The notes under the pieces were generated by a model. The model worked only from the letters and a program-made list of their open reading frames with translations. It searched no databases and was not told the DNA's origin. Source: Hymenobacter sp. CRA2 (GTDB lineage Bacteria; Bacteroidota; Bacteroidia; Cytophagales; Hymenobacteraceae). Taken from it: a DNA stretch of 64,000 nucleotides. A program made the position numbers and the translations under genes. The first letter of the stretch is position 1. Every line of letters starts with the position of its first letter. The DNA lies in the NCBI RefSeq assembly GCF_002007105.1, contig NZ_MVBC01000001.1:434001-498000 (forward strand), given 5' to 3'. This document shows positions 1 through 64,000 of this stretch, piece after piece.

Positions 1-858
1 GATACCGCCGCCCTGCAGCCCGACGAAGCTGCCCAGGTGTTACAGCACGAGCTGGCCCACGTCCGCCAGGGGCACACCGCCGACCGTCTTTGGCTGCAGC
101 TCTGGCAGGTAGCGCTGTGGTTTAACCCGCTGCTGTACCTCTACCTGCGGGCCCTGCTCCTCACCCACGAGTATCTGGCCGACGCTGCAGCCCTGCGTCA
201 CTCGGGCAGCCAAGCCAGCGGGTACGCCCGACTGCTGGCCCGGCGGGCCACGCAGCAGTGGGCGGCGCCTACTCTGGCCCATGCTTTTACCACTTCCCAA
301 ACCCTTAACCGTATTGCCATGCTACATCACCTCCCGCTTACCCGGGCTTGGCGCAAATGGGCCATTGTGCCCGTAGCCAGCGCCCTATTGGGCCTGGTAG
401 CCTGCGAGCAGATGAATGCCTTCGGGCCGCCCCCGCCCCCTCCGCCGCCTCCTGCACCCGCTACGCCGCCGCCCCCGCCCGCCCCGATCAAATCAGCCAA
501 CGACCCGGCCGACCGCGTGTACACCTATGTAGAACGCATGCCTGAGTACCCGGGCGGCATGATGCAGCTCATGCGCGACCTGGGCAGCCGGGTGGTGTAT
601 CCGGAAGCGGCCAAGGCCGCCGGGCTCCAAGGCAAGGTGTTTATTGGCTTCACGATAATGCCCGATGGCACCCTGCGCGACCTGCGGGTGAATAAGGGCG
701 TCGAGGCACCGGCAAAACAGCAGGCTCTGGCCAAGCAGATGGATACCGCCGCCTTGCAGGCCGTACAAAGTCTATCCGGTCGCTGGCAGCCGGGCACGCA
801 GAACGGGCGCCCAGTAGCGGTAGCGTATACGCTGCCTATTTCCTTCGCTACGAAGTAA
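1..858 (+). CDS. M56/BlaR1-type membrane metallopeptidase with TonB C-terminal domain (5' truncated)
   Basis: The gene enters from before the window; 285 residues are visible. Near the start is the zinc motif HELAH (visible residues 16-20), followed about 40 residues later by HEYLADAAA, the typical glutamate-bearing helix of BlaR1/M56 peptidases. A membrane segment around IVPVASALLGLVAC follows, then a proline-only linker and a C-terminal TonB-like domain (about residues 185-285, beginning EYPGGMMQLMRDL). Such fusions are common in Bacteroidota and normally sit beside a BlaI-type repressor, which would be upstream and outside the window. Expected role: an inner-membrane sensor protease that signals envelope stress or beta-lactam to a repressor, with the TonB-like domain in the periplasm. 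The family is confident; the signal is unknown. A strong terminator follows directly. Confidence 0.88.
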   Translation, partial: DTAALQPDEAAQVLQHELAHVRQGHTADRLWLQLWQVALWFNPLLYLYLRALLLTHEYLADAAALRHSGSQASGYARLLARRATQQWAAPTLAHAFTTSQTLNRIAMLHHLPLTRAWRKWAIVPVASALLGLVACEQMNAFGPPPPPPPPPAPATPPPPPAPIKSANDPADRVYTYVERMPEYPGGMMQLMRDLGSRVVYPEAAKAAGLQGKVFIGFTIMPDGTLRDLRVNKGVEAPAKQQALAKQMDTAALQAVQSLSGRWQPGTQNGRPVAVAYTLPISFATK

Positions 859-866
859 TTACTCTA

Positions 867-911
867 AAGCATCTGCCTGTCGACTGAGGTCTACAGGCAG
901 ATGCTTGTTTT
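867..911 (+). terminator. Rho-independent terminator after the BlaR1/TonB gene
   Basis: Perfect 14-bp stem (AAGCATCTGCCTGT and its complement) with a 12-nt loop, then GTTTT. It lies 8 nt after the stop codon. The rest of 912-1173 holds no gene or clear repeat that I can see. Confidence 0.8.
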
Positions 912-1173
912 ACCCCCTGACCCTATACAATACCCTCTATGACTGCCATTTAGCGGCCCGTTGGCTTGATGCCGGCAGGCCGTTTTGATTTCCGCTCACA
1001 GCGCTGGCGTAGCCGCAGCAGGTATAGCCGGCAGCAGCATTAAAACTCTTTAACAGCCTGTTTTAGAAGCTTATGCCAACAACGCTGGTCTACTCCTCTG
1101 GAAATATTGCACCTCGGCAATCGGGCGAAATGCCCTAACTTTACGGTGTTTACTGCCTTCTCAGCCCTTTCGA

Positions 1174-2214
1174 GTGACCCGTTTTCCGCTTCTTTCGCGC
1201 GTTGCCGCGCCACTGCTGCCCGCCCTGGGCTTACTTCTTGCCCCTTTGCTGCTGCCCGGCTGCGGCAGCCGCTCCGACAATGAAGCGTCGGGCACCGCCA
1301 CTGCCTCGGCAGACTCCGCCAAGGCCGCCGTCGTGGACACGGTGAAGCTGAAAATGGAAGCCATGCGCCGCGACTCGCTCAAGGCCGACTCCATTGCCAA
1401 GGTCAACGGGCAGCTGCCGGGCGCCCTCCTGCCGGGTCACCGCATCGTAGCCTTTTATGGCAACATCCGCTCGAAGGGCATGGGCATCCTGGGCCGCGAG
1501 CCGAAGGAGCAGATGTTCCGCAAGTTTGCGGGCGTGCTGAAGGAGTGGCAGGCCGCCGACCCGAGCATCCCCGTGCAGGCCGCTCTGCACAACGTAACCA
1601 TCACGGCCCAGGGCACGCCCGGCAAGGACGGCAAGTGGCGCCTGATGAACTCCAAGGCCACCATCGAAGAAGTCATTTCCTGGGCCCGGGAGCATAAGTG
1701 CATCCTGTTCCTGGACGTGCAGCCCGGCCACAGCACCCTGCAAGTGGAGGTGCCCAAGCTGGAGCAGTACCTCAAGCAGCCCGACGTCCACCTCGGCATC
1801 GACCCGGAATTCTCGCTGGCTACCATGCCGGGCGTGCGTCCCAACCAGCGCATCGGCACCCTCGACGCCAAGGACGTGAACTGGACCATCAATTACCTGT
1901 CGCGCCTCGTGAGCGAGAACAAGCTGCCGCCGAAAGTCCTGACGGTGCACCGCTTCACCCGGAAGATGATTACCAACTACAAGAACATCAAGCTGGACCC
2001 GCGCGTGCAGGTGGTCATGCACATGGACGGCCACGGCAACCCCGTCCTGAAAAAGGATTCGTACCGCGACTACATCCAGGCCGAGCCGGTGCAGTACACG
2101 GGCTTCAAGCTCTTCTACGAGTACGACGGCCGCCCCAAGCCCCACCACATCATGACGCCCACCGAGGTACTGACCGAGCTGACGCCCAAGCCGCTCTATA
2201 TTCAGTATCAATAG
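1174..2214 (+). CDS. Uncharacterised lipoprotein, probably a (beta/alpha)-barrel-like periplasmic protein
   Basis: A 346-residue protein starting at GTG. The N-terminus is a lipoprotein signal with lipobox LPGC (Cys30), followed by a Ser/Ala/Lys-rich spacer to about residue 85. The globular part begins HRIVAFYGN and alternates short hydrophobic strands with polar helices: CILFLDVQPG, VHLGIDPEF and KVLTVHRFT are strand-like, each ending in acidic or histidine residues, as in TIM-barrel hydrolases. I cannot assign a catalytic family, and the barrel idea is inference from this pattern. No other start in frame gives a better signal peptide. The gene stands alone between two terminators. Family certainty is low; existence as a gene is high because the frame is long and the lipobox is well formed. 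Confidence 0.8.
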   Translation: MTRFPLLSRVAAPLLPALGLLLAPLLLPGCGSRSDNEASGTATASADSAKAAVVDTVKLKMEAMRRDSLKADSIAKVNGQLPGALLPGHRIVAFYGNIRSKGMGILGREPKEQMFRKFAGVLKEWQAADPSIPVQAALHNVTITAQGTPGKDGKWRLMNSKATIEEVISWAREHKCILFLDVQPGHSTLQVEVPKLEQYLKQPDVHLGIDPEFSLATMPGVRPNQRIGTLDAKDVNWTINYLSRLVSENKLPPKVLTVHRFTRKMITNYKNIKLDPRVQVVMHMDGHGNPVLKKDSYRDYIQAEPVQYTGFKLFYEYDGRPKPHHIMTPTEVLTELTPKPLYIQYQ

Positions 2215-2280
2215 CTTAAGACTTGAGAAGCTATTGAGTTTAAGAGTTATGTCGTTCTGACGCTCTAGCTTCGCCTAGCT

Positions 2281-2326
2281 ACCAACAAAAAGCCCCGGCC
2301 GAAAACGGCCGGGGCTTTTTGTTGGT
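2281..2326. terminator. Bidirectional terminator between lipoprotein and emrB-like gene
   Basis: Perfect 21-bp inverted repeat with an AAAA loop. The stem starts ACCAACAAAAAGCCCCGG and ends in the complementary T-rich arm, so it reads as an intrinsic terminator in both directions. It serves two convergent genes. Confidence 0.9.
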
Positions 2327-2376
2327 CAAACGCATCAACTCACAAACTTCCTAACTCATTAACTCGCAAACTGGCT

Positions 2377-3948
2377 TTAGTGCGCCGCATTTAGGTCGAC
2401 TTTCTCACCGGGCTTGGGACGCTTGATGAGGAAGATGAGCGGGATGCAGAGGATAAAGAAGGCCCCGATCATCAGGAAAGTCTGCGAGTAGGTGATGAGG
2501 GCCGTCTGCTTCATCAGCATGCCTTCCAGCGCGGCGTAGGCCTGACGCTGGGCCTGGAACATATCGGCGCCTTTGGACATGAAGTTGGCAATCAGGCCCT
2601 GCACGCGCTGCTGCGTTTCGGGGTCGTACATCGAGATGTTGGGCAGCAGGCCCACGCGGTTCTGCATGGTTTTGCGCTCCAGGAAGGTACCGATGAGGGC
2701 CACCCCGAACGAGCCGCCGAGCTGGCGAATCATGCCGGTCAGACCAGCGGCCTGGCCCGCATCCTTGCCGCTGAGGCCGGCCAACGACATGGTGGTGATG
2801 GGCAGGAAGAGCAGCGCCAGACCAAAACCGCGCAGCATCAGCGGCCAGAAAAAGTCACTCTCGCCGGCGGTAGGCGAAATCTGCGTGCTCATCCAGTACG
2901 AGAAGATGAAGAACACCACGAAACCCACCGGCAGCATAAACTTTTGCGACACCCCGCCTTGGATCATTTTGCCGACCATGGGCATCATGAAGCCGGTAAG
3001 TAGGGCGCCAGGCAGCAGCAGGTAGCCCGTTTGGGCAGCCGTGAAGCCGAGGATGCGCTGGCAGAAAATCGGGAAGACGAACACCGAGGCGAACAGACCA
3101 AACCCGAGGATAAACGAGAGGAAGGCACCCACGGCCAAGTTGCGGCTCTTGCCGAGGACCCGCAGGTCCACGATGGGGGCTTTGGCCGTCAGCTCGCGCC
3201 AGATGAAACCCGCCATGCCGATGATGGTCAGGGCCGTGAACAGCAGGATGATTTCATCCTCAAACCAGTCGTTGGATTCGCCCTGCTCCAGCACGTATTG
3301 CAAGGAGCCCACGCCCAGTACCAGCAGGAAAATGCCCAGCCAGTCGATTTCGCCAATGGGCCGCCGGATGGCATTCTTGATGCGCTCCGGGTCGCGGATA
3401 AACGTGGCCGTAAAAATGCTGGCCATGACGCCCACCGGCACGTTCACGTAGAAAATCCAGGGCCAGTCGTAGTTATCCACGATGAAGCCGCCGAGCGTGG
3501 GACCGATGGTGGGGCCGATAATAACGCCCATGCCGAACAAGGCCTGCCCCAACGGCAATTGGTGAGGCGGGAAAGTGTCGATGAGGATGGCCTGCGAAGT
3601 GGCCATCAGCGCGCCGCCGCCCACGCCCTGGATGAAGCGGAAGGCTACCAGCTCCCAGATGTTGGTGCTCTGCCCGCAGGCCATGGAGGCCAGCGTGAAC
3701 AGAATCACCGAGAACAGGTAGTAATTTTTGCGGCCGAACTGCTCGGCCAGGAAGCCCGTCATCGGAATCACGATAACGTTGGCAATGGCGTAGGACGCTA
3801 CTACCCAGCTGACTTCCTGCTGCGTGGCCGAGAGGTTACCCATCATCTGGGTCAGGGCCACGTTCACGATGCTGGTATCAATGAGCTCCAGCAAGCAGCA
3901 CATCACCACCGTAATGACGATGATCCACTTGGTAAATCCGGTTTCCAT
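2377..3948 (-). CDS. emrB: DHA2-family MFS multidrug transporter (EmrB/QacA type)
   Basis: A 523-residue, highly hydrophobic protein with about 14 membrane segments. It carries DHA2 hallmarks: LIDTSIVNVALT in helix 1, the GRK turn after helix 2 (EQFGRKNYY), RFIQGVGGGALM in helix 4 and GPTIGPTLGGFI in helix 5 (motif C of antiporters). Family role: proton-driven drug export, working with a membrane-fusion protein and TolC. The matching EmrA-like gene lies upstream on the same strand, but about 0.5 kb carrying an oppositely oriented gene separates them, so the pair is probably no longer one simple transcript. Substrate is unknown. Confidence 0.92.
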   Translation of the reverse strand: METGFTKWIIVITVVMCCLLELIDTSIVNVALTQMMGNLSATQQEVSWVVASYAIANVIVIPMTGFLAEQFGRKNYYLFSVILFTLASMACGQSTNIWELVAFRFIQGVGGGALMATSQAILIDTFPPHQLPLGQALFGMGVIIGPTIGPTLGGFIVDNYDWPWIFYVNVPVGVMASIFTATFIRDPERIKNAIRRPIGEIDWLGIFLLVLGVGSLQYVLEQGESNDWFEDEIILLFTALTIIGMAGFIWRELTAKAPIVDLRVLGKSRNLAVGAFLSFILGFGLFASVFVFPIFCQRILGFTAAQTGYLLLPGALLTGFMMPMVGKMIQGGVSQKFMLPVGFVVFFIFSYWMSTQISPTAGESDFFWPLMLRGFGLALLFLPITTMSLAGLSGKDAGQAAGLTGMIRQLGGSFGVALIGTFLERKTMQNRVGLLPNISMYDPETQQRVQGLIANFMSKGADMFQAQRQAYAALEGMLMKQTALITYSQTFLMIGAFFILCIPLIFLIKRPKPGEKVDLNAAH

Positions 3949-3983
3949 GTGGTGAAATGGAGAGATGGTGAGATGGTGAGTTT
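3949..3983 (+). repeat. Left arm of inverted repeat flanking the four-helix-bundle gene
   Basis: The arm reads as repeats of GGTGAAATGG, GAGATGGTGAGATGGTGAGTTT and lies directly upstream of the emrB start codon. A similar sequence in opposite orientation lies at 4433-4466. Together they bracket the oppositely oriented gene at 4023-4397. Confidence 0.6.
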
Positions 3984-4022
3984 ATGTTCTTACTTGAGTA
4001 AGAGAAACACGCTATTCACCTT

Positions 4023-4397
4023 ATGGAAGAGGATATTATCCCCAACGTATCGTTCAACGAAGCGTACCGAGCGCGCACGAAACAAGCCGCCCTACGTGTA
4101 ATTCGTTTGTATCAACAACTGCCGCGCACTGGCGAAGCCACCATACTGGGCAAGCAACTACTCAGATCTTCCACTTCAGTAGCAGCCAATTTCCGAGCCG
4201 CCTGTCGGGGCCGCTCTAGTGCCGAGTGGTACGCCAAGCTTTGCATTTGCGTGGAAGAAGCCGATGAGACTCTGTTTTGGCTAGAGCTACTCAGTGACGC
4301 TGGAATTTTATCACCTCTGCGCCTGCACAGCCTTCAACAAGAATATGTTGAGCTAGTTTCCGTACTGGCAACCGCCCGCAAAAGAGCGAGGAAATAA
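4023..4397 (+). CDS. Four-helix bundle protein (23S rRNA intervening-sequence protein family)
   Basis: A 124-residue protein recognisable by the family pattern: LYQQLPRTGEATILGKQLLRSSTSVAANFRAACRG in helices 1-2, then EWYAKLCICVEEADETLFWLELL in helix 3, and a basic C-terminus. Members occur either inside 23S rRNA intervening sequences or as free-standing chromosomal genes in Bacteroidota. The bundle forms oligomers; the biochemical role is not established. Here it sits on the opposite strand between emrA and emrB, flanked by related inverted repeats, which suggests it was inserted into a pre-existing operon. Codon usage is visibly less GC-rich than its neighbours. Confidence 0.88.
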   Translation: MEEDIIPNVSFNEAYRARTKQAALRVIRLYQQLPRTGEATILGKQLLRSSTSVAANFRAACRGRSSAEWYAKLCICVEEADETLFWLELLSDAGILSPLRLHSLQQEYVELVSVLATARKRARK

Positions 4398-4432
4398 GGG
4401 AAGTGGTGAAATAGCAAGCGCCGCATTCGAAC

Positions 4433-4466
4433 GTCAAACTCACTATTTCACCATTTCACAAACTCA
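4433..4466 (-). repeat. Right arm of inverted repeat flanking the four-helix-bundle gene
   Basis: On the minus strand this reads TGAGTTTGTGAAATGGTGAA, ATAGTGAGTTT, matching the left arm at 3949-3983 imperfectly. It abuts the stop codon of the emrA-like gene. Confidence 0.6.
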
Positions 4467-5582
4467 CTACTTTGTCGCCACCGTCGCCGTCACGCTCATG
4501 CCGGCGCGCAGCGGGTGCTCAGCGTCCACTTTGTCGAGCACGATTTTCACGGGCACGCGCTGGGTTACTTTCACGAAGTTGCCGGAGGCGTTGTCGGGGG
4601 GCAGCAGGGCGAAGCGGGCACCCGTGGCGGGCGAGAGCGACTCGATGTGGCCCTCAAACTCCTCGTTCGGGTAAGCGTCCACCTCCACGTTGACCTTCTG
4701 GCCCACGCGCATGTTTTCCAGCTGGGTTTCCTTGAAGTTGGCAATAACCCAGGTGCGGCTGCTGGCCACGATGCCGAACAGCTGCTGACCGGGCGATACT
4801 ACCTGGCCGGGCTGCACGCCCTTGCGGCTCACCGTGCCGTCGGCCGGCGCCTTGATGGCAGTGTAGCTGAGCTGCAGCTGCGCGTTGTCGAGGTCGGCCT
4901 GACGCTGCTTCACCACGGCCTCGGCCACGGCTACCTGCTGCTGAGCGGCGGCCACTTGCTGGCGGGCTACCGATACTTGCTCCTGGGCCGTGGCACGCTG
5001 GGCGCTGGTCGACTTCAGGTTAGCCTGCACCGCGTCGTACTCGCTCTGCGGGATGATGTCCTCCTTGCGCAGGAACTCGCTGCGCTGCAGGTCTTTCTGC
5101 AGGCGGGCGCGGGCGGCGTCGCTCACCCCAATGGTGGCCTGAGCGGTGCGTACGTTGGCCGAAGCCGTACCTACGGCGGCGCGGGCGGCCGTCACGTTGG
5201 CCTGGGCAGCCAGCAGGGCGGCCTGAGCCGCATTTACGCGCTGCTGGTAGTCAGCAGGGTCGATGGTCACGAGCACGTCACCCTTCTTCACCGGCATGTT
5301 GTCGTCCACTTTTACCTCCAGCACGGGGCCGCCCACGCGGGGCAGTACCGGGTACACGTCGCCTTCTACCTGGGCGTCGTCGGTTTCTTCGTGGGTTTGG
5401 CCAAACTGGTAGCGCTGGTAGCCGAAGTAGCCGCCTACCAGGAGCACCAGCGCCAGGATGATCAGAATAATCGGGCGCTTCGAGCGGCCTTCGGGCTCGT
5501 CGTAAGCGGTGTCAACGGCGGGCTGGGCCGGGCCGCCAGGCTGCGAAATTTGGCGTTCTACCACCGGTTCTTGCGTTGCCAT
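4467..5582 (-). CDS. emrA: HlyD/EmrA-family membrane-fusion (periplasmic adaptor) protein
   Basis: A 371-residue protein with a short cytoplasmic N-terminus, one membrane anchor (about residues 37-55, PIILIILALVLLVGGYFGY), and a biotinyl-lipoyl-like half domain starting TDDAQVEGDVYPV. A long Ala/Gln-rich coiled-coil hairpin follows (about residues 110-235), then the second lipoyl half (YTAIKAPADGTVSRKGVQPG) and a beta-barrel ending in VKIVLDK. This is the standard EmrA order. It should link the EmrB-like inner-membrane pump to the TolC-like channel encoded upstream. It lies 106 nt after the universal stress protein gene on the same strand and is likely cotranscribed with tolC. Confidence 0.93.
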   Translation of the reverse strand: MATQEPVVERQISQPGGPAQPAVDTAYDEPEGRSKRPIILIILALVLLVGGYFGYQRYQFGQTHEETDDAQVEGDVYPVLPRVGGPVLEVKVDDNMPVKKGDVLVTIDPADYQQRVNAAQAALLAAQANVTAARAAVGTASANVRTAQATIGVSDAARARLQKDLQRSEFLRKEDIIPQSEYDAVQANLKSTSAQRATAQEQVSVARQQVAAAQQQVAVAEAVVKQRQADLDNAQLQLSYTAIKAPADGTVSRKGVQPGQVVSPGQQLFGIVASSRTWVIANFKETQLENMRVGQKVNVEVDAYPNEEFEGHIESLSPATGARFALLPPDNASGNFVKVTQRVPVKIVLDKVDAEHPLRAGMSVTATVATK

Positions 5583-5688
5583 TATCTATGCGGAGCGTTG
5601 AGTGAAAAGTCTTGTCGAGTAATAAGGGGGTTGAGCAGCAAGCCGGGTGGTGCGTCTTGTGAATCGCCGACCGGCTTGGCTACGGCCG

Positions 5689-6120
5689 TCAGGCCGACTG
5701 CCGGTACGCGGCGTCGCCCTGCGGTTTGACGAGCAGCGTGGCACACAGGGCGGTGCGCACGACGTGCTCAGCGGTGTTGCCCATCAGGAAGCGTGTGAGG
5801 CCCGTCTGGCCGTGCGACCCGATGACGATGAGGTCAAAGCCCCCGTCCCGCGCCTCGCGCGTGATTTCGCAGGAGGCCTCTCCCTGCCGCAACCGGGTAG
5901 TTACGCGCGGGGCGCCGGCTTGTTCGGTGATGAGCTGATAACGAGCCAATTCCAGCGCGGCCTCAGGCAGGTCGGCGTCGCTGAGTACGGGCTGCGGCTC
6001 CTGCACGTGCAGCAGGCACAGCTCGGCACCGGTAGCACCGGCCAGGGCGGCGGCATAGGCCACCAGGGGCCCCGAGGCGGCCGAAAAATCCAGCGGGCAG
6101 AGAATCTTAGACAGGTGCAT
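5689..6120 (-). CDS. Universal stress protein (UspA family)
   Basis: A 143-residue single-domain Usp. It begins with the family start ILCPLDFS and contains the nucleotide-binding loop G-x2-G-x9-G-(S/T/N): GSHGQTGLTRFLMGNT, so it probably binds ATP. C-terminal TLLVKP is the usual last strand. The ATG lies one nucleotide after the stop codon of the TolC-like gene, so translation is probably coupled and the protein is made together with the pump. Family function is stress tolerance without a fixed reaction; a role in sensing the state that triggers efflux is only inference from position. Confidence 0.92.
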   Translation of the reverse strand: MHLSKILCPLDFSAASGPLVAYAAALAGATGAELCLLHVQEPQPVLSDADLPEAALELARYQLITEQAGAPRVTTRLRQGEASCEITREARDGGFDLIVIGSHGQTGLTRFLMGNTAEHVVRTALCATLLVKPQGDAAYRQSA

Positions 6121-6121
6121 G

Positions 6122-7456
6122 TTACCAGATTTGCTCGCCGGTGGCGCGGCGGAGTTGGTACTGACCCAGTGTGTAGTTGTAGATGGCCTGCAGGCGGGCC
6201 AGGCGGGCCTGGGCCAGCTGCGTTTCGGCGTCGAGCACGTCGAGGTTGTTGCCCACGCCGTAGCGGTAACGGGCCTTGGCGCGGGTCAGCGCGTCGGTGG
6301 CCTGCTCGATCTGCACCTGCGAGTTGTCGTAGCGGGCCGTGCTCGACTGCATGTTGTTCACGGCCTGCTGCACGTCGGCGCGCACTTGCTCCTGCGTGTC
6401 CTGGATGCGGGCTTGCGCGCCTTTCACGGCCGACTCAGCCCCCACGCGCTGCACTTTGTTGCGGTTGCCGTCGTAAATGGGCACGTTCAGCTGTGCGCCG
6501 AGCACCGTGTTGAAGCGCATCCGCTCGATGTTGGGCAGGATGTAGCCGTTTTTGGCGCCGGCCTGGCCCAGCACATTGAGCGAGGGGCGGTTATTGGTTT
6601 CCACCACGCGCTGCTGGGCAATGGCCGTCTGCTCGGCGTCCTTGGCCAGCTTCACCTCGGGGCGGTTTTCGGCGCCCCGGGCCAGGGCGGCGTTGACGTC
6701 CACGGCCTGCGGGTTGTACTCGAAGCGGCCGCGAATGGGCGTCACCTCGTTTTCGGGGCGGTGCAGCAGGCGGGCCAGCTGTACCTCCTGGTTGCGCAAC
6801 TGGTTCTGCAGGTCAATCTTGGTGTTCTGCGCCTGCGCGATGCGCACCTTCGTCGTAGTCACGTCGAAATTGGTGCTGACGCCGCCCTGCACACGCTTCT
6901 CCATTTCCCGCTGGTGCTGCTGCAGGGAGGCAATCTGCGCGTCCTGCACCCGGATGGCTTCGCGGGCAAACAGGATGCTGTAGTAGCTCTGCGCCGCGGC
7001 AAAGGCCAGGTCGCGGCGGGTCACGTTGATCTGGTCCGTGGCCGACACGATGCGGCTCTGCGACAGGTCGATGTTGGCGCGGGTGCGGCCCAGGTCCAGC
7101 AGCGTGTACTGCGCGGCCACGTGCAGGTCGTAGTTATTGTTGGGGGCAAACTGCAGCACCTCTCCGTTGAAGGGCAGCTTCACCACCGGGTCGATGCGGG
7201 TGTACGTGCCGGTACCGTTTACCACCGGCCGCAGGTAAGTGCGCGTTTCGGCCAGGCGGGCCTGGGCCTGGTTTACTTCCTCTTGCAGGGCGTTGATACT
7301 GGGGTTGGCATCCAGCACCGTGCGGATGGTAGACTCCAGCGTCAGCGAATCCCCGACGGTGGCCGCAGTGAGCGGGGTTTGCGCGTGAGCAGCACCAGCC
7401 GACAGCAACCCGAGGGTCAGCAGGAACGGCGCGGCATGTTTAGGTCGAAAGAACAT
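6122..7456 (-). CDS. TolC-family outer-membrane efflux channel
   Basis: A 444-residue protein with a Sec signal peptide (first about 25 residues, ending AHAQ). It shows two repeated Ala/Gln/Asn-rich helical stretches typical of TolC: AQARLAETRTYLRPVV and AQSYYSILFARE in the first half, and AKDAEQTAIAQQRVVETNN with VDAETQLAQARLARLQ in the second. The protein should form the trimeric outer-membrane duct for the EmrA/EmrB-type pump. It is the first gene of the minus-strand efflux operon and diverges from the sigma-54 activator at 7672. A near-consensus -24/-12 element lies 35-48 nt upstream of its start. Confidence 0.93.
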   Translation of the reverse strand: MFFRPKHAAPFLLTLGLLSAGAAHAQTPLTAATVGDSLTLESTIRTVLDANPSINALQEEVNQAQARLAETRTYLRPVVNGTGTYTRIDPVVKLPFNGEVLQFAPNNNYDLHVAAQYTLLDLGRTRANIDLSQSRIVSATDQINVTRRDLAFAAAQSYYSILFAREAIRVQDAQIASLQQHQREMEKRVQGGVSTNFDVTTTKVRIAQAQNTKIDLQNQLRNQEVQLARLLHRPENEVTPIRGRFEYNPQAVDVNAALARGAENRPEVKLAKDAEQTAIAQQRVVETNNRPSLNVLGQAGAKNGYILPNIERMRFNTVLGAQLNVPIYDGNRNKVQRVGAESAVKGAQARIQDTQEQVRADVQQAVNNMQSSTARYDNSQVQIEQATDALTRAKARYRYGVGNNLDVLDAETQLAQARLARLQAIYNYTLGQYQLRRATGEQIW

Positions 7457-7490
7457 AGCGGATGACTGATGAAGGTCGACCCGGTATTAC

Positions 7491-7504
7491 CCAAGCTTGT
7501 GCCA
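7491..7504 (-). promoter_or_regulatory. Possible sigma-54 (-24/-12) element upstream of the efflux operon
   Basis: On the minus strand the sequence is TGGCACAAGCTTGG. It has the -24 half TGGCAC and a TTGg -12 half, but the spacing is one nucleotide shorter than the consensus TGGCAC-N5-TTGC. It lies upstream of the TolC-like start and beside a sigma-54 activator gene. The short spacing is a real weakness. Confidence 0.3.
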
Positions 7505-7578
7505 AGGGGTTACGCGGATTAAAACTTTCTTTAAAAACCGCCTTAAACACCTCAAAAACACGCATTTTATTTTAATGA

Positions 7579-7601
7579 CGAGTTACCGAGCACCTAACTC
7601 G
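7579..7601. promoter_or_regulatory. Palindrome in the activator/efflux intergenic region, candidate activator site
   Basis: CGAGTTA, 9-nt spacer, TAACTCG: a perfect 7-bp dyad lying about 75-110 bp upstream of the possible -24/-12 element, which is the distance usual for enhancer-binding proteins. No second copy was seen. Confidence 0.35.
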
Positions 7602-7671
7602 ACCATGTATATTTTCCTCATATTTCAGAATTTCCTCGTTTATTGCTCCTGATATTTAAGGAAAGAAGCCG

Positions 7672-9786
7672 ATGCCCGATCAAGACGACTCCCTGCTGCT
7701 CTACCTCAACGACGCCATTGCGACGACCCGCAACAAGGAGGCGTTGTTTCGCACCGTCACGGAAAAGCTGCGGCTGATTTTCCCTTTCGACGCCATTACC
7801 ATCATTACCCTCGACGCCGAACACCAGTACCGCCGCGTGTTCATGCGCGACTACCTCGGCGAGATTCTGCTGCCCAACCAATCCCTCACCAACCTGCCCG
7901 GCACGGGCAAACCCACTCGGGCCCCCATCGAGGGCACGCCCATCGAGCAATTCGTACGTCAGCCCCACCTGCACCAGTATGACCTGGAAGAACTACTGCA
8001 GCAATACCCGCAGTATCTGCCCTTCTGCGCCCTCATGGACAAGGGTATGCGCTACTTCGTGGTGGTGCCCCTGCGTACCAGCGGGCAGTTGATCGGGCTG
8101 CTGTCCCTGGTGGCGCGGCGGCGCCCGCAGTTCGGCCCTATGGACACCGACCTGCTGGAAAAAATTGGCAGCCTGGTGGCCGTGGCCGTCACCAACACGC
8201 TGGCATTCGAGGATATAGCCCGGCGCGAGCAGGAAAAGACCATGCAGCTGGCCCTCAACAACGCCCTGCTCAGCATCAAGGAGCGCGAGGAGCTGTTCCG
8301 CGCTATTGCCACCGAAATCAACCGCGTGGTGCCCTGCGACTTTTTCGGCGTGCGCATCCGCGTACCCAACTCGCCGGTGCGGGCCCTGGCCGAGTTTGCC
8401 AAGGGCCCCGACGGGCAGTTTGGCTTGCTCGACGAAGGCCGCTGGGACGAGCAGCCCGGGGCGGAGCAGGCTCGGGAAGAGGCCGTGGAGCTAGTTACCC
8501 GTCCCGGCCTCTACGTGGGCGAAGAATTCGACGAGCTGACCGAGCGCTACGCCATGCTGCGCTACGCCAAGGAGCAGCGCGGCACCCGCTCCATTCTCTG
8601 CACGCCCCTGGACCTGGGCCACGACCAACTGGCAGCCCTCATCATGTCGAGCCAGCAGCCCTTTGCCTTCAACGAGGAGTCCCTGGAACTGATTATGAGC
8701 TTGGCCCCGCAGATTCGGCTGGCCATTCAGAACGTGTTTGCCTTCGAGCAGATCGAGGCCCTGCGTGCCCAGCTGGAGCGGGAACGAACCTACCTCATCG
8801 ACGAAATCAACACCACCGCGGCGGCCCGCTTCGGCGACTTCGTGGGCGGCAGCCAGGTGATGCAGCAGGTATTCAGGCGCGTGGAGCAGGTGGCTCCTAC
8901 CGATACCACCGTGCTCATCACCGGCGAAACGGGCACCGGCAAAGAACTGGTAGCCCGCGCCTTGCACAACTTCTCTCCGCGCAAGGAGCGCGCCCTCATC
9001 AAAATCAACTGCGCGGCCTTGCCGGCCCAGCTCATCGAGTCGGAGCTGTTCGGGCACGAGAAGGGCGCCTTCACCGGGGCCCACGATAGGCGCATCGGTA
9101 AGTTTGAGCTGGCCGACGGCGGTACCATATTCCTGGATGAAATCGGGGAGCTGCCGCTGGATTTGCAGGCCAAGCTGCTGCGCGTGCTCCAGGAAAAAGA
9201 GTTCGAGCGCATCGGCGGGCGCCGCGTCATCCGCACCGATGTGCGCGTCATTGCGGCCACCAACCGCGTGCTGGAGGACGAGGTAGCCGCCGGCCGCTTC
9301 CGCGCCGACCTCTACTACCGCCTCGACGTGTTTCCCATTCACCTGCCCGCCCTGCGCGAGCGGCCCGAAGACGTGGAGCCCCTGGTGCGCCACTTCCTGG
9401 AGCGCTTCACCAAGAAGCTCGGCAAGCCCGTACGCGGCCTGCGCGCCCGCGACCTGAAAGCCCTGCAGCGCTACCCCTGGCCGGGCAACATCCGCGAGCT
9501 GGAGCACGTGGTGGAGCGCGCCGTCATTGCCAGCAGCGGGCCGTTTCTGGAGTTTGCCGGCTTTACGGCCGCCCCGGCCACCCCGGCGGCGGCGGCCCCG
9601 TTTGCGGCCGGCGCCATCAAGACCCTGCGCGACCAGGAGCGCGACCATATCCTGGCGGCGCTGCAGCACACCGGCGGCCGCGTCAGCGGCCCGCAGGGCG
9701 CCGCTGTGTTGCTCGACATCAACGCCAAGACGTTGGAAGCCCGCATGAAGAAGCTGGGCATCCGCCGGGAGCACCGGGCCGATTGA
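7672..9786 (+). CDS. Sigma-54-dependent transcriptional activator with two GAF domains (FhlA-like)
   Basis: A 704-residue activator. Two GAF-like sensor domains occupy about residues 1-180 and 200-370 (each with a WxG-like core and a closing helix such as LEKIGSLVAVAVTN). The AAA+ domain follows with Walker A GETGTGKE (residues 418-425), the sigma-54 contact loop GAFTGA (465-470), the Walker B run FLDEIGELPL, and the PWPGNIREL motif. A Fis-type helix-turn-helix ends the protein (GGRVSGPQGAAVLLDINAKT). It should activate sigma-54 promoters in response to a small molecule bound by the GAF domains. An AGGAAAG stretch precedes the ATG. It diverges from the efflux operon, its most likely target; rpoN is also in this window (49571). 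Confidence 0.95.
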   Translation: MPDQDDSLLLYLNDAIATTRNKEALFRTVTEKLRLIFPFDAITIITLDAEHQYRRVFMRDYLGEILLPNQSLTNLPGTGKPTRAPIEGTPIEQFVRQPHLHQYDLEELLQQYPQYLPFCALMDKGMRYFVVVPLRTSGQLIGLLSLVARRRPQFGPMDTDLLEKIGSLVAVAVTNTLAFEDIARREQEKTMQLALNNALLSIKEREELFRAIATEINRVVPCDFFGVRIRVPNSPVRALAEFAKGPDGQFGLLDEGRWDEQPGAEQAREEAVELVTRPGLYVGEEFDELTERYAMLRYAKEQRGTRSILCTPLDLGHDQLAALIMSSQQPFAFNEESLELIMSLAPQIRLAIQNVFAFEQIEALRAQLERERTYLIDEINTTAAARFGDFVGGSQVMQQVFRRVEQVAPTDTTVLITGETGTGKELVARALHNFSPRKERALIKINCAALPAQLIESELFGHEKGAFTGAHDRRIGKFELADGGTIFLDEIGELPLDLQAKLLRVLQEKEFERIGGRRVIRTDVRVIAATNRVLEDEVAAGRFRADLYYRLDVFPIHLPALRERPEDVEPLVRHFLERFTKKLGKPVRGLRARDLKALQRYPWPGNIRELEHVVERAVIASSGPFLEFAGFTAAPATPAAAAPFAAGAIKTLRDQERDHILAALQHTGGRVSGPQGAAVLLDINAKTLEARMKKLGIRREHRAD

Positions 9787-9814
9787 CCGCAGGTGGGCGG
9801 CGTTCGGGTGGAAA

Positions 9815-9890
9815 GAATTCAGAGCACCCGGCCGAAATACTTACCAAGGCTTGGCAGGAATTCGGAGTGTCCGGCTGGAATTCTTGCCAA
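9815..9890 (+). repeat. Two 33-bp direct repeats, 43-bp period, with an embedded inverted repeat
   Basis: Units at 9815-9847 and 9858-9890 both start GAATTC and end CCAA, with 25 of 33 positions identical. The second also forms a dyad, TTGGCAGGAATTC (9851-9863) with GAATTCTTGCCAA (9878-9890), one mismatch. It lies just before the lipoprotein gene at 9924. Confidence 0.55.
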
Positions 9891-9923
9891 ACTTTGGCCT
9901 GACGTTCTATTTATCTTTTCCCA

Positions 9924-11135
9924 ATGAAAGTGTTACGTATGCTCTACATACTTACCGGCCGCCCTAGCTGGCGGCAGGCACCCTTGCTGCTCGGGCTGGT
10001 CGCTGCTACCGGCTGCGAGGCCCCGTCTACCCGCAAGGCACCAGTTGCCGCGCCGCCCGCTGCCACCCAACCGGCCCTGCGGCCGAAACTCACGCCGCCC
10101 CCTCCTCTGCCCTCGGCAGCGCAGTTGGGCTACCACCGCTACGTGGGCACGGTAGACGGCCGCCCGGTGCTGGCTGAAGTCAGGCTATGGACGGAGTTGA
10201 GTGTAGCCGCGTACCCGGATACCGTGTGGGAAGCCAAGCTGAAGGGCAGCTTCTACTACCGCGCTACAGCGCGAGGCGGCTATTTAGGTAACGCGGAGCA
10301 GTTTCACCCGGAGCAGTGGCTGGAAACCTATGGCTGGGACTACCAGGACCAGTATAACCGCCGCTGGGTGCCAAGGCTGTGCGCCGAGCAGCCGCCGGGC
10401 CGGCCGCTGCTTACCGGCTGGTACTACCCGGAAGGCCAGACGCAGCCCGTACGGGTGCAGCTACGCGAAGATTACACCGACGGCGTACGCTACGAGTTGC
10501 TGGAAGAAGAAAGCTGGGGAGCCGCCAGGGTTTGGCGGGCCGATGGCACCGGCGACTCTTCCACCATACAGCGGACCTACCTGCACCTGCTCGGCCCGGA
10601 TACGCTCCGGCCCGCGCTGGCCCGGCTGCAATGCCCCGTGCCAGCCGCCCGGCGCCGCGCCCGCCTGGCCCGGCTGCCTAAGTCATACGGCCATACACTC
10701 TACCGCGACTTCATTGATGTGACGCTCAACGAGGCCGGCCTGCTGGCCTATACGCACGACGACCGGGTCGAACCCGAAGGCACGCGCTACTACGAGGAAA
10801 CCACCCGCTGCCACCTGCTCGACCTGCGCACCGGCCGCGAGCTGTTATTGGTGCAGCAGTTCCGGCCCGGCAGTCTGCAACGCCTGCTCACCCGACAGGC
10901 TCTGGCCGATACGGCCTTGACTCAGCACCGGACCCGATGGTGGAGCGGCGGACAACTCCCCTTAGCCTCCGCCCGCCTGACCATCGAACCCACCGGCATC
11001 AGGGCCCTTTACCACGAGCATGAATCGGAGGAGAAGCTGTTCATTTACGACCAGTACCTTACTTGGGCCGCGCTGCGCCCCCTGCTGCGCCCGAACAGCC
11101 CGCTGCACCGCCTGCTGCGCATCCGGGGCCTATAG
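9924..11135 (+). CDS. Uncharacterised secreted lipoprotein
   Basis: A 403-residue protein; the hydrophobic stretch APLLLGLVAATGC gives a plausible lipobox with Cys31. Residues 35-70 are a Pro/Ala/Thr-rich linker. The remainder looks globular and beta-rich and carries two segments starting with tyrosine/histidine patterns (YHRYVGTVDGRPVLAEVRL and SYGHTLYRDFIDVTLNE) but no motif I recognise. The ATG at 9939 (Met6) is an alternative start. TATCTTTT, a -7-like box, ends only 4 nt before the chosen ATG, so the transcript may be leaderless. No function is proposed. Confidence 0.75.
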   Translation: MKVLRMLYILTGRPSWRQAPLLLGLVAATGCEAPSTRKAPVAAPPAATQPALRPKLTPPPPLPSAAQLGYHRYVGTVDGRPVLAEVRLWTELSVAAYPDTVWEAKLKGSFYYRATARGGYLGNAEQFHPEQWLETYGWDYQDQYNRRWVPRLCAEQPPGRPLLTGWYYPEGQTQPVRVQLREDYTDGVRYELLEEESWGAARVWRADGTGDSSTIQRTYLHLLGPDTLRPALARLQCPVPAARRRARLARLPKSYGHTLYRDFIDVTLNEAGLLAYTHDDRVEPEGTRYYEETTRCHLLDLRTGRELLLVQQFRPGSLQRLLTRQALADTALTQHRTRWWSGGQLPLASARLTIEPTGIRALYHEHESEEKLFIYDQYLTWAALRPLLRPNSPLHRLLRIRGL

Positions 11136-11257
11136 TCAAAGCCGCGACCATTCCAACCAGCCCGACCATTCCTGCTGAAAGTCAGCCGCTGCACAAAACA
11201 ACTGCCCCCACACCGCGTACACCCAGGCATGGTTTCATTCCTAAACCAACCACAGCC

Positions 11258-11410
11258 ATGTCTAAGAACAACGTGCCTTCGACCCCGCAACACGATGATC
11301 CGACCCGCAAAAAGCAGGAAGACAAACGCGTAAATACCACCGAAGAAAGCCCGCAGGCCAAGAAAGTGACGCCCGACAAGGCGCACAGCCCCGAACGCCA
11401 CGCGAAGTAA
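11258..11410 (+). CDS. Small, highly charged hypothetical protein
   Basis: A 50-residue, hydrophilic protein (MSKNNVPSTPQHDDPTRKKQ...) rich in Lys, Asp, Pro and Gln, without hydrophobic segments. It is probably intrinsically disordered. The ATG is preceded by ACAGCC and there is no strong ribosome site. It resembles the short disordered stress-type proteins common in this group, but I do not recognise a family. A hairpin at 11429 follows its stop codon. Confidence 0.5.
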   Translation: MSKNNVPSTPQHDDPTRKKQEDKRVNTTEESPQAKKVTPDKAHSPERHAK

Positions 11411-11428
11411 ACCAGCTTTTGCTTGCCC

Positions 11429-11465
11429 TGCCCCGCTACTTGGCCCGACGCCAGGTGGCGGGGCA
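11429..11465 (+). terminator. Hairpin, probable terminator after the small charged protein
   Basis: TGCCCCGCTACTTGGC, 5-nt loop, GCCAGGTGGCGGGGCA, paired with G-T wobbles, followed by GTTTG. The T tract is short. Confidence 0.45.
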
Positions 11466-11598
11466 GTTTGCGTGTAGGAGGCTGCCCTCGGAGCTCTGTC
11501 AAAGCCGCTCGGGAAAATGCTTTTTTGCCCTGCTCCGATGGTTCCAAAACCGAACTACCGGCGCGCCGTTGGCGTTTTGCTCCTACCTTACCGCCTGC

Positions 11599-12918
11599 AT
11601 GTCCGCCGCCCCTCCCGACCTTTCTGCCCTTACTCGTGACCACGTCCTGCGCGCCCTGCGCCACATCGACCGTGCCGGGCTGGAGCTGACGCCGAGCACG
11701 GTGTACGACCTGGTGTTTAAGGGTCGGCGCTACCCCCCGCGCCCGGTGGCCGAGCTGGCGCTGCGCCTGGCCCTGAAGCAGCCCGAGGCCGCGTGGCCCC
11801 TGCCCGCTGGCGCGCCCACCAACCAGTTTCTGGAGCAGCTCAGCTTCACCGTGACGACCAAGCGCCCGGTGCTGGCCAACTCGCCTCACGACGGCGACAT
11901 GGCCGCGCAGGCCGACATGCAGCAGCTCTACACCGGTCTGGCCGATGGCGAAGTGCCCTTGCCGGCCACCCGCCCCGTTGCGCAGCCCAGCCCCGAGCCG
12001 CTGGTGGCCGAGCCCGTCAGCACGTACGAGCCAGCCCCCGCCGACCCGTATACCCGCGCTATGGCCCGGCGCGAGCTGTTCATTTCCGAAACCAAGCTCG
12101 ACGACGCGCTGGCGGGCCTGGAGCGCAAGCAAAACCTGATTCTGCAGGGCCCACCCGGCACCGGCAAGACCTTCCTGGCCCGCCGCCTGGCCTGGCTACT
12201 GCTGGAGGCCCAGGACGATGCCCGCATTGAGCTGGTACAGTTTCACCCGAGCTACAGCTACGAGGACTTCGTGCAGGGCTTCCGGCCCGACGGCCACGGC
12301 GGCTTCCGCCTCACCGACGGCGTGCTGCCCGACGTATGCCGCCGCGCCGCCCAAGAACCGGAGCGCCCCTTCGTGCTGCTCATCGACGAAATCAACCGCG
12401 GCCACCTCAACCGCATCTTCGGCGAACTGCTGGTGCTGCTGGAGCCCGATAAGCGCGGCCCCCAGCACGCCGTGCGCCTGCCCTACGCCCCAGCCGACGC
12501 CCCGCGCTTCTTCGTGCCGACCAACCTGTACCTCATCGGTACGATGAACACGGCGGACCGCTCACTGGCCCCACTTGACTACGCCCTGCGCCGCCGCTTC
12601 GCCTTCGTGGGGATGCAGCCGGAGTTTGGCCAGCCGCTGCGCCAGCTGCTCACCGAGCGCGGCGTGCCCAAAGTAGTGACGGCCCGGCTGTTGCTGCGCC
12701 TGAACGAATTGAATCAAGTCATTGCCGACGACCCGGAGCTGGGCCCCGATTTTCAGTTGGGTCACAGCTACTTCTGCCAGCCACCCGCGCACCCGGCGCA
12801 GGCCCCGGCGTGGCTGAACCTGATTCTGGAGCAGGAAATAGCGCCGCTGCTGGATGACTACTGGTTTGACCAGCCCAGCCTCGCCATCCAGCACAAGCAG
12901 CGGCTGCTGTCGGTCTAA
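11599..12918 (+). CDS. mcrB: McrB-like AAA+ GTPase subunit of a McrBC-type restriction system
   Basis: A 439-residue protein. Residues 8-90 (LTRDHVLRALRHIDRAG...RRYPPRPVAELALRLA...NQFLEQLSF) match the small N-terminal domain found on many McrB-like and ScoMcrA proteins. The AAA+ domain has Walker A GPPGTGKT (184-191), the McrB signature FHPSYSYEDFVQGFRP, Walker B LLIDEINRG with D263/E264, and the GTPase-type sensor MNTADRSLAPLDYALRRRF. Expected role: GTP-driven DNA translocation motor that recruits McrC to cleave modified DNA. The frame is open further upstream, but ATG 11599 gives the expected N-terminus. McrC lies 228 nt downstream rather than overlapping it as is usual. Confidence 0.93.
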   Translation: MSAAPPDLSALTRDHVLRALRHIDRAGLELTPSTVYDLVFKGRRYPPRPVAELALRLALKQPEAAWPLPAGAPTNQFLEQLSFTVTTKRPVLANSPHDGDMAAQADMQQLYTGLADGEVPLPATRPVAQPSPEPLVAEPVSTYEPAPADPYTRAMARRELFISETKLDDALAGLERKQNLILQGPPGTGKTFLARRLAWLLLEAQDDARIELVQFHPSYSYEDFVQGFRPDGHGGFRLTDGVLPDVCRRAAQEPERPFVLLIDEINRGHLNRIFGELLVLLEPDKRGPQHAVRLPYAPADAPRFFVPTNLYLIGTMNTADRSLAPLDYALRRRFAFVGMQPEFGQPLRQLLTERGVPKVVTARLLLRLNELNQVIADDPELGPDFQLGHSYFCQPPAHPAQAPAWLNLILEQEIAPLLDDYWFDQPSLAIQHKQRLLSV

Positions 12919-12975
12919 ATCGTTCTGCTGGTTTTGGGCCGCCGAAACTTTTCAGAACAGCAGTAAACGAAGTAA

Positions 12976-13071
12976 AAGGTCATCCTGAGGCGCTAGCCGA
13001 AGGACCTTCTCACCCTGGAACGGTAACGACCTGATGTGCCAAGGCCCTTCGCCCTGTTCAGGATGATGTCC
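12976..13071. repeat. Palindromic intergenic repeat between mcrB and mcrC
   Basis: The left arm (about 12977-13008, AGGTCATCCTGAGGCGC...CGAAGGACCTT) and the right arm (about 13042-13071, AAGGCCCTTCGCCCTG...AGGATGATGTCC) are imperfect reverse complements. The GTCATCCTGAG...CGAAGGACCTT motif is typical of dispersed repeats in Hymenobacter-like genomes. The rest of 12919-13146 contains no gene. Confidence 0.65.
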
Positions 13072-13146
13072 GAGCGTTATTCCACTGTGGCTGAAGTCCT
13101 GATTATCTACCAAATCCCTGTCAGCCGGATTAAGCCGCAGTAAGCC

Positions 13147-14178
13147 GTGGTCCCAATTCAGAACCTGTACTACCTGCTTTGCTACGCCTGGAACCGCCTG
13201 CCGGAGCCCGGCGAGTGGCAGCACGTAGACACGGCCAGCTTCCACCGCCCGCTGGAGTTGCTCACCCAGATGTTGCTCGTGGGCACGCGGCGCCTGCTGC
13301 AGAAAGGCCTGCCGCTGGGCTACGCCGAGCGCGAGGAAGAGCTAACGGAGTTGCGCGGGCGGGTGCTGCTCACGCCCACCCTCACGCGCGACCTGCTGCG
13401 CCACGGCCGCGCCGTGTGCGCCTACGACGAACTTGGCCCGAACACACCCCTGAACCGCCTGCTCGCGGGCACGCTGGAAGTGCTGGGCCGCACCCGGCAC
13501 TTGCCCACTGCGCTGCGCCAGGAAGCGCGCCGGGTACGCAGCCGCTTTCCGGCCGGCATTCAACCTTCCCCCCTCACCCGCAACGAGCTGCGCGCCGTGC
13601 GCCGCCTGCATTTACCGGGCACTGAAGGCTTTCTGCTGAACATCTGCACGCTGATTTACCGCACGGCCCTACCGGATACCGACGCCGAGGGCCGTACCCG
13701 CTTCCACGATTTCCGCCGCGACGAGGCGCTGATGGCGGGGCTGTTCGAGCGGTTCGTGCGCAACTTCTACCGCCTGGAGCAGCGCCGCTACCGCGTCAGC
13801 TCCGAAACCATTGGCTGGCAGGCTGAGGCCGAGCGGCCCGAAGACCTGGCCCTGCTGCCGAGCATGATTACCGATACCTCGCTGGAAGCGCCCGACCGCA
13901 AAATCATTCTCGACACGAAGTACTACGCCGCCGCTCTAAAGCCGCACTATGACCGGCAGCGGCTGATTTCGCCGCACCTGTACCAACTGTACGCCTATCT
14001 GCAAAACCAGCCGCCCCGGCCGGGCCAGGCACTGGAAGGCATGCTGCTGTACCCCGCCGCCACGCAGGAGGTGGATCTGCGCTATACCCTCGGCGGCTTT
14101 CCGGTGCGCGTCGTTACCATCGATTTGGACCAGCCGTGGCCCGCTATTTCGGCGGCGCTGCTGGCGCTGGTGCAGTAA
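13147..14178 (+). CDS. mcrC: McrC-like nuclease subunit of a McrBC-type restriction system
   Basis: A 343-residue protein starting at GTG (MVPIQNLYYLLCYAWNRL, a typical McrC N-terminus). The middle carries LRGRVLLTPTLTRD and the C-terminal part the PD-(D/E)xK nuclease core: TDTSLEAPDRKIILDTKYY supplies the Asp and the DTK triad residues, followed by SPHLYQLYAYLQ, the usual helix with a conserved glutamine and tyrosine. It should cut DNA in complex with the McrB-like motor encoded upstream. Both catalytic cores look intact. Confidence 0.93.
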   Translation: MVPIQNLYYLLCYAWNRLPEPGEWQHVDTASFHRPLELLTQMLLVGTRRLLQKGLPLGYAEREEELTELRGRVLLTPTLTRDLLRHGRAVCAYDELGPNTPLNRLLAGTLEVLGRTRHLPTALRQEARRVRSRFPAGIQPSPLTRNELRAVRRLHLPGTEGFLLNICTLIYRTALPDTDAEGRTRFHDFRRDEALMAGLFERFVRNFYRLEQRRYRVSSETIGWQAEAERPEDLALLPSMITDTSLEAPDRKIILDTKYYAAALKPHYDRQRLISPHLYQLYAYLQNQPPRPGQALEGMLLYPAATQEVDLRYTLGGFPVRVVTIDLDQPWPAISAALLALVQ

Positions 14179-14401
14179 GCTAGGTTGGTTCGGCGGGCGT
14201 TGCCGCGGCTGGCAAGCGGATGGGCACGCAATAGCATTTCTTAAAGTGTGGAGATTGAACAAATAAACTCCACCAGAAAAGATTATCGATTGTCATATAT
14301 CTGCAGCCTGCCCTTGCAATTAGTGCAGCCCTGGTATTCTGGCCCCGTCCTTTTTCTTACATTTCCCACACCCTTCCGCTTATCCCAAATCTTCTACCCT
14401 C

Positions 14402-16051
<1,650 letters not shown>

Positions 16052-16092
16052 GCAGGCGCATTCCCCTTCTCTCTTCTTCCGACAGTCTATCA

Positions 16093-17424
16093 ATGGCTAT
16101 AATCTCTAAAGACGAAGCCCAGGCTATCCTGACCAAGGTACTGGGCTTCAGCACCGCCGATGAGTGCGAGGCGACCCTCACCGGCACCACCGGCGGCAAC
16201 ATCCGTACCGCCCGCAACACGGTGAGCACCGCTGGCGCCGTCGACAACGTGTCGCTGGCCGTGGAGGCCCGCTTCGGCAAACGCTCGGGCGTGGCTACCT
16301 GCAACCAGTTCGACGACGCGACGCTGCGCCGCTGCGTGCAGCGCGCCGAGGAAATTGCCCGCCTCGCCCCCGAAAGCCCCGAGTACGTGCCCATGCTGGG
16401 AGCCCAGCAGTACGTGAGCACGCCGGCCTTTGCCCAGAACACGGCCGGCATCAACCCCGACTTCCGCGCCCAGCAGGCCGGCAAGAGCATCAGCTACTGC
16501 GACCAGAAAAAGCTCAGCTCAGCCGCCTTCCTCGAGGACGAAGCCGGCTTCGTGGCCAAGCGCAACAAGAAAGGCCTGGAAGCCTACCAGCAGTTTACCA
16601 ACCTGGACTTCTCGGTGACGGTGCGCACCCCCGACGGCCTGGGCTCGGGCTACGCCGCGGCCGACTACACCGACATCAGCAAATTCGATGCGGGCCGCCT
16701 TACCCAAATTGCCGCCGGCAAAGCCGCGGCTTCGGTAACGGCCAAGGCCATCGAGCCGGGCAAGTACACCGTAATTCTGGAGCCAGCGGCGCTGGTCGCC
16801 AACACCGACGCCTCGCTGCTGGGCGCGCTGATGCAGGCCTTCGACGCCCGCTCGGCCGACGAAGGCCGCTCGTTCCTGAGTAAGAAAGGCGGCGGCAACA
16901 AGAAGGGCGAAAAGCTCTTCGATGAGCGCGTGACCATCTACTCCGACCCGGCCAGCCCCGACATTCCCGGCCTCGCGTTTGCCGGCGACGGTCGCCCGCG
17001 CCAGAAGGTGACGTGGATTGAGAAGGGGGTGGTGAAAAACATGTACTCCTCGCGCTTCTGGGCCCAGAAACAGGGTATTCCGGACATTGCCCCGCCCAGC
17101 GGCTTCATCATGATGGGCGGCACGGCTAGCACCGAAGACCTAATCAAGAGCACCCAGAAAGGCATTCTGGTGACGCGCCTGTGGTACATCCGCCCCGTGG
17201 ACCCGCAGACGCTGCTCTATACCGGGCTGACGCGCGACGGAACGTTCTACATCGAGAACGGCAAGATCAAGCACCCGGTGAAAAACTTTCGCTTCAACGA
17301 GTCGCCCATCATCATGCTCAACAACCTGGAAGCCATTGGGCGGCCGCAGCGCCTGGGTGGCAACTTCGTGCCCCCGCTCAAGATCCGCGACTTCACCTTC
17401 ACCAGTCTGTCCGACGCGGTGTAA
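16093..17424 (+). CDS. PmbA/TldE-family partner of TldD, copy 1
   Basis: A 443-residue protein with the TldE-type layout and no HExxxH: residues 40-75 (RTARNTVSTAGAVDNVSLAVEARFGKRSG) form the substrate-groove strand, and the C-terminal half has GFIMMGGTASTEDLIKSTQKGILVTRLWY and FNESPIIMLNNLEAIG, the conserved glycine-rich closing motifs. No signal peptide or Tat motif is visible, unlike the TldD partner. It may leave the cytoplasm only if carried folded with the TldD protein by the Tat pathway; that is inference. It is very similar to the copy at 19564. Confidence 0.9.
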   Translation: MAIISKDEAQAILTKVLGFSTADECEATLTGTTGGNIRTARNTVSTAGAVDNVSLAVEARFGKRSGVATCNQFDDATLRRCVQRAEEIARLAPESPEYVPMLGAQQYVSTPAFAQNTAGINPDFRAQQAGKSISYCDQKKLSSAAFLEDEAGFVAKRNKKGLEAYQQFTNLDFSVTVRTPDGLGSGYAAADYTDISKFDAGRLTQIAAGKAAASVTAKAIEPGKYTVILEPAALVANTDASLLGALMQAFDARSADEGRSFLSKKGGGNKKGEKLFDERVTIYSDPASPDIPGLAFAGDGRPRQKVTWIEKGVVKNMYSSRFWAQKQGIPDIAPPSGFIMMGGTASTEDLIKSTQKGILVTRLWYIRPVDPQTLLYTGLTRDGTFYIENGKIKHPVKNFRFNESPIIMLNNLEAIGRPQRLGGNFVPPLKIRDFTFTSLSDAV

Positions 17425-17453
17425 GTTTGCTTGCTCCTTGTTCCAAACCGAAG

Positions 17454-17485
17454 AGTCCCCGGGCCGCTGGTCCGGGGGCTTTTTA
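17454..17485 (+). terminator. Terminator after the first TldD/PmbA pair
   Basis: AGTCCCCGGGCC paired with GGTCCGGGGGCT across a short loop and followed by five Ts. It ends the first protease pair, so the second copy probably has its own promoter. Confidence 0.75.
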
Positions 17486-17532
17486 TTTGGCCGTAAGAGG
17501 TCAGCAGTGGTTTAGTTACGGAGCAAGACTAG

Positions 17533-17705
17533 AGCTAGCTCCCCTCCTCAGCTGAGAAGGGGCTGGGGGTGGTAAGGTTACTATCCGCCATCAGCCCGCG
17601 AGATGTCTCGGCTGCGCTCGACATGACGACGACGGGCTTTGTCGGACGTTCTGATGACTGGCCAACCACCCCCAGCCCCTACTCAGCTGAGGAGGGGAAC
17701 TGGCT
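17533..17705. repeat. 173-bp MITE-like element with 41-bp terminal inverted repeats
   Basis: The arms at 17533-17573 and 17665-17705 are reverse complements with 38 of 41 matches (core CCCCTCCTCAGCTGAGAAGG). The interior contains a second palindromic motif (GAGATGTCTCGGCTGCGCTC at about 17599). There is no coding capacity. It lies in the 480-nt gap between the two TldD/PmbA pairs; the remainder of that gap holds the promoter region of copy 2. Confidence 0.75.
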
Positions 17706-17904
17706 TTAGCCTTTGACTTTAGAGTATTCGGCAACTTTACTCACTGAATGTTCCGTTTGGCCCGGCCAGGCGGGACATTTCTTACCCAACTTATATAACT
17801 TAACGCCTATACTTTTCACCTCGCTGTGGGGGCGCTGTGCAGCCCTGGCCGCAGCGCCTGCGCCTTTCCAATACGACTTCTCTCAACCCTTCTCCCCTAA
17901 AACT

Positions 17905-19557
<1,653 letters not shown>

Positions 19558-19563
19558 TCCGCC

Positions 19564-20886
19564 ATGATGCTGTCCAAAGACGAAGCGCAGACCATTCTGA
19601 AGAAGGTCATGAGCTTCACCACGGCCGATGAGTGCGAGGCCAACCTCAACGGCACCACTCGCGGCAACGTGCGCTACGCCCGCAACACGGTGAGCACCGC
19701 CGGCAACACCGATAACGTGTCGCTGGCCGTGCAGTGCTGGTTTGGCAAACGCTCGGGCGTGGCTACGTGCAACCAGTTCGACGACGCGACGCTGCGCCGC
19801 TGCGTGCAGCGCGCCGAGGAAATTGCCCGCCTCGCCCCCGAAGACCCCGAGTACATGCCGCGCCTCGGGCCGCAGCAGTACCTCACGGCGCCGTCGTTTG
19901 CCCAGAGCACGGCCGGCATTACGCCCGACTTCCGCGCCAAGGCCGCCGGCGACAGTATTGCCCTGTGCCAGGAGAAGAAGCTCACGGCCGCCGGCTACCT
20001 GGAAGACGGCAGCAGCTTCGCCGCCATCCGCAACTCCAAGGGCTTGGAAGCCTACCAGCAGTTTACCAACCTGGACTTCTCGGTGACGGTGCGCACGCCC
20101 GACGGCACCGGTTCGGGCTACGCCGTAGCCGACTATACCGACATCGGCAAGTTCGACGCCCAGGCCCTGACGCAGCGCGCTGCCACCAAAGCGGCGGCTT
20201 CGGTAGCGGCCAAGGCCATCGAGCCGGGCAAGTACACCGTGATTCTGGAGCCCGCCGCGCTGGTGTCGGATGAAGGCCTGATCAACCGACTGGTGTGGGC
20301 CTTTGACGCGCGCGAAGCCGATGAAGGCCGCTCGTTCCTAAGCAAGAAAGGCGGCGGCACCCGCACGGGCGAGAAGATGTTCGACCCGCGCGTGAGCATT
20401 TACATCGACCCCACCAATCCGCAGGCCCCCGGCGGCACCTTCGACAACGAGGGCCTGCCGGTGAAAAAGCTGCCCATCATCGAGAAGGGCGTGGTCAAAA
20501 ACCTGTACTACTCGCGCTACTGGGCCCAGAAAAGCAAGGCGCAGCCCACGGGCTTCACCGGCAACTTCGTGATGGAAGGCGGTACGCAAAGCATTGAGGA
20601 GCTGATCAAGAGCACGCAGAAGGGCATTCTGGTGACGCGCCTGTGGTACATCCGCGACGTGGACCCGCAGTCCTTGCTAGTGACGGGCCTGACGCGCGAC
20701 GGGACGTTCTACATCGAAAACGGCAAGATCAAGCACCCGATCAAGAACATGCGCTTCAACGAGTCGCCGGTGATTATGCTCAACAACGTGGAGGCCGTGG
20801 GCCGCGCCCAGCGCCTGGGCGGCAACCTGGTGCCCCCGCTCAAGATTCGGGACTTCACCTTCACCAGCCTGTCCGACGCCATCTAA
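19564..20886 (+). CDS. PmbA/TldE-family partner of TldD, copy 2
   Basis: A 440-residue paralogue of the protein at 16093, starting 6 nt after the TldD stop (ATG 19564; ATG 19567 is equally possible). It shares the strand RYARNTVSTAGNTDNVSLAV and the glycine-rich end GNFVMEGGTQSIEELIKSTQ. Like copy 1 it has no HExxxH motif and no signal peptide. The most variable part between the two copies is around residues 285-345, where copy 2 replaces a proline/aspartate-rich loop. A terminator follows. Confidence 0.9.
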   Translation: MMLSKDEAQTILKKVMSFTTADECEANLNGTTRGNVRYARNTVSTAGNTDNVSLAVQCWFGKRSGVATCNQFDDATLRRCVQRAEEIARLAPEDPEYMPRLGPQQYLTAPSFAQSTAGITPDFRAKAAGDSIALCQEKKLTAAGYLEDGSSFAAIRNSKGLEAYQQFTNLDFSVTVRTPDGTGSGYAVADYTDIGKFDAQALTQRAATKAAASVAAKAIEPGKYTVILEPAALVSDEGLINRLVWAFDAREADEGRSFLSKKGGGTRTGEKMFDPRVSIYIDPTNPQAPGGTFDNEGLPVKKLPIIEKGVVKNLYYSRYWAQKSKAQPTGFTGNFVMEGGTQSIEELIKSTQKGILVTRLWYIRDVDPQSLLVTGLTRDGTFYIENGKIKHPIKNMRFNESPVIMLNNVEAVGRAQRLGGNLVPPLKIRDFTFTSLSDAI

Positions 20887-20908
20887 GGTCGGCTGGGCCC
20901 TATCTTCG

Positions 20909-20949
20909 GCTTCCGCCGCGCCTGTACCGGGCGCGGCGGAAGCTTTTTT
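20909..20949 (+). terminator. Strong terminator after the second TldD/PmbA pair
   Basis: Perfect 14-bp stem GCTTCCGCCGCGCC with its complement, 7-nt loop and six Ts. The last T run is only 9 nt before the ATG of the next gene. Confidence 0.88.
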
Positions 20950-20957
20950 GTTGCCGG

Positions 20958-21554
20958 ATGCTTCGTTTATCGTTTTTACTTCCCCTGCTGACGCTCGGCG
21001 GTGCGGCGGCCGCCCAGGCGCCCGACACGGCCAGCTACCCGTACCGGTTTTACCACTTCAGCCTGGGCACGCTGACCACAGCCGACGGCGAAACACAGCA
21101 GTTGTACCTACCCTACGACGGCCTGTCCTTCACGGGGCTGATGCCGTACTTCGACCAGCAGCCCCTACGCCACAAAGACCAGCTGCAGAAGTTTATGTCG
21201 GTCAGCCATATCCACTCCGTGGCGGCGCGGCAGGCCTACTACGAAACCGTGCTGGAAGCCGGGCAGCCCAGCCCGCGCATGGCCCGCCGCGTGCTCGACG
21301 GGGCCGTGCCGGTGTTCATCTGGGTGCGCAACGGTGCCGTGGTGCCGAACCGCTGGTACGTGCGCGACGCCACCGGTGACCTGGTGCAGGTGAAGGCCGA
21401 TACGTACCGGGTGCAGGTGGTACCGCTGCTGGCCGGGCAGCCCGCCCTGGCCGACAGCGTGCAGCGCGACCTGAAGGGCTACCGCTTCGCGAACCTGTAC
21501 CAGGTGATGCGCCGCTACAACCAGCTCGCGGCCCAATCCCCGGCCGCGCGCTGA
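20958..21554 (+). CDS. Uncharacterised secreted protein
   Basis: A 198-residue protein with a clear Sec signal peptide (LRLSFLLPLLTLGGAAAAQA). The mature part contains YPYRFYHFSLGTLTTADGE and a stretch AVPVFIWVRNGAVVPNRWY, suggesting a small beta-rich domain. No family is recognised. ATG 20958 is chosen because it begins the signal peptide; the same frame runs upstream into the PmbA gene. It converges on the beta-barrel gene at 21555, whose stop codon abuts its own. Confidence 0.72.
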   Translation: MLRLSFLLPLLTLGGAAAAQAPDTASYPYRFYHFSLGTLTTADGETQQLYLPYDGLSFTGLMPYFDQQPLRHKDQLQKFMSVSHIHSVAARQAYYETVLEAGQPSPRMARRVLDGAVPVFIWVRNGAVVPNRWYVRDATGDLVQVKADTYRVQVVPLLAGQPALADSVQRDLKGYRFANLYQVMRRYNQLAAQSPAAR

Positions 21555-22196
21555 TTATCGGTCGCCGCCGAAGCGGAGGGCGAGGTAGCCCTGGATTACG
21601 CGGTTCTTGAGGCGCGGGTCGTTGGCCGAGCGGATGTCCTTGTAATCGGCAATGTCGTTGAGGCCCGCGTTGAAGCGGCCGCCCACGGTAAAGGTCCGGC
21701 CCAGGTCGATTTCGGCCCCGGCGCAGAGGCTAAAGTCCTGCCGCTTAAACTGATTGGTAATCTGCCCGCCGACGCTACCGTATTCCTCGTCCCCGCTCAC
21801 GGAGTAGCCCAAGAACCGTTTGCCGTCCTGTTCAGCGCGTAGCAGCACGCCAAACTGCGGCCCGCCCTGCACGTGCACGGGCCCGATTTTCAGGTCGAGC
21901 AGCACCGGAATGGCCAGGTAGTGCAGCTTGGTGGTGAAGTCTTCCTGCGCCGACTTAAACTCCGAGCCCTGCATGGAGTACTGCAGCTCCGGGCGCAACG
22001 ACAGCGGCCCGATGAGGTTGTAGTTGTAGAACACCCCGCCGTGGAAGGACGTCTTGTACTTGGTGTTCTGGCTGATTTGCTGGCCATCGAGCACGGCCGC
22101 GTTCAGGCCGCCTTTGATGCCAAAATACTGGGCCTGAGCCGCGGGCAGCCCCGCCAGCAGGCCACCCAAGGTCAGTAAGGTCCGAAACCGTTTCAT
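21555..22196 (-). CDS. Outer-membrane beta-barrel protein (porin-family, PorT-like)
   Basis: A 213-residue protein with a signal peptide (MKRFRTLLTLGG...AAQAQ) followed by a PorT/OMP_b-brl_2-type barrel: YFGIKGGLNAAVLDGQQ at the start, alternating strands such as SLRPELQYSMQG and LHYLAIPVLLDLKIGPVHVQGGPQFGVLL, and a final strand VIQGYLALRFGG. This is the common small outer-membrane barrel of Bacteroidota, of unknown cargo. An alternative start two codons upstream (22202) is possible. It is transcribed away from the DUF4159 gene. Confidence 0.88.
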   Translation of the reverse strand: MKRFRTLLTLGGLLAGLPAAQAQYFGIKGGLNAAVLDGQQISQNTKYKTSFHGGVFYNYNLIGPLSLRPELQYSMQGSEFKSAQEDFTTKLHYLAIPVLLDLKIGPVHVQGGPQFGVLLRAEQDGKRFLGYSVSGDEEYGSVGGQITNQFKRQDFSLCAGAEIDLGRTFTVGGRFNAGLNDIADYKDIRSANDPRLKNRVIQGYLALRFGGDR

Positions 22197-22489
22197 GAGC
22201 ATAGCAGAAGAAATGAAGCTGCGAAGGTCCGCGGGCGTTGTGTACGGCGCAATCACATAATTGAGCGGTCGACAGTACGCATCTGGCAGGCGCAGTGGCT
22301 CGAAGCTGGCAGGCGACTGGCCTGCGCCCCCTCCCTGGCCGGCCGAACGAGGCAATTTTGGGGCGGCACCACCAGCAGTACTCTCCCCGAACGTAGCTTA
22401 GGGACGCAAAATTGTCGATAACCGGCGTACGTCCCTGACCAGCTGCTTTGCGTCCGTTGGCCAATTACGTTCAGCATCCTGTTTTTCTC

Positions 22490-23113
22490 ATGCCTACGCC
22501 CTTCACCTTCGTGCGCCTCAGCTACCGTTCCGGCGACTGGGACGCGGTAGATGAACGCATGCCAGCCAACCTGCTGCATTCGCTTATCGAGTACACCACC
22601 GTGAAGGTCAACCTCAAGGAAAAAGTGGTGGCCCTCGACAGCCCCGAGCTGTTCAGCTACCCCTTCTGCTACCTTTCGGGCCACCGGCTGGTGCAGTTTA
22701 CGGCCGCCGAGAAAAAGAACTTCGAACAGTACGTGCGCGGCGGCGGCTTCGTGTTCGTCGACGACTGCAACCACGACATCGACGGGCTGTTTGCCCGCTC
22801 CTTCGAGGAGCAGATGCGCCAGTGCTTTGGCACGGGGGCGCTGAAGAAACTGCCCAACACGCACCCGCTCTACTCGCAGTTCTTTAAGTTCAAGGAAGGG
22901 CCGCCGGCTACTACTTTCGAGCTGAACGGCTGGGGCGACGATTTGATCCACGATTACCTCAAAGCCGTGGAAATGAAGGGCCGCATCGGGGTGCTGTACT
23001 CCAACAAGGATTACGGCTGCGAGTGGGACTACGACTTTCGCAACAAACGTTTCCTGGCCGAAGACAACACCAAGTTTGGCGTGAACATCCTCCTATACGC
23101 CCTCACGGCGTAG
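22490..23113 (+). CDS. DUF4159 domain protein
   Basis: A 207-residue protein, entirely DUF4159: FVRLSYRSGDWDAVDERMPANLLHSL, then a GATase-like core with FVFVDDCNHDIDG, and NGWGDDLIHDYLKAVEMKGRIGVLYSNKDYGCEWDY at the end. No signal peptide is seen, so it should be cytoplasmic unless partnered. DUF4159 genes in Bacteroidota usually lie next to TldD/PmbA and MoxR/DUF58/BatA genes, as here, implying a shared but uncharacterised process. ATG 22490 is chosen over a TTG 14 codons upstream because homology starts at PTPFTFVRL. Confidence 0.9.
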   Translation: MPTPFTFVRLSYRSGDWDAVDERMPANLLHSLIEYTTVKVNLKEKVVALDSPELFSYPFCYLSGHRLVQFTAAEKKNFEQYVRGGGFVFVDDCNHDIDGLFARSFEEQMRQCFGTGALKKLPNTHPLYSQFFKFKEGPPATTFELNGWGDDLIHDYLKAVEMKGRIGVLYSNKDYGCEWDYDFRNKRFLAEDNTKFGVNILLYALTA

Positions 23114-23402
23114 GAGCGCGCCCGTGCTATGCGTGCCCAGCTCATCTTCTATGCTCTGTTTGCCCCACTGCCACGCAACGGCCGCGCGCCCGGCTCGTCC
23201 TTGCCTGCGCACCGCTGTTCTGGGGTGGCCGTGCAGCGGCTACGAACCGGGCATCGGCAGCTTCCCGGCTTTAGCAAACCATCCGGCAGTACATTCACGA
23301 CATTCCGCGCCGCTGACCCCAGCGGCGACACGAGCGGCCAACCAGCTGCTCGGTAATCTTTTTTGACCCGACGCCCGGGTGCCCGCCACGCGCCCCTCCG
23401 CC

Positions 23403-24383
23403 ATGACCGAACCCGAACTCCACCGCCTTCTCGATAAGCTACCGCGCCTGCGCCAGGAAATCGGCAAGGTCATCGTGGGCCAGACCGAAGTACTCGACGA
23501 AGTGCTGGTGGCCCTGCTGGCCGGTGGGCACGCCCTGCTCGAAGGCGTGCCCGGCCTGGCCAAGACGCTGCTGGTGCGCACCCTGGCCGCCGCCACCGAT
23601 TTGTCGTTCCGCCGCATTCAGTTCACCCCCGACCTGATGCCCACCGACATTCTCGGCACCGAGGTGCTGGAAGAAGACCACGCCACCGGGCACCGCACCT
23701 TTCAGTTCATGCGCGGGCCCATCTTTGCCAACCTCGTACTGGCTGACGAAATCAACCGCACGCCGCCCAAAACGCAGGCCGCCCTGCTGGAGGTGATGCA
23801 GGAATTTGAGGTAACCTACGCCGGCCAGACGCACCCGCTGCCCGACCCGTTCTTCCTGCTGGCCACCCAGAACCCCATCGAGCAGGCCGGCACCTACCCG
23901 CTGCCTGAAGCCCAGCTCGACCGTTTTCTGCTCTACATCCGCATCGGTTACCCGTCGGAGCAGGAGGAGCTGGCCATTCTGCAGGGCACCACGGGTACCA
24001 AGGGGCAGCAGCCCACCCCGGCCATCGGGGCCGAGGAGCTGCGGCAGCTGCGCCAACTGGTGCGCGAGGTGAGCATCAGCCCTGAGCTGCTGCGCTACGT
24101 GACGCAGGTGGTGCGCGCCACCCGCCCCGATGGCTCGCCGGTGAAGTTCATCCAAGACTACGGCCGCTGGGGCGCCGGTCCGCGCGCCGGGCAGGCGCTG
24201 GTGCTCTGCGCCAAAGCCCGCGCCCTGCTCCACGGCCGCTTCGCCGCCACGCTGGAGGATGTGCGCCAGCTGGCCGCGCCGGTGCTGCGCCACCGCCTGC
24301 TGCTGAACTTCCAGGCCGAAGCCGACCGCCTCACGCCCGACGACGCCGTGGCGGCCCTGCTCAAGCACTTCCCAGCCCCCTAA
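23403..24383 (+). CDS. MoxR-family AAA+ ATPase
   Basis: A 326-residue MoxR ATPase: Walker A EGVPGLAKT, the RIQFTPDLMPTDILG box, Walker B LADEINRTPPKTQAALLEVMQE, sensor ATQNPIEQAGTYPLPEAQLDRF, and the C-terminal lid. MoxR proteins act as chaperone-like ATPases that work with VWA-domain partners; the next gene is the usual DUF58 partner. ATG 23403 is used rather than the GTG eight codons upstream. The 289-nt gap upstream (23114-23402) has no convincing gene. Confidence 0.95.
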   Translation: MTEPELHRLLDKLPRLRQEIGKVIVGQTEVLDEVLVALLAGGHALLEGVPGLAKTLLVRTLAAATDLSFRRIQFTPDLMPTDILGTEVLEEDHATGHRTFQFMRGPIFANLVLADEINRTPPKTQAALLEVMQEFEVTYAGQTHPLPDPFFLLATQNPIEQAGTYPLPEAQLDRFLLYIRIGYPSEQEELAILQGTTGTKGQQPTPAIGAEELRQLRQLVREVSISPELLRYVTQVVRATRPDGSPVKFIQDYGRWGAGPRAGQALVLCAKARALLHGRFAATLEDVRQLAAPVLRHRLLLNFQAEADRLTPDDAVAALLKHFPAP

Positions 24384-24487
24384 TCGGTGCGCGGCGCTGT
24401 CGGCATGGCCCCACGATTCGTGCCGCGAGGCCGCCCACCCGGCCACCTGTTTTCATTCGTTTCCTTTCCCCGTTTCCTCTGCGGTTT

Positions 24488-25372
24488 ATGCTCGACGCCG
24501 CTAGCCTGCTTGCCCTGCGCAACCTGCCCTTGGTCGCCCGGCTGATTGCCGATGGTGCCCAGGCCGGGCTGCACCCCAGCCGGCAGCGCGGCGCGGGGCT
24601 GGAGTTCAGCCAGTACCGCCCCTACCAGCCCGGCGACGACCTGCGCCGCCTCGACTGGCGCCTGGCCGCCCGCTCCGACCGCTACTACCTGCGCGAGTCG
24701 GACGTAGATACGCGCCTGACCGTGCGCCTCGTGCTCGATGCCAGCGCCTCCATGAACCACCTCGACGCGCAAGGCGTGAGCAAGCTGGCTTACGCCCGGC
24801 TGCTGTTGGCGGGCCTGGCCTACGTAGCGCAGCAGCAGGGCGACGCGGTCGGGTTATTTATTCTGCACGGCGCGGGCCTGCACAGCATTGCCCCGCGCGC
24901 CGATACCAGCCAGCTGCCCCGCCTGTACCACGCCCTCACGGCCGCTACCGGCACGGGCACGCTGCCTACCGATGCGGCCACCATCGGACCGCTGCTGCGT
25001 CGGCAGGGCTCCACGCTTACCGTGGTGGTGTCGGACCTGTATGACCTGGACGAGGCCTCGCCGCTGGAACGCCTGCTCACCCAGCTGCGCGCCGCCGGCG
25101 GCGACGTAGTAGCGCTGCACCTGCTGGCGCCCAACGAAATAACGCTGGATTATCCGGCCGCGGCCACCCTCGAAGACCTCGAAACCGGCCAGCGCCTGCA
25201 ACTCGACCCGGCCCAGCGCCCGCTCTACCAGGAGCAGCTGCAGGCCTGGCTGCGGCGCACCGAGCAGGCCGTGCGCGGCCACGGCCTCGATTACCACCGG
25301 CTCCTCACAGACGAGCCACCGGGGCAGGCTCTGCGGACCGTGTTGCGCCGCCGCCAGGGCCAGCCGGCCTAG
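24488..25372 (+). CDS. DUF58/VWA-like protein, partner of MoxR
   Basis: A 294-residue protein with the DUF58 signature RPYQPGDDLRRLDWRLAARSDRYYLRE and a VWA-like core with a MIDAS-type motif DASASM (about residues 97-102), then FILHGAGLHSIAPRAD. It has no membrane segment. In such loci DUF58 proteins bind the MoxR ATPase and act on envelope or secretion complexes. It is the second gene of the MoxR operon, 104 nt after the ATPase. Confidence 0.93.
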   Translation: MLDAASLLALRNLPLVARLIADGAQAGLHPSRQRGAGLEFSQYRPYQPGDDLRRLDWRLAARSDRYYLRESDVDTRLTVRLVLDASASMNHLDAQGVSKLAYARLLLAGLAYVAQQQGDAVGLFILHGAGLHSIAPRADTSQLPRLYHALTAATGTGTLPTDAATIGPLLRRQGSTLTVVVSDLYDLDEASPLERLLTQLRAAGGDVVALHLLAPNEITLDYPAAATLEDLETGQRLQLDPAQRPLYQEQLQAWLRRTEQAVRGHGLDYHRLLTDEPPGQALRTVLRRRQGQPA

Positions 25373-25428
25373 CCCTCCTGCGCCAAGCATCCTTACCATC
25401 AGTCCACTCGCTTAGTTTTACCCCACTC

Positions 25429-26973
25429 GTGCTCTACTTCGCCTCCCCTGCTGCGCTGCTAGCCCTTGCGGGGCTGCTGTTGCCGCTGGCCATCCACCTG
25501 TGGAACCGGCAGCCGGGGCGTGTGGTGCCGGTGGGGGCGCTGCGCTGGCTGACGGCCGGGGCCAGCCGGCGGATGCGGCGCCTGTACCTCACGCAATGGC
25601 CCCTATTGCTGCTACGCCTGCTGATTGTGGGGCTGGTGGCGGCGCTGCTGGCCGGCCCGCGCTGGGCGCAGCCGCCGCGCCCGGCCCGGCCGCAGGTTCT
25701 GGTTAGCCCCGAGGTATTGGCCGCTCCGGCCTGGGCGGTGTTGCGCCCGGCGGTGGATTCGCTGCGCCGCCGCGGGGCGGAGCTGCGGGCGTTTGCCCCG
25801 GGCTTTCCGCTGCTGGCCGATACGCAGGCCATTCGCGCGGCGGCCCGGCACGCCACCCGCACTGCTACCGATTGGTACTGGCCCCGCGCCGCCGAAGCCG
25901 TGGATAGTTTTCTGGGGCAGCCGATTTACCTGTACACCTCCGCCAACCGGGCCCACTTCCGCGGGACGCGCCCGGCGCTGCCGCCGCGGGTGCACTGGCA
26001 ACTAGTGCCCACAGCACCCGACAGCGGGGCTTGGCTGCAGGCTGCCAGCCGCCCGACCCCGAATATGCTACGCCTGACCGTCGGGCGTGGCAACAACCTG
26101 CGCACCACCTTCCGCACTGTGCAGCAACCCTGGCCGGCTGAGCCCACTGCCCGTGTGACGCTGCCGGGCTTACCGGCGCTGGACCTCCAGCAACAGGGCG
26201 GTTCCCAAGTCATCAAACCGGCAGTCATTGACAGTACCACGGCGCCGCAACCAAATGTAAAGGTGCAACTTCCGCTGCGCGTCGGCTTGTACTACGACGC
26301 CACCACGCGCCGCGAGGATGCGCGCTATCTGCGGGCCGCCCTGCGCGCGGCCGCCTCGGCCTTACCTGCGGGCTTGCAGCTCCAGGAACGGCCGCTGCCC
26401 GCCACACCCGCCGTCGACTCGCTGGATTGGCTGTTTTGGTTGAGCGATGCGCCGGTGCCCAGCGCCGTAGCCGCTCGCATACCACAAGGCCTGCAGCTAT
26501 GGCGCGATGCTGTCGGCCCGGGCCAGGTTCTCACGACTACCTTCCAGCCACCGGGCACCACGGCCCCACTGCAACTACACCGTCGCGCAGCGGCCTCGGC
26601 GGCGCCCGCAGCCGTGCTGTGGAACGACGCCACCAGCCAGCCAGTGCTTACGCTTACTCCGAACGGGCAGGGCGGCACGTATCAGCTATACACCCGCCTG
26701 CACCCGCAGTGGAGCAGCCTGCCCGATGCGGGTGAGCTGCCGGCCCTACTACTTGAATTGCTGGCGCCTGCGCCCGCGCCGGTGGCGGAATTCCGAACCC
26801 TGTCAGCCGATCAACTTACAGGGCCGGCCAGCCGCCTAACGGAGCCCCAGCTACGCCCCCGCACGGCCTACACCGATTTGCGCCCGTGGGCCGCGTTGGC
26901 CGCCGGGCTGCTGTTTGCTCTCGAACGCCTGCTTGCCCGTCGGCGCCCAGCCTTAGCTCCCGCTTCCGTATGA
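25429..26973 (+). CDS. BatA-domain membrane protein
   Basis: A 514-residue protein starting at GTG. The N-terminus is the BatA-type double helix: LLALAGLLLPLAIHLWNRQPG, then RRMRRLYLTQWPLLLLRLLIVGLVAALLAGPRWAQ. A large Ala/Pro/Arg-rich periplasmic part follows, ending in a C-terminal membrane helix (WAALAAGLLFALERLL). The middle lacks an intact VWA domain. It overlaps the next gene by four nucleotides (ATGA), indicating translational coupling. Role: probably the membrane anchor of the MoxR/DUF58 system. Confidence 0.88.
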   Translation: MLYFASPAALLALAGLLLPLAIHLWNRQPGRVVPVGALRWLTAGASRRMRRLYLTQWPLLLLRLLIVGLVAALLAGPRWAQPPRPARPQVLVSPEVLAAPAWAVLRPAVDSLRRRGAELRAFAPGFPLLADTQAIRAAARHATRTATDWYWPRAAEAVDSFLGQPIYLYTSANRAHFRGTRPALPPRVHWQLVPTAPDSGAWLQAASRPTPNMLRLTVGRGNNLRTTFRTVQQPWPAEPTARVTLPGLPALDLQQQGGSQVIKPAVIDSTTAPQPNVKVQLPLRVGLYYDATTRREDARYLRAALRAAASALPAGLQLQERPLPATPAVDSLDWLFWLSDAPVPSAVAARIPQGLQLWRDAVGPGQVLTTTFQPPGTTAPLQLHRRAAASAAPAAVLWNDATSQPVLTLTPNGQGGTYQLYTRLHPQWSSLPDAGELPALLLELLAPAPAPVAEFRTLSADQLTGPASRLTEPQLRPRTAYTDLRPWAALAAGLLFALERLLARRRPALAPASV

Positions 26974-29174
26974 CGCCGTTGGTTCAGGATTCCCCGACGA
27001 TGCTTCAGGCGCGGCAGCAGTTGCGCGCCGCCCGCCAACGCTACCAGCGGCGCACGCTGCTCTCGTGGCTGGCGGTGGCCGCCGGCCTGGCGCTGGGCCT
27101 AGCCGGCGCGTGGCTTCGGTGGCCGGCCGCCGGGGCGTTGCTTGCCGGTGTCGGCGCGGCGGGCGTGTCCCTGCTTGTCCTGGCCCTCTGGCCGCTGCGG
27201 CGCCTCGACGACGCGCGCGTGGCCCGGCAGCTCGACCGGCATTTCCCTGAGCTGGAGGATAGTACTGGTTTGCTGCTGGAGACGCCGACTGAGTTTTTGC
27301 CCCGGCTGCAGCAGTACCGCGTGGCCGAGCGGCTGCTGGCCCTGCCCACCGCCGAAGCCTTACCGGTGGCCTGGCGTCCGCGGCTGGTGGTAGCCTGCGC
27401 GGCGGCATTGCTGGGCCTGCTGTGCTGGCGCTGGCCTCACTCACCTGCGCCCCAAGTGGCAATACAGCCGTACTTTCCAGCGACTTCGGCATCTGCTGCC
27501 CCGGCTGCTAAGCTCGCCGCACGTATCGTCAGCACCGAGGTGCGCGTGGCGCCGCCGGCTTACACTCGCCAGCCCGCCTACGCCGCCCAACAGCTGTCTT
27601 TCCGCTGCCCCGAAGGAGCATTGGTACGCTGGACGGTACACCTGAACCAGGCCGCAGCCGCCCCACGTCTGCTGCTGGCCGGGCAACCGCCGGTTCAGTT
27701 TCGGCCCGTGGCCGGCTCGGCTACGGCATTTGTGGCCGAGCACCGTTTTACCCGCTCCGGCCTGTACCGCCTGCAGCTGGCCGATCAGTCTTCCGACGAC
27801 TACGCCGTGGAGGTGCAGCCCGACCGCACGCCCACCGTGCGCCTGCTCGCGCCGCGGGCCTACACGCTCATCGAGCCGCACCAACGCCCCGAGGTAGCCG
27901 TGCGCGTGGCCCTACAGGACGACTACGGCCTGAGCCGCGCCCGCTTGGTGGTAACCACCGCGCAGGGCTCCGGCGAGGCCGTGAAGTTCCGCGAGTCTGT
28001 CACCGACCTCAGCGCCGCTCTGCGGGCGCAGCCCCGCCAGCATACGGCCACCGCTACGCTGCGCCTGCGGGCCCTGGGCCTGACCTATGGCGACGAGCTT
28101 TACGTGTACGCCGAGACCTGGGACAACGCCGGCCACCGTGCCCGCACCGATGCCGCCCTGGTGCAGTGGGCTGATACCGCTGAGACGGAAGGCATTGCCA
28201 GCATCTCGCTCGGCGTCAACCAGATGCCCGCTTACTTCCGCAGCCAGCGCCAGATCATCATCGATACCGAGAAGCTCATTGCTGAGCGACGCAAGCTGTC
28301 GACGGCCGAGCTGCAGAGCCGGGCCAACTCGCTGGGCGAGGATCAGAAGATGCTGCGCCTGCGCTACGGCAAGTTCCTAGGCGAAGAAAACACCCACGGC
28401 GACGAGGCAGCCCCGCGCCCCCCGACCGCCGAAGACGGGGACGACCATGCCGAAGCCGGACACGACGACCATGACCACGCGCCCTCACCCGTGGCCGAGG
28501 ACGCCGCCTCGCCCACCGTCGAGTCGCTGATGACGCCTTATCAGCACCTGCACGACGACAGCGAAACGGCGGATTTCCTGGAGCCCCAGGTGAAGACTAA
28601 GCTGCGCGCCGTGCTCAACCAGATGTGGGACGCCGAACTGCGCCTGCGCCTGGCCAAGCTCTCCGAAGCCTTGCCCTACGAATATCGTGCGCTGCGCCTG
28701 CTGAAGGAAGTACAGCAACAGACTCGCCTCTACGTCCGCAAATCGGGTGTGGAGCTGCCGCCCCTGCCCGAAGCCGAAAAGCGCCTGACCGGAGACCTGA
28801 GCAAAGCCGGTGCCCCGCGCCGCCAAGCCCAGCAACCGGCACCGCCCACGCAGCCCGCGCTGCGCGGCGCGCTGGCACAGCTGGCTCTTTACCGAAGCGG
28901 CCAGCGCCCGGCCCCGGCCGACGCGGCCCGTCTGCAGCCCGCTGGGTTGGCACTGGGCTCAGCCGCCCTTAGCCAGCCGGGCGCCACGCTGCCCGCTCTG
29001 CGGGCGTGGCGCCGGCTATTGGCGCAGGTGCGGGCCCAGCAGCCCGTAGCGCCCACGGATCTGGCCACGGTGGAGCGCGCCCTCACGGCGCTGCTCCCCG
29101 CGCCTCCCGCTACGCCGCAGCGCCCCGCGGCCACCCCGCTGGCCAAGCGGTATTTCCAGGAATTAAGTCGCTGA
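26970..29174 (+). CDS. DUF4175-like membrane protein
   Basis: A 734-residue protein; ATG 26970 overlaps the BatA stop in ATGA. Two N-terminal membrane helices (LLSWLAVAAGLALGLAG and AGVGAAGVSLLVLALWPL) and a third around residue 135 are followed by a long periplasmic part resembling DUF4175: Ig-like strands (VRVAPPAYTRQPAY) and an extended helical region (about residues 430-600). A His/Asp-rich stretch near residue 490 (DGDDHAEAGHDDHDH) looks like a metal-binding linker. It belongs to the MoxR/DUF58/BatA operon; the role is unknown. Confidence 0.85.
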   Translation: MTPLVQDSPTMLQARQQLRAARQRYQRRTLLSWLAVAAGLALGLAGAWLRWPAAGALLAGVGAAGVSLLVLALWPLRRLDDARVARQLDRHFPELEDSTGLLLETPTEFLPRLQQYRVAERLLALPTAEALPVAWRPRLVVACAAALLGLLCWRWPHSPAPQVAIQPYFPATSASAAPAAKLAARIVSTEVRVAPPAYTRQPAYAAQQLSFRCPEGALVRWTVHLNQAAAAPRLLLAGQPPVQFRPVAGSATAFVAEHRFTRSGLYRLQLADQSSDDYAVEVQPDRTPTVRLLAPRAYTLIEPHQRPEVAVRVALQDDYGLSRARLVVTTAQGSGEAVKFRESVTDLSAALRAQPRQHTATATLRLRALGLTYGDELYVYAETWDNAGHRARTDAALVQWADTAETEGIASISLGVNQMPAYFRSQRQIIIDTEKLIAERRKLSTAELQSRANSLGEDQKMLRLRYGKFLGEENTHGDEAAPRPPTAEDGDDHAEAGHDDHDHAPSPVAEDAASPTVESLMTPYQHLHDDSETADFLEPQVKTKLRAVLNQMWDAELRLRLAKLSEALPYEYRALRLLKEVQQQTRLYVRKSGVELPPLPEAEKRLTGDLSKAGAPRRQAQQPAPPTQPALRGALAQLALYRSGQRPAPADAARLQPAGLALGSAALSQPGATLPALRAWRRLLAQVRAQQPVAPTDLATVERALTALLPAPPATPQRPAATPLAKRYFQELSR

Positions 29175-29175
29175 C

Positions 29176-30981
29176 ATGCCCTCTCTCGCCTCATCCGACG
29201 ACTTCCTGTTTTATGCTCTGACGGGTTTGTGCCTGCTGCTAGCGGCCGGGCTCACCTGGCAAGCCTGGCGCGGCGCCACGGGGGGCCGCGCCGTGCTGCG
29301 CATGGTAGCAGGCCTGCTAGCCGCCGCGGCCCTATGGCTCACCGCCTATCCGCCCCAGCACCGCATAGCCGGCTCCAGCTCGGCTGCGGCCGTTCTGCTT
29401 ACCGAAGGCTACCGGCCTGATACGCTACGAGTTCTGCTCCGACGCCTTGGGCCGGTGCCCGTGCTGTACTACCGCCCGGCCCATGCCCTGCGCGGCGACA
29501 CCCTGCCGCTGGCCTCGCTGCGGGCGCTGGCCACCCACTATCCGGCTGTGCGCCAGCTGCACGTCATGGGTTTGGGCCTGCCCGTCGCCGATTTGGCGGC
29601 GTTGCCACCTCAAGTACAGCTGCAGCCCTACGTCGCTACACGCTCGGCCTTTATGGCCGCTACCTGGCAGCAGCAGCTTGCCTTGGGCCAAACACTACAA
29701 GTCGATGGCACGGTGGCGGCTAGTGGCTCCGGGGCCACGTGGGTACGTCTGGTGGCCGAAGGCGGCAACCGGGATTCGGTGCACCTGCCGCAGGGCTCCG
29801 GCCACTTCACGCTGCGCTACACGCCGCGCCGCGCCGGACAACTGCTGGCACAATTGGTGGCCCGGCGGAACGGGAATGTAGTAGCCACCGAGCCGGTGCC
29901 GACCCAGGTGCGCGCCGCCCGGCAACTGCGCGTACTCCTGCTGGCTGGCAGCCCTTCCTTTGAGCTGAACCTGCTGAAAAATCACCTCGCCGAACGTGGC
30001 CACCACGTAGCCCTGCGCCTGCAGGTAAGCCGCGGCCTGACGCAAACCGACGCGCAAAACCTGACCGGCACCGACCCGACGCGGCTTTCCCCCGCCTTGC
30101 TTCGCTCCTTCGACGTAGCCATTACCGACGCCGACGGCCTGAGCAGCTTGTCGGGCGAGGAAGCGCGGCAGCTAACGTCGGCCACCGCCGAAGGCTTGGG
30201 CGTGGTACTGACCGGCGCCGCGGAGCTGCCGCGCACCCTGCCCGGCCGCACCGACTTCGCCCTGCAGGCGCGCCCCGTCGCGCAGGCCGAACGCCCGCAG
30301 GCCCTCCACTGGACGGATGGCCAAGGCACTGCGCTCTACACCGCGGTGCTGCGCCCTTCGCCCCGGCAGCGCGTGCTGCTCACCGGGGCCACTGCCAGCA
30401 CTATAGTAGGAGCGGCGCGGCGCACAGGCTGGGGCAGCACCGTAGTTGCCACGCCCACCAACACTTTCCAGTGGTTGCTCAGCGGCGCGGTAGCGACTTA
30501 CGACACCTACTGGCGCCAGCTTCTGCTTGCGGCGGCCCGGCCACTGGAGCCCGCCGCCCAATGGCAGCGCCCCGCGTGGCCGCGTGCGCACGAGCCACTG
30601 GTGCTAACGTTAGCGGCTACTGCACCGCCAGCCCGCTCCGCGCGCCTCGAAACGTCGGCCGCAGCGGCTACCAGCTTAGCTTTTTACCAGCATCCGGCGC
30701 AGCCCGGCACCTGGCTGGCTGATGCCCAACCCACCCAGGCTGGCTGGCACACAGCCGTTGCTCCGGGGCAGGACACGGCGGCTTTTTACGTCTTCAAAGC
30801 GGCAGATTGGCGTGGCGTGCTGGCCGCGCAGCGCCTGGCCGCGGCTCGGCAGCACGTATCCAAGGCGTCGGCTGCGGTTTCGCCCGCGCGTACGCTTGAG
30901 GCACCGTGGCTGGCGGCTGGGTGGTATTTTGCGCTGTTTCTCGTGGCAGCCGGCTGGCTGTGGCTCGATGAAAAACGCTAA
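29176..30981 (+). CDS. Membrane protein with glutamine-amidotransferase-like domain, end of MoxR/BatA operon
   Basis: A 601-residue protein starting 2 nt after the previous stop. Two membrane helices at the N-terminus (FLFYALTGLCLLLAAGLTWQA and a second near residue 50), an Ig-like beta region, then a GATase1-like alpha/beta domain around residues 250-350: LRVLLLAGSPSFELNLLKNHL and FDVAITDADGLSSLSGEEAR. A final membrane helix (YFALFLVAAGWLWL) precedes the end. Catalytic Cys is absent, as in other BatA-locus GATase-like proteins, so the domain is probably a scaffold. It closes the cluster begun at 22490. Confidence 0.83.
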   Translation: MPSLASSDDFLFYALTGLCLLLAAGLTWQAWRGATGGRAVLRMVAGLLAAAALWLTAYPPQHRIAGSSSAAAVLLTEGYRPDTLRVLLRRLGPVPVLYYRPAHALRGDTLPLASLRALATHYPAVRQLHVMGLGLPVADLAALPPQVQLQPYVATRSAFMAATWQQQLALGQTLQVDGTVAASGSGATWVRLVAEGGNRDSVHLPQGSGHFTLRYTPRRAGQLLAQLVARRNGNVVATEPVPTQVRAARQLRVLLLAGSPSFELNLLKNHLAERGHHVALRLQVSRGLTQTDAQNLTGTDPTRLSPALLRSFDVAITDADGLSSLSGEEARQLTSATAEGLGVVLTGAAELPRTLPGRTDFALQARPVAQAERPQALHWTDGQGTALYTAVLRPSPRQRVLLTGATASTIVGAARRTGWGSTVVATPTNTFQWLLSGAVATYDTYWRQLLLAAARPLEPAAQWQRPAWPRAHEPLVLTLAATAPPARSARLETSAAAATSLAFYQHPAQPGTWLADAQPTQAGWHTAVAPGQDTAAFYVFKAADWRGVLAAQRLAAARQHVSKASAAVSPARTLEAPWLAAGWYFALFLVAAGWLWLDEKR

Positions 30982-30999
30982 CGCGCCGGAAATACTACT

Positions 31000-31179
31000 T
31001 TAGTAGCGGATAGCCGGGTGGCCACAGAGCCGCGGGTCGTAGGCTTCGCCCACGACGTACTCGCCCAGTTGCAGAACCCGCTCGGTAATGGGGCCGCCAA
31101 GAACCGGAACGGGCGTCACACTTTGGTCGACGGCTTCGGACAACAAACCAGCGGCCGTCTTGGCATCGGGCGCTGGCAT
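31000..31179 (-). CDS. Small peptide gene 1, C-terminus GHPAIRY
   Basis: A 59-residue protein starting at ATG 31179 (MPAPDAKTAAGLLSEAV...). The last 24 residues, from LQLGEYVVGE to the final CGHPAIRY, align without gaps with the end of the peptide at 53966-54166: 13 of 24 identical and five more conservative. The N-terminal 35 residues do not align. No signal peptide is evident. A TACCTTTG -7 box at 31226-31233 places the transcript start about 40 nt upstream of this ATG, so the longer upstream extension to a TTG at 31275 is unlikely. Neighbour: its stop is 18 nt from the end of the MoxR/BatA cluster, convergent. No known family is recognised; see findings. Confidence 0.7.
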   Translation of the reverse strand: MPAPDAKTAAGLLSEAVDQSVTPVPVLGGPITERVLQLGEYVVGEAYDPRLCGHPAIRY

Positions 31180-31225
31180 GGGCAACACAGAATCAGACAC
31201 GCGCAGAGAGCAATTGATGCAGGCA

Positions 31226-31233
31226 CAAAGGTA
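31226..31233 (-). promoter_or_regulatory. -7 box of small peptide gene 1
   Basis: TACCTTTG on the minus strand, an exact TAnnTTTG. TTC sits 19 nt upstream in place of the -33 TTG. The predicted start of transcription is about 31219. Confidence 0.55.
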
Positions 31234-31280
31234 GCCATCGAGCGGTGTTGGCGAAACGCTTTGGGCCTGGGCCAAAAGAA

Positions 31281-31318
31281 AGCCGCCCGAACTGCTCTTC
31301 AGAGCAATTCGGGCGGCT
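31281..31318 (-). terminator. Terminator of the Thr/Ala-rich lipoprotein gene
   Basis: On the minus strand a stem AGCCGCCCGAA...TTCGGGCGGCT with a nested GCTCT/AGAGC hairpin is followed by TTCTTTT. It separates the lipoprotein (31353) from small peptide gene 1. Confidence 0.75.
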
Positions 31319-31352
31319 AGTTACTGGGCCGGCGCTCGGCCGACCAGCTTCA

Positions 31353-31586
31353 CTACTGAGCGTTGGTGGTCGAAGCCTCCGTGGTAGTGGTGCCAGCGGC
31401 AGCAGCCGTGGTGTCGGCCGGAGCAGCGGTAGCAGCGCCCGTCGAATCCATTGCGGCCGGAGCAGCAGCTTCGGTCGTCGTGGGTTCGGTCGTGGTAGCT
31501 TCCGTCGTCTCAGCGGCTTTGTCGTTGCTGCACGAAGCGAGGCTAACTACGGCGAACAGGGCAGCTACTTTCAGCAGATTTTTCAT
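31353..31586 (-). CDS. Small Thr/Ala-rich lipoprotein
   Basis: A 77-residue lipoprotein: signal MKNLLKVAALFAVVSLASC with Cys19 at the lipobox, then only Thr, Ala, Glu, Pro, Asp and Ser in low-complexity runs. It is probably a disordered surface or periplasmic lipoprotein. Its promoter region is shared with the divergent sigma factor gene at 31725. Function is unknown. Confidence 0.8.
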   Translation of the reverse strand: MKNLLKVAALFAVVSLASCSNDKAAETTEATTTEPTTTEAAAPAAMDSTGAATAAPADTTAAAAGTTTTEASTTNAQ

Positions 31587-31649
31587 CTGAATGGTAAGTT
31601 TGAAAATGTTGGGTCTGAAAAACGTCGTTCATACCCCAATACCGTAGAG

Positions 31650-31686
31650 GTAACCCGTCGAAGAAAATATTTTTTTTGCGGGTTAC
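31650..31686. promoter_or_regulatory. Inverted repeat in the lipoprotein/sigma factor divergent region
   Basis: GTAACCCG at 31650-31657 and CGGGTTAC at 31679-31686 form a perfect 8-bp dyad around an A/T-only core with a T8 run. It could be an operator for either divergent gene or a cruciform; no second copy was seen. Confidence 0.4.
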
Positions 31687-31724
31687 CGGAAGCCCCCCAA
31701 AGTATTAAGAACGAGTAACTGCGC

Positions 31725-32312
31725 ATGGGCAAGGGACAACCTTCCTACACCGACGAGGAGCTGCTGGCGGGTATCCGCCACGGCGACGACCGGGCATTGG
31801 CACACATGTACCGCCAGTATTTACCCACGGTCATCCATTTGGTCACGCAAAACAGCGGAACCGAGGACGAGGCCAAGGACATTTACCAGGAGGGCGTGAT
31901 GGTGTTTTACGAGAAAGTCCGCGAGGGCACGCTCGAGCTGAGCTGCCAGATCAAGACCTATCTGTACGCCGTGTGCCGCCGGTTGTGGCTGAAACGCTTG
32001 GCCGAAAAGGGCCGCTACGGCGGACGCCTGGACGACCACGAGCCCTACCTCGAAACCGGCGCCGAGGCCGACCTGGCCGACGCCGAGGAACGCGACCGGC
32101 AATTCGCTCTGATGAGCGAGGCGCTGGGCCGGCTCGGGGAACCGTGCCGGTCCTTGCTCGAGGGGTTTTACCTGCTCGACAAGTCTATGCAGCAGCTTAC
32201 GGCGGAGCACGGCTACACCAATGCCGACAACGCCAAGAATCAGAAATACAAATGCTTGGTGCGTTTGAAGAAGTTGTTTTTCACCCAATACAAGGAAGAA
32301 CCGCTGCCCTAA
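31725..32312 (+). CDS. RNA polymerase sigma factor, ECF (sigma-70) family
   Basis: A 195-residue sigma factor. Region 2 is RHGDDRALAHMYRQYLPTVIHLV...DEAKDIYQEGVMVFYEKV, and region 4 is LSCQ-free but recognisable: GRLGEPCRSLLEGFYLLDKSMQQLTAEHGYTNADNAKNQKYKCLVRLKKLF. Region 4 begins with an atypical Cys-rich turn. The gene is followed 51 nt downstream by a membrane-bound serine protease with an anti-sigma-like N-terminus, suggesting the two form a regulatory pair. Regulon unknown. Confidence 0.9.
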   Translation: MGKGQPSYTDEELLAGIRHGDDRALAHMYRQYLPTVIHLVTQNSGTEDEAKDIYQEGVMVFYEKVREGTLELSCQIKTYLYAVCRRLWLKRLAEKGRYGGRLDDHEPYLETGAEADLADAEERDRQFALMSEALGRLGEPCRSLLEGFYLLDKSMQQLTAEHGYTNADNAKNQKYKCLVRLKKLFFTQYKEEPLP

Positions 32313-32363
32313 TACCCGGACGCACCGCCCTCCCCTGGCGGGACTAACACCCGCCCTACCATT

Positions 32364-33506
32364 ATGATGACCGAAGCAGATTACTACGCCTTCTTCGACG
32401 ATTACCTGAACGACCGGCTCGACGCGCCCGTGCGCGAGAACCTGGAGCGTCGCCTCGCGGCCGACCCCGTGCTGGCCGAGCGCCTGGCCGACTACCAGCG
32501 CGTCACCGGCACGCTGCACGCCTACGGCCAGCGCCTGCGCGTGAGCGAAAAGCTGCGCGCCATTCAGGCCGAAATCGATGCGGAGCAGGAAACCACCGTG
32601 GAAACCGGCCGGCCCGACATGCCCGTGCTGCGCATCTCGCGCACCGAGCAGTGGCTGCGCGAGTTCTGGCACGGCCACCGCGCTACCATGGGCGTGGCCG
32701 CCTCGGTAGCTGTGCTGGCCGTGTTTGCCACCTTGCTGGGCCTGCAGTGGTGGAGCACCCTGGAGCAGCCGGCGCGCGTGCAGCAGCTGCGCCTGGAAGT
32801 GGCCCAGCTGAAAAACGCGCAGAAGAAAAGCCAGCGCGTGATGAACCAAGTGATTAACCAGATCGGCGCTACCCCGCCGCCCGTGCAGGGCAAGTTCAGC
32901 GGTACGGGCTTCGCCCTGACCTCCGACGGCTACCTGGTCACCAGCTACCACGTCATTCGGGGGGCTGACTCGGTGCTCATCGAAGGCCGCGACAAGCAGC
33001 GCTTCCGCGCCGAGCCCGTTTTCTCCGACGCCGCCCACGACCTGACCATTCTGCGCATCACCGACCGCCGCTTCAAAGGTTTTGGCCGCTTGCCCTACAC
33101 GGTGAAGCGCCGCCAGGCCGACCTCGGCGAGAAAATCTACACCGTGGGCTACCCGCGTGAAGATCAGGTCTATAACGACGGCTCCTTGAGCGCCCGCTCC
33201 GGTTTCGAGGGCGACACGGGCTTCTACCAGATCAGCATCCCGGTGAACCCCGGCAACTCGGGCGGCCCGGTGCTCGACGACAAAGGCAACCTGATCGGCG
33301 TCATCAGTGGCCGGCAGATGGACGTGCAGAGCGCGGCCTTCGCCACCAAATCGTCGTACCTGGCGCGTCTGGTCGATTCGCTGTCGGCCGCACCCAACCC
33401 GCACACGTATAACCTGCCGAAGCAGAACCAGCTGACGGGCCAGACGCGGCCGCAGCAGGTACGCAAGCTGCAGGACTTTGTCTTCGTCGTGAAAGTCTTC
33501 GAATAA
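32364..33506 (+). CDS. Membrane-anchored trypsin-like (HtrA/S1C) protease with anti-sigma-like N-terminus
   Basis: A 380-residue protein. Residues 1-100 are a small acidic helical cytoplasmic domain (DYYAFFDDYLNDRLDAPVRENLERRLAADP), the layout of Bacteroidota anti-sigma factors. A single membrane helix spans about 109-128, then a coiled-coil, then an S1C protease domain with the triad His196 (SYHVI), Asp226 (AHDLTIL) and Ser299 (PGNSGGPV), all present. No PDZ domain follows. It lies directly behind an ECF sigma factor gene. Inference: a one-protein sensor that holds the sigma factor inside and carries its own protease outside. This combination is unusual. Confidence 0.88.
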   Translation: MMTEADYYAFFDDYLNDRLDAPVRENLERRLAADPVLAERLADYQRVTGTLHAYGQRLRVSEKLRAIQAEIDAEQETTVETGRPDMPVLRISRTEQWLREFWHGHRATMGVAASVAVLAVFATLLGLQWWSTLEQPARVQQLRLEVAQLKNAQKKSQRVMNQVINQIGATPPPVQGKFSGTGFALTSDGYLVTSYHVIRGADSVLIEGRDKQRFRAEPVFSDAAHDLTILRITDRRFKGFGRLPYTVKRRQADLGEKIYTVGYPREDQVYNDGSLSARSGFEGDTGFYQISIPVNPGNSGGPVLDDKGNLIGVISGRQMDVQSAAFATKSSYLARLVDSLSAAPNPHTYNLPKQNQLTGQTRPQQVRKLQDFVFVVKVFE

Positions 33507-33530
33507 GCCTCCGCCTCACATAAACAACCG

Positions 33531-33560
33531 AAACGCCGTGGCATTTGCCACGGCGTTTTT
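33531..33560 (+). terminator. Terminator after the protease gene
   Basis: Perfect stem AAACGCCGTGGCA / TGCCACGGCGTTT with a 2-nt loop and trailing Ts. The rest of 33507-33787 holds two more hairpins (33673-33708 and 33714-33742), the latter possibly ending the convergent lipoprotein gene. Confidence 0.85.
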
Positions 33561-33672
33561 CATTTCCATTGGGCAAATGCGGGCTAGTGCGGGCCTCTTG
33601 GCCCATTGCCAGATGAGAGACTCAGCCTGTTCCTATCGGCTTTAGCAACAAGTAACTACTGCCGGCCGCGCC

Positions 33673-33742
33673 GCAGGCGGCCCCATTTGCCTCTTTGCGG
33701 CCGCCTGCAACAAGCAAGCCCCGGCACAGGGCCAGGGCTTGC
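33673..33742. repeat. Two consecutive hairpins in the convergent intergenic region
   Basis: GCAGGCGGCC / GGCCGCCTGC (33673-33682, 33699-33708) and GCAAGCCC / GGGCTTGC (33714-33721, 33735-33742). They probably act as transcription barriers for the minus-strand lipoprotein, but the T tract on that side is weak. Confidence 0.5.
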
Positions 33743-33787
33743 GGTAAAAGCGGTGCGGGTGGAGTCACACCGCCGACTTAGCTCAAA

Positions 33788-34633
33788 CTAGCGCAGGCGC
33801 ACGGTGCGGGTGCGGCCGTCGACCGTCACGGAAGCAATGTTGTCGCAGGCTTGAGTGCCGGCGGGGTCATAGTTCAGCAGCAGGGTCTTTTCCTTCGACG
33901 TCTCAATCTGCACGGTGCCGGCGGTGAAGTACCGGGCGCAGCCGCGCTGAAACACTTTCTTCAGCGGCTGCTGAATAGTGGCTTTGAACGAGACGCCGCG
34001 TCGGTTGGTCCCACCGGCCGATCCGGTCACGGAATACTCATCGTCGAGGATGGTGCGGGTAGCTTGGCCGGCTGTTTGGGTGTAGGTACGCTGCGAGGTC
34101 CACGACGCGGTGCCCGTAGAAGTAGTGACGCTGGCGTTCTGCACGTTGAGGGTGTACACGTTGTTGCCGGTGTAAGTAATGGTGCGCGTGCCGGTGTGGG
34201 CGTTGTTGTTGACGGAGTAGTTCACCAGCGAAATAACGACCATAGAGCCGGGCTGCCGATACTGCCCGCTGAAGGTGGCCACGAGTTGCCCGCGGCGCAC
34301 CCGCCCATCACGGCCCGTACAGCCGTTGGCGTCGAAGGTGATGGTGAGCGTGTGGGTGGCGGCATCGTAGCTGCGCGTGACGCAGCCGCTGCCGATGACG
34401 GCCGCGTCGGTAGCAGGTGCCCAGGTGGCGGTACCACCGCGGTTCACGTCTTCCGGCGCATTAGCATCGACGTATTCGGCCGCGGCGGCATCAGCTCTTT
34501 CGGCATCGGCACTGTCCTCGGCGGAAGTAGTGCTATCGGGGCCAAACTCATCTTTGCTGCAGCTGCCCAGACCGGTGCCGAGGCCGGTGAGCAGAGCCGA
34601 AAACAACAGGGCGCGGAATAAGGGGCGTTTCAT
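33788..34633 (-). CDS. Uncharacterised lipoprotein
   Basis: A 281-residue lipoprotein. ATG 34633 is chosen because it begins the signal MKRPLFRALLFSALLTGLGT...SC (Cys25); an upstream Met in frame lacks a signal. After an acidic, Ala/Asp-rich linker the mature part is beta-rich and Thr/Asn-rich (TRSYDAATHTLTITFDANGC, GTRTITYTGNNVYTLNVQN), a pattern common in Bacteroidota surface proteins. Two Cys pairs may form disulfides. No function is proposed. Confidence 0.8.
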   Translation of the reverse strand: MKRPLFRALLFSALLTGLGTGLGSCSKDEFGPDSTTSAEDSADAERADAAAAEYVDANAPEDVNRGGTATWAPATDAAVIGSGCVTRSYDAATHTLTITFDANGCTGRDGRVRRGQLVATFSGQYRQPGSMVVISLVNYSVNNNAHTGTRTITYTGNNVYTLNVQNASVTTSTGTASWTSQRTYTQTAGQATRTILDDEYSVTGSAGGTNRRGVSFKATIQQPLKKVFQRGCARYFTAGTVQIETSKEKTLLLNYDPAGTQACDNIASVTVDGRTRTVRLR

Positions 34634-34796
34634 GCGGATAAGGTGAAAAGGTGTGGAGTGAAGACTAGTGTTGTTCCCGGGTTTCGCTCGCTTGGAAGCC
34701 GACGTGGTCAAGTGGTTTAAGCTCTGCTGAAAAAAAATTTTAGAAGCGGGAACTTCTTGTACTCAACCACGCAAGCAGTCGGCCGTATAGTCCTGA

Positions 34797-34827
34797 TTGC
34801 CCGGGGTGACTGCCCGACTTACCTTTT
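34797..34827 (+). promoter_or_regulatory. Promoter of the first DUF4142 gene
   Basis: TTG at 34797-34799, 20-nt spacer, TACCTTTT at 34820-34827, close to the Bacteroidota pattern TTG-N19-TAnnTTTG. The box ends 6 nt before the ATG, so the transcript may start at the start codon. Confidence 0.5.
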
Positions 34828-34833
34828 TCGCTT

Positions 34834-35409
34834 ATGCTCGTCGCCGCTCGTTTTCTGCTGCTAACCTTACCCGTTGCCCTACTGGCTTGCGGCACCGGCG
34901 AGCGGGACCCTGTGGCCGATGCCAAGTTTGAGAACGAGCAGCGCATCAACCGCGAAGACATCACCAAGCGCCAGGAGCAGGACGCCGACTTTATGGTGGA
35001 GGCGGCTATCCGCAGTCGCCTGGTAGCCGAGCTGGGCCAGCTCGCTCAGCGCCGGGCCACCTTGCCCGGGCTGCGCAACTTCGGCCAGCAGCTAACGCGC
35101 GAACAGAACAGCCTGGGCGCGGCCTTACGCAACTTGGCCGGGCAGAAAAGCCTGACCCTGCCCGAGGGCCTGAGCGAGGACCAGCAAGAAGAGCTGCAGA
35201 AGCTCGCGGGGCTGTCGGGCGCGGAATTCGACCGCGAATGGCTCAGCCAGGCTACCGACCAGCTCGACGACGCCCAGGAAGCTTTTGACGACATGGGCGA
35301 CGACGCCTACGATGGCGACATCCGGGCCATAGCCGCCAAGTACGCGCCTACCCTGAAAACCACCTACGAGCAGGCCGACCAGCTCACCGATCAGCTGCCG
35401 AAGCAGTAG
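34834..35409 (+). CDS. DUF4142 lipoprotein 1
   Basis: A 191-residue lipoprotein (Cys19 in LLACGTG). The DUF4142 helical bundle is visible as DADFMVEAAIRSRLVAELGQLAQRRATLPGLRNFGQQLTREQNSLGAALRNLAGQKSLTLPEGLSEDQ. DUF4142 proteins are ferritin-like bundles; the function is not known, and a metal site has been suggested from the fold. It is one of three paralogues in this stretch and contains fewer histidines than the other two. Confidence 0.9.
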   Translation: MLVAARFLLLTLPVALLACGTGERDPVADAKFENEQRINREDITKRQEQDADFMVEAAIRSRLVAELGQLAQRRATLPGLRNFGQQLTREQNSLGAALRNLAGQKSLTLPEGLSEDQQEELQKLAGLSGAEFDREWLSQATDQLDDAQEAFDDMGDDAYDGDIRAIAAKYAPTLKTTYEQADQLTDQLPKQ

Positions 35410-35448
35410 GCCACTCCACTTAACCTGACCTAACCAAGACACCTACCC

Positions 35449-35691
35449 ATGAAACGTTCCGCCCTTCTGTTTGCTGCCCCGCTGGCGGCTGCCCTCCTTC
35501 TCAGCTCGTGCTCCGACAACGCCAAGCGCGACGACGCCACCGCCGGCGACGCCGTAACGGACATCGACAAAGCCAAAGCCGAAGGTGGCTCGACGGCTGA
35601 TGCCGTGGTTATCGACAACAACGCCGGTCCGACGGTGACGGCCAATGCTGATTCGGCCTCGCAGGCCGGCGCCGCCGATTCGGCCCGCTAA
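35449..35691 (+). CDS. Small acidic lipoprotein
   Basis: An 80-residue lipoprotein: MKRSALLFAAPLAAALLLSSC with Cys21, then an Asp/Ala/Thr-rich disordered tail. It sits between two DUF4142 genes on the same strand (40 nt after the first, 55 nt before the second) and is likely in one transcript. Similar small lipoproteins are common in this group; function is unknown. Confidence 0.78.
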   Translation: MKRSALLFAAPLAAALLLSSCSDNAKRDDATAGDAVTDIDKAKAEGGSTADAVVIDNNAGPTVTANADSASQAGAADSAR

Positions 35692-35745
35692 CGCCTCCCG
35701 CTCTCCTATTACCGCACCTTTCCAAAATCTCCCAAAACACCCCTC

Positions 35746-36435
35746 ATGAAAAAGATCCTGCTTCCGGTGATGTGCTGCGCCGCTCTGCTGATGGGCACCG
35801 CCTCGTGCACCGACAACAAGACCCAGGCCGACAACACCGAAACGGCTAATAACACGGCCAGCGACAACGCCATGCGCAACGGCACCGATGGCACGGTCAA
35901 TGCCTCGAACGACGGCGACACGACCGGGATGAACGACACCATCACCGACCGCACCGCGCCGATGGGCATGAACGGCAACTCCAGCGACCCGAGCGGCGCC
36001 ACGGCCCCGCACAAGGATGATCCGGAGTTCATGATGTCGGCCGCGCACAGCGACCAGAACGAAATTCAGCTGAGCAAGCTGGTGCTGAGCAAGGGCGCCA
36101 CGGGCATGGTGAAAGACCACGCCAACATGATGATCAAGGACCACACGGCCTCGACGGCGCAGCTTAAGCCCATTGCGCAGAAGAAAGGCGTGACCCTGCC
36201 CACCGACATGGACGCCGAGCACAAAACCATTGCCGACCAGATGAAGAACCTGTCGGGCAAGGAGCTGGAGCAGCGCTACCTGCAGCAGATGATGCTGGAC
36301 CACCAGAAGACGCTGAACACCATGAAAGCGCACAGCACCATGACCCAGGACGCCGACCTGCAGGGCTTCATCGCGAAGGTGACGCCCGTGGTGCAGAAGC
36401 ACCTGGACATGTTTAAGCAGCACGCCAGCATGTAA
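35746..36435 (+). CDS. DUF4142 lipoprotein 2
   Basis: A 229-residue lipoprotein (Cys21 in TASC). Residues 22-95 are an Asn/Thr/Asp-rich disordered linker; DUF4142 follows with DPEFMMSAAHSDQNEIQLSKLV, DHANMMIKDHTASTAQLKPIAQKKGVTLP and the MMLDHQKTLNTMKAH helix. The paired DH motifs (KDHANMMIKDH) and HQ/H residues could bind metal, consistent with the ferritin-like fold; that is inference. A strong terminator follows 5 nt after the stop. Confidence 0.9.
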   Translation: MKKILLPVMCCAALLMGTASCTDNKTQADNTETANNTASDNAMRNGTDGTVNASNDGDTTGMNDTITDRTAPMGMNGNSSDPSGATAPHKDDPEFMMSAAHSDQNEIQLSKLVLSKGATGMVKDHANMMIKDHTASTAQLKPIAQKKGVTLPTDMDAEHKTIADQMKNLSGKELEQRYLQQMMLDHQKTLNTMKAHSTMTQDADLQGFIAKVTPVVQKHLDMFKQHASM

Positions 36436-36440
36436 TACCC

Positions 36441-36472
36441 AGCCGGCCCCGTTACTGGGGCCGGCTTTTTTT
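36441..36472 (+). terminator. Terminator between the second and third DUF4142 genes
   Basis: AGCCGGCCCC, 6-nt loop, GGGGCCGGCT, then six Ts. The third DUF4142 ATG comes 18 nt later, so it needs its own promoter or read-through. Confidence 0.9.
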
Positions 36473-36490
36473 GCCATTGCCGCATTTGCC

Positions 36491-37084
36491 ATGAAAACCA
36501 CCCTTCGGGCCGTCATTGTCGCGGCCCTGCTGACCGGCCTAGGCGCCTGCTCCTCCGGCGACAAGGACCCGCAGGAAGCTGCCCAGGCCCAAAACGAAGC
36601 CCAGCACGCAGCCGCCGCGCCAGACAATGAAACGAGCAAGGCGCAGGACTACGACTCCGAATTCCTTACCAAAGCCGCCAGCGGCGGCATGCTGGAGGTG
36701 GAACTGGGCAAGCTGGTCAGCCAGCGGGGCACCTCGGCCGAGGCCAGGCAGTTTGCCCAGCACATGATAGCTGACCACACCAAAGCCAACGAAGAGCTGA
36801 AGGCCCTGGCCGCGCAGAAAAACATTACCCTGCCCGGCAGCCTCGCCAGCGACCATCAGGATGTGTACAACGGCGTGGCCGAGGAGAAAGGCCTCGACAT
36901 GGACAAAAAGTACCTGCAGGAGATGGAGAAAGACCACCAGGAAGACGTGAAGGAATTCACCGAGGCTTCGGCAAAAGCTTCCGACCCGGCCATCAAGGCC
37001 TTCGCCGCCAAAACCCTCCCCACGCTGCAAATGCACCTCGATATGGTGACGAAGATGCGTCCGGCCGTGGAGGCCAAGAAATAA
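36491..37084 (+). CDS. DUF4142 lipoprotein 3
   Basis: A 197-residue lipoprotein (Cys20 in GLGAC). The DUF4142 core reads DSEFLTKAASGGMLEVELGKLVSQRGTSAEARQFAQHMIADHTKANEELKALAAQKNITLP, then MEKDHQEDVKEFTEASAKA and the closing LPTLQMHLDMVTKM. It is shorter than copy 2 because the N-terminal linker is short. Same expected periplasmic or outer-membrane-anchored location as its paralogues. Confidence 0.9.
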   Translation: MKTTLRAVIVAALLTGLGACSSGDKDPQEAAQAQNEAQHAAAAPDNETSKAQDYDSEFLTKAASGGMLEVELGKLVSQRGTSAEARQFAQHMIADHTKANEELKALAAQKNITLPGSLASDHQDVYNGVAEEKGLDMDKKYLQEMEKDHQEDVKEFTEASAKASDPAIKAFAAKTLPTLQMHLDMVTKMRPAVEAKK

Positions 37085-37104
37085 GCGCCGACGCTATTCG
37101 CCCG

Positions 37105-37141
37105 AAAAAAGCCGCTTCCGGAAAATCCGGGGCGGCTTTTT
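37105..37141 (+). terminator. Terminator after the DUF4142 gene series
   Basis: AAAAAGCCGC ... GCGGCTTTTT with an inner TTCCGG/CCGGGG pairing and five Ts. Confidence 0.8.
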
Positions 37142-37176
37142 CGTGTGCAGCATCAGTCGGGCTCTATATTTAGCTG

Positions 37177-37914
37177 ATGGCCAGCCCCTATTATGGCCAC
37201 TCCGAAGCCATGAGCCACACCCCCGACCTGCTTCCGCTGGAGCACCACGACCGTACCGAGTTTCAGCTGGAGCGGCTGATTTTGTTTTCCGACGCGGTGT
37301 TTGCCATTGCCATTACCCTGCTCATCATCGAAATCAAGGTGCCTGAGCTGCACCACCAAACCGACCCGGAGGCGCTGGCGGCCCTGCTGCGCCTTACGCC
37401 GAAGTTTGTGGGCTTTTTTATCGGCTTCCTGGTCATTGCCGTGTACTGGACGGCCCACCACCGCGTGTTCCGCTTCCTACACCGCTACAACGGCAAGCTT
37501 ACCTGGTTGAACATCCTGTTTCTGCTCAGCATCGTGTTGATGCCGTTTACCTCGGCTTATTACAGCGAATATCCCAACGGGGTCAACGTGCCCTTCATTG
37601 TGTATTGCCTGAGCGTCAGCGTAACCGGGCTGATGCAGGTGCTGCTGCAGCGCTACATCCGCAACCCCGCGCACGGCCTCATCGACCCGCGCGACGCCCA
37701 GCACCCCGACCTGGACATCGTACGCCCGGTGGTGGCTCCCACGGCGTTTGTGTTTGGCATCCTCCTCGCGCTTATTGCCCCGTGGTGGATCAGCCGCATG
37801 ACGCCGGTGCTCATCTGGCCGCTCATGACACTCTACGGTCGCCGCTACCGGCGCTTGGCACGCCAGTACGTGGCTGCGCAACAGCCGCAGGAGCCCGACC
37901 CCGTAGCGGCCTAG
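37177..37914 (+). CDS. TMEM175/DUF1211-family potassium channel-like membrane protein
   Basis: A 245-residue protein with six predicted membrane helices. The first helix holds the bacterial TMEM175 filter motif FSDAVFAIAITLLIIEIKVPEL, and helix 4 shows LIDPRDAQHP-adjacent turns typical of the single-repeat bacterial members. Bacterial TMEM175 proteins form tetrameric K+-permeable channels; the substrate here is not shown. TATATTTA lies 4 nt upstream of ATG 37177, so the transcript may be leaderless; a second Met in frame (37210) would shorten the N-terminus. Confidence 0.9.
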   Translation: MASPYYGHSEAMSHTPDLLPLEHHDRTEFQLERLILFSDAVFAIAITLLIIEIKVPELHHQTDPEALAALLRLTPKFVGFFIGFLVIAVYWTAHHRVFRFLHRYNGKLTWLNILFLLSIVLMPFTSAYYSEYPNGVNVPFIVYCLSVSVTGLMQVLLQRYIRNPAHGLIDPRDAQHPDLDIVRPVVAPTAFVFGILLALIAPWWISRMTPVLIWPLMTLYGRRYRRLARQYVAAQQPQEPDPVAA

Positions 37915-37915
37915 C

Positions 37916-38335
37916 CTACTTAGCCGGGGCGGCCGTCCACTGAAGCTGGTAAGTGTCGCAGCTGAGGGCGTTGATGTTCATGCGAAACGTGCCCTTGGCC
38001 GCGGTTTTGCCGCTGAAGTTGCCCCTGAAATCGTAGTGCCAGGCGGTAGCCCCTCCCTTGGGCGGGTCCACGGCCACTCCGCTGACCTTGCCGTTCTGTA
38101 GGGGAAACGCCTGCGTGGGCCCGGCCGTCATCTGCTCCAGCTTGCCGCCGCAGCGCCAGTAGCCCTGAAACGTAACGTTGGACACGGTTTTGCCATCGGG
38201 CGCGACGTCGAAGCTGATTTTGTCACCTTTCATGCCGTTGCTGATAGTGCCCGTCCAGTGGGTGGGCTGCGGCGGCGCCGCGTGGCCGGCGTACACAGCT
38301 ACGGCCAGCAATAGCGGAAAAACGAGAACTTTCAT
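37916..38335 (-). CDS. Uncharacterised small secreted protein
   Basis: A 139-residue protein with a short signal peptide (MKVLVFPLLLAVAVYAGHA). The mature part is beta-rich (HWTGTISNGMKGDKISFDV, FRGNFSGKTAAKGTFRMNINA) with two cysteines that could pair. It may be a small beta-sandwich binding domain; no family is recognised. It converges on the TMEM175 gene, whose stop codon lies 1 nt away. Confidence 0.72.
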   Translation of the reverse strand: MKVLVFPLLLAVAVYAGHAAPPQPTHWTGTISNGMKGDKISFDVAPDGKTVSNVTFQGYWRCGGKLEQMTAGPTQAFPLQNGKVSGVAVDPPKGGATAWHYDFRGNFSGKTAAKGTFRMNINALSCDTYQLQWTAAPAK

Positions 38336-38395
38336 GGGGCGGTGGGATGCGGAACGAAGTGCCCAAAATAGTAGAAGCCCCCTATTGCGTCAAGC

Positions 38396-38439
38396 AAAAA
38401 ACGCCGCCCCGCCCAAACTTACTGTTGGGCGGGGCGGCG
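38396..38439 (-). terminator. Terminator of uvrA
   Basis: CGCCGCCCCGCCCAA / TTGGGCGGGGCGGCG with an 8-nt loop; on the minus strand it is followed by TTTTTT, so it terminates uvrA, whose stop codon lies 32 nt inside. Confidence 0.85.
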
Positions 38440-38471
38440 CTAAAAATGTTTCTGCAGTAGGCTAAAGCAGC

Positions 38472-41400
38472 CTAAGCAGCCTCTTCAGTGGCCGGCGCGG
38501 CGGGCTTTTCCTCCGCGTATTTACTGACTTTCAGCTCTTCGGCCAGGAAGCGGGCAGTATGCCCCTTTTTGACTTTGGCCACCTGCTCGGGCGTGCCCTG
38601 AGCCACGATGGCGCCACCGCCCGCACCGCCCTCGGGCCCGAGGTCGATGATATGGTCGGCGACCTTGATCAGGTCCAGGTTGTGCTCGATGATAAGTACC
38701 GTATTGCCTTTGTCGGCGAGCTTCTGCAGCACGTCGGAGAGGTGGCGGATGTCCTCGAAGTGCAGGCCCGTGGTGGGCTCGTCAAGGATGTAGAAGGTCT
38801 GGCCGGTGTCCTTTTTGCTCAACTCGGTAGCCAGCTTCACGCGCTGGGCTTCCCCGCCCGAAAGCGTGGTGGCCTGCTGCCCCAGGGTGATGTAGCCCAG
38901 GCCCACGTCGTTGAGGGTCTTGATCTTGCGCAGGATACGGGGCTGATTTTCGAAGAACTCCACCGCCTTCTCGATGGTCATGTCGAGCACGTCGGTGATG
39001 CTCTTGCCCTTGAAGCGTACTTCCAGTGTTTCGCGGTTGTAGCGGCGGCCCTTGCAGGTTTCGCACTGCACGTGCACGTCGGGCAGGAAGTTCATTTCGA
39101 TGGTGCGGATGCCGGCGCCTTCGCAGGTTTCGCAGCGCCCGCCCTTCACGTTGAAGGAGAAGCGCCCCGGCCCGTAGCCCCGGATTTTGGCCTCGGGCAG
39201 GTTGGAGTACAGCTGGCGGATTTCGGTGAACACGCCGGTGTACGTGGCCGGGTTGGAGCGCGGTGTGCGGCCGATGGGCGACTGGTCCACCTCGATAACC
39301 TTATCCAGGTGCTCCAAGCCTTCGATGGCACCGAACTGCAGCGGCTCCCGCTTGGCGTTGAAGAAGTGCTTATTCAGAATGGGGTACAGCGTGTCGTGGA
39401 TGAGCGACGACTTGCCCGAGCCCGACACACCCGTCACGGCCACCAGCTTGCCCAGCGGCACTTTCAGCGTGACATTCTTGAGGTTATGACCTTTGGCGCC
39501 TTTCAGCACCAGCTCGGTGCCGTGGCCTTCGCGCTTTTTCTTGCGCAGCTCGATGTGCTTTTCACCGCTCAGGTACTGGGCCGTGAGCGAGCCGCTGCGC
39601 AGGAAAGCGTCGGGTTTCCCCTCGGCCACCACGTGCCCGCCGTGAATGCCCGCGCCGGGACCGATGTCCAGCACGTGGTCAGCGTGCACAATCATGTCCT
39701 TGTCGTGCTCCACCACGATGACCGAGTTGCCCAGGTCGCGCAGGTGCTTCAGGGCGTTGATCAGTCGCTCGTTGTCGCGCTGGTGCAGGCCGATGCTGGG
39801 CTCGTCCATGATGTAGAGCACGCCCACCAGCTGGGTACCGATCTGCGTGGCCAAACGGATGCGCTGTGACTCGCCGCCTGACAAGGTGCGAACCGAGCGG
39901 TGCAGATTCAGGTACTCCAGGCCGACCTCCAGCAAAAAGCCAATGCGCTTGCGGATTTCCTTCAGCAGCTCGCGCGCAATCAGGTTCTGGCGCTCCGACA
40001 ACCGGTCTTCCAAGCCTTCAAACCAGCGGCTCAGCTCGCCGATGTCCATGATGGACAGCTCGCCGATGTGCCGGTCGGCAATCTTGAAGTGCAGGGACTC
40101 TTTCTTGAGGCGGAAGCCGTGGCACTCCGGGCACTCAGTGGCCTGGGTGTACTGCTGAATCCACTCGCGGATGTTCTCCGAGTCGGACTCCATCTGCCGG
40201 CGCAGGAAGGGAATGATGCCCTCAAACGGCTCGGTGTAGGTGGCTTTCTTCTTGTCGTCCTCTTCCTCCGGTTCGGGCACGCCGTTGAGCAGACGCTCAA
40301 TCAGCTCCCGCGGCAGCTTCTCGATGGGCGTCGTGAGCGAAGCCTTGTTCTTCTTCAGAATCAGGTTCATCTGCTGAAACACCCAGATGTCGCGGTACTC
40401 GCCCAGGGGCGCAATGCCGCCGCGGCTGATGCTCAGCTTGGGGTCGGGAATGACCGATTCTTCGGTAATCTGCTGAATCTCACCCAGGCCGTTGCACACC
40501 GGGCAGGCGCCGTAGGGCGAGTTGAAGGAGAAGGTGTTGGGTGCCGGGTCGTCGTAGGCAATGCCGGTGGCCGGGTCCATGAGGAAGCGCGAGAAAAACT
40601 GCGTCTTGCCCGTGTCCGGGTCGAGCACCAGGGCGGTACCCTTGCCGTGCGTGAGGGCCGACTGCATGGAGCCGGAGAGGCGGAACCGGTCGTCCTCCTT
40701 CACCACCAGCCGGTCGATGACGATTTCGATGTCGTGGATTTTGTAGCGGTCCACCTGCATCTTGGGCGTGATGTCGAGCAGCTCGCCATCGACGCGCACC
40801 TTGGTGAAGCCCAGCTTGGCAATCTGCTGAAAATTCTCGCGGTAGTGACCCTTGCGGCCCTTCACCACCGGCGCCAGCACCACCAGCTTGCGCCCCTCGA
40901 AGTGCTTGAGGATGTAGTTGATGATCTGGTCGTCGCTCTGCCGGATCATCTTCTTGCCCGTCACGTAGCTGAAGGCTTCGGCGGTGCGGGCGTAGAACAG
41001 GCGCAGGAAGTCGTAAATCTCGGTGATGGTGCCCACCGTGGAGCGCGGGTTGCGCGAGGTCGTCTTCTGCTCGATGCTAATCACCGGCGACAGGCCCTCA
41101 ATCTTGTCCACGTCGGGGCGCTCCAGGCCGCCCATGAAGGAGCGGGCGTAGGCCGAAAACGTTTCCATGTAGCGGCGCTGCCCTTCGGCGTAAATGGTAT
41201 CGAAGGCCAGGGACGACTTGCCCGAGCCCGAAATACCGGTAAACACCACCAGCTTGCCGCGCGGAATCTGCACCGACACGTTCTTCAGGTTGTGCTCCCG
41301 CGCCCCGTACACCTCGATGAACGGCGCCTCAATGGTGGCCGCCGACGAGTGCGTGGCCGACACAGCCGGCGCGGCTACCGCGGAAGCCGTAGCCAAGTGG

Positions 41401-41537
41401 CCGTGGCCATCGGCCGCCACGCCATCGATAGCCGGCTTCGGCTGGGGCGCGGCCGCCTTGCGGGGCTTGGGGGAAGACTTGGGAGCCTTGGCCGGAGCCT
41501 CGGCGGCGACCGAAGCCGCTGGTTTTTTCTTAGCCAT
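38472..41537 (-). CDS. uvrA: UvrA, excinuclease ABC subunit A
   Basis: A 1021-residue protein with both ABC halves: first Walker [10 protein letters not shown], signature [16 protein letters not shown], second Walker [10 protein letters not shown] and signature [15 protein letters not shown], and the UvrA zinc sites [18 protein letters not shown] and the pair [17 protein letters not shown]. The residues after about 85 match UvrA closely. The first roughly 80 residues are an Ala/Lys/Pro-rich tail that most UvrA proteins lack; it is disordered and probably lineage-specific. UvrA scans DNA for lesions and loads UvrB in nucleotide excision repair. TACTTTCG, a -7-like box, lies 23 nt upstream of the ATG. 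Confidence 0.98.
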
Positions 41538-41560
41538 GCAGTGCGTAGCAGATAAGCCCG

Positions 41561-41568
41561 CGAAAGTA
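41561..41568 (-). promoter_or_regulatory. -7-like box of uvrA
   Basis: TACTTTCG on the minus strand, one change from TAnnTTTG. The same octamer occurs upstream of the MBOAT gene (43125) and kmo (53762). No clear -33 element. Confidence 0.35.
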
Positions 41569-41807
41569 CGTTAAATGCCTGCCGCGTGCTAGCCCGTACC
41601 GGTTAATTGCTAGTCGCATTAGCCAGCCGGGCCGCGTAGGTTGCAGAAGGTTTTAACCCCGATAGCAGTAATTTCGTTCGGCGCCTTTTCGGCTTATGCT
41701 AATCAGCTTCGGCCGCCGCCATTGAGGTACGTACGGGCCACGGCACAGTTTGGCGTTGTTCTTGCCACCCGGCACCAAAGCTGAGTTTCCTCAACCAATC
41801 CATTCCC

Positions 41808-42299
41808 ATGAAAACGCTTTCGAAAACCCTGTTTGCGGCTTTGCTATTCGTTGGCACGGCGGGTGCCTTCACCGGCGCCCAGGCACAGGTCAACGTCAAT
41901 ATCAACGTACCGAGCTGGGGCGTAGCGGCTCCGGCCGGCACTCAGTACTATTACGTGCCGGAGTACGGCGGTTACTACGACCTGCGGGCCCAGCAGTACA
42001 TCGTGCAGCAGAACGGGCAGTGGGCGCGCGTGGCGTCGCTGAATGGCTATAATCCGGGCTCCTTCCACCCGGTGGTCATCAGCTACGTGGGGGGCCAGCC
42101 GTGGGTGAACTACAAGACGCACAAGGTGAAGTACGGCCACCCGCACGGCATGCCGCCCGGCCAGGCCAAGAAGATGAAAGGCGCTTACGTAGTGCCCGCC
42201 GGTGGCAACGTCATCGTGGTGGACGGCCAGGATGGCCCCGGCCGCGGCAAAGGGCACGGCAATGGTAACGGCCACGGCAAAGGACATGGCAAGCACTAA
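41808..42299 (+). CDS. Secreted protein with YYYVPE/GYYDL motif and Gly/His/Lys-rich tail
   Basis: A 163-residue protein. The signal peptide ends at AQAQ; the mature N-terminus VNVNINVPSWG begins a small beta domain with QYYYVPEYGGYYDLRAQQYIV and SFHPVVISYVGGQPWVNYK. The C-terminus is a low-complexity Gly/Lys/His run that could bind metal or polyanions. It is a paralogue of the protein at 46050, sharing the QYYY-PE-x2-GYYDL core and the FHPVV-x3-YVG-x-QPW core. The function is unknown. Its location near the O-acetylation pair and the paralogue suggests a shared envelope role; that is inference. Confidence 0.78.
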   Translation: MKTLSKTLFAALLFVGTAGAFTGAQAQVNVNINVPSWGVAAPAGTQYYYVPEYGGYYDLRAQQYIVQQNGQWARVASLNGYNPGSFHPVVISYVGGQPWVNYKTHKVKYGHPHGMPPGQAKKMKGAYVVPAGGNVIVVDGQDGPGRGKGHGNGNGHGKGHGKH

Positions 42300-42323
42300 G
42301 CCAGCCGGTTCCCCGGTATAAAC

Positions 42324-42365
42324 AAGCGGCGTTGCTCATTCGGAGCAGCGCCGCTTGCCTTTTTA
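42324..42365 (+). terminator. Terminator of the secreted YYYVPE protein
   Basis: AAGCGGCGTTGCTC, loop, GAGCAGCGCCGCTT, then GCC and five Ts; one bulge. Confidence 0.75.
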
Positions 42366-42374
42366 GGCCCGGGC

Positions 42375-43019
42375 CTACTCACATGGGCCGCTGAGGTTGA
42401 CATCGTCCGGAGCAACGTAGCCGGGTTCCTGACGACCGGGCACAGTCACTTCCGCCCATTGCGCCGCGCCTACGGGTACTTGCCGCAGTACCTGAGCGTA
42501 GCTCCCGGCGGGAATGGTGCTGAGTACCTCTGCGGTGGCCGAGGCCGCGGCGCGCACGGGCACGGCGCGGCCCGCCATCAGCAGGCAACCGATGGGCGGG
42601 GCGGTTACCAGCGGCAAGGTGCAGCCGTCGGCGCCACCAAAAGCGTCGGCGGCGCGCACCCAGCGCAGGCGAAAGATACCCACGTTGGCGGCCTGGGCCG
42701 TGCCGGGGTCAAAGCCCACCCAGCCATCGGCGGTGCGGGCGGCCAGGGTTACTCGCTCACCGGCGGCCAGTTGGCCAAAGATGGTCGCCGAAGCGTTGGG
42801 CCGCTGATAGATGCGAACGGGCTGAGCAGCGGTGCGCGGGCACAGGCGGTCGGCCGAGGGCACAAAGGCTTCGGGCCACGCGGCGGTAGCCAGTTCGGCC
42901 GTGGATGGCTGAACGCTGGCATCAGAAGCGGCGGGCGGCGCGGAAGCTGCTACCTCGGCGGGCTTTTCCTGGGAGCAGGCCAGCAGCCCCAGCAAACCGA
43001 GCGTAAGGAAAGTGCGCAT
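42375..43019 (-). CDS. SH3-domain lipoprotein
   Basis: A 214-residue lipoprotein (signal MRTFLTLGLLGLLAC, Cys15). Two bacterial SH3-like domains are visible: RIYQRPNASATIFGQLAAGERVTLAARTADGWVGF and AVPVRAAASATAEVLSTIPAGSYAQVL. Such SH3b lipoproteins bind peptidoglycan. ATG 43019 is chosen to start the signal; a longer N-terminus in the same frame has no signal. It is transcribed divergently from the MBOAT gene. Confidence 0.85.
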   Translation of the reverse strand: MRTFLTLGLLGLLACSQEKPAEVAASAPPAASDASVQPSTAELATAAWPEAFVPSADRLCPRTAAQPVRIYQRPNASATIFGQLAAGERVTLAARTADGWVGFDPGTAQAANVGIFRLRWVRAADAFGGADGCTLPLVTAPPIGCLLMAGRAVPVRAAASATAEVLSTIPAGSYAQVLRQVPVGAAQWAEVTVPGRQEPGYVAPDDVNLSGPCE

Positions 43020-43124
43020 GGGTAGTGGGCCGCGGCCCGGATGTGCACGGTGCCCGCGGCGCATGAGCATACGGCCGAGCTGAGTGGCCGTTAGGGCTTT
43101 TTTTCTTCCTAGCGGCTAAAGCAG

Positions 43125-43132
43125 TACTTTCG
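43125..43132 (+). promoter_or_regulatory. -7 box of the MBOAT/AlgX operon
   Basis: TACTTTCG, with TTC 19 nt upstream. The transcript would begin about 28 nt before ATG 43165. Confidence 0.4.
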
Positions 43133-43164
43133 ACACCTCCACTAGTCTGCCTACTTGCCTGCGT

Positions 43165-44586
43165 ATGGTTTTCAGCAGTACCATCTTTCTTTTCTATTTC
43201 CTGCCGGGGTTTCTGCTGCTATACTACCTCACCCCTACTACCCGCCTGAAAAACTTCGTGGCGCTGGCGGCCAGCCTGGTCTTCTACGCCTGGGGCGGGC
43301 TGAACTTCCTGGCGCTGTTTCTGGCTTCGGTCGTCGTCAACTTCGTGCTGATCCGCTTCATGGACCGGGCCGCGGGCTGGCAGAAGCGCATTTATCTGAC
43401 GATGAGCATCGTCATCAACGTGGCCATGCTCTTCTATTTCAAGTACGCCAACTTCTTTCTCGAAAACGCCAGCGCCGTGAACGAGGCCGCCGGCGGCACC
43501 CCGCTGACCTGGGAACGGGTGGTGCTGCCCATCGGCATTTCGTTTTTCACCTTCGAAAAGCTCACCTACACCATCGACGTGTACCGGGGCGTGAACCGGC
43601 CGCTCAAGTCGTTCTGGGACTTCATGCTCTACATCATGCTGTTTCCCAAGATGATTGCGGGGCCCATCGTGCGCTTCCACGAAATAGCCGGGCAGCTCAC
43701 CGACCGCCGCGCCTTCGACACTGTGGACCAGAAGCTGGCCGGGCTGTTTCGCTTCGGCGTGGGGCTGGCCAAGAAGGTGCTGATTGCCAACGTGCTCGGC
43801 CTGGAAGCGGACCGCATCTTCGCCCTGAACCCGGAGACAGTATCGGCGCCGCTGGCCTGGCTGGGGGCCGTAGCCTACACCTTCCAGATTTACTTCGACT
43901 TCTCGGGCTACTCCGACATGGCCATCGGCATCGGGCGCATGATTGGGTTTCAGTTTCCCGAGAACTTCAACAACCCCTACGTCTCGCGCAGCATCACCGA
44001 GTTCTGGCAGCGCTGGCACATCACGCTGGGCCGCTGGATGCGCGACTACCTCTACATCCCGCTGGGCGGCAACCGCGTGAAAACCGGCCGCCTCTACGCC
44101 AACCTCTGGACGGTGTTTATCCTGTCGGGCTTCTGGCACGGCGCGGCCTGGAACTTCATTGCCTGGGGCGCTTTCCACGGCTTTTTCCTGATTCTGGACC
44201 GCCTGTTTCTGCTACGCCTGAGCCAGCGCCTGGGCGTGCTGAGCATCGTCCCTACTTTCATCGTCACGGTGCTGGGCTGGGTGTTGTTTCGGGCCGAGAG
44301 CCTGACACAGGCGCTGGCCTGGGCCCGCCGCATGTTTGCGGGCGGCTGGGAGTCGCTGCCCTACCAGAGCCCGGAGTTCTGGGCGACCCTGGCGCTGGCA
44401 GCGCTGTTCTCGTTTGCGGCCGCTTGGCCGCGCGTCGAGCGACTGGAGGTAGCCGCGTACTTCGGCGAGCAGCTGGCCCTGCCCCGCGCCCTGGGCCTCA
44501 CGCTGGTTACGTTGCTGCTGCTCGTGCTCAGCGCCGGGGCCATCATCGGCAGCTCTTTCAATCCGTTTATCTACTTCCGCTTCTAA
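43165..44586 (+). CDS. MBOAT-family O-acyltransferase (AlgI/DltB-like)
   Basis: A 473-residue membrane protein with about 11 helices. Signature runs are FYAWGGLNFLALF, LPIGISFFTFEKLTYTIDVYRG, and the active-site region RSITEFWQRWHITLGRWMRDYLYIPLGGNR with LSGFWHGAAWNFIAWG, which holds the catalytic histidine. It moves an acyl group, usually acetate, across the membrane to a polysaccharide. The next gene, starting 4 nt later, is the periplasmic AlgX-like partner, so this is an O-acetylation pair. No alginate or cellulose synthase lies nearby, so the target polymer is unknown. Confidence 0.95.
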   Translation: MVFSSTIFLFYFLPGFLLLYYLTPTTRLKNFVALAASLVFYAWGGLNFLALFLASVVVNFVLIRFMDRAAGWQKRIYLTMSIVINVAMLFYFKYANFFLENASAVNEAAGGTPLTWERVVLPIGISFFTFEKLTYTIDVYRGVNRPLKSFWDFMLYIMLFPKMIAGPIVRFHEIAGQLTDRRAFDTVDQKLAGLFRFGVGLAKKVLIANVLGLEADRIFALNPETVSAPLAWLGAVAYTFQIYFDFSGYSDMAIGIGRMIGFQFPENFNNPYVSRSITEFWQRWHITLGRWMRDYLYIPLGGNRVKTGRLYANLWTVFILSGFWHGAAWNFIAWGAFHGFFLILDRLFLLRLSQRLGVLSIVPTFIVTVLGWVLFRAESLTQALAWARRMFAGGWESLPYQSPEFWATLALAALFSFAAAWPRVERLEVAAYFGEQLALPRALGLTLVTLLLLVLSAGAIIGSSFNPFIYFRF

Positions 44587-44590
44587 GGCC

Positions 44591-45913
44591 GTGTCGTTCT
44601 CCATCCCGCTGTTGATCAAGCGGCTACTGTTTGGCGTACTGCTCATCGGGCTGATGCTGCCCGCCCTGCAAACGCAGTTTCAGCTGCTGGACCCGCCCGA
44701 GGAGCTGGGCGGCTACGCCGAAGCGGCTCCGAAGCCGGAGTTCAACTGGCCCAGCCTGCTCGACAACAGCTTTCAGCCGGCCTTCGAGCGGTACATGGAA
44801 GAGCAGATTGGCTTCCGGGAAGTGCTGATTCGTCTGCGCAACCAAGTGGCCTACTCCGTGTTCCGGGTGAGCAAGGCCAACAAAGTGCTGGTGGGCGGCG
44901 ACGACGTGCTGTTTGACGAAACGGCCATCCGCGCTTACCTGGGCCAGGACTTTAAGGGCCTGGACAACATCCGGCCCAACGTGCGCCGCTTCAAGGTGGT
45001 GCAGGACACGCTGGCCCGGCACGGTGTGCTGCTGGTGTTTGCCATTGCTCCGGACAAGGCCAACTTTTACCCCGAGCACTTCCCGGCGTACTTCCAGCAG
45101 CTACCCCGCTCGCAGTCGAACTACCAGGCCTACGCGCAGGAAATGAAAGCCCGCGGCGTGAACGTGATTGACCTGGCGGCGGCCTTCCAGCAGTGGAAGG
45201 ACACGGCTTCCTACCCGCTGTTTCCGCGCGGCGGCATTCACTGGAGCGGCTACGGCATCACGCTGGCCGCCGACACGCTGTTTCACTACATCGAGCAGCG
45301 CGGCCACCTCGACCTGGCCGATTTCCGCTCCACCGGCCGCGAAGTGGTGGACGAAACCCACGACACCGACAACGACGTGGCCAAGGCCATGAACCTGCTG
45401 GTGCCGCCCGCGCCCTTCCGCATGGCCTACCCACACATCGCCTTCGACCCGCCCAAGCCCGGGCAGGTGAAGCCCAACCTGCTGGTGGTAGGCGACAGTT
45501 TCAACTGGGGCCTAATCGGGTTCTACCCCTTCTATACCACGCTGTTTGACAAGTTTCAGTTCTGGTACTACAACCAGGAAATAGCCTACGGCAACTCCCT
45601 GACGCGGCCGGGCCAGACTCAGGTCAGCCAGCTGGACCGCAAGGCGGAGCTACTGGCCCAGCGCGTCATCTTGGTGCTCTTCACCCAGCACAATCTGGGC
45701 GGCTTCGACGGCAACTTCAGCGCCGACATGTACTCACTGCTGAGCCCCTACTCGCCGGCGGCCGAAGCCCGCATCAAGGATATCGAGCAGGAGCTGCAAC
45801 GCTCTCCGGCGGTGCAGGATTCGCTCTGGCAGCGCGCCAACCGCACCAAGACCGACTACGGTGGACTGCTGCACGCGGAAGCCGTGCAGCAGTACGAGCT
45901 GCAGCAGCTCTAA
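44591..45913 (+). CDS. AlgX/AlgJ-like SGNH hydrolase-fold O-acetyltransferase partner
   Basis: A 440-residue protein starting at GTG, 4 nt after the MBOAT stop. One membrane anchor (LIKRLLFGVLLIGLMLP) is followed by the AlgX-like SGNH fold: VLLVFAIAPDKANFYPEH in the first block, GGIHWSGYG carrying the catalytic histidine, and LLVVGDSFNWGL carrying the catalytic serine. It should transfer acetyl groups handed over by the MBOAT protein to a periplasmic glycan. The pair is flanked on both sides by the YYYVPE/GYYDL paralogues. Confidence 0.92.
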   Translation: MSFSIPLLIKRLLFGVLLIGLMLPALQTQFQLLDPPEELGGYAEAAPKPEFNWPSLLDNSFQPAFERYMEEQIGFREVLIRLRNQVAYSVFRVSKANKVLVGGDDVLFDETAIRAYLGQDFKGLDNIRPNVRRFKVVQDTLARHGVLLVFAIAPDKANFYPEHFPAYFQQLPRSQSNYQAYAQEMKARGVNVIDLAAAFQQWKDTASYPLFPRGGIHWSGYGITLAADTLFHYIEQRGHLDLADFRSTGREVVDETHDTDNDVAKAMNLLVPPAPFRMAYPHIAFDPPKPGQVKPNLLVVGDSFNWGLIGFYPFYTTLFDKFQFWYYNQEIAYGNSLTRPGQTQVSQLDRKAELLAQRVILVLFTQHNLGGFDGNFSADMYSLLSPYSPAAEARIKDIEQELQRSPAVQDSLWQRANRTKTDYGGLLHAEAVQQYELQQL

Positions 45914-46049
45914 CCGTCTGGGGCCGTTGCATTAAACCTTAGCCGGCCGAGCTGGTCTAACGGCGCGACTATCGCCAAGCACCGCCACCATCACGTTAAA
46001 TTGTGGTGCTGTTTTTGCGTTGATGGTCAGCACTTTTCTGCTTCAGCTC

Positions 46050-46766
46050 ATGAAATTCTTCCTCCAACCTCTTTTGCCCTTGCTGCTGCTGGCGTTGGCT
46101 CTGCCCAGCGCACCGGCCCAGGCGCAGGTGCAAGTTCGGGTGAACGTGGGAGTACCCGCCTGGGGGCCGCCCGTGCCCACCGGCGTGCAGTACTACTACA
46201 TTCCCGAAATCGACGGCTACTACGACCTGTATTCGCAGGCGTACGTGTACTTCGATCCGTACTACGGCGACTGGGTAAGCACCCCGGTGCTACCGGCTTA
46301 TTACGCTAACTACGACCCGCGCTTCTTCCACCCCGTGGTGGTGCAGTACGTCGGGCGTCAGCCCTGGGGCTACATCTATGACCACCGCTCCTACTGCAAC
46401 ACGCGGGGCTGGCGCCCGGGCTACTACCGCTCGGCCCCCGGCCCCAACTGGAACCGCGGCTACTACTCCAACAGTCCGCAGTACCGCACCCAGCCCGGCC
46501 ACTACGATAACCGCCCTTACGCCCAAAACGGCTACGGCCGCCCGGACGGTTACCCCGGCGATAACCGCCCGGGTGGGCACTACGGCAACGATGACCGCCG
46601 CGGCGGCTACGACGGCCGGCGCGATCAGCCCAACGGCGGTGGCCGACCTGATTACGGTCAGGGCCAACCCGGCCGCGGCCAAGGCGGCTTCGGCGGCAAT
46701 GGCGCTGGCAACGGGAGCTACGGCAACCCGGGCGGCGGGCACAGCCGCAACGGCCGCGTCCGCTAG
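46050..46766 (+). CDS. Secreted protein with YYYIPE/GYYDL motif and Gly/Asn/Arg-rich tail
   Basis: A 238-residue protein; ATG 46050 (MKFFLQPLLPLLLLAL...AQAQ) begins the signal peptide, with ATG 46023 as an alternative. The core matches the protein at 41808: VNVGVPAWG, QYYYIPEIDGYYDLY, RFFHPVVVQYVGRQPWG. The C-terminal 110 residues are Gly/Asn/Tyr/Arg/Pro-rich repeats (YGRPDGYPGDNRPGG, YGQGQPGRGQGGFGG), a different tail from its paralogue. Function is unknown; the strong Gly/Tyr content suggests a secreted structural or adhesive protein. Confidence 0.78.
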   Translation: MKFFLQPLLPLLLLALALPSAPAQAQVQVRVNVGVPAWGPPVPTGVQYYYIPEIDGYYDLYSQAYVYFDPYYGDWVSTPVLPAYYANYDPRFFHPVVVQYVGRQPWGYIYDHRSYCNTRGWRPGYYRSAPGPNWNRGYYSNSPQYRTQPGHYDNRPYAQNGYGRPDGYPGDNRPGGHYGNDDRRGGYDGRRDQPNGGGRPDYGQGQPGRGQGGFGGNGAGNGSYGNPGGGHSRNGRVR

Positions 46767-46782
46767 GTAGCTGCTATCTGCT

Positions 46783-46822
46783 TAAAAGCCGCCCCGGCCC
46801 TTATGGTCGGGGCGGCTTTTTT
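46783..46822 (+). terminator. Terminator of the second YYYIPE protein
   Basis: AAAAGCCGCCCCG / CGGGGCGGCTTTTTT with a 12-nt loop. Confidence 0.8.
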
Positions 46823-46852
46823 GTGGGCCGTATCATTTGGCCCAGGCAGTAG

Positions 46853-47035
46853 CTAACGGGCCTGCGCAGCTCGCAGAAGTTCCTGCCAATCCACTGGCTG
46901 GCCGCCGCGGCGCACCAGCAGCACTTGGGTATCGGCAGCAGGAAAGGCTTTTAGCTCCCCGTCGCGCAGCGCGTCGGCGGGCGCGAGGTCACACTCCTGG
47001 GACTCGGGCATGGGTGTGGGCGGCAGCGGTGACAA
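46853..47035 (-). pseudogene. N-terminal remnant of a Rieske [2Fe-2S] protein
   Basis: About 45 residues from the start (ECDLAPADALRDGELKAFPA, then DTQVLLVRR) match the beginning of Rieske-type electron-transfer proteins, but the reading frame then leaves that pattern and stops after 15 unrelated residues, with no CxH or CxxH cluster motifs. It is probably the 5' end of a lost oxidoreductase gene. The frame starts at ATG 47035 in a gap of 325 nt that otherwise shows nothing. Confidence 0.4.
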
Positions 47036-47091
47036 CTGCTCATCCCAACGTTTTGGCGCCCATCGGGGTTAAACCGGTAAACACCTACGCC

Positions 47092-47337
47092 ATGAGCGAC
47101 TACCGCCCCATCAGCTGCTCCTTCTACGACGAGCTGGAAGCCCGCGCCACCACCCGGCAGCCCTGCACCCTGCGCTTCCGCGACGCGCCCGAGGCACCGA
47201 TCGGCACCCGCGAGGGCGTCATCGAGGATCTGTACATCCGCGACAAAGTGGAATACCTGCGCCTGACCGACGGCTTCGAGCTGCGCCTGGACAAGCTGGT
47301 GGGCGTGGATGACCGGGAGCTGCGCAACTACTGCTAG
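47092..47337 (+). CDS. Rof-like (Rho-binding antiterminator family) protein
   Basis: An 81-residue protein. The pattern YRPISCSFYDELEARATTRQPCTLRFRD, then GVIEDLYIRDKVEYLRLTDGFELRLDKLVGVDD, follows the E. coli Rof/YaeO layout, in which the protein binds Rho and reduces termination. The two cysteines differ from Rof. A regulatory role on Rho is inference from this similarity. Its stop codon forms part of a TAGCTTTG box 5 nt before the next gene. Confidence 0.72.
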   Translation: MSDYRPISCSFYDELEARATTRQPCTLRFRDAPEAPIGTREGVIEDLYIRDKVEYLRLTDGFELRLDKLVGVDDRELRNYC

Positions 47338-47342
47338 CTTTG
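47335..47342 (+). promoter_or_regulatory. -7 box of the DUF3592 gene, leaderless spacing
   Basis: TAGCTTTG, an exact TAnnTTTG, of which TAG is also the stop codon of the upstream gene; 5 nt separate it from ATG 47348. Confidence 0.5.
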
Positions 47343-47347
47343 ACGGC

Positions 47348-47866
47348 ATGCCTCCTCTGCCCGCCCGTCGTGCCCATGCTGCTTATTACTTGGCAGCGGT
47401 AGTCGGCGCCCTCATCTGCATCGTGCTCCTGTATTTGGCGGCGCGCGAAGCCCGCGCGGTGCTAGCTCGTCGTACTGAAGGCGTGCATCTTACGGGCACC
47501 GTGGCGCAGCGGCGTGCAATACTTCCGCCCACTCCGAAGGGTAAACGCCCTAGCGCCCCGAAGCCTGGCTCGGTTCCGGTGGAGTACACCGTTGTGACCA
47601 CGTACCAGGGCCAGCCGGTGCAGGTAGTCAACGAATTTCGCCATACCAACGTCGATTATGCGGTGGGCAGCCGGGTGCCCGTGGTGTACGTCCCAAGTCA
47701 CCCGAAATACAGCCGCATTGCCAGCACCACCGAGCAGTACGGGCACTTGCTGCAGCTGCTGGGCTTTGCCGTGCTCAGCGGCGTGACGGCCGCGCTGCTA
47801 TGGCTGCGCCGGGTTACTACGGAGGCAGTGCTTAGAACCTCCCCGTCAGCCGACGCCGCTTTATAA
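47348..47866 (+). CDS. DUF3592-type two-helix membrane protein
   Basis: A 172-residue protein. Membrane helices at about residues 12-30 (YYLAAVVGALICIVLLYLA) and 137-155 (LGFAVLSGVTAALLWL) enclose a beta-rich extracytoplasmic part with GTVAQRRAILPPTPKG and VEYTVVTTYQGQPVQVVNEFRHTNVDYAVGSRVPVVYVPSHPKYSRI, the DUF3592 core. Function is unknown. The ATG is placed by the DUF3592 N-terminus and by the -7 box 5 nt upstream. Confidence 0.8.
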   Translation: MPPLPARRAHAAYYLAAVVGALICIVLLYLAAREARAVLARRTEGVHLTGTVAQRRAILPPTPKGKRPSAPKPGSVPVEYTVVTTYQGQPVQVVNEFRHTNVDYAVGSRVPVVYVPSHPKYSRIASTTEQYGHLLQLLGFAVLSGVTAALLWLRRVTTEAVLRTSPSADAAL

Positions 47867-47909
47867 CAAACAGGCCCCTGGCAGACAGCCAGGGGCCTGT
47901 TTGTTATAA
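47861..47909. terminator. Bidirectional terminator between DUF3592 gene and asnS
   Basis: Perfect 22-bp inverted repeat (TTATAACAAACAGGCCCCTG plus GC and its complement) with a 5-nt loop. It overlaps the stop codon of the plus-strand gene and lies 13 nt after the asnS stop. Confidence 0.9.
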
Positions 47910-47921
47910 ACATCTGTAATC

Positions 47922-49316
47922 CTAAAACTCCGCGTTCTTCGGGAAGCGCGGGAAGGGAATCACGTCGCGGATGTTGGTCATGCCGGTCACGAACAGCACC
48001 AGACGCTCGAAGCCCAGGCCGAAGCCCGAGTGCGGGGCCGTGCCGAAGCGGCGCGTGTCGAGGTACCACCACAGGTCTTCGGTGGGCACGTGCATTTCCT
48101 GCATGCGTTGCTCCAGCTTCTCCAGGCTTTCCTCGCGCTGCGAGCCGCCGATGATTTCGCCGATGCCGGGGAACAGCACGTCCATGGCGCGCACGGTGCG
48201 GCCGTCCTCGTCGAGTTTCATGTAGAAGGCCTTGATGTCCTTCGGGTAGTTCGTCAGGATAACCGGCTTCTTGAAGTGCTTCTCCACCAAGTACCGCTCG
48301 TGCTCCGACTGCAGGTCGGTGCCCCAGTCCACGGGGAATTCAAACTTCTGCTTGGCCGACTTCAGGATTTCCACCGCCTCGGTGTAAGTCAGGCGCTGGA
48401 AGTCGTTGTCGATGACGAAGCGCAGACGGTTCAGCAGCTCCTTGTCGTACAGGTCGTTGAGAAACTGCAGGTCATCCGGGCACTTCTCCAGGGCGTAGCG
48501 CACGAGGTAGCGCAGGAAATCCTCCGCCAGGTCCATGTTGTCCTGCAGGTCATAGAAGGCCATTTCCGGCTCGATCATCCAGAACTCGGCCAGGTGGCGG
48601 GCCGTGTTGGAGTTTTCGGCGCGGAACGTGGGCCCGAAGGTGTACACCTTGCCCAGGGCCATGGCGGCCAGTTCGCCCTCCAGCTGCCCCGAAACCGTGA
48701 GGTTCGTGGCCTTGCCGAAAAAGTCTTCCGAGTAATCTACCTGGCCGGCCTCGTTCAGCGGCGGGTTCTGGTCGGGCAGCGTGGTCACGCGGAACATCTG
48801 GCCGGCGCCCTCAGCGTCGGAGCCGGTGATGATGGGCGTGTGCACGTAGAAGAAGCCGCGGTCGTTGAAGTACTGGTGCACGGCGAAGGCCAGCGCGTGG
48901 CGCAGGCGCAGCACCGCCCCGAAGGTGTTGGTGCGGGGGCGCAGGTGGGCAATTTCGCGCAGGAACTCCAGCGAGTGGCCTTTCTTCTGCAGCGGGTACA
49001 CTTCCGGATCGGCCTTGCCGAGCACCTCGATGCTCGAAGCCTGAATTTCCACCGACTGACCCTTGCCCTGCGAGGCGACGAGCTTGCCCGTCACGGCCAC
49101 GCAGGCACCGGTGGCCACATCCTTCAGCGTTTCTTCCGGAAACTTCTCAGCGTCGGCTACTACCTGCAGATTATTAATCGTCGAGCCGTCGTTGACGGCG
49201 ATAAACTGCACGTATTTGTTGCCGCGGCGGGTACGAACCCAGCCTTTTACGAGCACCTCGCGGTCCAGCTCCTGGCTGGCAAGCAGTGCCTCTACGCTTG
49301 ATCTTCTGACGGACAT
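47922..49316 (-). CDS. asnS: Asparaginyl-tRNA synthetase
   Basis: A 464-residue class II synthetase: N-terminal OB-fold ([21 protein letters not shown]), motif 2 region [28 protein letters not shown], and motif 3 [16 protein letters not shown], with the Asn-specific [26 protein letters not shown] block that distinguishes it from AspRS. ATG 49316 ([12 protein letters not shown]) is chosen; the frame is open further upstream but without homology. TATTTTTG lies 26 nt upstream. It charges tRNA-Asn. Confidence 0.97.
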
Positions 49317-49341
49317 CGTCTTAGAAATGAAGTTGAGCCGG

Positions 49342-49349
49342 CAAAAATA
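49342..49349 (-). promoter_or_regulatory. -7 box of asnS
   Basis: TATTTTTG on the minus strand, an exact TAnnTTTG, 26 nt upstream of the ATG. Confidence 0.5.
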
Positions 49350-49360
49350 CAAAGAAGTGG

Positions 49361-49379
49361 CGCGGAGTGGTACTCCGCG
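49361..49379. repeat. Short palindrome upstream of asnS
   Basis: CGCGGAGT, GGT, ACTCCGCG: a perfect 8-bp dyad of the kind dispersed in intergenic regions of this group, placed between the asnS and rpoN promoters. Confidence 0.55.
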
Positions 49380-49514
49380 TGGCGACGAAGGCGCCAGTTT
49401 GGCCCCGCGCATAACCGTCCAGTTCCGGAAGGCGGCCGCAGGCCACCCGCAGAGCTCCACTTCGCGCCACTTATTCCGTCAACCTTTCGCCCGCAACTCA
49501 AGTACACAAACGGC

Positions 49515-49522
49515 TATCTTTG
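49515..49522 (+). promoter_or_regulatory. -7 box of rpoN
   Basis: TATCTTTG, an exact TAnnTTTG, about 49 nt upstream of ATG 49571. The longer possible start (TTG at 49520) lies inside this box, which supports the ATG. Confidence 0.55.
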
Positions 49523-49570
49523 GCAGAAGCTAGTGCCTCCACCCGGCGCACCCGCACGCGTACCTCAGCT

Positions 49571-51148
49571 ATGCAACGACTGGACATGAAACAGCTTCTC
49601 TCGCAGAAGCTGTCCCCCCAACAGATACAATTCATCAAGCTCCTCCAGATTCCTACGGCGGAGCTCGAAATGCGTATTAAAGAAGAGCTGGAGATGAATC
49701 CGGCGCTGGAAGAAGGCGACGCCGAAGAGGCCGACCTGGCCGACGATGACGCCGACGACGAGTTTGGCGACGACCAGGACGATGCGCCCGACGAACCCAG
49801 CGAGGGCGAAGAGTACGACAACGAGGAAAACGTGCTCGACGAGGACTTCGACGAAACGCCGGAGCCCGAGCTGGAGCTGCCCAAGGACGAGGACACCAGC
49901 GAGGCCAAGGATTCCGACGACCTCGACATCGACGACTACCTCAACGACGACGAAATAGCCGGCTACAAGATGCAGGGCGACTCGGGCGGCGACGAGGAAG
50001 AGCGCGACATGCCCCTGGCCGATACCAGCTCGACGCTCACCGACTCCCTGTTTGAGCAGCTGCGCTTCATGGACCTAGACGAGAAAATGGAGGCCATCGG
50101 CCGTCAGCTCATCGGCTCCATCGACGCCGACGGCTACATCCGCCGCGACCTGGGCGCCATCGTCAACGACCTGGCGTTTTCGCAGAACATCGACGCCTCG
50201 GAGGCGGAAATCGAGCAGGTGCTGCGCCTGATCCAGACCTTCGACCCGCCCGGCATCGGCGCCCGCGACCTGCGCGAGTGCCTGCTGCTGCAGCTGGACC
50301 GCCGCCCCCACGACGACGTGGTGGAGCACGCCCAGCACATCCTGATGGACACCTTCGAGGAATTTACCAAGAAGCACTACCAGCGTATTCAGCAGAAGCT
50401 GGACCTGGACGACGAGGAAATCAAGGAAGCTATTAATCTGATCCTCAAGCTCAACCCTAAACCTGGAGGCTCGGGCCCCACGGGTGGCGGCCGGGTGCAG
50501 TACATCATTCCCGACTTTATCCTCACCAACGACAACGGCGACCTGAACCTGACGCTGAACTCGCGCAATGCCCCGGACCTGCGCGTGAGCCGCGATTACC
50601 AGGAAATGTTTCAGGCCTACGACAAGGGCGCCCGCAAGGACAAGAAGCTGAAGGAAGCCGTCACCTTCGTGAAGCAGAAGCTGGACGCAGCCAAGTGGTT
50701 TATCGACGCCATCAAGCAGCGCCAGAACACCCTGCTGCGCACCATGGACGCTATCGTGCGCTACCAGCGCGAATTTTTCCTGGAAGGCGACGAGAGCAAG
50801 CTGCGCCCTATGATTCTGAAGGACATAGCCACCGAAATCGGCATGGACATTAGCACCGTCTCGCGCGTGGCCAATTCCAAGGCGGTGCAGACGGAATTCG
50901 GCATTTACCCACTGAAGTATTTCTTCTCCGAAGGCATTGCCACCGACTCGGGCGAGGACGCGTCGAGCCGCGAGGTGAAACACATCCTGAAGGAAATCAT
51001 CGAGGCCGAAGACAAGCGCCGCCCGCTCTCCGACGACAAGCTGGAGAAAATGCTCAACACCCGCGGCTACAACATCGCCCGGCGCACCGTAGCCAAGTAC
51101 CGCGAGCAGCTGAATATTCCGGTGGCGCGCCTGCGTAAGGAGCTGTAA
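49571..51148 (+). CDS. rpoN: RNA polymerase sigma-54 factor
   Basis: A 525-residue sigma-54. Region I is Gln/Leu-rich (MKQLLSQKLSPQQIQFIKLLQIPTAELEMRIKEELEMNPALEE), followed by a long acidic region (about residues 45-145, almost entirely Asp/Glu), the core-binding region (SLFEQLRFMDLDEKMEAIGRQLIGSIDADGYIRRDL) and the DNA-binding region with the RpoN box ARRTVAKYRE at the end. It recognises -24/-12 promoters and needs AAA+ activators such as the protein encoded at 7672. The acidic region is large even for this family. Confidence 0.97.
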   Translation: MQRLDMKQLLSQKLSPQQIQFIKLLQIPTAELEMRIKEELEMNPALEEGDAEEADLADDDADDEFGDDQDDAPDEPSEGEEYDNEENVLDEDFDETPEPELELPKDEDTSEAKDSDDLDIDDYLNDDEIAGYKMQGDSGGDEEERDMPLADTSSTLTDSLFEQLRFMDLDEKMEAIGRQLIGSIDADGYIRRDLGAIVNDLAFSQNIDASEAEIEQVLRLIQTFDPPGIGARDLRECLLLQLDRRPHDDVVEHAQHILMDTFEEFTKKHYQRIQQKLDLDDEEIKEAINLILKLNPKPGGSGPTGGGRVQYIIPDFILTNDNGDLNLTLNSRNAPDLRVSRDYQEMFQAYDKGARKDKKLKEAVTFVKQKLDAAKWFIDAIKQRQNTLLRTMDAIVRYQREFFLEGDESKLRPMILKDIATEIGMDISTVSRVANSKAVQTEFGIYPLKYFFSEGIATDSGEDASSREVKHILKEIIEAEDKRRPLSDDKLEKMLNTRGYNIARRTVAKYREQLNIPVARLRKEL

Positions 51149-51153
51149 AACTT

Positions 51154-51657
51154 ATGGCTAAGCATACCATGCCGCACCACTGGCAAGTTTTTGCAGGTAT
51201 GCTCTTGCTGTTAGTAGCAATGGGATGTGAGCAAAATGCTCCATCCCATTTTGCTTTTTCGGGAAAATCGAGCCCTCCACCCCCGCCAGTGGTAGCCGAA
51301 GAAAGTAGGTACGACGGATATTTACCCAGCAAGAATCAGGACAGCATTCACGTCTATCTGTATTTTGACTCCCAAACCAGTTACAAACTCTATCATCCAA
51401 GGCCGAGCGGACTGAAGCTTATGAGCACTGGGCATTGGTCTATTGTCGAATCAAATAGTAGCCCTCAACTGGGTGTCAGCCCACAGCTTGTTACACTAAT
51501 TGATCAAAGCACCTGTGACACTTTGCACCTGCTTTCCTACAGCCCGCCTTGGCGTCACCGACTGCCGGATGCGGACAGTGTTTATCTGATTCCCGCCTTC
51601 CGTAAATCTACAAATCGTGCCGATGCCCGATTTCGGCTTCACTATCTTCCGCACTGA
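51154..51657 (+). CDS. Uncharacterised lipoprotein, downstream of rpoN
   Basis: A 167-residue lipoprotein (Cys25, lipobox VAMGC). A short Pro-rich linker (PPPPPVVAEE) is followed by a beta-rich domain (DSIHVYLYFDSQTSYKLYH, GVSPQLVTLIDQSTCDTLHLLSYS). No family is recognised. Codon use is clearly less GC-rich than in the genes around it, which could mark a recently acquired or weakly expressed gene. It starts 5 nt after the rpoN stop. Confidence 0.72.
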   Translation: MAKHTMPHHWQVFAGMLLLLVAMGCEQNAPSHFAFSGKSSPPPPPVVAEESRYDGYLPSKNQDSIHVYLYFDSQTSYKLYHPRPSGLKLMSTGHWSIVESNSSPQLGVSPQLVTLIDQSTCDTLHLLSYSPPWRHRLPDADSVYLIPAFRKSTNRADARFRLHYLPH

Positions 51658-51694
51658 GCATAAGAAGCCTTTTTGGCCCGCGTAACTTGCCCCC

Positions 51695-52333
51695 GTGCTC
51701 CACCGCCTTGCCCAGCTGCTGTCCGTAGTACTTCACCCGCTGCTCGTCCCAACCTATCTAATAGCGGCACTGACGTACAGCTTGCCTGGCGAACTGCTGC
51801 CATTATCTATCGATGCCGGTAAACAGGTACTACTGCGAACCTGGCTGATTACTTTCTGGCTGCCAGCACTGCTAATCTGGGTCTTACAACGGCTGGGCTG
51901 CATCAGCTCCGTGGAGCTGTACGAACGGCGGCAGCGCCCCCTGCCCCTGCTGATTGCGGCTATGGCATTCGGCGGCGCAGCCTTGCACGTCGGCCAGCTT
52001 TACCAGGCCAGTAGCTTAGCCATCATGCTGGCGGGCGTGGGGCTTTCGGTGCTGCTGACGCTGATTATCAGCTTCTTCTGGAAAATCAGCGCGCACGGGA
52101 TGGGCATGGGTGGAGCCATTGGGCTGTTCGGGGCGCTGCTGCTACATGCGCGGCTGCCGCTTGCGCAGGCATGGCTGTGGCTGCTACTGGCCGTTCTGCT
52201 GGCGGCCGCTGTGGGCTGGGCGCGGCTGCGGCTGCAAGCCCACACGCCGGCCCAGGTGCTGGCAGGGCTAGCACTTGGTACCGGCGTGTCGGTGTTCGTC
52301 TGCTTATACGCCTGGCCCGCGGTAGTTTCGTAA
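51695..52333 (+). CDS. PAP2-superfamily membrane phosphatase-like protein
   Basis: A 212-residue protein starting at GTG with about six membrane helices. PAP2 elements are visible: KQVLLRTWLI early, the SAH core WKISAHGMGMGGAIG, and the last block ARLRLQAHTPAQVLAGLALG with the HTPAQVLAG histidine. The first motif (KxxxxxxRP) is weak, so catalytic competence is uncertain. PAP2-type enzymes dephosphorylate lipid phosphates such as undecaprenyl pyrophosphate. TAACTTGC ends 4 nt before the GTG. Confidence 0.82.
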   Translation: MLHRLAQLLSVVLHPLLVPTYLIAALTYSLPGELLPLSIDAGKQVLLRTWLITFWLPALLIWVLQRLGCISSVELYERRQRPLPLLIAAMAFGGAALHVGQLYQASSLAIMLAGVGLSVLLTLIISFFWKISAHGMGMGGAIGLFGALLLHARLPLAQAWLWLLLAVLLAAAVGWARLRLQAHTPAQVLAGLALGTGVSVFVCLYAWPAVVS

Positions 52334-52347
52334 GGGCCGGGTACGGG

Positions 52348-53727
52348 TTAGTTGCTGCGCGTCAGTTCCTGCTGCACCAGTTCCTGCACTTCGGGCTTGT
52401 CGTAGTCGGTTTCAGCATCGATGTGGCGCATCAGGCGCTCCATGATGGCGTCCTGGCGCTGGCCGTTGGCCCAGGCCTCGGCGTACGGGCGGTGCGAGAA
52501 GGTGACCTGCGAGTAGAGCGACGCCCACTGATCGGGGTACTGAGCCGAGATTTTGCTCTCGATTTTCTTTTGCAGCAGAAAGCGCGGGTCGGCCACTTTG
52601 TCGCGCATTTCCACAAAGTTGTACACCGCGAGGTCGGCCACGGCGTCGGCGTTGGGCTTGCGCGCCTGCTGAAACTCGCGGAAGATGGTCTGCCAGTCCT
52701 CGCCGTGGCGCTGCAGCAGCTCGTCGAGCACGGTGCAGTCCTCAAAGCCCGCGTTCATGCCCTGCCCGTAGAAGGGCACGATGGCGTGGGCCGCGTCGCC
52801 GAGCAGCACCACGTCGTCATCGAAGGACCACGGGAAGCACTTGACCGTGACCAGCGAGGCCGTGGGGTTGTGGAAGAAGTCATCGGTCAGCTCCGGCATC
52901 AGCGGCACCGCGTCTGGGAATACCCGCTCGAAAAAGGCCGTTACGTCGGCCGGCGTTTGCAGCGCGGCGAAGGACTCCTCGCCCTCGAAGGGGAAGAACA
53001 GCGTGCAGGTAAACGAGCCGTCGAGGTTGGGCAGGGCAATCATCATGTAGCGCCCGCGCGGCCAGATGTGCAGCGCGTGCTTTTCCATGGCCCAGCCGCC
53101 TTCGGCCGTGGGCGCGATGGTCAACTCCTTGTAGCCGTATTCGAGGTAGGACTGCGCATAGTCAAAGCGGTCGGTGCGCTGCATGGCGCTGCGCACGGCC
53201 GAAAAGGCGCCGTCGGTGCCGAACAGGCGGCGGAAGGCCACGTGCTGCTCCTGCCCGCTGGCGCTGTCGCGCAGGTGCAGCTCGCGCTGGCGCAGGTTGA
53301 TGTCGAGGCACTGCTGACCGAAGTGCAGCTGCACGCCGGGCTGGGCTTCGGCCAGATCGAGCAGACGGCGGTTCAGCCCACCGCGCGACACGGAGTAAAT
53401 GGCCTGCCCGGGCTTGCCGTAGGGCTGCTGGCTGAGGTTGCCGTGCGCGTCGTGCATCACGCGGCCGTACATCGGAATGGCTACTTCGCGCACCGCTTCG
53501 GCCACGCCCACACCCTCCAGGGCCCGCCATCCCCGATCCGACAACGCGAGGTTGATGGAGCGGCCCGAGTCGCTGCCCGCGCGGCGCGGGTCGGGCCGCC
53601 GCTCGTACACCTCCACGGCGTAGCCGCGGCGGGCTAGGTACAAAGTGAGCAGGGAGCCAACCAAACCGGCTCCAGCAACCGTCAGGCGCTCAGGCGCTGC
53701 GCTGGAAGATGGGGTAATTGTGGACAC
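52348..53727 (-). CDS. kmo: Kynurenine 3-monooxygenase
   Basis: A 459-residue FAD-dependent hydroxylase. The Rossmann start GAGLVGSLLTLYLARRGYAVEVYERR binds FAD, the RSINLALSDRGWRAL block is characteristic of KMO, and LGDAAHAIVPFYGQGMNAGFEDC is the GD motif that contacts the flavin. It hydroxylates kynurenine to 3-hydroxykynurenine using NADPH and O2. Start is GTG 53727. Other pathway enzymes are at 58413, 61164 and 62753. A TACTTTCG -7-like box lies 34 nt upstream. Confidence 0.95.
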   Translation of the reverse strand: MSTITPSSSAAPERLTVAGAGLVGSLLTLYLARRGYAVEVYERRPDPRRAGSDSGRSINLALSDRGWRALEGVGVAEAVREVAIPMYGRVMHDAHGNLSQQPYGKPGQAIYSVSRGGLNRRLLDLAEAQPGVQLHFGQQCLDINLRQRELHLRDSASGQEQHVAFRRLFGTDGAFSAVRSAMQRTDRFDYAQSYLEYGYKELTIAPTAEGGWAMEKHALHIWPRGRYMMIALPNLDGSFTCTLFFPFEGEESFAALQTPADVTAFFERVFPDAVPLMPELTDDFFHNPTASLVTVKCFPWSFDDDVVLLGDAAHAIVPFYGQGMNAGFEDCTVLDELLQRHGEDWQTIFREFQQARKPNADAVADLAVYNFVEMRDKVADPRFLLQKKIESKISAQYPDQWASLYSQVTFSHRPYAEAWANGQRQDAIMERLMRHIDAETDYDKPEVQELVQQELTRSN

Positions 53728-53761
53728 GGGGTAGCGGTAAAGAGGGAATCAAGTGGCCTTT

Positions 53762-53769
53762 CGAAAGTA
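53762..53769 (-). promoter_or_regulatory. -7-like box of kmo
   Basis: TACTTTCG on the minus strand, the same octamer as at uvrA and the MBOAT gene; no -33 element seen. Confidence 0.35.
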
Positions 53770-53965
53770 CGGCTTTCCCCCTACATGCGGATTCCAGCGG
53801 CTATGGGGTACATAGGCGTGTAAGAGCTGAACAATAAAATCATAAAATAAACACAACCAATCTTACTTACATGCAGTAATAAGCATTACCTTGGCCCACT
53901 GTGCTATTCTCGGCTGTCAGTGCCCCGATACCGATACCACACTTATTTATCCGCTGTCCCACCCG

Positions 53966-54166
53966 ATGAGCACCCCAACTGCCTTATTGCTTACCGCCTC
54001 CTTAGGTGCAGAACCTGCACCGGCCGCCTACGCAGCAGAAACTGTTGCCAATGCCAGTGCCAACGATGAAGCCCTGGCCGCGGCAGCTCAACTACAAATC
54101 GGCGATTTTGTGTTGGGAGACTTGGATTGCCCCAGCCTCACGGGCCACCCAGACATTCGTTATTAG
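53966..54166 (+). CDS. Small peptide gene 2, C-terminus GHPDIRY
   Basis: A 66-residue protein (MSTPTALLLTASLGAEPAPA...). The last 24 residues, from LQIGDFVLGD to TGHPDIRY, align gap-free with the end of the peptide at 31000-31179: 13 identical and five conservative. The N-terminal 42 residues are Ala-rich and unrelated to that peptide. ATG 53966 is the first Met after the promoter-like AT-rich stretch at 53820-53890. It is flanked on both sides by AT-rich intergenic DNA (53820-53890, 54180-54290), unusual for this genome. No family is recognised. Confidence 0.65.
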   Translation: MSTPTALLLTASLGAEPAPAAYAAETVANASANDEALAAAAQLQIGDFVLGDLDCPSLTGHPDIRY

Positions 54167-54344
54167 GCATTTGGCCGCACTTCAAGCATTCCGCTCAATT
54201 TTTACACATTTATTAATTTTATAAGTTTATATAAATCTACCGTTCAGTACAATAGAATATTTCCTAGAAAAGAGGAAATTTGTGGTTGCGCAGTCCCTAC
54301 CCGGAACGTAGGGCCCTGCCTCTTCCCTCTTTTCTCTCTTACCT

Positions 54345-56975
54345 ATGCAGCAATTTTCCCCTTGCCTTCTGGCACTGGGCGGTATACTGGCGACAGTACC
54401 CGCCCTGGCCCAGACGGAAACGGGCGTTGGCGGCATCGTGCGCAACGATGCCGGCCAACCAATTCCTGGAGCCACAGTCTTTTTGAAAGGCACTCTGATC
54501 GGCACCGGTACCAACCGCGAAGGCCAATTTTCCCTGCCTGCGGATTTTAGCAACGGCCCGGTGGTCATTTCGGTGTCCTTCGTAGGCTACGAAACGCGCG
54601 AACTGGAACTGAGCAAGCCCACGCCCGACGTGCTGGTGACCCTCAACGAGGCCGTGACCCTGAACGAAGTGGTAGTGGCCGCCTCGCGCGTGGAAGAATC
54701 CCTGCAGCAGGCCCCGGTCACCATCGATAAAATCGGGGCGGCACAAATTCAGCGCCTGCCTCCGCCCGACGCCCTGGCCAGCCTGAACCAGTTCAAGGGC
54801 ATCGACGTGAACACCTCCAGCATGGTGATGAGCAGCATCAGCACGCGCGGCTTCAACTCGCCCAAGTCGGAGCGCGTGATTCAGCTGGTGGACTACTTCG
54901 ATACCCAGTCGCCCTCGCTGAACGTCAACTCCGGCAACCTGACGGGCATTCCGGAGCTGGACATTGCCAGCATCGAAGTGATTCACGGGCCGGCCTCGGC
55001 CCTGTACGGCGCCAATGCCTTCAACGGTGTGGTGCTGCTGAACTCCAAGGACCCGTTCGTGACGGAGGGGCTGTCGGCGCGGGTGCGCGGCGGGCAGCGC
55101 GCCTATTTCGACGGGCAGCTGCGCTACGCCCACAAAATCGGCAACCGGCTCGCTTTCAAGCTGGTGGGTAGCTACCTGACGGCCGATGACTGGCTGGCTA
55201 AAAACTACGACGCCACCAGCCGCATCATCACCCCGAACAACAACGCCGCCGGCTCGCCCCAGGGCTACGACGCCGTGAACCGCTACGGCGACGTGGCCAA
55301 CACCTACTCGGCAACCCAGCCTTTCCCCACGGGCGTGAGCCCCGAGCTGGAGGGCAAGACGGTGTTCATGCCCGGCTTCACGGAGCAGACGCTGATTGAT
55401 GGCGACAACAAGGCCAAGGCGTTCAAGGTGGTGCCGACGGTGTCGTACCTGCTGACCAGCAAGCTGAAGGCCACCGTGGCCGCCAGCATCAACCGCGGCA
55501 CGGCCAGCTACCAGAGCTCCAGCCGCTACCGCCTGCGCGACTTCGGCACCAACCAGTACCGCGGCGAGCTGCGCGGGGAGCGGTGGTTTTTGCGCGGCTC
55601 CTCCACGCAGGACTTCGGCAACAACTCCTACGACCTGGGCTTCCTGGGCGCGTTCATCCAGAACTCGCCCGCAGCCGAAGGCAACAGCACGACCTACGCC
55701 CAGCAGTACTTCGGCACCTACAACGTGGCCTACAAGCAGGCCCGCGCGGCCGGTGCCACCGTCGACCAGGCGCTGGTGGCGGCCCAGGCCAAGGCCAACG
55801 AAGGCCAGCTCGATCCGGGCAGTGCACGCTTCGGGCAGCTGCGCTCGGTTATCATTAAGGACGCCCGCCCCGGCTTTGGCGCCCGGGTGCAGCCTAGCTC
55901 GCTGCTGAACGAAGGCAACGCCCAGTACGACTTCCGCTTCGGCGACAAGACCAACCTGATCCTGGGGGCCTCGTACCGCAAGTTCCGCCTGGGCTCTGAC
56001 GGGCAGTTCTTCTCCGATGACAATGAGCGCATCCAGAACCACGAGATGGGTGCCTATACCCAGTTCTCGCACCAGATGCTGAACGACCGGCTGAAGCTGG
56101 CTCTGGCCGCTCGCCTGGACCTGTTCAAGAACTTCGACCCGGCCTTCTCCCCCCGCGCCTCGGCCGTGTACACCGTGGGCGACGCCCGCCAGCACAGCTT
56201 CCGCGCCAGCTACGGCCGCGCCTTCCGCTCCCCCACTCAGCTCGACCAGTACATCCGTCTGGATGTGGGCCCGGTGTACCTGCTGGGCAACGTGGGCGGC
56301 GGCTTTCAGGGCCTGAGCCTGCCCACGGCCACTACGCCGTCGGCCCCGGTTGCCATTGCCGCGCTGCAGCTGGAGCGCCTGAGCACGTACGAAGTAGGCT
56401 ACCGCGGCACTTTCGGCGGCAAGCTGTACGTGGACGCGACTTACTTCCGCAGCCAGTACAACGACTTTATCGGTGCCCGTCGTTTCCTGGGCAACCCGGA
56501 CGGCTCCCGCACGCTGCCGCTGCGCGTGCTGCAGGTATGGACCAACGCCGACCAGGAAGTACACACCCAAGGTGCCTCGGTGGGCCTGAGCTACAATGTG
56601 GCCAAGCCGCTGACCCTCACGGCCAACTACTCGCTGAACCTGCTGGATAACAGCAAGCTGCCCGGTGACTTCCAAACGTTCTTCAACACGCCGAAGAACA
56701 AGTACAACGTAGGCGCCAACGGCCAGGCCAACAAGCTGAGCTACTCGGTGAATTACCGCTGGGCTCAGGGCCACCTGTACGAAACGCCGTTTGCGGTGGG
56801 GCAGCTCAGCGACTACAGCTCGCTGGATGCCTTCGTGGGCTACACCGTGCCCAAGCTGGCTACCACGCTGCAGGCCGGCGCCTCCAACATCCTCGATGCC
56901 AACAACGTGCAGGTATTCGGCGGGCCACGCATCGGCCGGTTGGCTTATCTAGGCCTGCTCGTCGACGTGAAATAA
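54345..56975 (+). CDS. TonB-dependent receptor with CarboxypepD_reg-like N-terminus
   Basis: An 876-residue outer-membrane receptor. Signal peptide (CLLALGGILATVPALAQ), then a CarboxypepD_reg-like domain (GVGGIVRNDAGQPIPGATVFLKGTLIGTGTNREGQFSL), the plug domain (SRVEESLQQAPVTIDKIGAAQIQ, ISTRGFNSPKSERVIQLVDYF, GPASALYGANAFNGVVLLNSKDPF) and a barrel ending LAYLGLLVDVK. Ligand is unknown; no SusD-like partner follows. It sits between kmo and the rest of the kynurenine cluster, so a role in uptake of tryptophan breakdown products is possible but not shown. Confidence 0.93.
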   Translation: MQQFSPCLLALGGILATVPALAQTETGVGGIVRNDAGQPIPGATVFLKGTLIGTGTNREGQFSLPADFSNGPVVISVSFVGYETRELELSKPTPDVLVTLNEAVTLNEVVVAASRVEESLQQAPVTIDKIGAAQIQRLPPPDALASLNQFKGIDVNTSSMVMSSISTRGFNSPKSERVIQLVDYFDTQSPSLNVNSGNLTGIPELDIASIEVIHGPASALYGANAFNGVVLLNSKDPFVTEGLSARVRGGQRAYFDGQLRYAHKIGNRLAFKLVGSYLTADDWLAKNYDATSRIITPNNNAAGSPQGYDAVNRYGDVANTYSATQPFPTGVSPELEGKTVFMPGFTEQTLIDGDNKAKAFKVVPTVSYLLTSKLKATVAASINRGTASYQSSSRYRLRDFGTNQYRGELRGERWFLRGSSTQDFGNNSYDLGFLGAFIQNSPAAEGNSTTYAQQYFGTYNVAYKQARAAGATVDQALVAAQAKANEGQLDPGSARFGQLRSVIIKDARPGFGARVQPSSLLNEGNAQYDFRFGDKTNLILGASYRKFRLGSDGQFFSDDNERIQNHEMGAYTQFSHQMLNDRLKLALAARLDLFKNFDPAFSPRASAVYTVGDARQHSFRASYGRAFRSPTQLDQYIRLDVGPVYLLGNVGGGFQGLSLPTATTPSAPVAIAALQLERLSTYEVGYRGTFGGKLYVDATYFRSQYNDFIGARRFLGNPDGSRTLPLRVLQVWTNADQEVHTQGASVGLSYNVAKPLTLTANYSLNLLDNSKLPGDFQTFFNTPKNKYNVGANGQANKLSYSVNYRWAQGHLYETPFAVGQLSDYSSLDAFVGYTVPKLATTLQAGASNILDANNVQVFGGPRIGRLAYLGLLVDVK

Positions 56976-57033
56976 GCACGGCTTTCGGGCCGGTCGGGCA
57001 GAGTAGCTGTTGCCGCCTACTCTCCCGGCTACG

Positions 57034-57061
57034 GGCGGTACCTGCGGGTACCGCCTTTTTT
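57034..57061 (+). terminator. Terminator of the TonB receptor gene
   Basis: GGCGGTACC / GGTACCGCC with a 4-nt loop and six Ts; it lies just before the convergent alkB stop codon. Confidence 0.85.
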
Positions 57062-57068
57062 GTGCCAT

Positions 57069-57668
57069 TCAGGCGGTGGCGATACGGCGGAACGTCAGGT
57101 TCAGGCGCGGGCCTACGGGCTGGGCGGTTTTGGGCACGGCGTGTTGCCAGTAGCGTTGGGTGTCGCCCTGCATCAGCAGCAGGCTACCACTGCCGAGGTC
57201 GAGGCTAATTGGCGGATGCGCGGGGCCGCTGCCCGGCCGGGGGCGTAACCGGAAGCGGCGGGTGGCGCCCAGACTTACGGAGGCAATAACGGGCTGCGGG
57301 CCCAATTCTGGCTCGTCGTCGGCGTGCCAGCCCATGCTATCCTGCCCGGTGCGGTAGAGGTTCAGCAGCACACTATTGAAAGCAGCGCCGGTGGCGGCTT
57401 GTACCTGTTCACGCAACATCTGCAGCGCGGGCGTCCAGGGCTCGGGCTGCAATTGCAGGCCGGAATAGCGGTAAGCGACGCCTGCGTCGCCGTGCCAAGC
57501 AGTGAGGCGCGGCTGCATCACCTCGCGCCCAAATAGCTTGATGGGCTCGTGCCGCCAAAGAATGGTATCGGTCAGCTCTTGCCCCAACGCAGCGGCCGTG
57601 GGAGTGGGCAGGAAAGCAGCGTCCAGCTGCACGTCGGCCAGTGGCAAGGCCAGGCTTACCAAGCTCAT
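57069..57668 (-). CDS. alkB: AlkB-family 2-oxoglutarate/Fe(II) dioxygenase
   Basis: A 199-residue AlkB-like protein. The Fe(II) ligands are H115 and D117 in GWHADDEPE and H176 in QHAVPK; 2-oxoglutarate is held by R188 and R194 in RLNLTFRR. NLYRTGQDSMG and SVSLGATRRFRLR are the other conserved blocks. It repairs alkylated DNA or RNA bases. ATG 57668 (MSLVSLALPLADV) is used; the frame is open upstream but overlaps the next gene. It is 2 nt behind the membrane protein gene in the same operon. Confidence 0.93.
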   Translation of the reverse strand: MSLVSLALPLADVQLDAAFLPTPTAAALGQELTDTILWRHEPIKLFGREVMQPRLTAWHGDAGVAYRYSGLQLQPEPWTPALQMLREQVQAATGAAFNSVLLNLYRTGQDSMGWHADDEPELGPQPVIASVSLGATRRFRLRPRPGSGPAHPPISLDLGSGSLLLMQGDTQRYWQHAVPKTAQPVGPRLNLTFRRIATA

Positions 57669-57670
57669 GC

Positions 57671-58324
57671 TCAGGGCATGGGAGGCATAGCTCCCATTAC
57701 GGTTCGCAGCAGCATCAACCCGAAAAAGCTCAGGCCGAGCATCACCAGCAGCGGCGTAAGCCAGCTGCGGGGCTGGTAAGACTGCGCCCCGATAAACAAG
57801 GGCCACAGCACGTACACGTACAGCAGCGCCATCAGCAGATTGAAGCCGATAAGCGCCGCGCGCGGATCCACGCTGAGCTTGGCCAGGTACGTAGGCAGCC
57901 AGATTTGTGCCCCGAACATGCCGATGACCAGCGCCATGAGTAGGGCGGCCCCGCCGTAGCGGCGCAGGCGCAGGAAGTTCAGCAGCAACAGCACTCCGCC
58001 CACCATGCACGAAAACACAATCGAAAAGATGGCAATGGTGCCGGGCGAGTACAGCTCGGGGCCGGTGGGCTCCTCTTCCACGGCGGCCGCTTCCGCCGGA
58101 CGCGCCCAGGTGGGCGGGGCGGGCGGGGCCTGGGCAGCGGCCTGGAGGGCAGCTACTTGCAGACTTTCCCGCAGCATGCTCGCGTCGGGTACGGCGTGGC
58201 CGCGCCGCTCCAGCTCCGTGAGAGCGGCCAGCACGGCTTCTTCGCGGTATTCGGCGCGGCGGTCTACGTACAGTTGCAGCTCCGCGTCGGTTTTGCCGGC
58301 CATTTTGGCCGCGTAATCTTCCAT
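57671..58324 (-). CDS. Uncharacterised membrane protein
   Basis: A 217-residue protein. The N-terminus is a charged helical region (about residues 1-85, with TELERRGH) and an Ala/Pro linker, followed by four membrane helices (IAIFSIVFSCMVGGVLLLL, GAALLMALVIGMFG, ALIGFNLLMALLYVYVLW and LTPLLVMLGLSFFGLMLL). No catalytic motif is visible. It lies in the minus-strand kynurenine operon between kynU and alkB; a role is not apparent. Confidence 0.75.
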   Translation of the reverse strand: MEDYAAKMAGKTDAELQLYVDRRAEYREEAVLAALTELERRGHAVPDASMLRESLQVAALQAAAQAPPAPPTWARPAEAAAVEEEPTGPELYSPGTIAIFSIVFSCMVGGVLLLLNFLRLRRYGGAALLMALVIGMFGAQIWLPTYLAKLSVDPRAALIGFNLLMALLYVYVLWPLFIGAQSYQPRSWLTPLLVMLGLSFFGLMLLRTVMGAMPPMP

Positions 58325-58412
58325 TTCAGTCAGGCGAACAGGATGGAAACGAGCTGACTACGCCGCCAGCGTTTCCGTCCGTAATCATACGACAAACCGG
58401 CTCGGGCGGCTA

Positions 58413-59717
58413 TTAGTTGGCCGAAGCCAGCGTCAAAACTTCGGCCCACTGCGCCACGGCCTGCCCAATGCGCCACACGTCCTCGAAAGAATTGTAGAGC
58501 GGCACGGGCGCCAGCCGGATGACGTTCGGCTCGCGCCAGTCGGCCATGATGCCGCGCTCAGCCAGAAAATCGAACAGCGCCCGGCCCTGCCGGTGCACCA
58601 GCAAGGAGAGCTGGCAGCCGCGCTGAGTGGGGTCGGTGGGCGTGATAATTTCCAGCACTTCAGCCGGCAATCCGGCCTCGCGCAGCACAAATTCCAGGTA
58701 GCCCGTCAGCGGCTCGCTTTTGCGGCGTAGCGCCTCCATGCCGCCGGCCTCGTCGACGAGGGCCAGGGCGGCGCGGTGAATGGCCATGGGGAAAATCTGG
58801 GCGTTGGAGAGTTGCCAGCCGGCGGCACCGGCCATGGGTCGGAAGCCTTTCTTCATCTGGAAGCGGTCGGAGGGGTCGTGGCCCCACCAGCCGGCCAGGC
58901 GCGGCAGCTCGGGGCTGTTGGCAAACCGCTCGTGCACGAACACGCCGGAGGTGCCGCCGGGCCCAGAGTTCAGGTACTTGTAGGAGCACCAGCAGGCGAA
59001 GTCCACGTCCCAGTCGTGCAGGTGCAGCAGCAGGTTGCCGGCGGCGTGGGCCAGGTCGAAGCCGACGGTGGCGCCCACGGCGTGGCCGGCGCGGGTAATG
59101 GCCGGCATGTCGAAGGCCTGCCCGGTGTAGTAGTTGACGCCGCCGAGAATGACCACGGCCAGCTCTTCGCCCAGCTCCTGGATTTTGGCCTCGATATCAG
59201 CGGTGCGCAGGGTATGCTCGCCGAGGCGCGGCACCAGTTCCACGATGGCGTCGTCGGGGGCGTAGCCGTGCAGCTTCACCTGGCTTTCCAGCGCGTATTG
59301 GTCGGATGGGAAAGCGCCGCCTTCCATCAGCACTTTGTAGCGGCGGCCGGCGGGGCGGTAGAAGCTGATGAGCAGCAGGTGCAGGTTGACGGTGAGGCTG
59401 TTCATCACTACCACTTCCACCGGCTTGGCCCCCACCAGGCGGGCGGTGGCGTCGGTCAGCAGCTCGTGGTAGTGCATCCAGGGCGCTACGCCGTGGAAGT
59501 GGCCCTCGACGGCGTGCTCCTCCCAGCTCTGGAACTCGGCCTCGACGGCAGCGCGGGCCGCTTTGGGCATCAGCCCCAGGGAGTTGCCGCAGCAGTACAC
59601 GCCCGGCTGCCCATCGGGCCCAGCGGGCAGATGAAACCGGTCACGGAAAGCGCGCAGCGGGTCCTTGGCGTCGAGTTGGCGGGCGAAGTCGCGGGTATTC
59701 TGGAAGGCAGCCGTCAT
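58413..59717 (-). CDS. kynU: Kynureninase
   Basis: A 434-residue PLP enzyme. The PLP lysine is in CSYKYLNSGPGG, with DFA in the upstream strand; NSLTVNLHLLLISFYRP, ESQVKLHGYAPDD and GGVNYYTGQAFDM are kynureninase blocks. It converts 3-hydroxykynurenine to 3-hydroxyanthranilate and alanine. ATG 59717 (MTAAFQNTRDFARQLD) is used. TATCTTTG ends 6 nt upstream, giving a possible leaderless transcript even though the gene lies in a same-strand series. Confidence 0.96.
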   Translation of the reverse strand: MTAAFQNTRDFARQLDAKDPLRAFRDRFHLPAGPDGQPGVYCCGNSLGLMPKAARAAVEAEFQSWEEHAVEGHFHGVAPWMHYHELLTDATARLVGAKPVEVVVMNSLTVNLHLLLISFYRPAGRRYKVLMEGGAFPSDQYALESQVKLHGYAPDDAIVELVPRLGEHTLRTADIEAKIQELGEELAVVILGGVNYYTGQAFDMPAITRAGHAVGATVGFDLAHAAGNLLLHLHDWDVDFACWCSYKYLNSGPGGTSGVFVHERFANSPELPRLAGWWGHDPSDRFQMKKGFRPMAGAAGWQLSNAQIFPMAIHRAALALVDEAGGMEALRRKSEPLTGYLEFVLREAGLPAEVLEIITPTDPTQRGCQLSLLVHRQGRALFDFLAERGIMADWREPNVIRLAPVPLYNSFEDVWRIGQAVAQWAEVLTLASAN

Positions 59718-59723
59718 AGCGGG

Positions 59724-59731
59724 CAAAGATA
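59724..59731 (-). promoter_or_regulatory. -7 box of kynU, leaderless spacing
   Basis: TATCTTTG on the minus strand, an exact TAnnTTTG, 6 nt before the ATG. It is inside the 36-nt gap after the glycosyltransferase gene, so kynU may also have its own start. Confidence 0.5.
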
Positions 59732-59753
59732 GGCACCGCGGCGAAGCGCCCAC

Positions 59754-61037
59754 TCAGGCTACCTCCACCAGCGGGGCTTCGGCCAGTGCGGGCTCCCGAC
59801 GCCAGCGCACAGGACGGTACAAGTACACCAGCCCGAGCACGATGACGATGCCGAACAGCCCGCCCACAAAGGCGGGGTGAAAAATCAGCACGCTGTATTT
59901 CTTCAGCTGCAGGAAGCGCAGCACGGCCTCCAGGTTGAGGAAGTACGCCACCGAGGCCACGACGTAGGGCCAGTAGCGCCGGGTCAGGAAGCCGTAGGCC
60001 GCCAGAAACAGGATGCAGGCGTGCCAGTACCGCTCGTGCATCTGCGTGTTAAAGAAGGCAAAGAGCAGGGGCACCATTCCGGTGCTGAGCAGCGCCAGCG
60101 GCAACGACGGGGCCACGGCTGCGCTGCGGCCTTCGCGGCGCAGCCGCAGAATGCTGCGCACGGCGTGCACCAGCAGGGGCATGAGCACGGCGGCCGAGAA
60201 GGAGAAGAACAGCAGCAACCCCCACAGCTTGTAGGTCAAGCCCAGGAAGGGCTCCGAGTCCATGGTGTTCATCAGGTCCACGTCGGGAGCGACCAGGGCC
60301 CAGAAGTTGAAGGCGTTAGCCGATATCACGGGCACCAGATCCACCACGCCGAAGTTCATTTCGATCATGCGCGGCAGCTGGCTGCGCTCGGCACCCCAGA
60401 TAAAGGGCACCAGCAGCGCCAGCAGCAGCAGGGCCGAAGCGCCTACCGCTTCCAGCAGCCGCCGCGGACGCTGCCACCACAGCGGAGCCCAGAGCAGCAG
60501 CAGCGGCGGCAGGAAGATGATGGCCTGCGTTTTGGTGCTCAGGGCCATGGTATAAAGCAGGGCACTCCACACGGCTTTCTGCCGCGCGGCCAGCACCACC
60601 GCCCCAAAAGCCCAGAAGGTATAAATGGCGTCGATCTGCTGCCAGATCAGCGTGTTGTACAGGTAGCCCACGTTGAGCAGCAGCAGCAACGACAGCTCGA
60701 ACCGGCGGGTGCGCTCCGTTACCAGCGAGGCGGCCCAGATGGCCCCGGCAAAGTCGAATACCAGCACAAAGGCCTTCACAAAATGAATGTAGTGCTTGAT
60801 GGTCTCGACGTTGCCGGTAAACTGGGTGTAGAGCCAGAGGATGTACTGGTAAACCGGGTTGTAGATGTTGCCCGGGTCTTCGTACACATTGCCCAAGCCG
60901 TGTTCGGCCATGTAGCAGGCCCAGAACGACCAGCAGCCCACGTCGCCGGGGTGGCCCACCTGGGGCACCAGCAGCACCAGCAGAACGAAGAGTAAAAAGT
61001 AGTAGGCCGATTGGCGAACGGGAGAATACTCCAGCAT
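59754..61037 (-). CDS. GT-C-type membrane glycosyltransferase (mannosyltransferase-like)
   Basis: A 427-residue protein with about ten membrane helices. The first periplasmic loop holds DVGCWSFWACYMAEHGLGNVY, the usual place for the catalytic acidic residue of GT-C enzymes. FNTQMHERYWH later in the protein is a common GT-C loop, and YSALLYTMALSTKTQAIIFLPPLLLL matches polyprenol-sugar-using mannosyltransferases of the DUF2029/GT87 type. Substrate unknown. Its place between kynU and the ACMSD gene is odd for a metabolic operon; it may be a passenger. ATG 61037 is used over an upstream TTG. Confidence 0.82.
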   Translation of the reverse strand: MLEYSPVRQSAYYFLLFVLLVLLVPQVGHPGDVGCWSFWACYMAEHGLGNVYEDPGNIYNPVYQYILWLYTQFTGNVETIKHYIHFVKAFVLVFDFAGAIWAASLVTERTRRFELSLLLLLNVGYLYNTLIWQQIDAIYTFWAFGAVVLAARQKAVWSALLYTMALSTKTQAIIFLPPLLLLWAPLWWQRPRRLLEAVGASALLLLALLVPFIWGAERSQLPRMIEMNFGVVDLVPVISANAFNFWALVAPDVDLMNTMDSEPFLGLTYKLWGLLLFFSFSAAVLMPLLVHAVRSILRLRREGRSAAVAPSLPLALLSTGMVPLLFAFFNTQMHERYWHACILFLAAYGFLTRRYWPYVVASVAYFLNLEAVLRFLQLKKYSVLIFHPAFVGGLFGIVIVLGLVYLYRPVRWRREPALAEAPLVEVA

Positions 61038-61163
61038 ACAGCGAATAGAAGGCCCTAAGGCCAGGCAAAACAAGCTAATCAGCGGCCTTTGCGGCCCAGG
61101 CTCAACGAACCAGCTGCAAAATACGGCATTTCCACGGCTGGCCCGGCATCCGCAGCGCCGGCG

Positions 61164-62210
61164 CTACAGCACCGGACGCTGGGCCACCGCTCCCGACATC
61201 AGCCGGGCTACCTGCGCGTGCATGGGGCCCATCCAGTCCAGCGCGTTCTGGCCCAGCATGCGCGCTTTCACGTCTTCGCTGTAAGGCATGGAGCGAATGA
61301 GCTGACCAGGCTCCAGCTCGCCGAGCGGGAACGGATAATCCGTGCCCAGCGTGATTTTGTCGGCGCCGAGGGTCTTGACGAGGTAGTCGAGCATCATCGG
61401 GTCGTGCACCAGCGAGTCAACCCAGAACTTACCCAGGTACTCGCGTGGGTTCACGGGGTTGTCGACGGCGCACAGGTCGGGGCGCACCTGAAAGCCGTGC
61501 TCGATGCGGCCGATGGTGGCGGCAAAGGTGCCCCCGCCGTGGGCCACGGCCACGCGCAGCTTGGGCAGGCGCTCCAGCACCCCGCCGAAGATGAGCGAGC
61601 AGAGCGCCAGGGTGCTTTCGGCCGGCATGCCCACCAGCCAGGGCAGCCAGTACTTGGGCATTTTCTGCTGGGCCATCATGTCCCAGGGATGCACGAAGAC
61701 GGCCGCGCCCAGCTCCTCGGCCGCGGCAAACACCTCAAAAAGCTCCGGCGCGTCGAGGTTCCAGTCGTTGACGTGGGAGCCGATCTGCACGCCGATCAGG
61801 CCCAGCTCCTTTACGCAGCGCTCCAGTTCCTTGATGGCCAGATCAGGCGCCTGCATTGGGATGGTGCCCAGGCCCACGAACCGGTCGGGGTAATCGGCCA
61901 CCACACCGGCCAGGTGGTCGTTGAGCAGCATGCTGAGGTCCAGCGCGTCGTGGGGCTTGGCCCAGTAACTGAACATGACCGGCACCGTGCTCAGCACCTG
62001 CACATCGACGCCGAAGTGGCGGCACTCGCGCAGGCGCACGTCAGGGTCCCAGCAGTTGTCCTGAATTTCGCGGAAGAACTTGTCGTCCTGCATCATGCGG
62101 GCGCAGCAGGGCTTGTGGTGCTCCAGCCGGATGAAGCCGCCGTAGCCGTACCGCTCGCGCAGGTCGGGCCACTCTTTGGGCAGGATATGGGTGTGAATGT
62201 CGATGACCAC
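61164..62210 (-). CDS. 2-amino-3-carboxymuconate-6-semialdehyde decarboxylase
   Basis: A 348-residue amidohydrolase-fold enzyme. It starts [15 protein letters not shown], giving metal ligands H6 and H8; further ligands are in [15 protein letters not shown] and [10 protein letters not shown], and the Asp at the end. The sequence pattern and the neighbouring kynU and HAAO genes identify ACMSD, which diverts the pathway from quinolinate/NAD towards 2-aminomuconate semialdehyde. The start codon is GTG, and it falls inside the left arm of the repeat that brackets the GxxExxY gene, so the native start may have been replaced. Confidence 0.9.
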
Positions 62211-62252
62211 AGATAGGAACGGATGTTTTTAACGGATGAAACGGATGGGTTT
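62206..62252 (+). repeat. Left arm of the GxxExxY cassette repeat
   Basis: Starts ACCACAGATAGGAACGGATG; the matching inverted arm at 62751-62795 starts ACCACAGATGGCAACGGATG on the minus strand (18 of 20 identical), with several further CGGATG units inside. The arm covers the GTG start codon of the ACMSD gene. Confidence 0.7.
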
Positions 62253-62311
62253 ACCCAGACTGAATCTGGAGACTCAACTGCAACCGGAAACTCTCAGGAG
62301 GACACGCGGGC

Positions 62312-62701
62312 TCAGTCTTGCCTGATGTTTTTTAGTAGGCGCTTGTACTCCAACCGTGGAGCTCCAAAGTTCAGCAGCAAGCCTACCGGGATGCGAAAGG
62401 CTTCGAGGTAGCCCAGCAGCTGCGCGTGGTGCGCCGGGGTCAGCACCCCGACTGCTTTCAACTCGAGCAACACGCAGCCGCCCACAAGAAAATCGGCTCG
62501 CCGGGCGCCTACTTTCTCGCCGGCATAATACACGGGCAGCTCGATTTCCCGCTCGGCAGCAAGGCCCAGGCGCTGCAGCTCAATCAACAGGGCCCGCTGG
62601 TAAATCACCTCCGGGAAGCCGTTGCTCATGGTGCGCTGCACCCGCATAGCGGCTCCGATAATCTGGTGGGTCAGCGCGTCATACTCATCCAGGTTGATCA
62701 T
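62312..62701 (-). CDS. GxxExxY protein (PD-(D/E)xK-like)
   Basis: A 129-residue protein with the family motif GFPEVIY near residue 30 (GxxExxY), then ALLIELQRLGL, and the nuclease-like core RRADFLVGGCVLLELKAV, with Asp, Glu and Lys as in PD-(D/E)xK enzymes. Free-standing GxxExxY genes are scattered in Bacteroidota and are commonly flanked by CGGAT-type repeats. ATG 62701 (MINLDEYDALTHQIIGAAM) is chosen. The gene sits inside a repeat-bounded cassette of about 590 nt between the HAAO and ACMSD genes, on the same strand as both. Confidence 0.9.
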   Translation of the reverse strand: MINLDEYDALTHQIIGAAMRVQRTMSNGFPEVIYQRALLIELQRLGLAAEREIELPVYYAGEKVGARRADFLVGGCVLLELKAVGVLTPAHHAQLLGYLEAFRIPVGLLLNFGAPRLEYKRLLKNIRQD

Positions 62702-62750
62702 AAGCAGAGGGACTTCAGGCACTGAATCTCCCACGGAAAGACGTCAAAGG

Positions 62751-62795
62751 TCTTATCCGTTTTTATCTGTCTTTTCATCCGTTGCCATCTGTGGT
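62751..62795 (-). repeat. Right arm of the GxxExxY cassette repeat, forming the end of HAAO
   Basis: Inverted partner of 62206-62252. It encodes the last 13 residues of the 3-hydroxyanthranilate dioxygenase (PQMATDEKTDKNG) and its stop codon. Confidence 0.7.
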
Positions 62796-63304
62796 TTTTC
62801 CATTACGGTGCCGCAGTTCTTGCAGGTGCGCTTCTCTTCGCTCTGCCAAAAGGCGCCCATGATGACGGGCAGCTGCTTCACGATGTCGGTGACTTCGGTG
62901 AATTCCTCGTGCAGCTTGGTGCCGCAGTTCTCGCAGTACCACTGAAAGCCGTCCAGCTCGCCGGGCTTGCGGTAGCGCTCCACCACCAGCCCTACCGTGT
63001 TGGCCGGGCGCTGCGGCGAGTGGGGCACGCCGGCGGGCAGCAGGAAAATCTCGCCGGCGCGGATGGGCAGGTCCACGGGCTTGCCGTCCTCAATGATTTT
63101 CAGCGTGATGTCGCCCTCGAGCTGGAAAAAAAACTCCTCGCTGTCGTCCACGTGGTAGTCCTTGCGGGCGTTGGGGCCGCCCACCACCATCACGATGAAG
63201 TCGTCGTTGCCTTTGAATACTTGTTGGTTGCCGACGGGCGGCTTGAGCAAGTGGCGGTGTTCGTCAATCCACTGCTGGAAGTTGAAGGGACGCGTAACGG
63301 GCAT
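62753..63304 (-). CDS. 3-hydroxyanthranilate 3,4-dioxygenase
   Basis: A 183-residue cupin enzyme. Fe(II) ligands H51 and E57 (YHVDDSEEFFF) and H95 (GVPHSP) are present, and the bacterial-type rubredoxin-like cysteines C124, C127, C161 and C164 (YCENC, CKNC) are complete. ATG 63304 begins MPVTRPFNFQQW; a longer N-terminus in the frame is not homologous. It opens the ring of 3-hydroxyanthranilate to ACMS. The final 13 residues come from the adjacent repeat, so the native C-terminus has probably been lost; the metal sites are intact, so activity may be unaffected. Confidence 0.93.
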   Translation of the reverse strand: MPVTRPFNFQQWIDEHRHLLKPPVGNQQVFKGNDDFIVMVVGGPNARKDYHVDDSEEFFFQLEGDITLKIIEDGKPVDLPIRAGEIFLLPAGVPHSPQRPANTVGLVVERYRKPGELDGFQWYCENCGTKLHEEFTEVTDIVKQLPVIMGAFWQSEEKRTCKNCGTVMEKPQMATDEKTDKNG

Positions 63305-63467
63305 GGCGGGTGGCGTTGGGTGACACGGAACAAGTAACTCGTGACAAGTTAGAAACTGCAGGCGGAACCGGTGGGCTCTGGCCCGAATAGTCCGGCGGCG
63401 AGGCCCTTCCCCATTGCAGGACGGCACACGTGTCACGCGTTACCAGACACCTGACTACCTTTCGGGC

Positions 63468-64000
63468 ATGCTTACCGACCAACTTACCGACCGCCGGGCC
63501 GTGGTGTGCGGCAGCACCCAGGGCATCGGCCGGGCCGCGGCCGAGCTGCTGGCCGCCCGCGGGGCCCACGTCACCCTGATTGCCCGCAACGAAGATGCCC
63601 TGCGGGAAGCTGCCGCGGCCCTGCCCGCCGAGCACGGCCAACAGCACGACTACGTGGTAGCCGACTTCAGCCGCCCCGATGAGCTGCAGGCCAAACTCGC
63701 GGAGTATGTGGCGGCGCACCCGGCCGTGCACATCCTGGTCAACAACACCGGCGGCCCGGCCGGCGGCCCGTTGCTCAGCGCCTCCATCGACCAGCTGCGC
63801 GCGGCCCTGGAGCAACACCTGATCTGCAACCATTTGCTGGCGCAGGCGCTGGTGCCGGGCATGAAAGCTGCTGGCTACGGGCGCATTATCAACATCATCA
63901 GCACCTCCGTGAAGCAGCCGTTGCCCAACCTGGGCGTGTCGAACACCACGCGCGGGGCGGTGGCCAGCTGGGCCAAAACGCTGGCCAACGAGCTGGGCCC
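63468..64000 (+). CDS. SDR-family oxidoreductase (3' truncated by the window edge)
   Basis: About 177 residues are visible; the gene runs off the window. The Rossmann start AVVCGSTQGIGRAAAELLAARGAHVTLIARN binds NAD(P), and LVNNTGGPAGGP is the usual NNxxG block. The active-site stretch reads SNTTRGAV, where most SDRs have YxxxK, so Tyr and Lys are replaced by Ser and Arg, as in an atypical SDR subgroup. Enzymes of this sort often accompany bacterial 3-hydroxyanthranilate genes. It diverges from HAAO, and TACCTTTC ends 4 nt before the ATG. Confidence 0.85.
   Translation, partial: MLTDQLTDRRAVVCGSTQGIGRAAAELLAARGAHVTLIARNEDALREAAAALPAEHGQQHDYVVADFSRPDELQAKLAEYVAAHPAVHILVNNTGGPAGGPLLSASIDQLRAALEQHLICNHLLAQALVPGMKAAGYGRIINIISTSVKQPLPNLGVSNTTRGAVASWAKTLANELG

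Follow-up and report, generated by a model that had tools for sequence, protein, structure and literature searches.

RRNPPA signalling, which includes Rap-Phr, PlcR-PapR and NprR-NprX, is the nearest described kind of system to the genes considered here. As laid out in the sections of PMC9765709 used here, RRNPPA receptors carry 5-9 TPR or TPR-like repeats and an N-terminal DNA-binding HTH or three-helix bundle, the exported propeptide is encoded next to the receptor gene with its C-terminus forming the mature peptide, and the peptide is taken up via an oligopeptide permease (PMC9765709). Intracellular peptide-receptor systems of this kind are described as Firmicutes systems in the parts of the two sources drawn on (PMC9765709, PMC10075063). 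Set against this definition (PMC9765709), a gene cassette of Hymenobacteraceae, in which genes for a helical-repeat protein and a peptide importer adjoin that of a small peptide, appears to resemble RRNPPA systems in layout. It differs from them in that its ~495-aa protein has no sequence match to solved structures and its Foldseek matches are not significant, that no ATPase gene was seen in the cassettes read, and that the two genes A and B described below are not adjacent to the 495-aa gene, the genome's own copy of which is on contig C10. A small protein of the cassette that may be exported, P1, would be like an RRNPPA propeptide in its layout, as far as the genes alone reveal it. Mycofactocin- and PQQ-type RiPP precursors, which are short proteins with a fixed C-terminal end (MftA ends in Tyr), offer a further comparison; however, no maturation genes were seen beside A or B, and there was no NCBIfam match.

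The window analysed here is the whole 64,000-nt stretch of Hymenobacter sp. CRA2 (contig NZ_MVBC01000001.1, positions 434,001 to 498,000). An initial annotation had singled out two short ORFs within it, and both were found as described, position and translation alike: gene A (P0001, 59 aa) at 31000..31179 on the minus strand, and gene B (P0002, 66 aa) at 53966..54166 on the plus strand. Each closes with a 24-residue C-terminal segment, ending GHPAIRY in A (31003..31074, minus) and GHPDIRY in B (54092..54163, plus). The claim that these tails align without gaps at 13 of 24 identical residues was upheld on recomputation (LQLGEYVVGEAYDPRLCGHPAIRY vs LQIGDFVLGDLDCPSLTGHPDIRY, BLOSUM62 sum 72): among 595,685 other ORF-tail pairs in the window (1,092 ORFs, both strands), only 17 reached 13 or more identities, and these comprised 16 pairs from duplicated genes at ~14.6-20.9 kb and one overlapping ORF pair at 47.8 kb. 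The likeness of the A and B tails thus exceeds that of unrelated ORF pairs in the window. The duplicated stretch itself (14611-20886) consists of long ORFs in tandem, visible as many near-identical ORF tails. Where A starts is uncertain: 9 nt upstream of its ATG there is a GTG in the same frame, and in three relatives from the genus the reading frame contains no ATG ahead of the tail. An AlphaFold2 model of B (25-row alignment, mean pLDDT 62.5) contained strands only at residues 43-45 and 48-50, both inside the tail. No Rfam family matched the window at the gathering threshold, and a plasmid search with P0001 returned no match.

Both loci, with the same tails, are present in other genomes of the genus, and A and B belong to a single small-protein family of Hymenobacteraceae, most members of which are ~60-105 aa long. 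Searches with P0001 and P0002 found matches in 11 of 98 and 6 of 58 genomes, respectively, own genome included in each case. A 15-row tail profile matched 108 of 204 Hymenobacteraceae genomes at E ≤ 0.01, and a broader profile, with Rufibacter and Pontibacter-type members added, matched 162 of the 204 at E ≤ 0.1; within the family the broader profile matched none of eight genomes of genus g4 and none of two of genus g2 (g3 and g4 are, we infer, Pontibacter and Adhaeribacter), although one g4 cassette protein (L301) nevertheless ends in IRY. Phylum-wide, the 15-row profile matched 4 of 395 genomes above the set limits, and the sole match outside Hymenobacteraceae (G243, E 0.0046) was internal rather than C-terminal. 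Two order-wide samples gave matches outside Hymenobacteraceae in 3 of 52 genomes (E 0.002-0.04, two with internal stop codons) and 4 of 35 genomes (E 0.014-0.041), which is noise level; no convincing member was found outside Hymenobacteraceae in the phylum- and order-wide profile samples. Scanning GTDB r220 with a DNA pattern of the end of the tail returned 70 stretches, 64 of them with members and all of these from records named Hymenobacter, Rufibacter or Sabulibacter, while the remaining six did not match the tail profile. The family thus spans Hymenobacter, Rufibacter and Pontibacter with their relatives and, within the searches made, is lineage-restricted.

The initial annotation had known of no named family with this ending, and library searches agreed: neither P0001 nor P0002 matched Pfam, NCBIfam, PADLOC or PHROGs at a curated cut-off or a clear E-value, the only weak matches being those of P0002 to ATPD_C_fung (E 0.039) and SduA (E 0.012), and four further members searched against named-family libraries gave no match either. 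In the literature library searched, no paper contains either of the two commonest tail ends, GHPDIRY and GHPGIRY; the papers that further queries did retrieve concerned other genera.

Conservation in the family is concentrated at the C-terminus. Among 128 distinct members, Tyr occupied the last position and I, L, V or M position -3 in all 128 (Ile in 123), with Pro at -5 in 120, Gly at -7 in 112, Leu at -9 in 110 and Gly at -16 in 100; Cys at -12 was found in 31 of 62 B-locus members vs 1 of 31 at the A locus. Mean within-group identity was 0.53-0.87 in the tail vs 0.21-0.39 in the preceding 45 residues for four of five groups, the Pontibacter group showing no such excess (0.47 vs 0.48). Tail pN/pS was 0.08-0.26 (pS 0.53-0.76), for pairs chosen at ≥60% tail identity, a choice that lowers pN and flatters the ratio. 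The tails are under purifying selection; what the family conserves is its last ~24 residues, in which the final Tyr is invariant. The proposal of a new small-protein family with a conserved end and a variable N-terminus is accordingly supported by its homologues and by the identity of the tail relative to the residues upstream, and the search proposed with it, for homologues ending GHP.IRY under purifying selection, came out positive in the 64 GTDB stretches and in the tail pN/pS. That two non-coding ORFs are alike by chance might be entertained since the two are short and intergenic, but the homologues and the substitution pattern refute it, and we give it practically no weight.

On the basis of the genes found within 3 kb, 63 of the 128 members lie at the kmo locus (that of B), 31 at the sigma/vWA locus (that of A), 21 at an SBP/Dpp locus and 13 elsewhere; in 15 genomes of the profile-matched set, two copies point apart with 23-65 kb between them, as in the window. 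The conserved neighbour of A is a convergent 601-aa gene (29176..30981, plus), which ends 18 bp from A, tail to tail (7-123 bp in the relatives shown). Upstream of A lie a 77-aa lipoprotein-like ORF (31353..31586, minus), kept in several genomes without A, and a divergent sigma-factor-like gene (31725..32312, plus). B is flanked by a divergent kmo-like gene (52348..53727, minus) and, 178 bp past its stop codon in the window and in several relatives, by a TonB-receptor-like gene (54345..56975, plus). These names (sigma factor, kmo, TonB receptor, lipoprotein) are putative assignments from sequence. As a check on absence, the 601-aa neighbour of A served as query against 38 genomes, 36 of them unmatched by the 15-row tail profile, and matched in 31; no tail-like ORF was evident by eye in the 1.5 kb downstream of it at 30 loci, and the lipoprotein ORF was still present at 10 or more of these. 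A subgroup of kmo-locus members (L163, L170, L201 and others) shares a conserved basic N-terminus peculiar to it, MTHFRFRYKRVGYMRWR, together with a conserved promoter region, GACCTTTGACGAATTAGAAC, and in some genomes stands in tandem with a second member.

This arrangement bears on whether each ORF could be a leader or arrest peptide regulating a downstream gene. Conservation running C-terminally up to the stop, and the same-strand gene 178 bp downstream of B in the window, would suit such a role, but the genes downstream of B differ among genomes; at A it is unlikely, the following gene being convergent and only a short distance away. We regard this explanation as very improbable. The tail might instead be the core, and the N-terminal part the leader, of a peptide that is exported or modified (a RiPP-like product or a pheromone), and a short protein with a fixed C-terminus whose relatives adjoin a peptide importer would be in keeping with that. 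The same suggestion in the initial annotation fared poorly for A and B: inspected by eye, neither shows a clear export signal (a weak hydrophobic stretch is present in P0002), no modifying enzyme was seen by eye among the flanking ORFs read at either locus, and the poorly conserved, variable part is the N-terminus. We therefore consider it improbable for these proteins.

Relatives of the tail genes occur inside a conserved peptide-import cluster, which hints at a peptide-sensing system. Its order is a ~495-aa helical-repeat protein, P1, a peptide-binding protein (SBP), DppB, DppC and a tail protein (P2), with one or more ~495-aa paralogues divergent from P1. In Rufibacter and Pontibacter-type genomes the tail gene is co-directional with SBP-DppB-DppC and comes after DppC, closing the cassette (counting matches of 12 bits or more in this search). 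A transport role is predicted for the importer from an SBP_bac_5 match (E 2.3e-58) and two permease-like genes adjoining P1. P1 represents a second small-protein family (loci L276-L280, L282, L283, L296, L298-L303 and L305; three copies in tandem at L303), 50-80 aa long with a hydrophobic start, a Ser/Thr-rich middle and a Gly-rich end with Trp, whose best library matches, New_glue and WGxxGxxG, were below cut-off. A P1-like ORF preceded the SBP at all 11 loci where an SBP was found and at seven of eight in a second set. An exported-peptide layout would fit P1, beside the cassette homologues, judging by its sequence.

In the genome of Hymenobacter sp. CRA2 the cassette is located away from the window, on contig C10, with the 495-aa protein at C10:41039-42535, P1 at C10:40492-40680 (L296), then SBP, DppB and DppC, and a P2-like ORF at C10:36267-36536 that ends MRIGDIIVGLIPSLEGPA. 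Ten further loci with the 495-aa gene were read: seven of them (L296, L298, L301-L305) contain a P2-like ORF, and none was found at L297, L299 or L300. Six of the seven cassette P2 proteins lack the IRY end, which is present in L301. Scored against shuffles (163-284 of 300 shuffles scored), a Pontibacter P2 profile placed all seven above every scored shuffle (11.5 vs 4.9 for the own genome), and a GHPxIRY-type profile, A4, did so for four of the seven, the own genome among them (7.2 vs 5.0).

The 495-aa protein was found in 196 of 204 Hymenobacteraceae genomes, in 1-4 copies each among the matches listed. A Persicobacter record contains a remote relative (22% identity, E 8e-6), which indicates that the protein is not limited to Hymenobacteraceae. 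A plasmid copy with 28.9% identity, annotated as hypothetical, lies in Hymenobacter sp. BRD128 (NZ_CP053909.1, 62156-63688; L350, 8001-9533) and adjoins a tyrosine recombinase. Against named-family libraries the protein matched no family above cut-off; of two 495-aa proteins, one gave a weak TPR_16 match short of the cut-off (E 0.0092) and the other gave none. Against PDB sequences there was no match at E ≤ 1, so that similarity to RRNPPA receptors did not emerge from sequence. A structural model from a five-row alignment was all-helical with a poor mean pLDDT of 50.8, and predicted N-terminal helices where Pfam found no domain. With this model, Foldseek returned 717 matches, none at E ≤ 0.001; the first row was an IFT-A protein, and the best 50 of the 717 included 15 Rap or NprR chains (E 0.01-0.16) among other TPR and PPR proteins. 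Model and Foldseek together fit a TPR-like receptor and show no more than that.

Dependence of the tails on the 495-aa protein was considered and not supported by co-occurrence. At E ≤ 0.1, the tail model matched seven of the eight genomes without the 495-aa protein (five of them below 1e-6) vs 155 of the 196 with it, and thus no dependence was seen; this speaks against the 495-aa protein being the direct partner of the dispersed copies.

Promoter motifs separated the cassette from loci A and B. The initial annotation had noted a promoter box at A, and a TACCTTTG box is indeed present at 31226..31233 on the minus strand, where 46 nt separate it from the ATG of A; by the TAnnTTTG consensus it is a putative promoter. 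It is not a family trait: among 118 of the 122 distinct members, those whose sequence extends 600 nt upstream of the stop, 23 had a TAnnTTTG box 150-450 nt before the stop, compared with five in antisense and 13.2 ± 3.4 in shuffles (the highest of 200 being 23), which makes it a weak candidate for a general family promoter. A different motif, GTYA-N15-[TAC]TTCCT, was looked for before the 125 of 128 members with enough upstream DNA: at loci A and B it preceded 0 of 93, elsewhere 28 of 32, with shuffles expecting ~0.09 in either set. With near-duplicates left out, the A and B groups had their own, other promoter forms without the cassette motif, which is also found ahead of dispersed tail copies in Pontibacter and Rufibacter.

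A longer form of this motif had 18 sites in nine genomes vs one for a reversed control: 12 before tail genes (four of these not previously read), one before P1-SBP, three before a ~100-aa WYL-like protein, one before a lipoprotein and one unclear. The WYL-like protein is conserved behind the motif in three Pontibacter-type genomes (L270, L271, L272), and the one protein tested matched WYL at E 0.00029, just below the Pfam cut-off. A Hymenobacter form of the motif had 50 sites vs nine control sites in 11 Hymenobacter genomes, many of them in the cassette, and was not specific in two AT-rich g4 genomes (35 vs 15 control). Two of its seven sites in the own genome lie in the cassette, and exact matches there also precede a ~340-aa lipoprotein-like ORF (C22:225370, L319) and a ~400-aa ORF (C44:74141, L332).

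Our tentatively favoured reading is that the tail serves as a ligand segment at the C-terminus, and that the family originated together with the peptide-import/sensing cassette. A variable, probably disordered N-terminal part would carry the tail, and a candidate peptide-binding partner would read it as a ligand via its free C-terminus, the members acting as small ligands or modulators of the circuit. In Hymenobacter the GHPxIRY form belongs to A and B, two scattered genes with promoters of their own, and the cassette copies read are without the IRY end. Against a link to the cassette stand the tail matches in seven of eight genomes without the 495-aa protein, the 0 of 93 motif count at A and B, the A4 result in four of seven, and the lack of a tail excess in Pontibacter. 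Since the tails persist without the 495-aa protein, it is nearly as likely that A and B are stand-alone small adaptors that use the tail to dock on some cytoplasmic protein with no link to peptide import; the cassette member would then be a relative with another job. Their fixed chromosomal places and own promoters without the cassette motif argue for such adaptors, but A and B are homologous to the cassette's last gene and the cassette motif precedes the dispersed Pontibacter and Rufibacter copies. An extended form of the cassette-derived ligand reading, which we think rather unlikely, is an RRNPP-like system of the lineage's own, in which P1 would be an exported pheromone precursor, SBP/Dpp would reimport it, the 495-aa receptor would act on GTYA-N15-TTCCT promoters, and the Tyr-tailed proteins (P2, A and B) would be internal ligands or antagonists.

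The tails define a small-protein family beyond the named libraries searched, tied to a conserved peptide-import cassette, and in the free, Tyr-ended 24-residue tail they offer a functional segment that can be tested. If the cassette proves to be an RRNPPA counterpart in Bacteroidota, it would make peptide signalling there directly testable.
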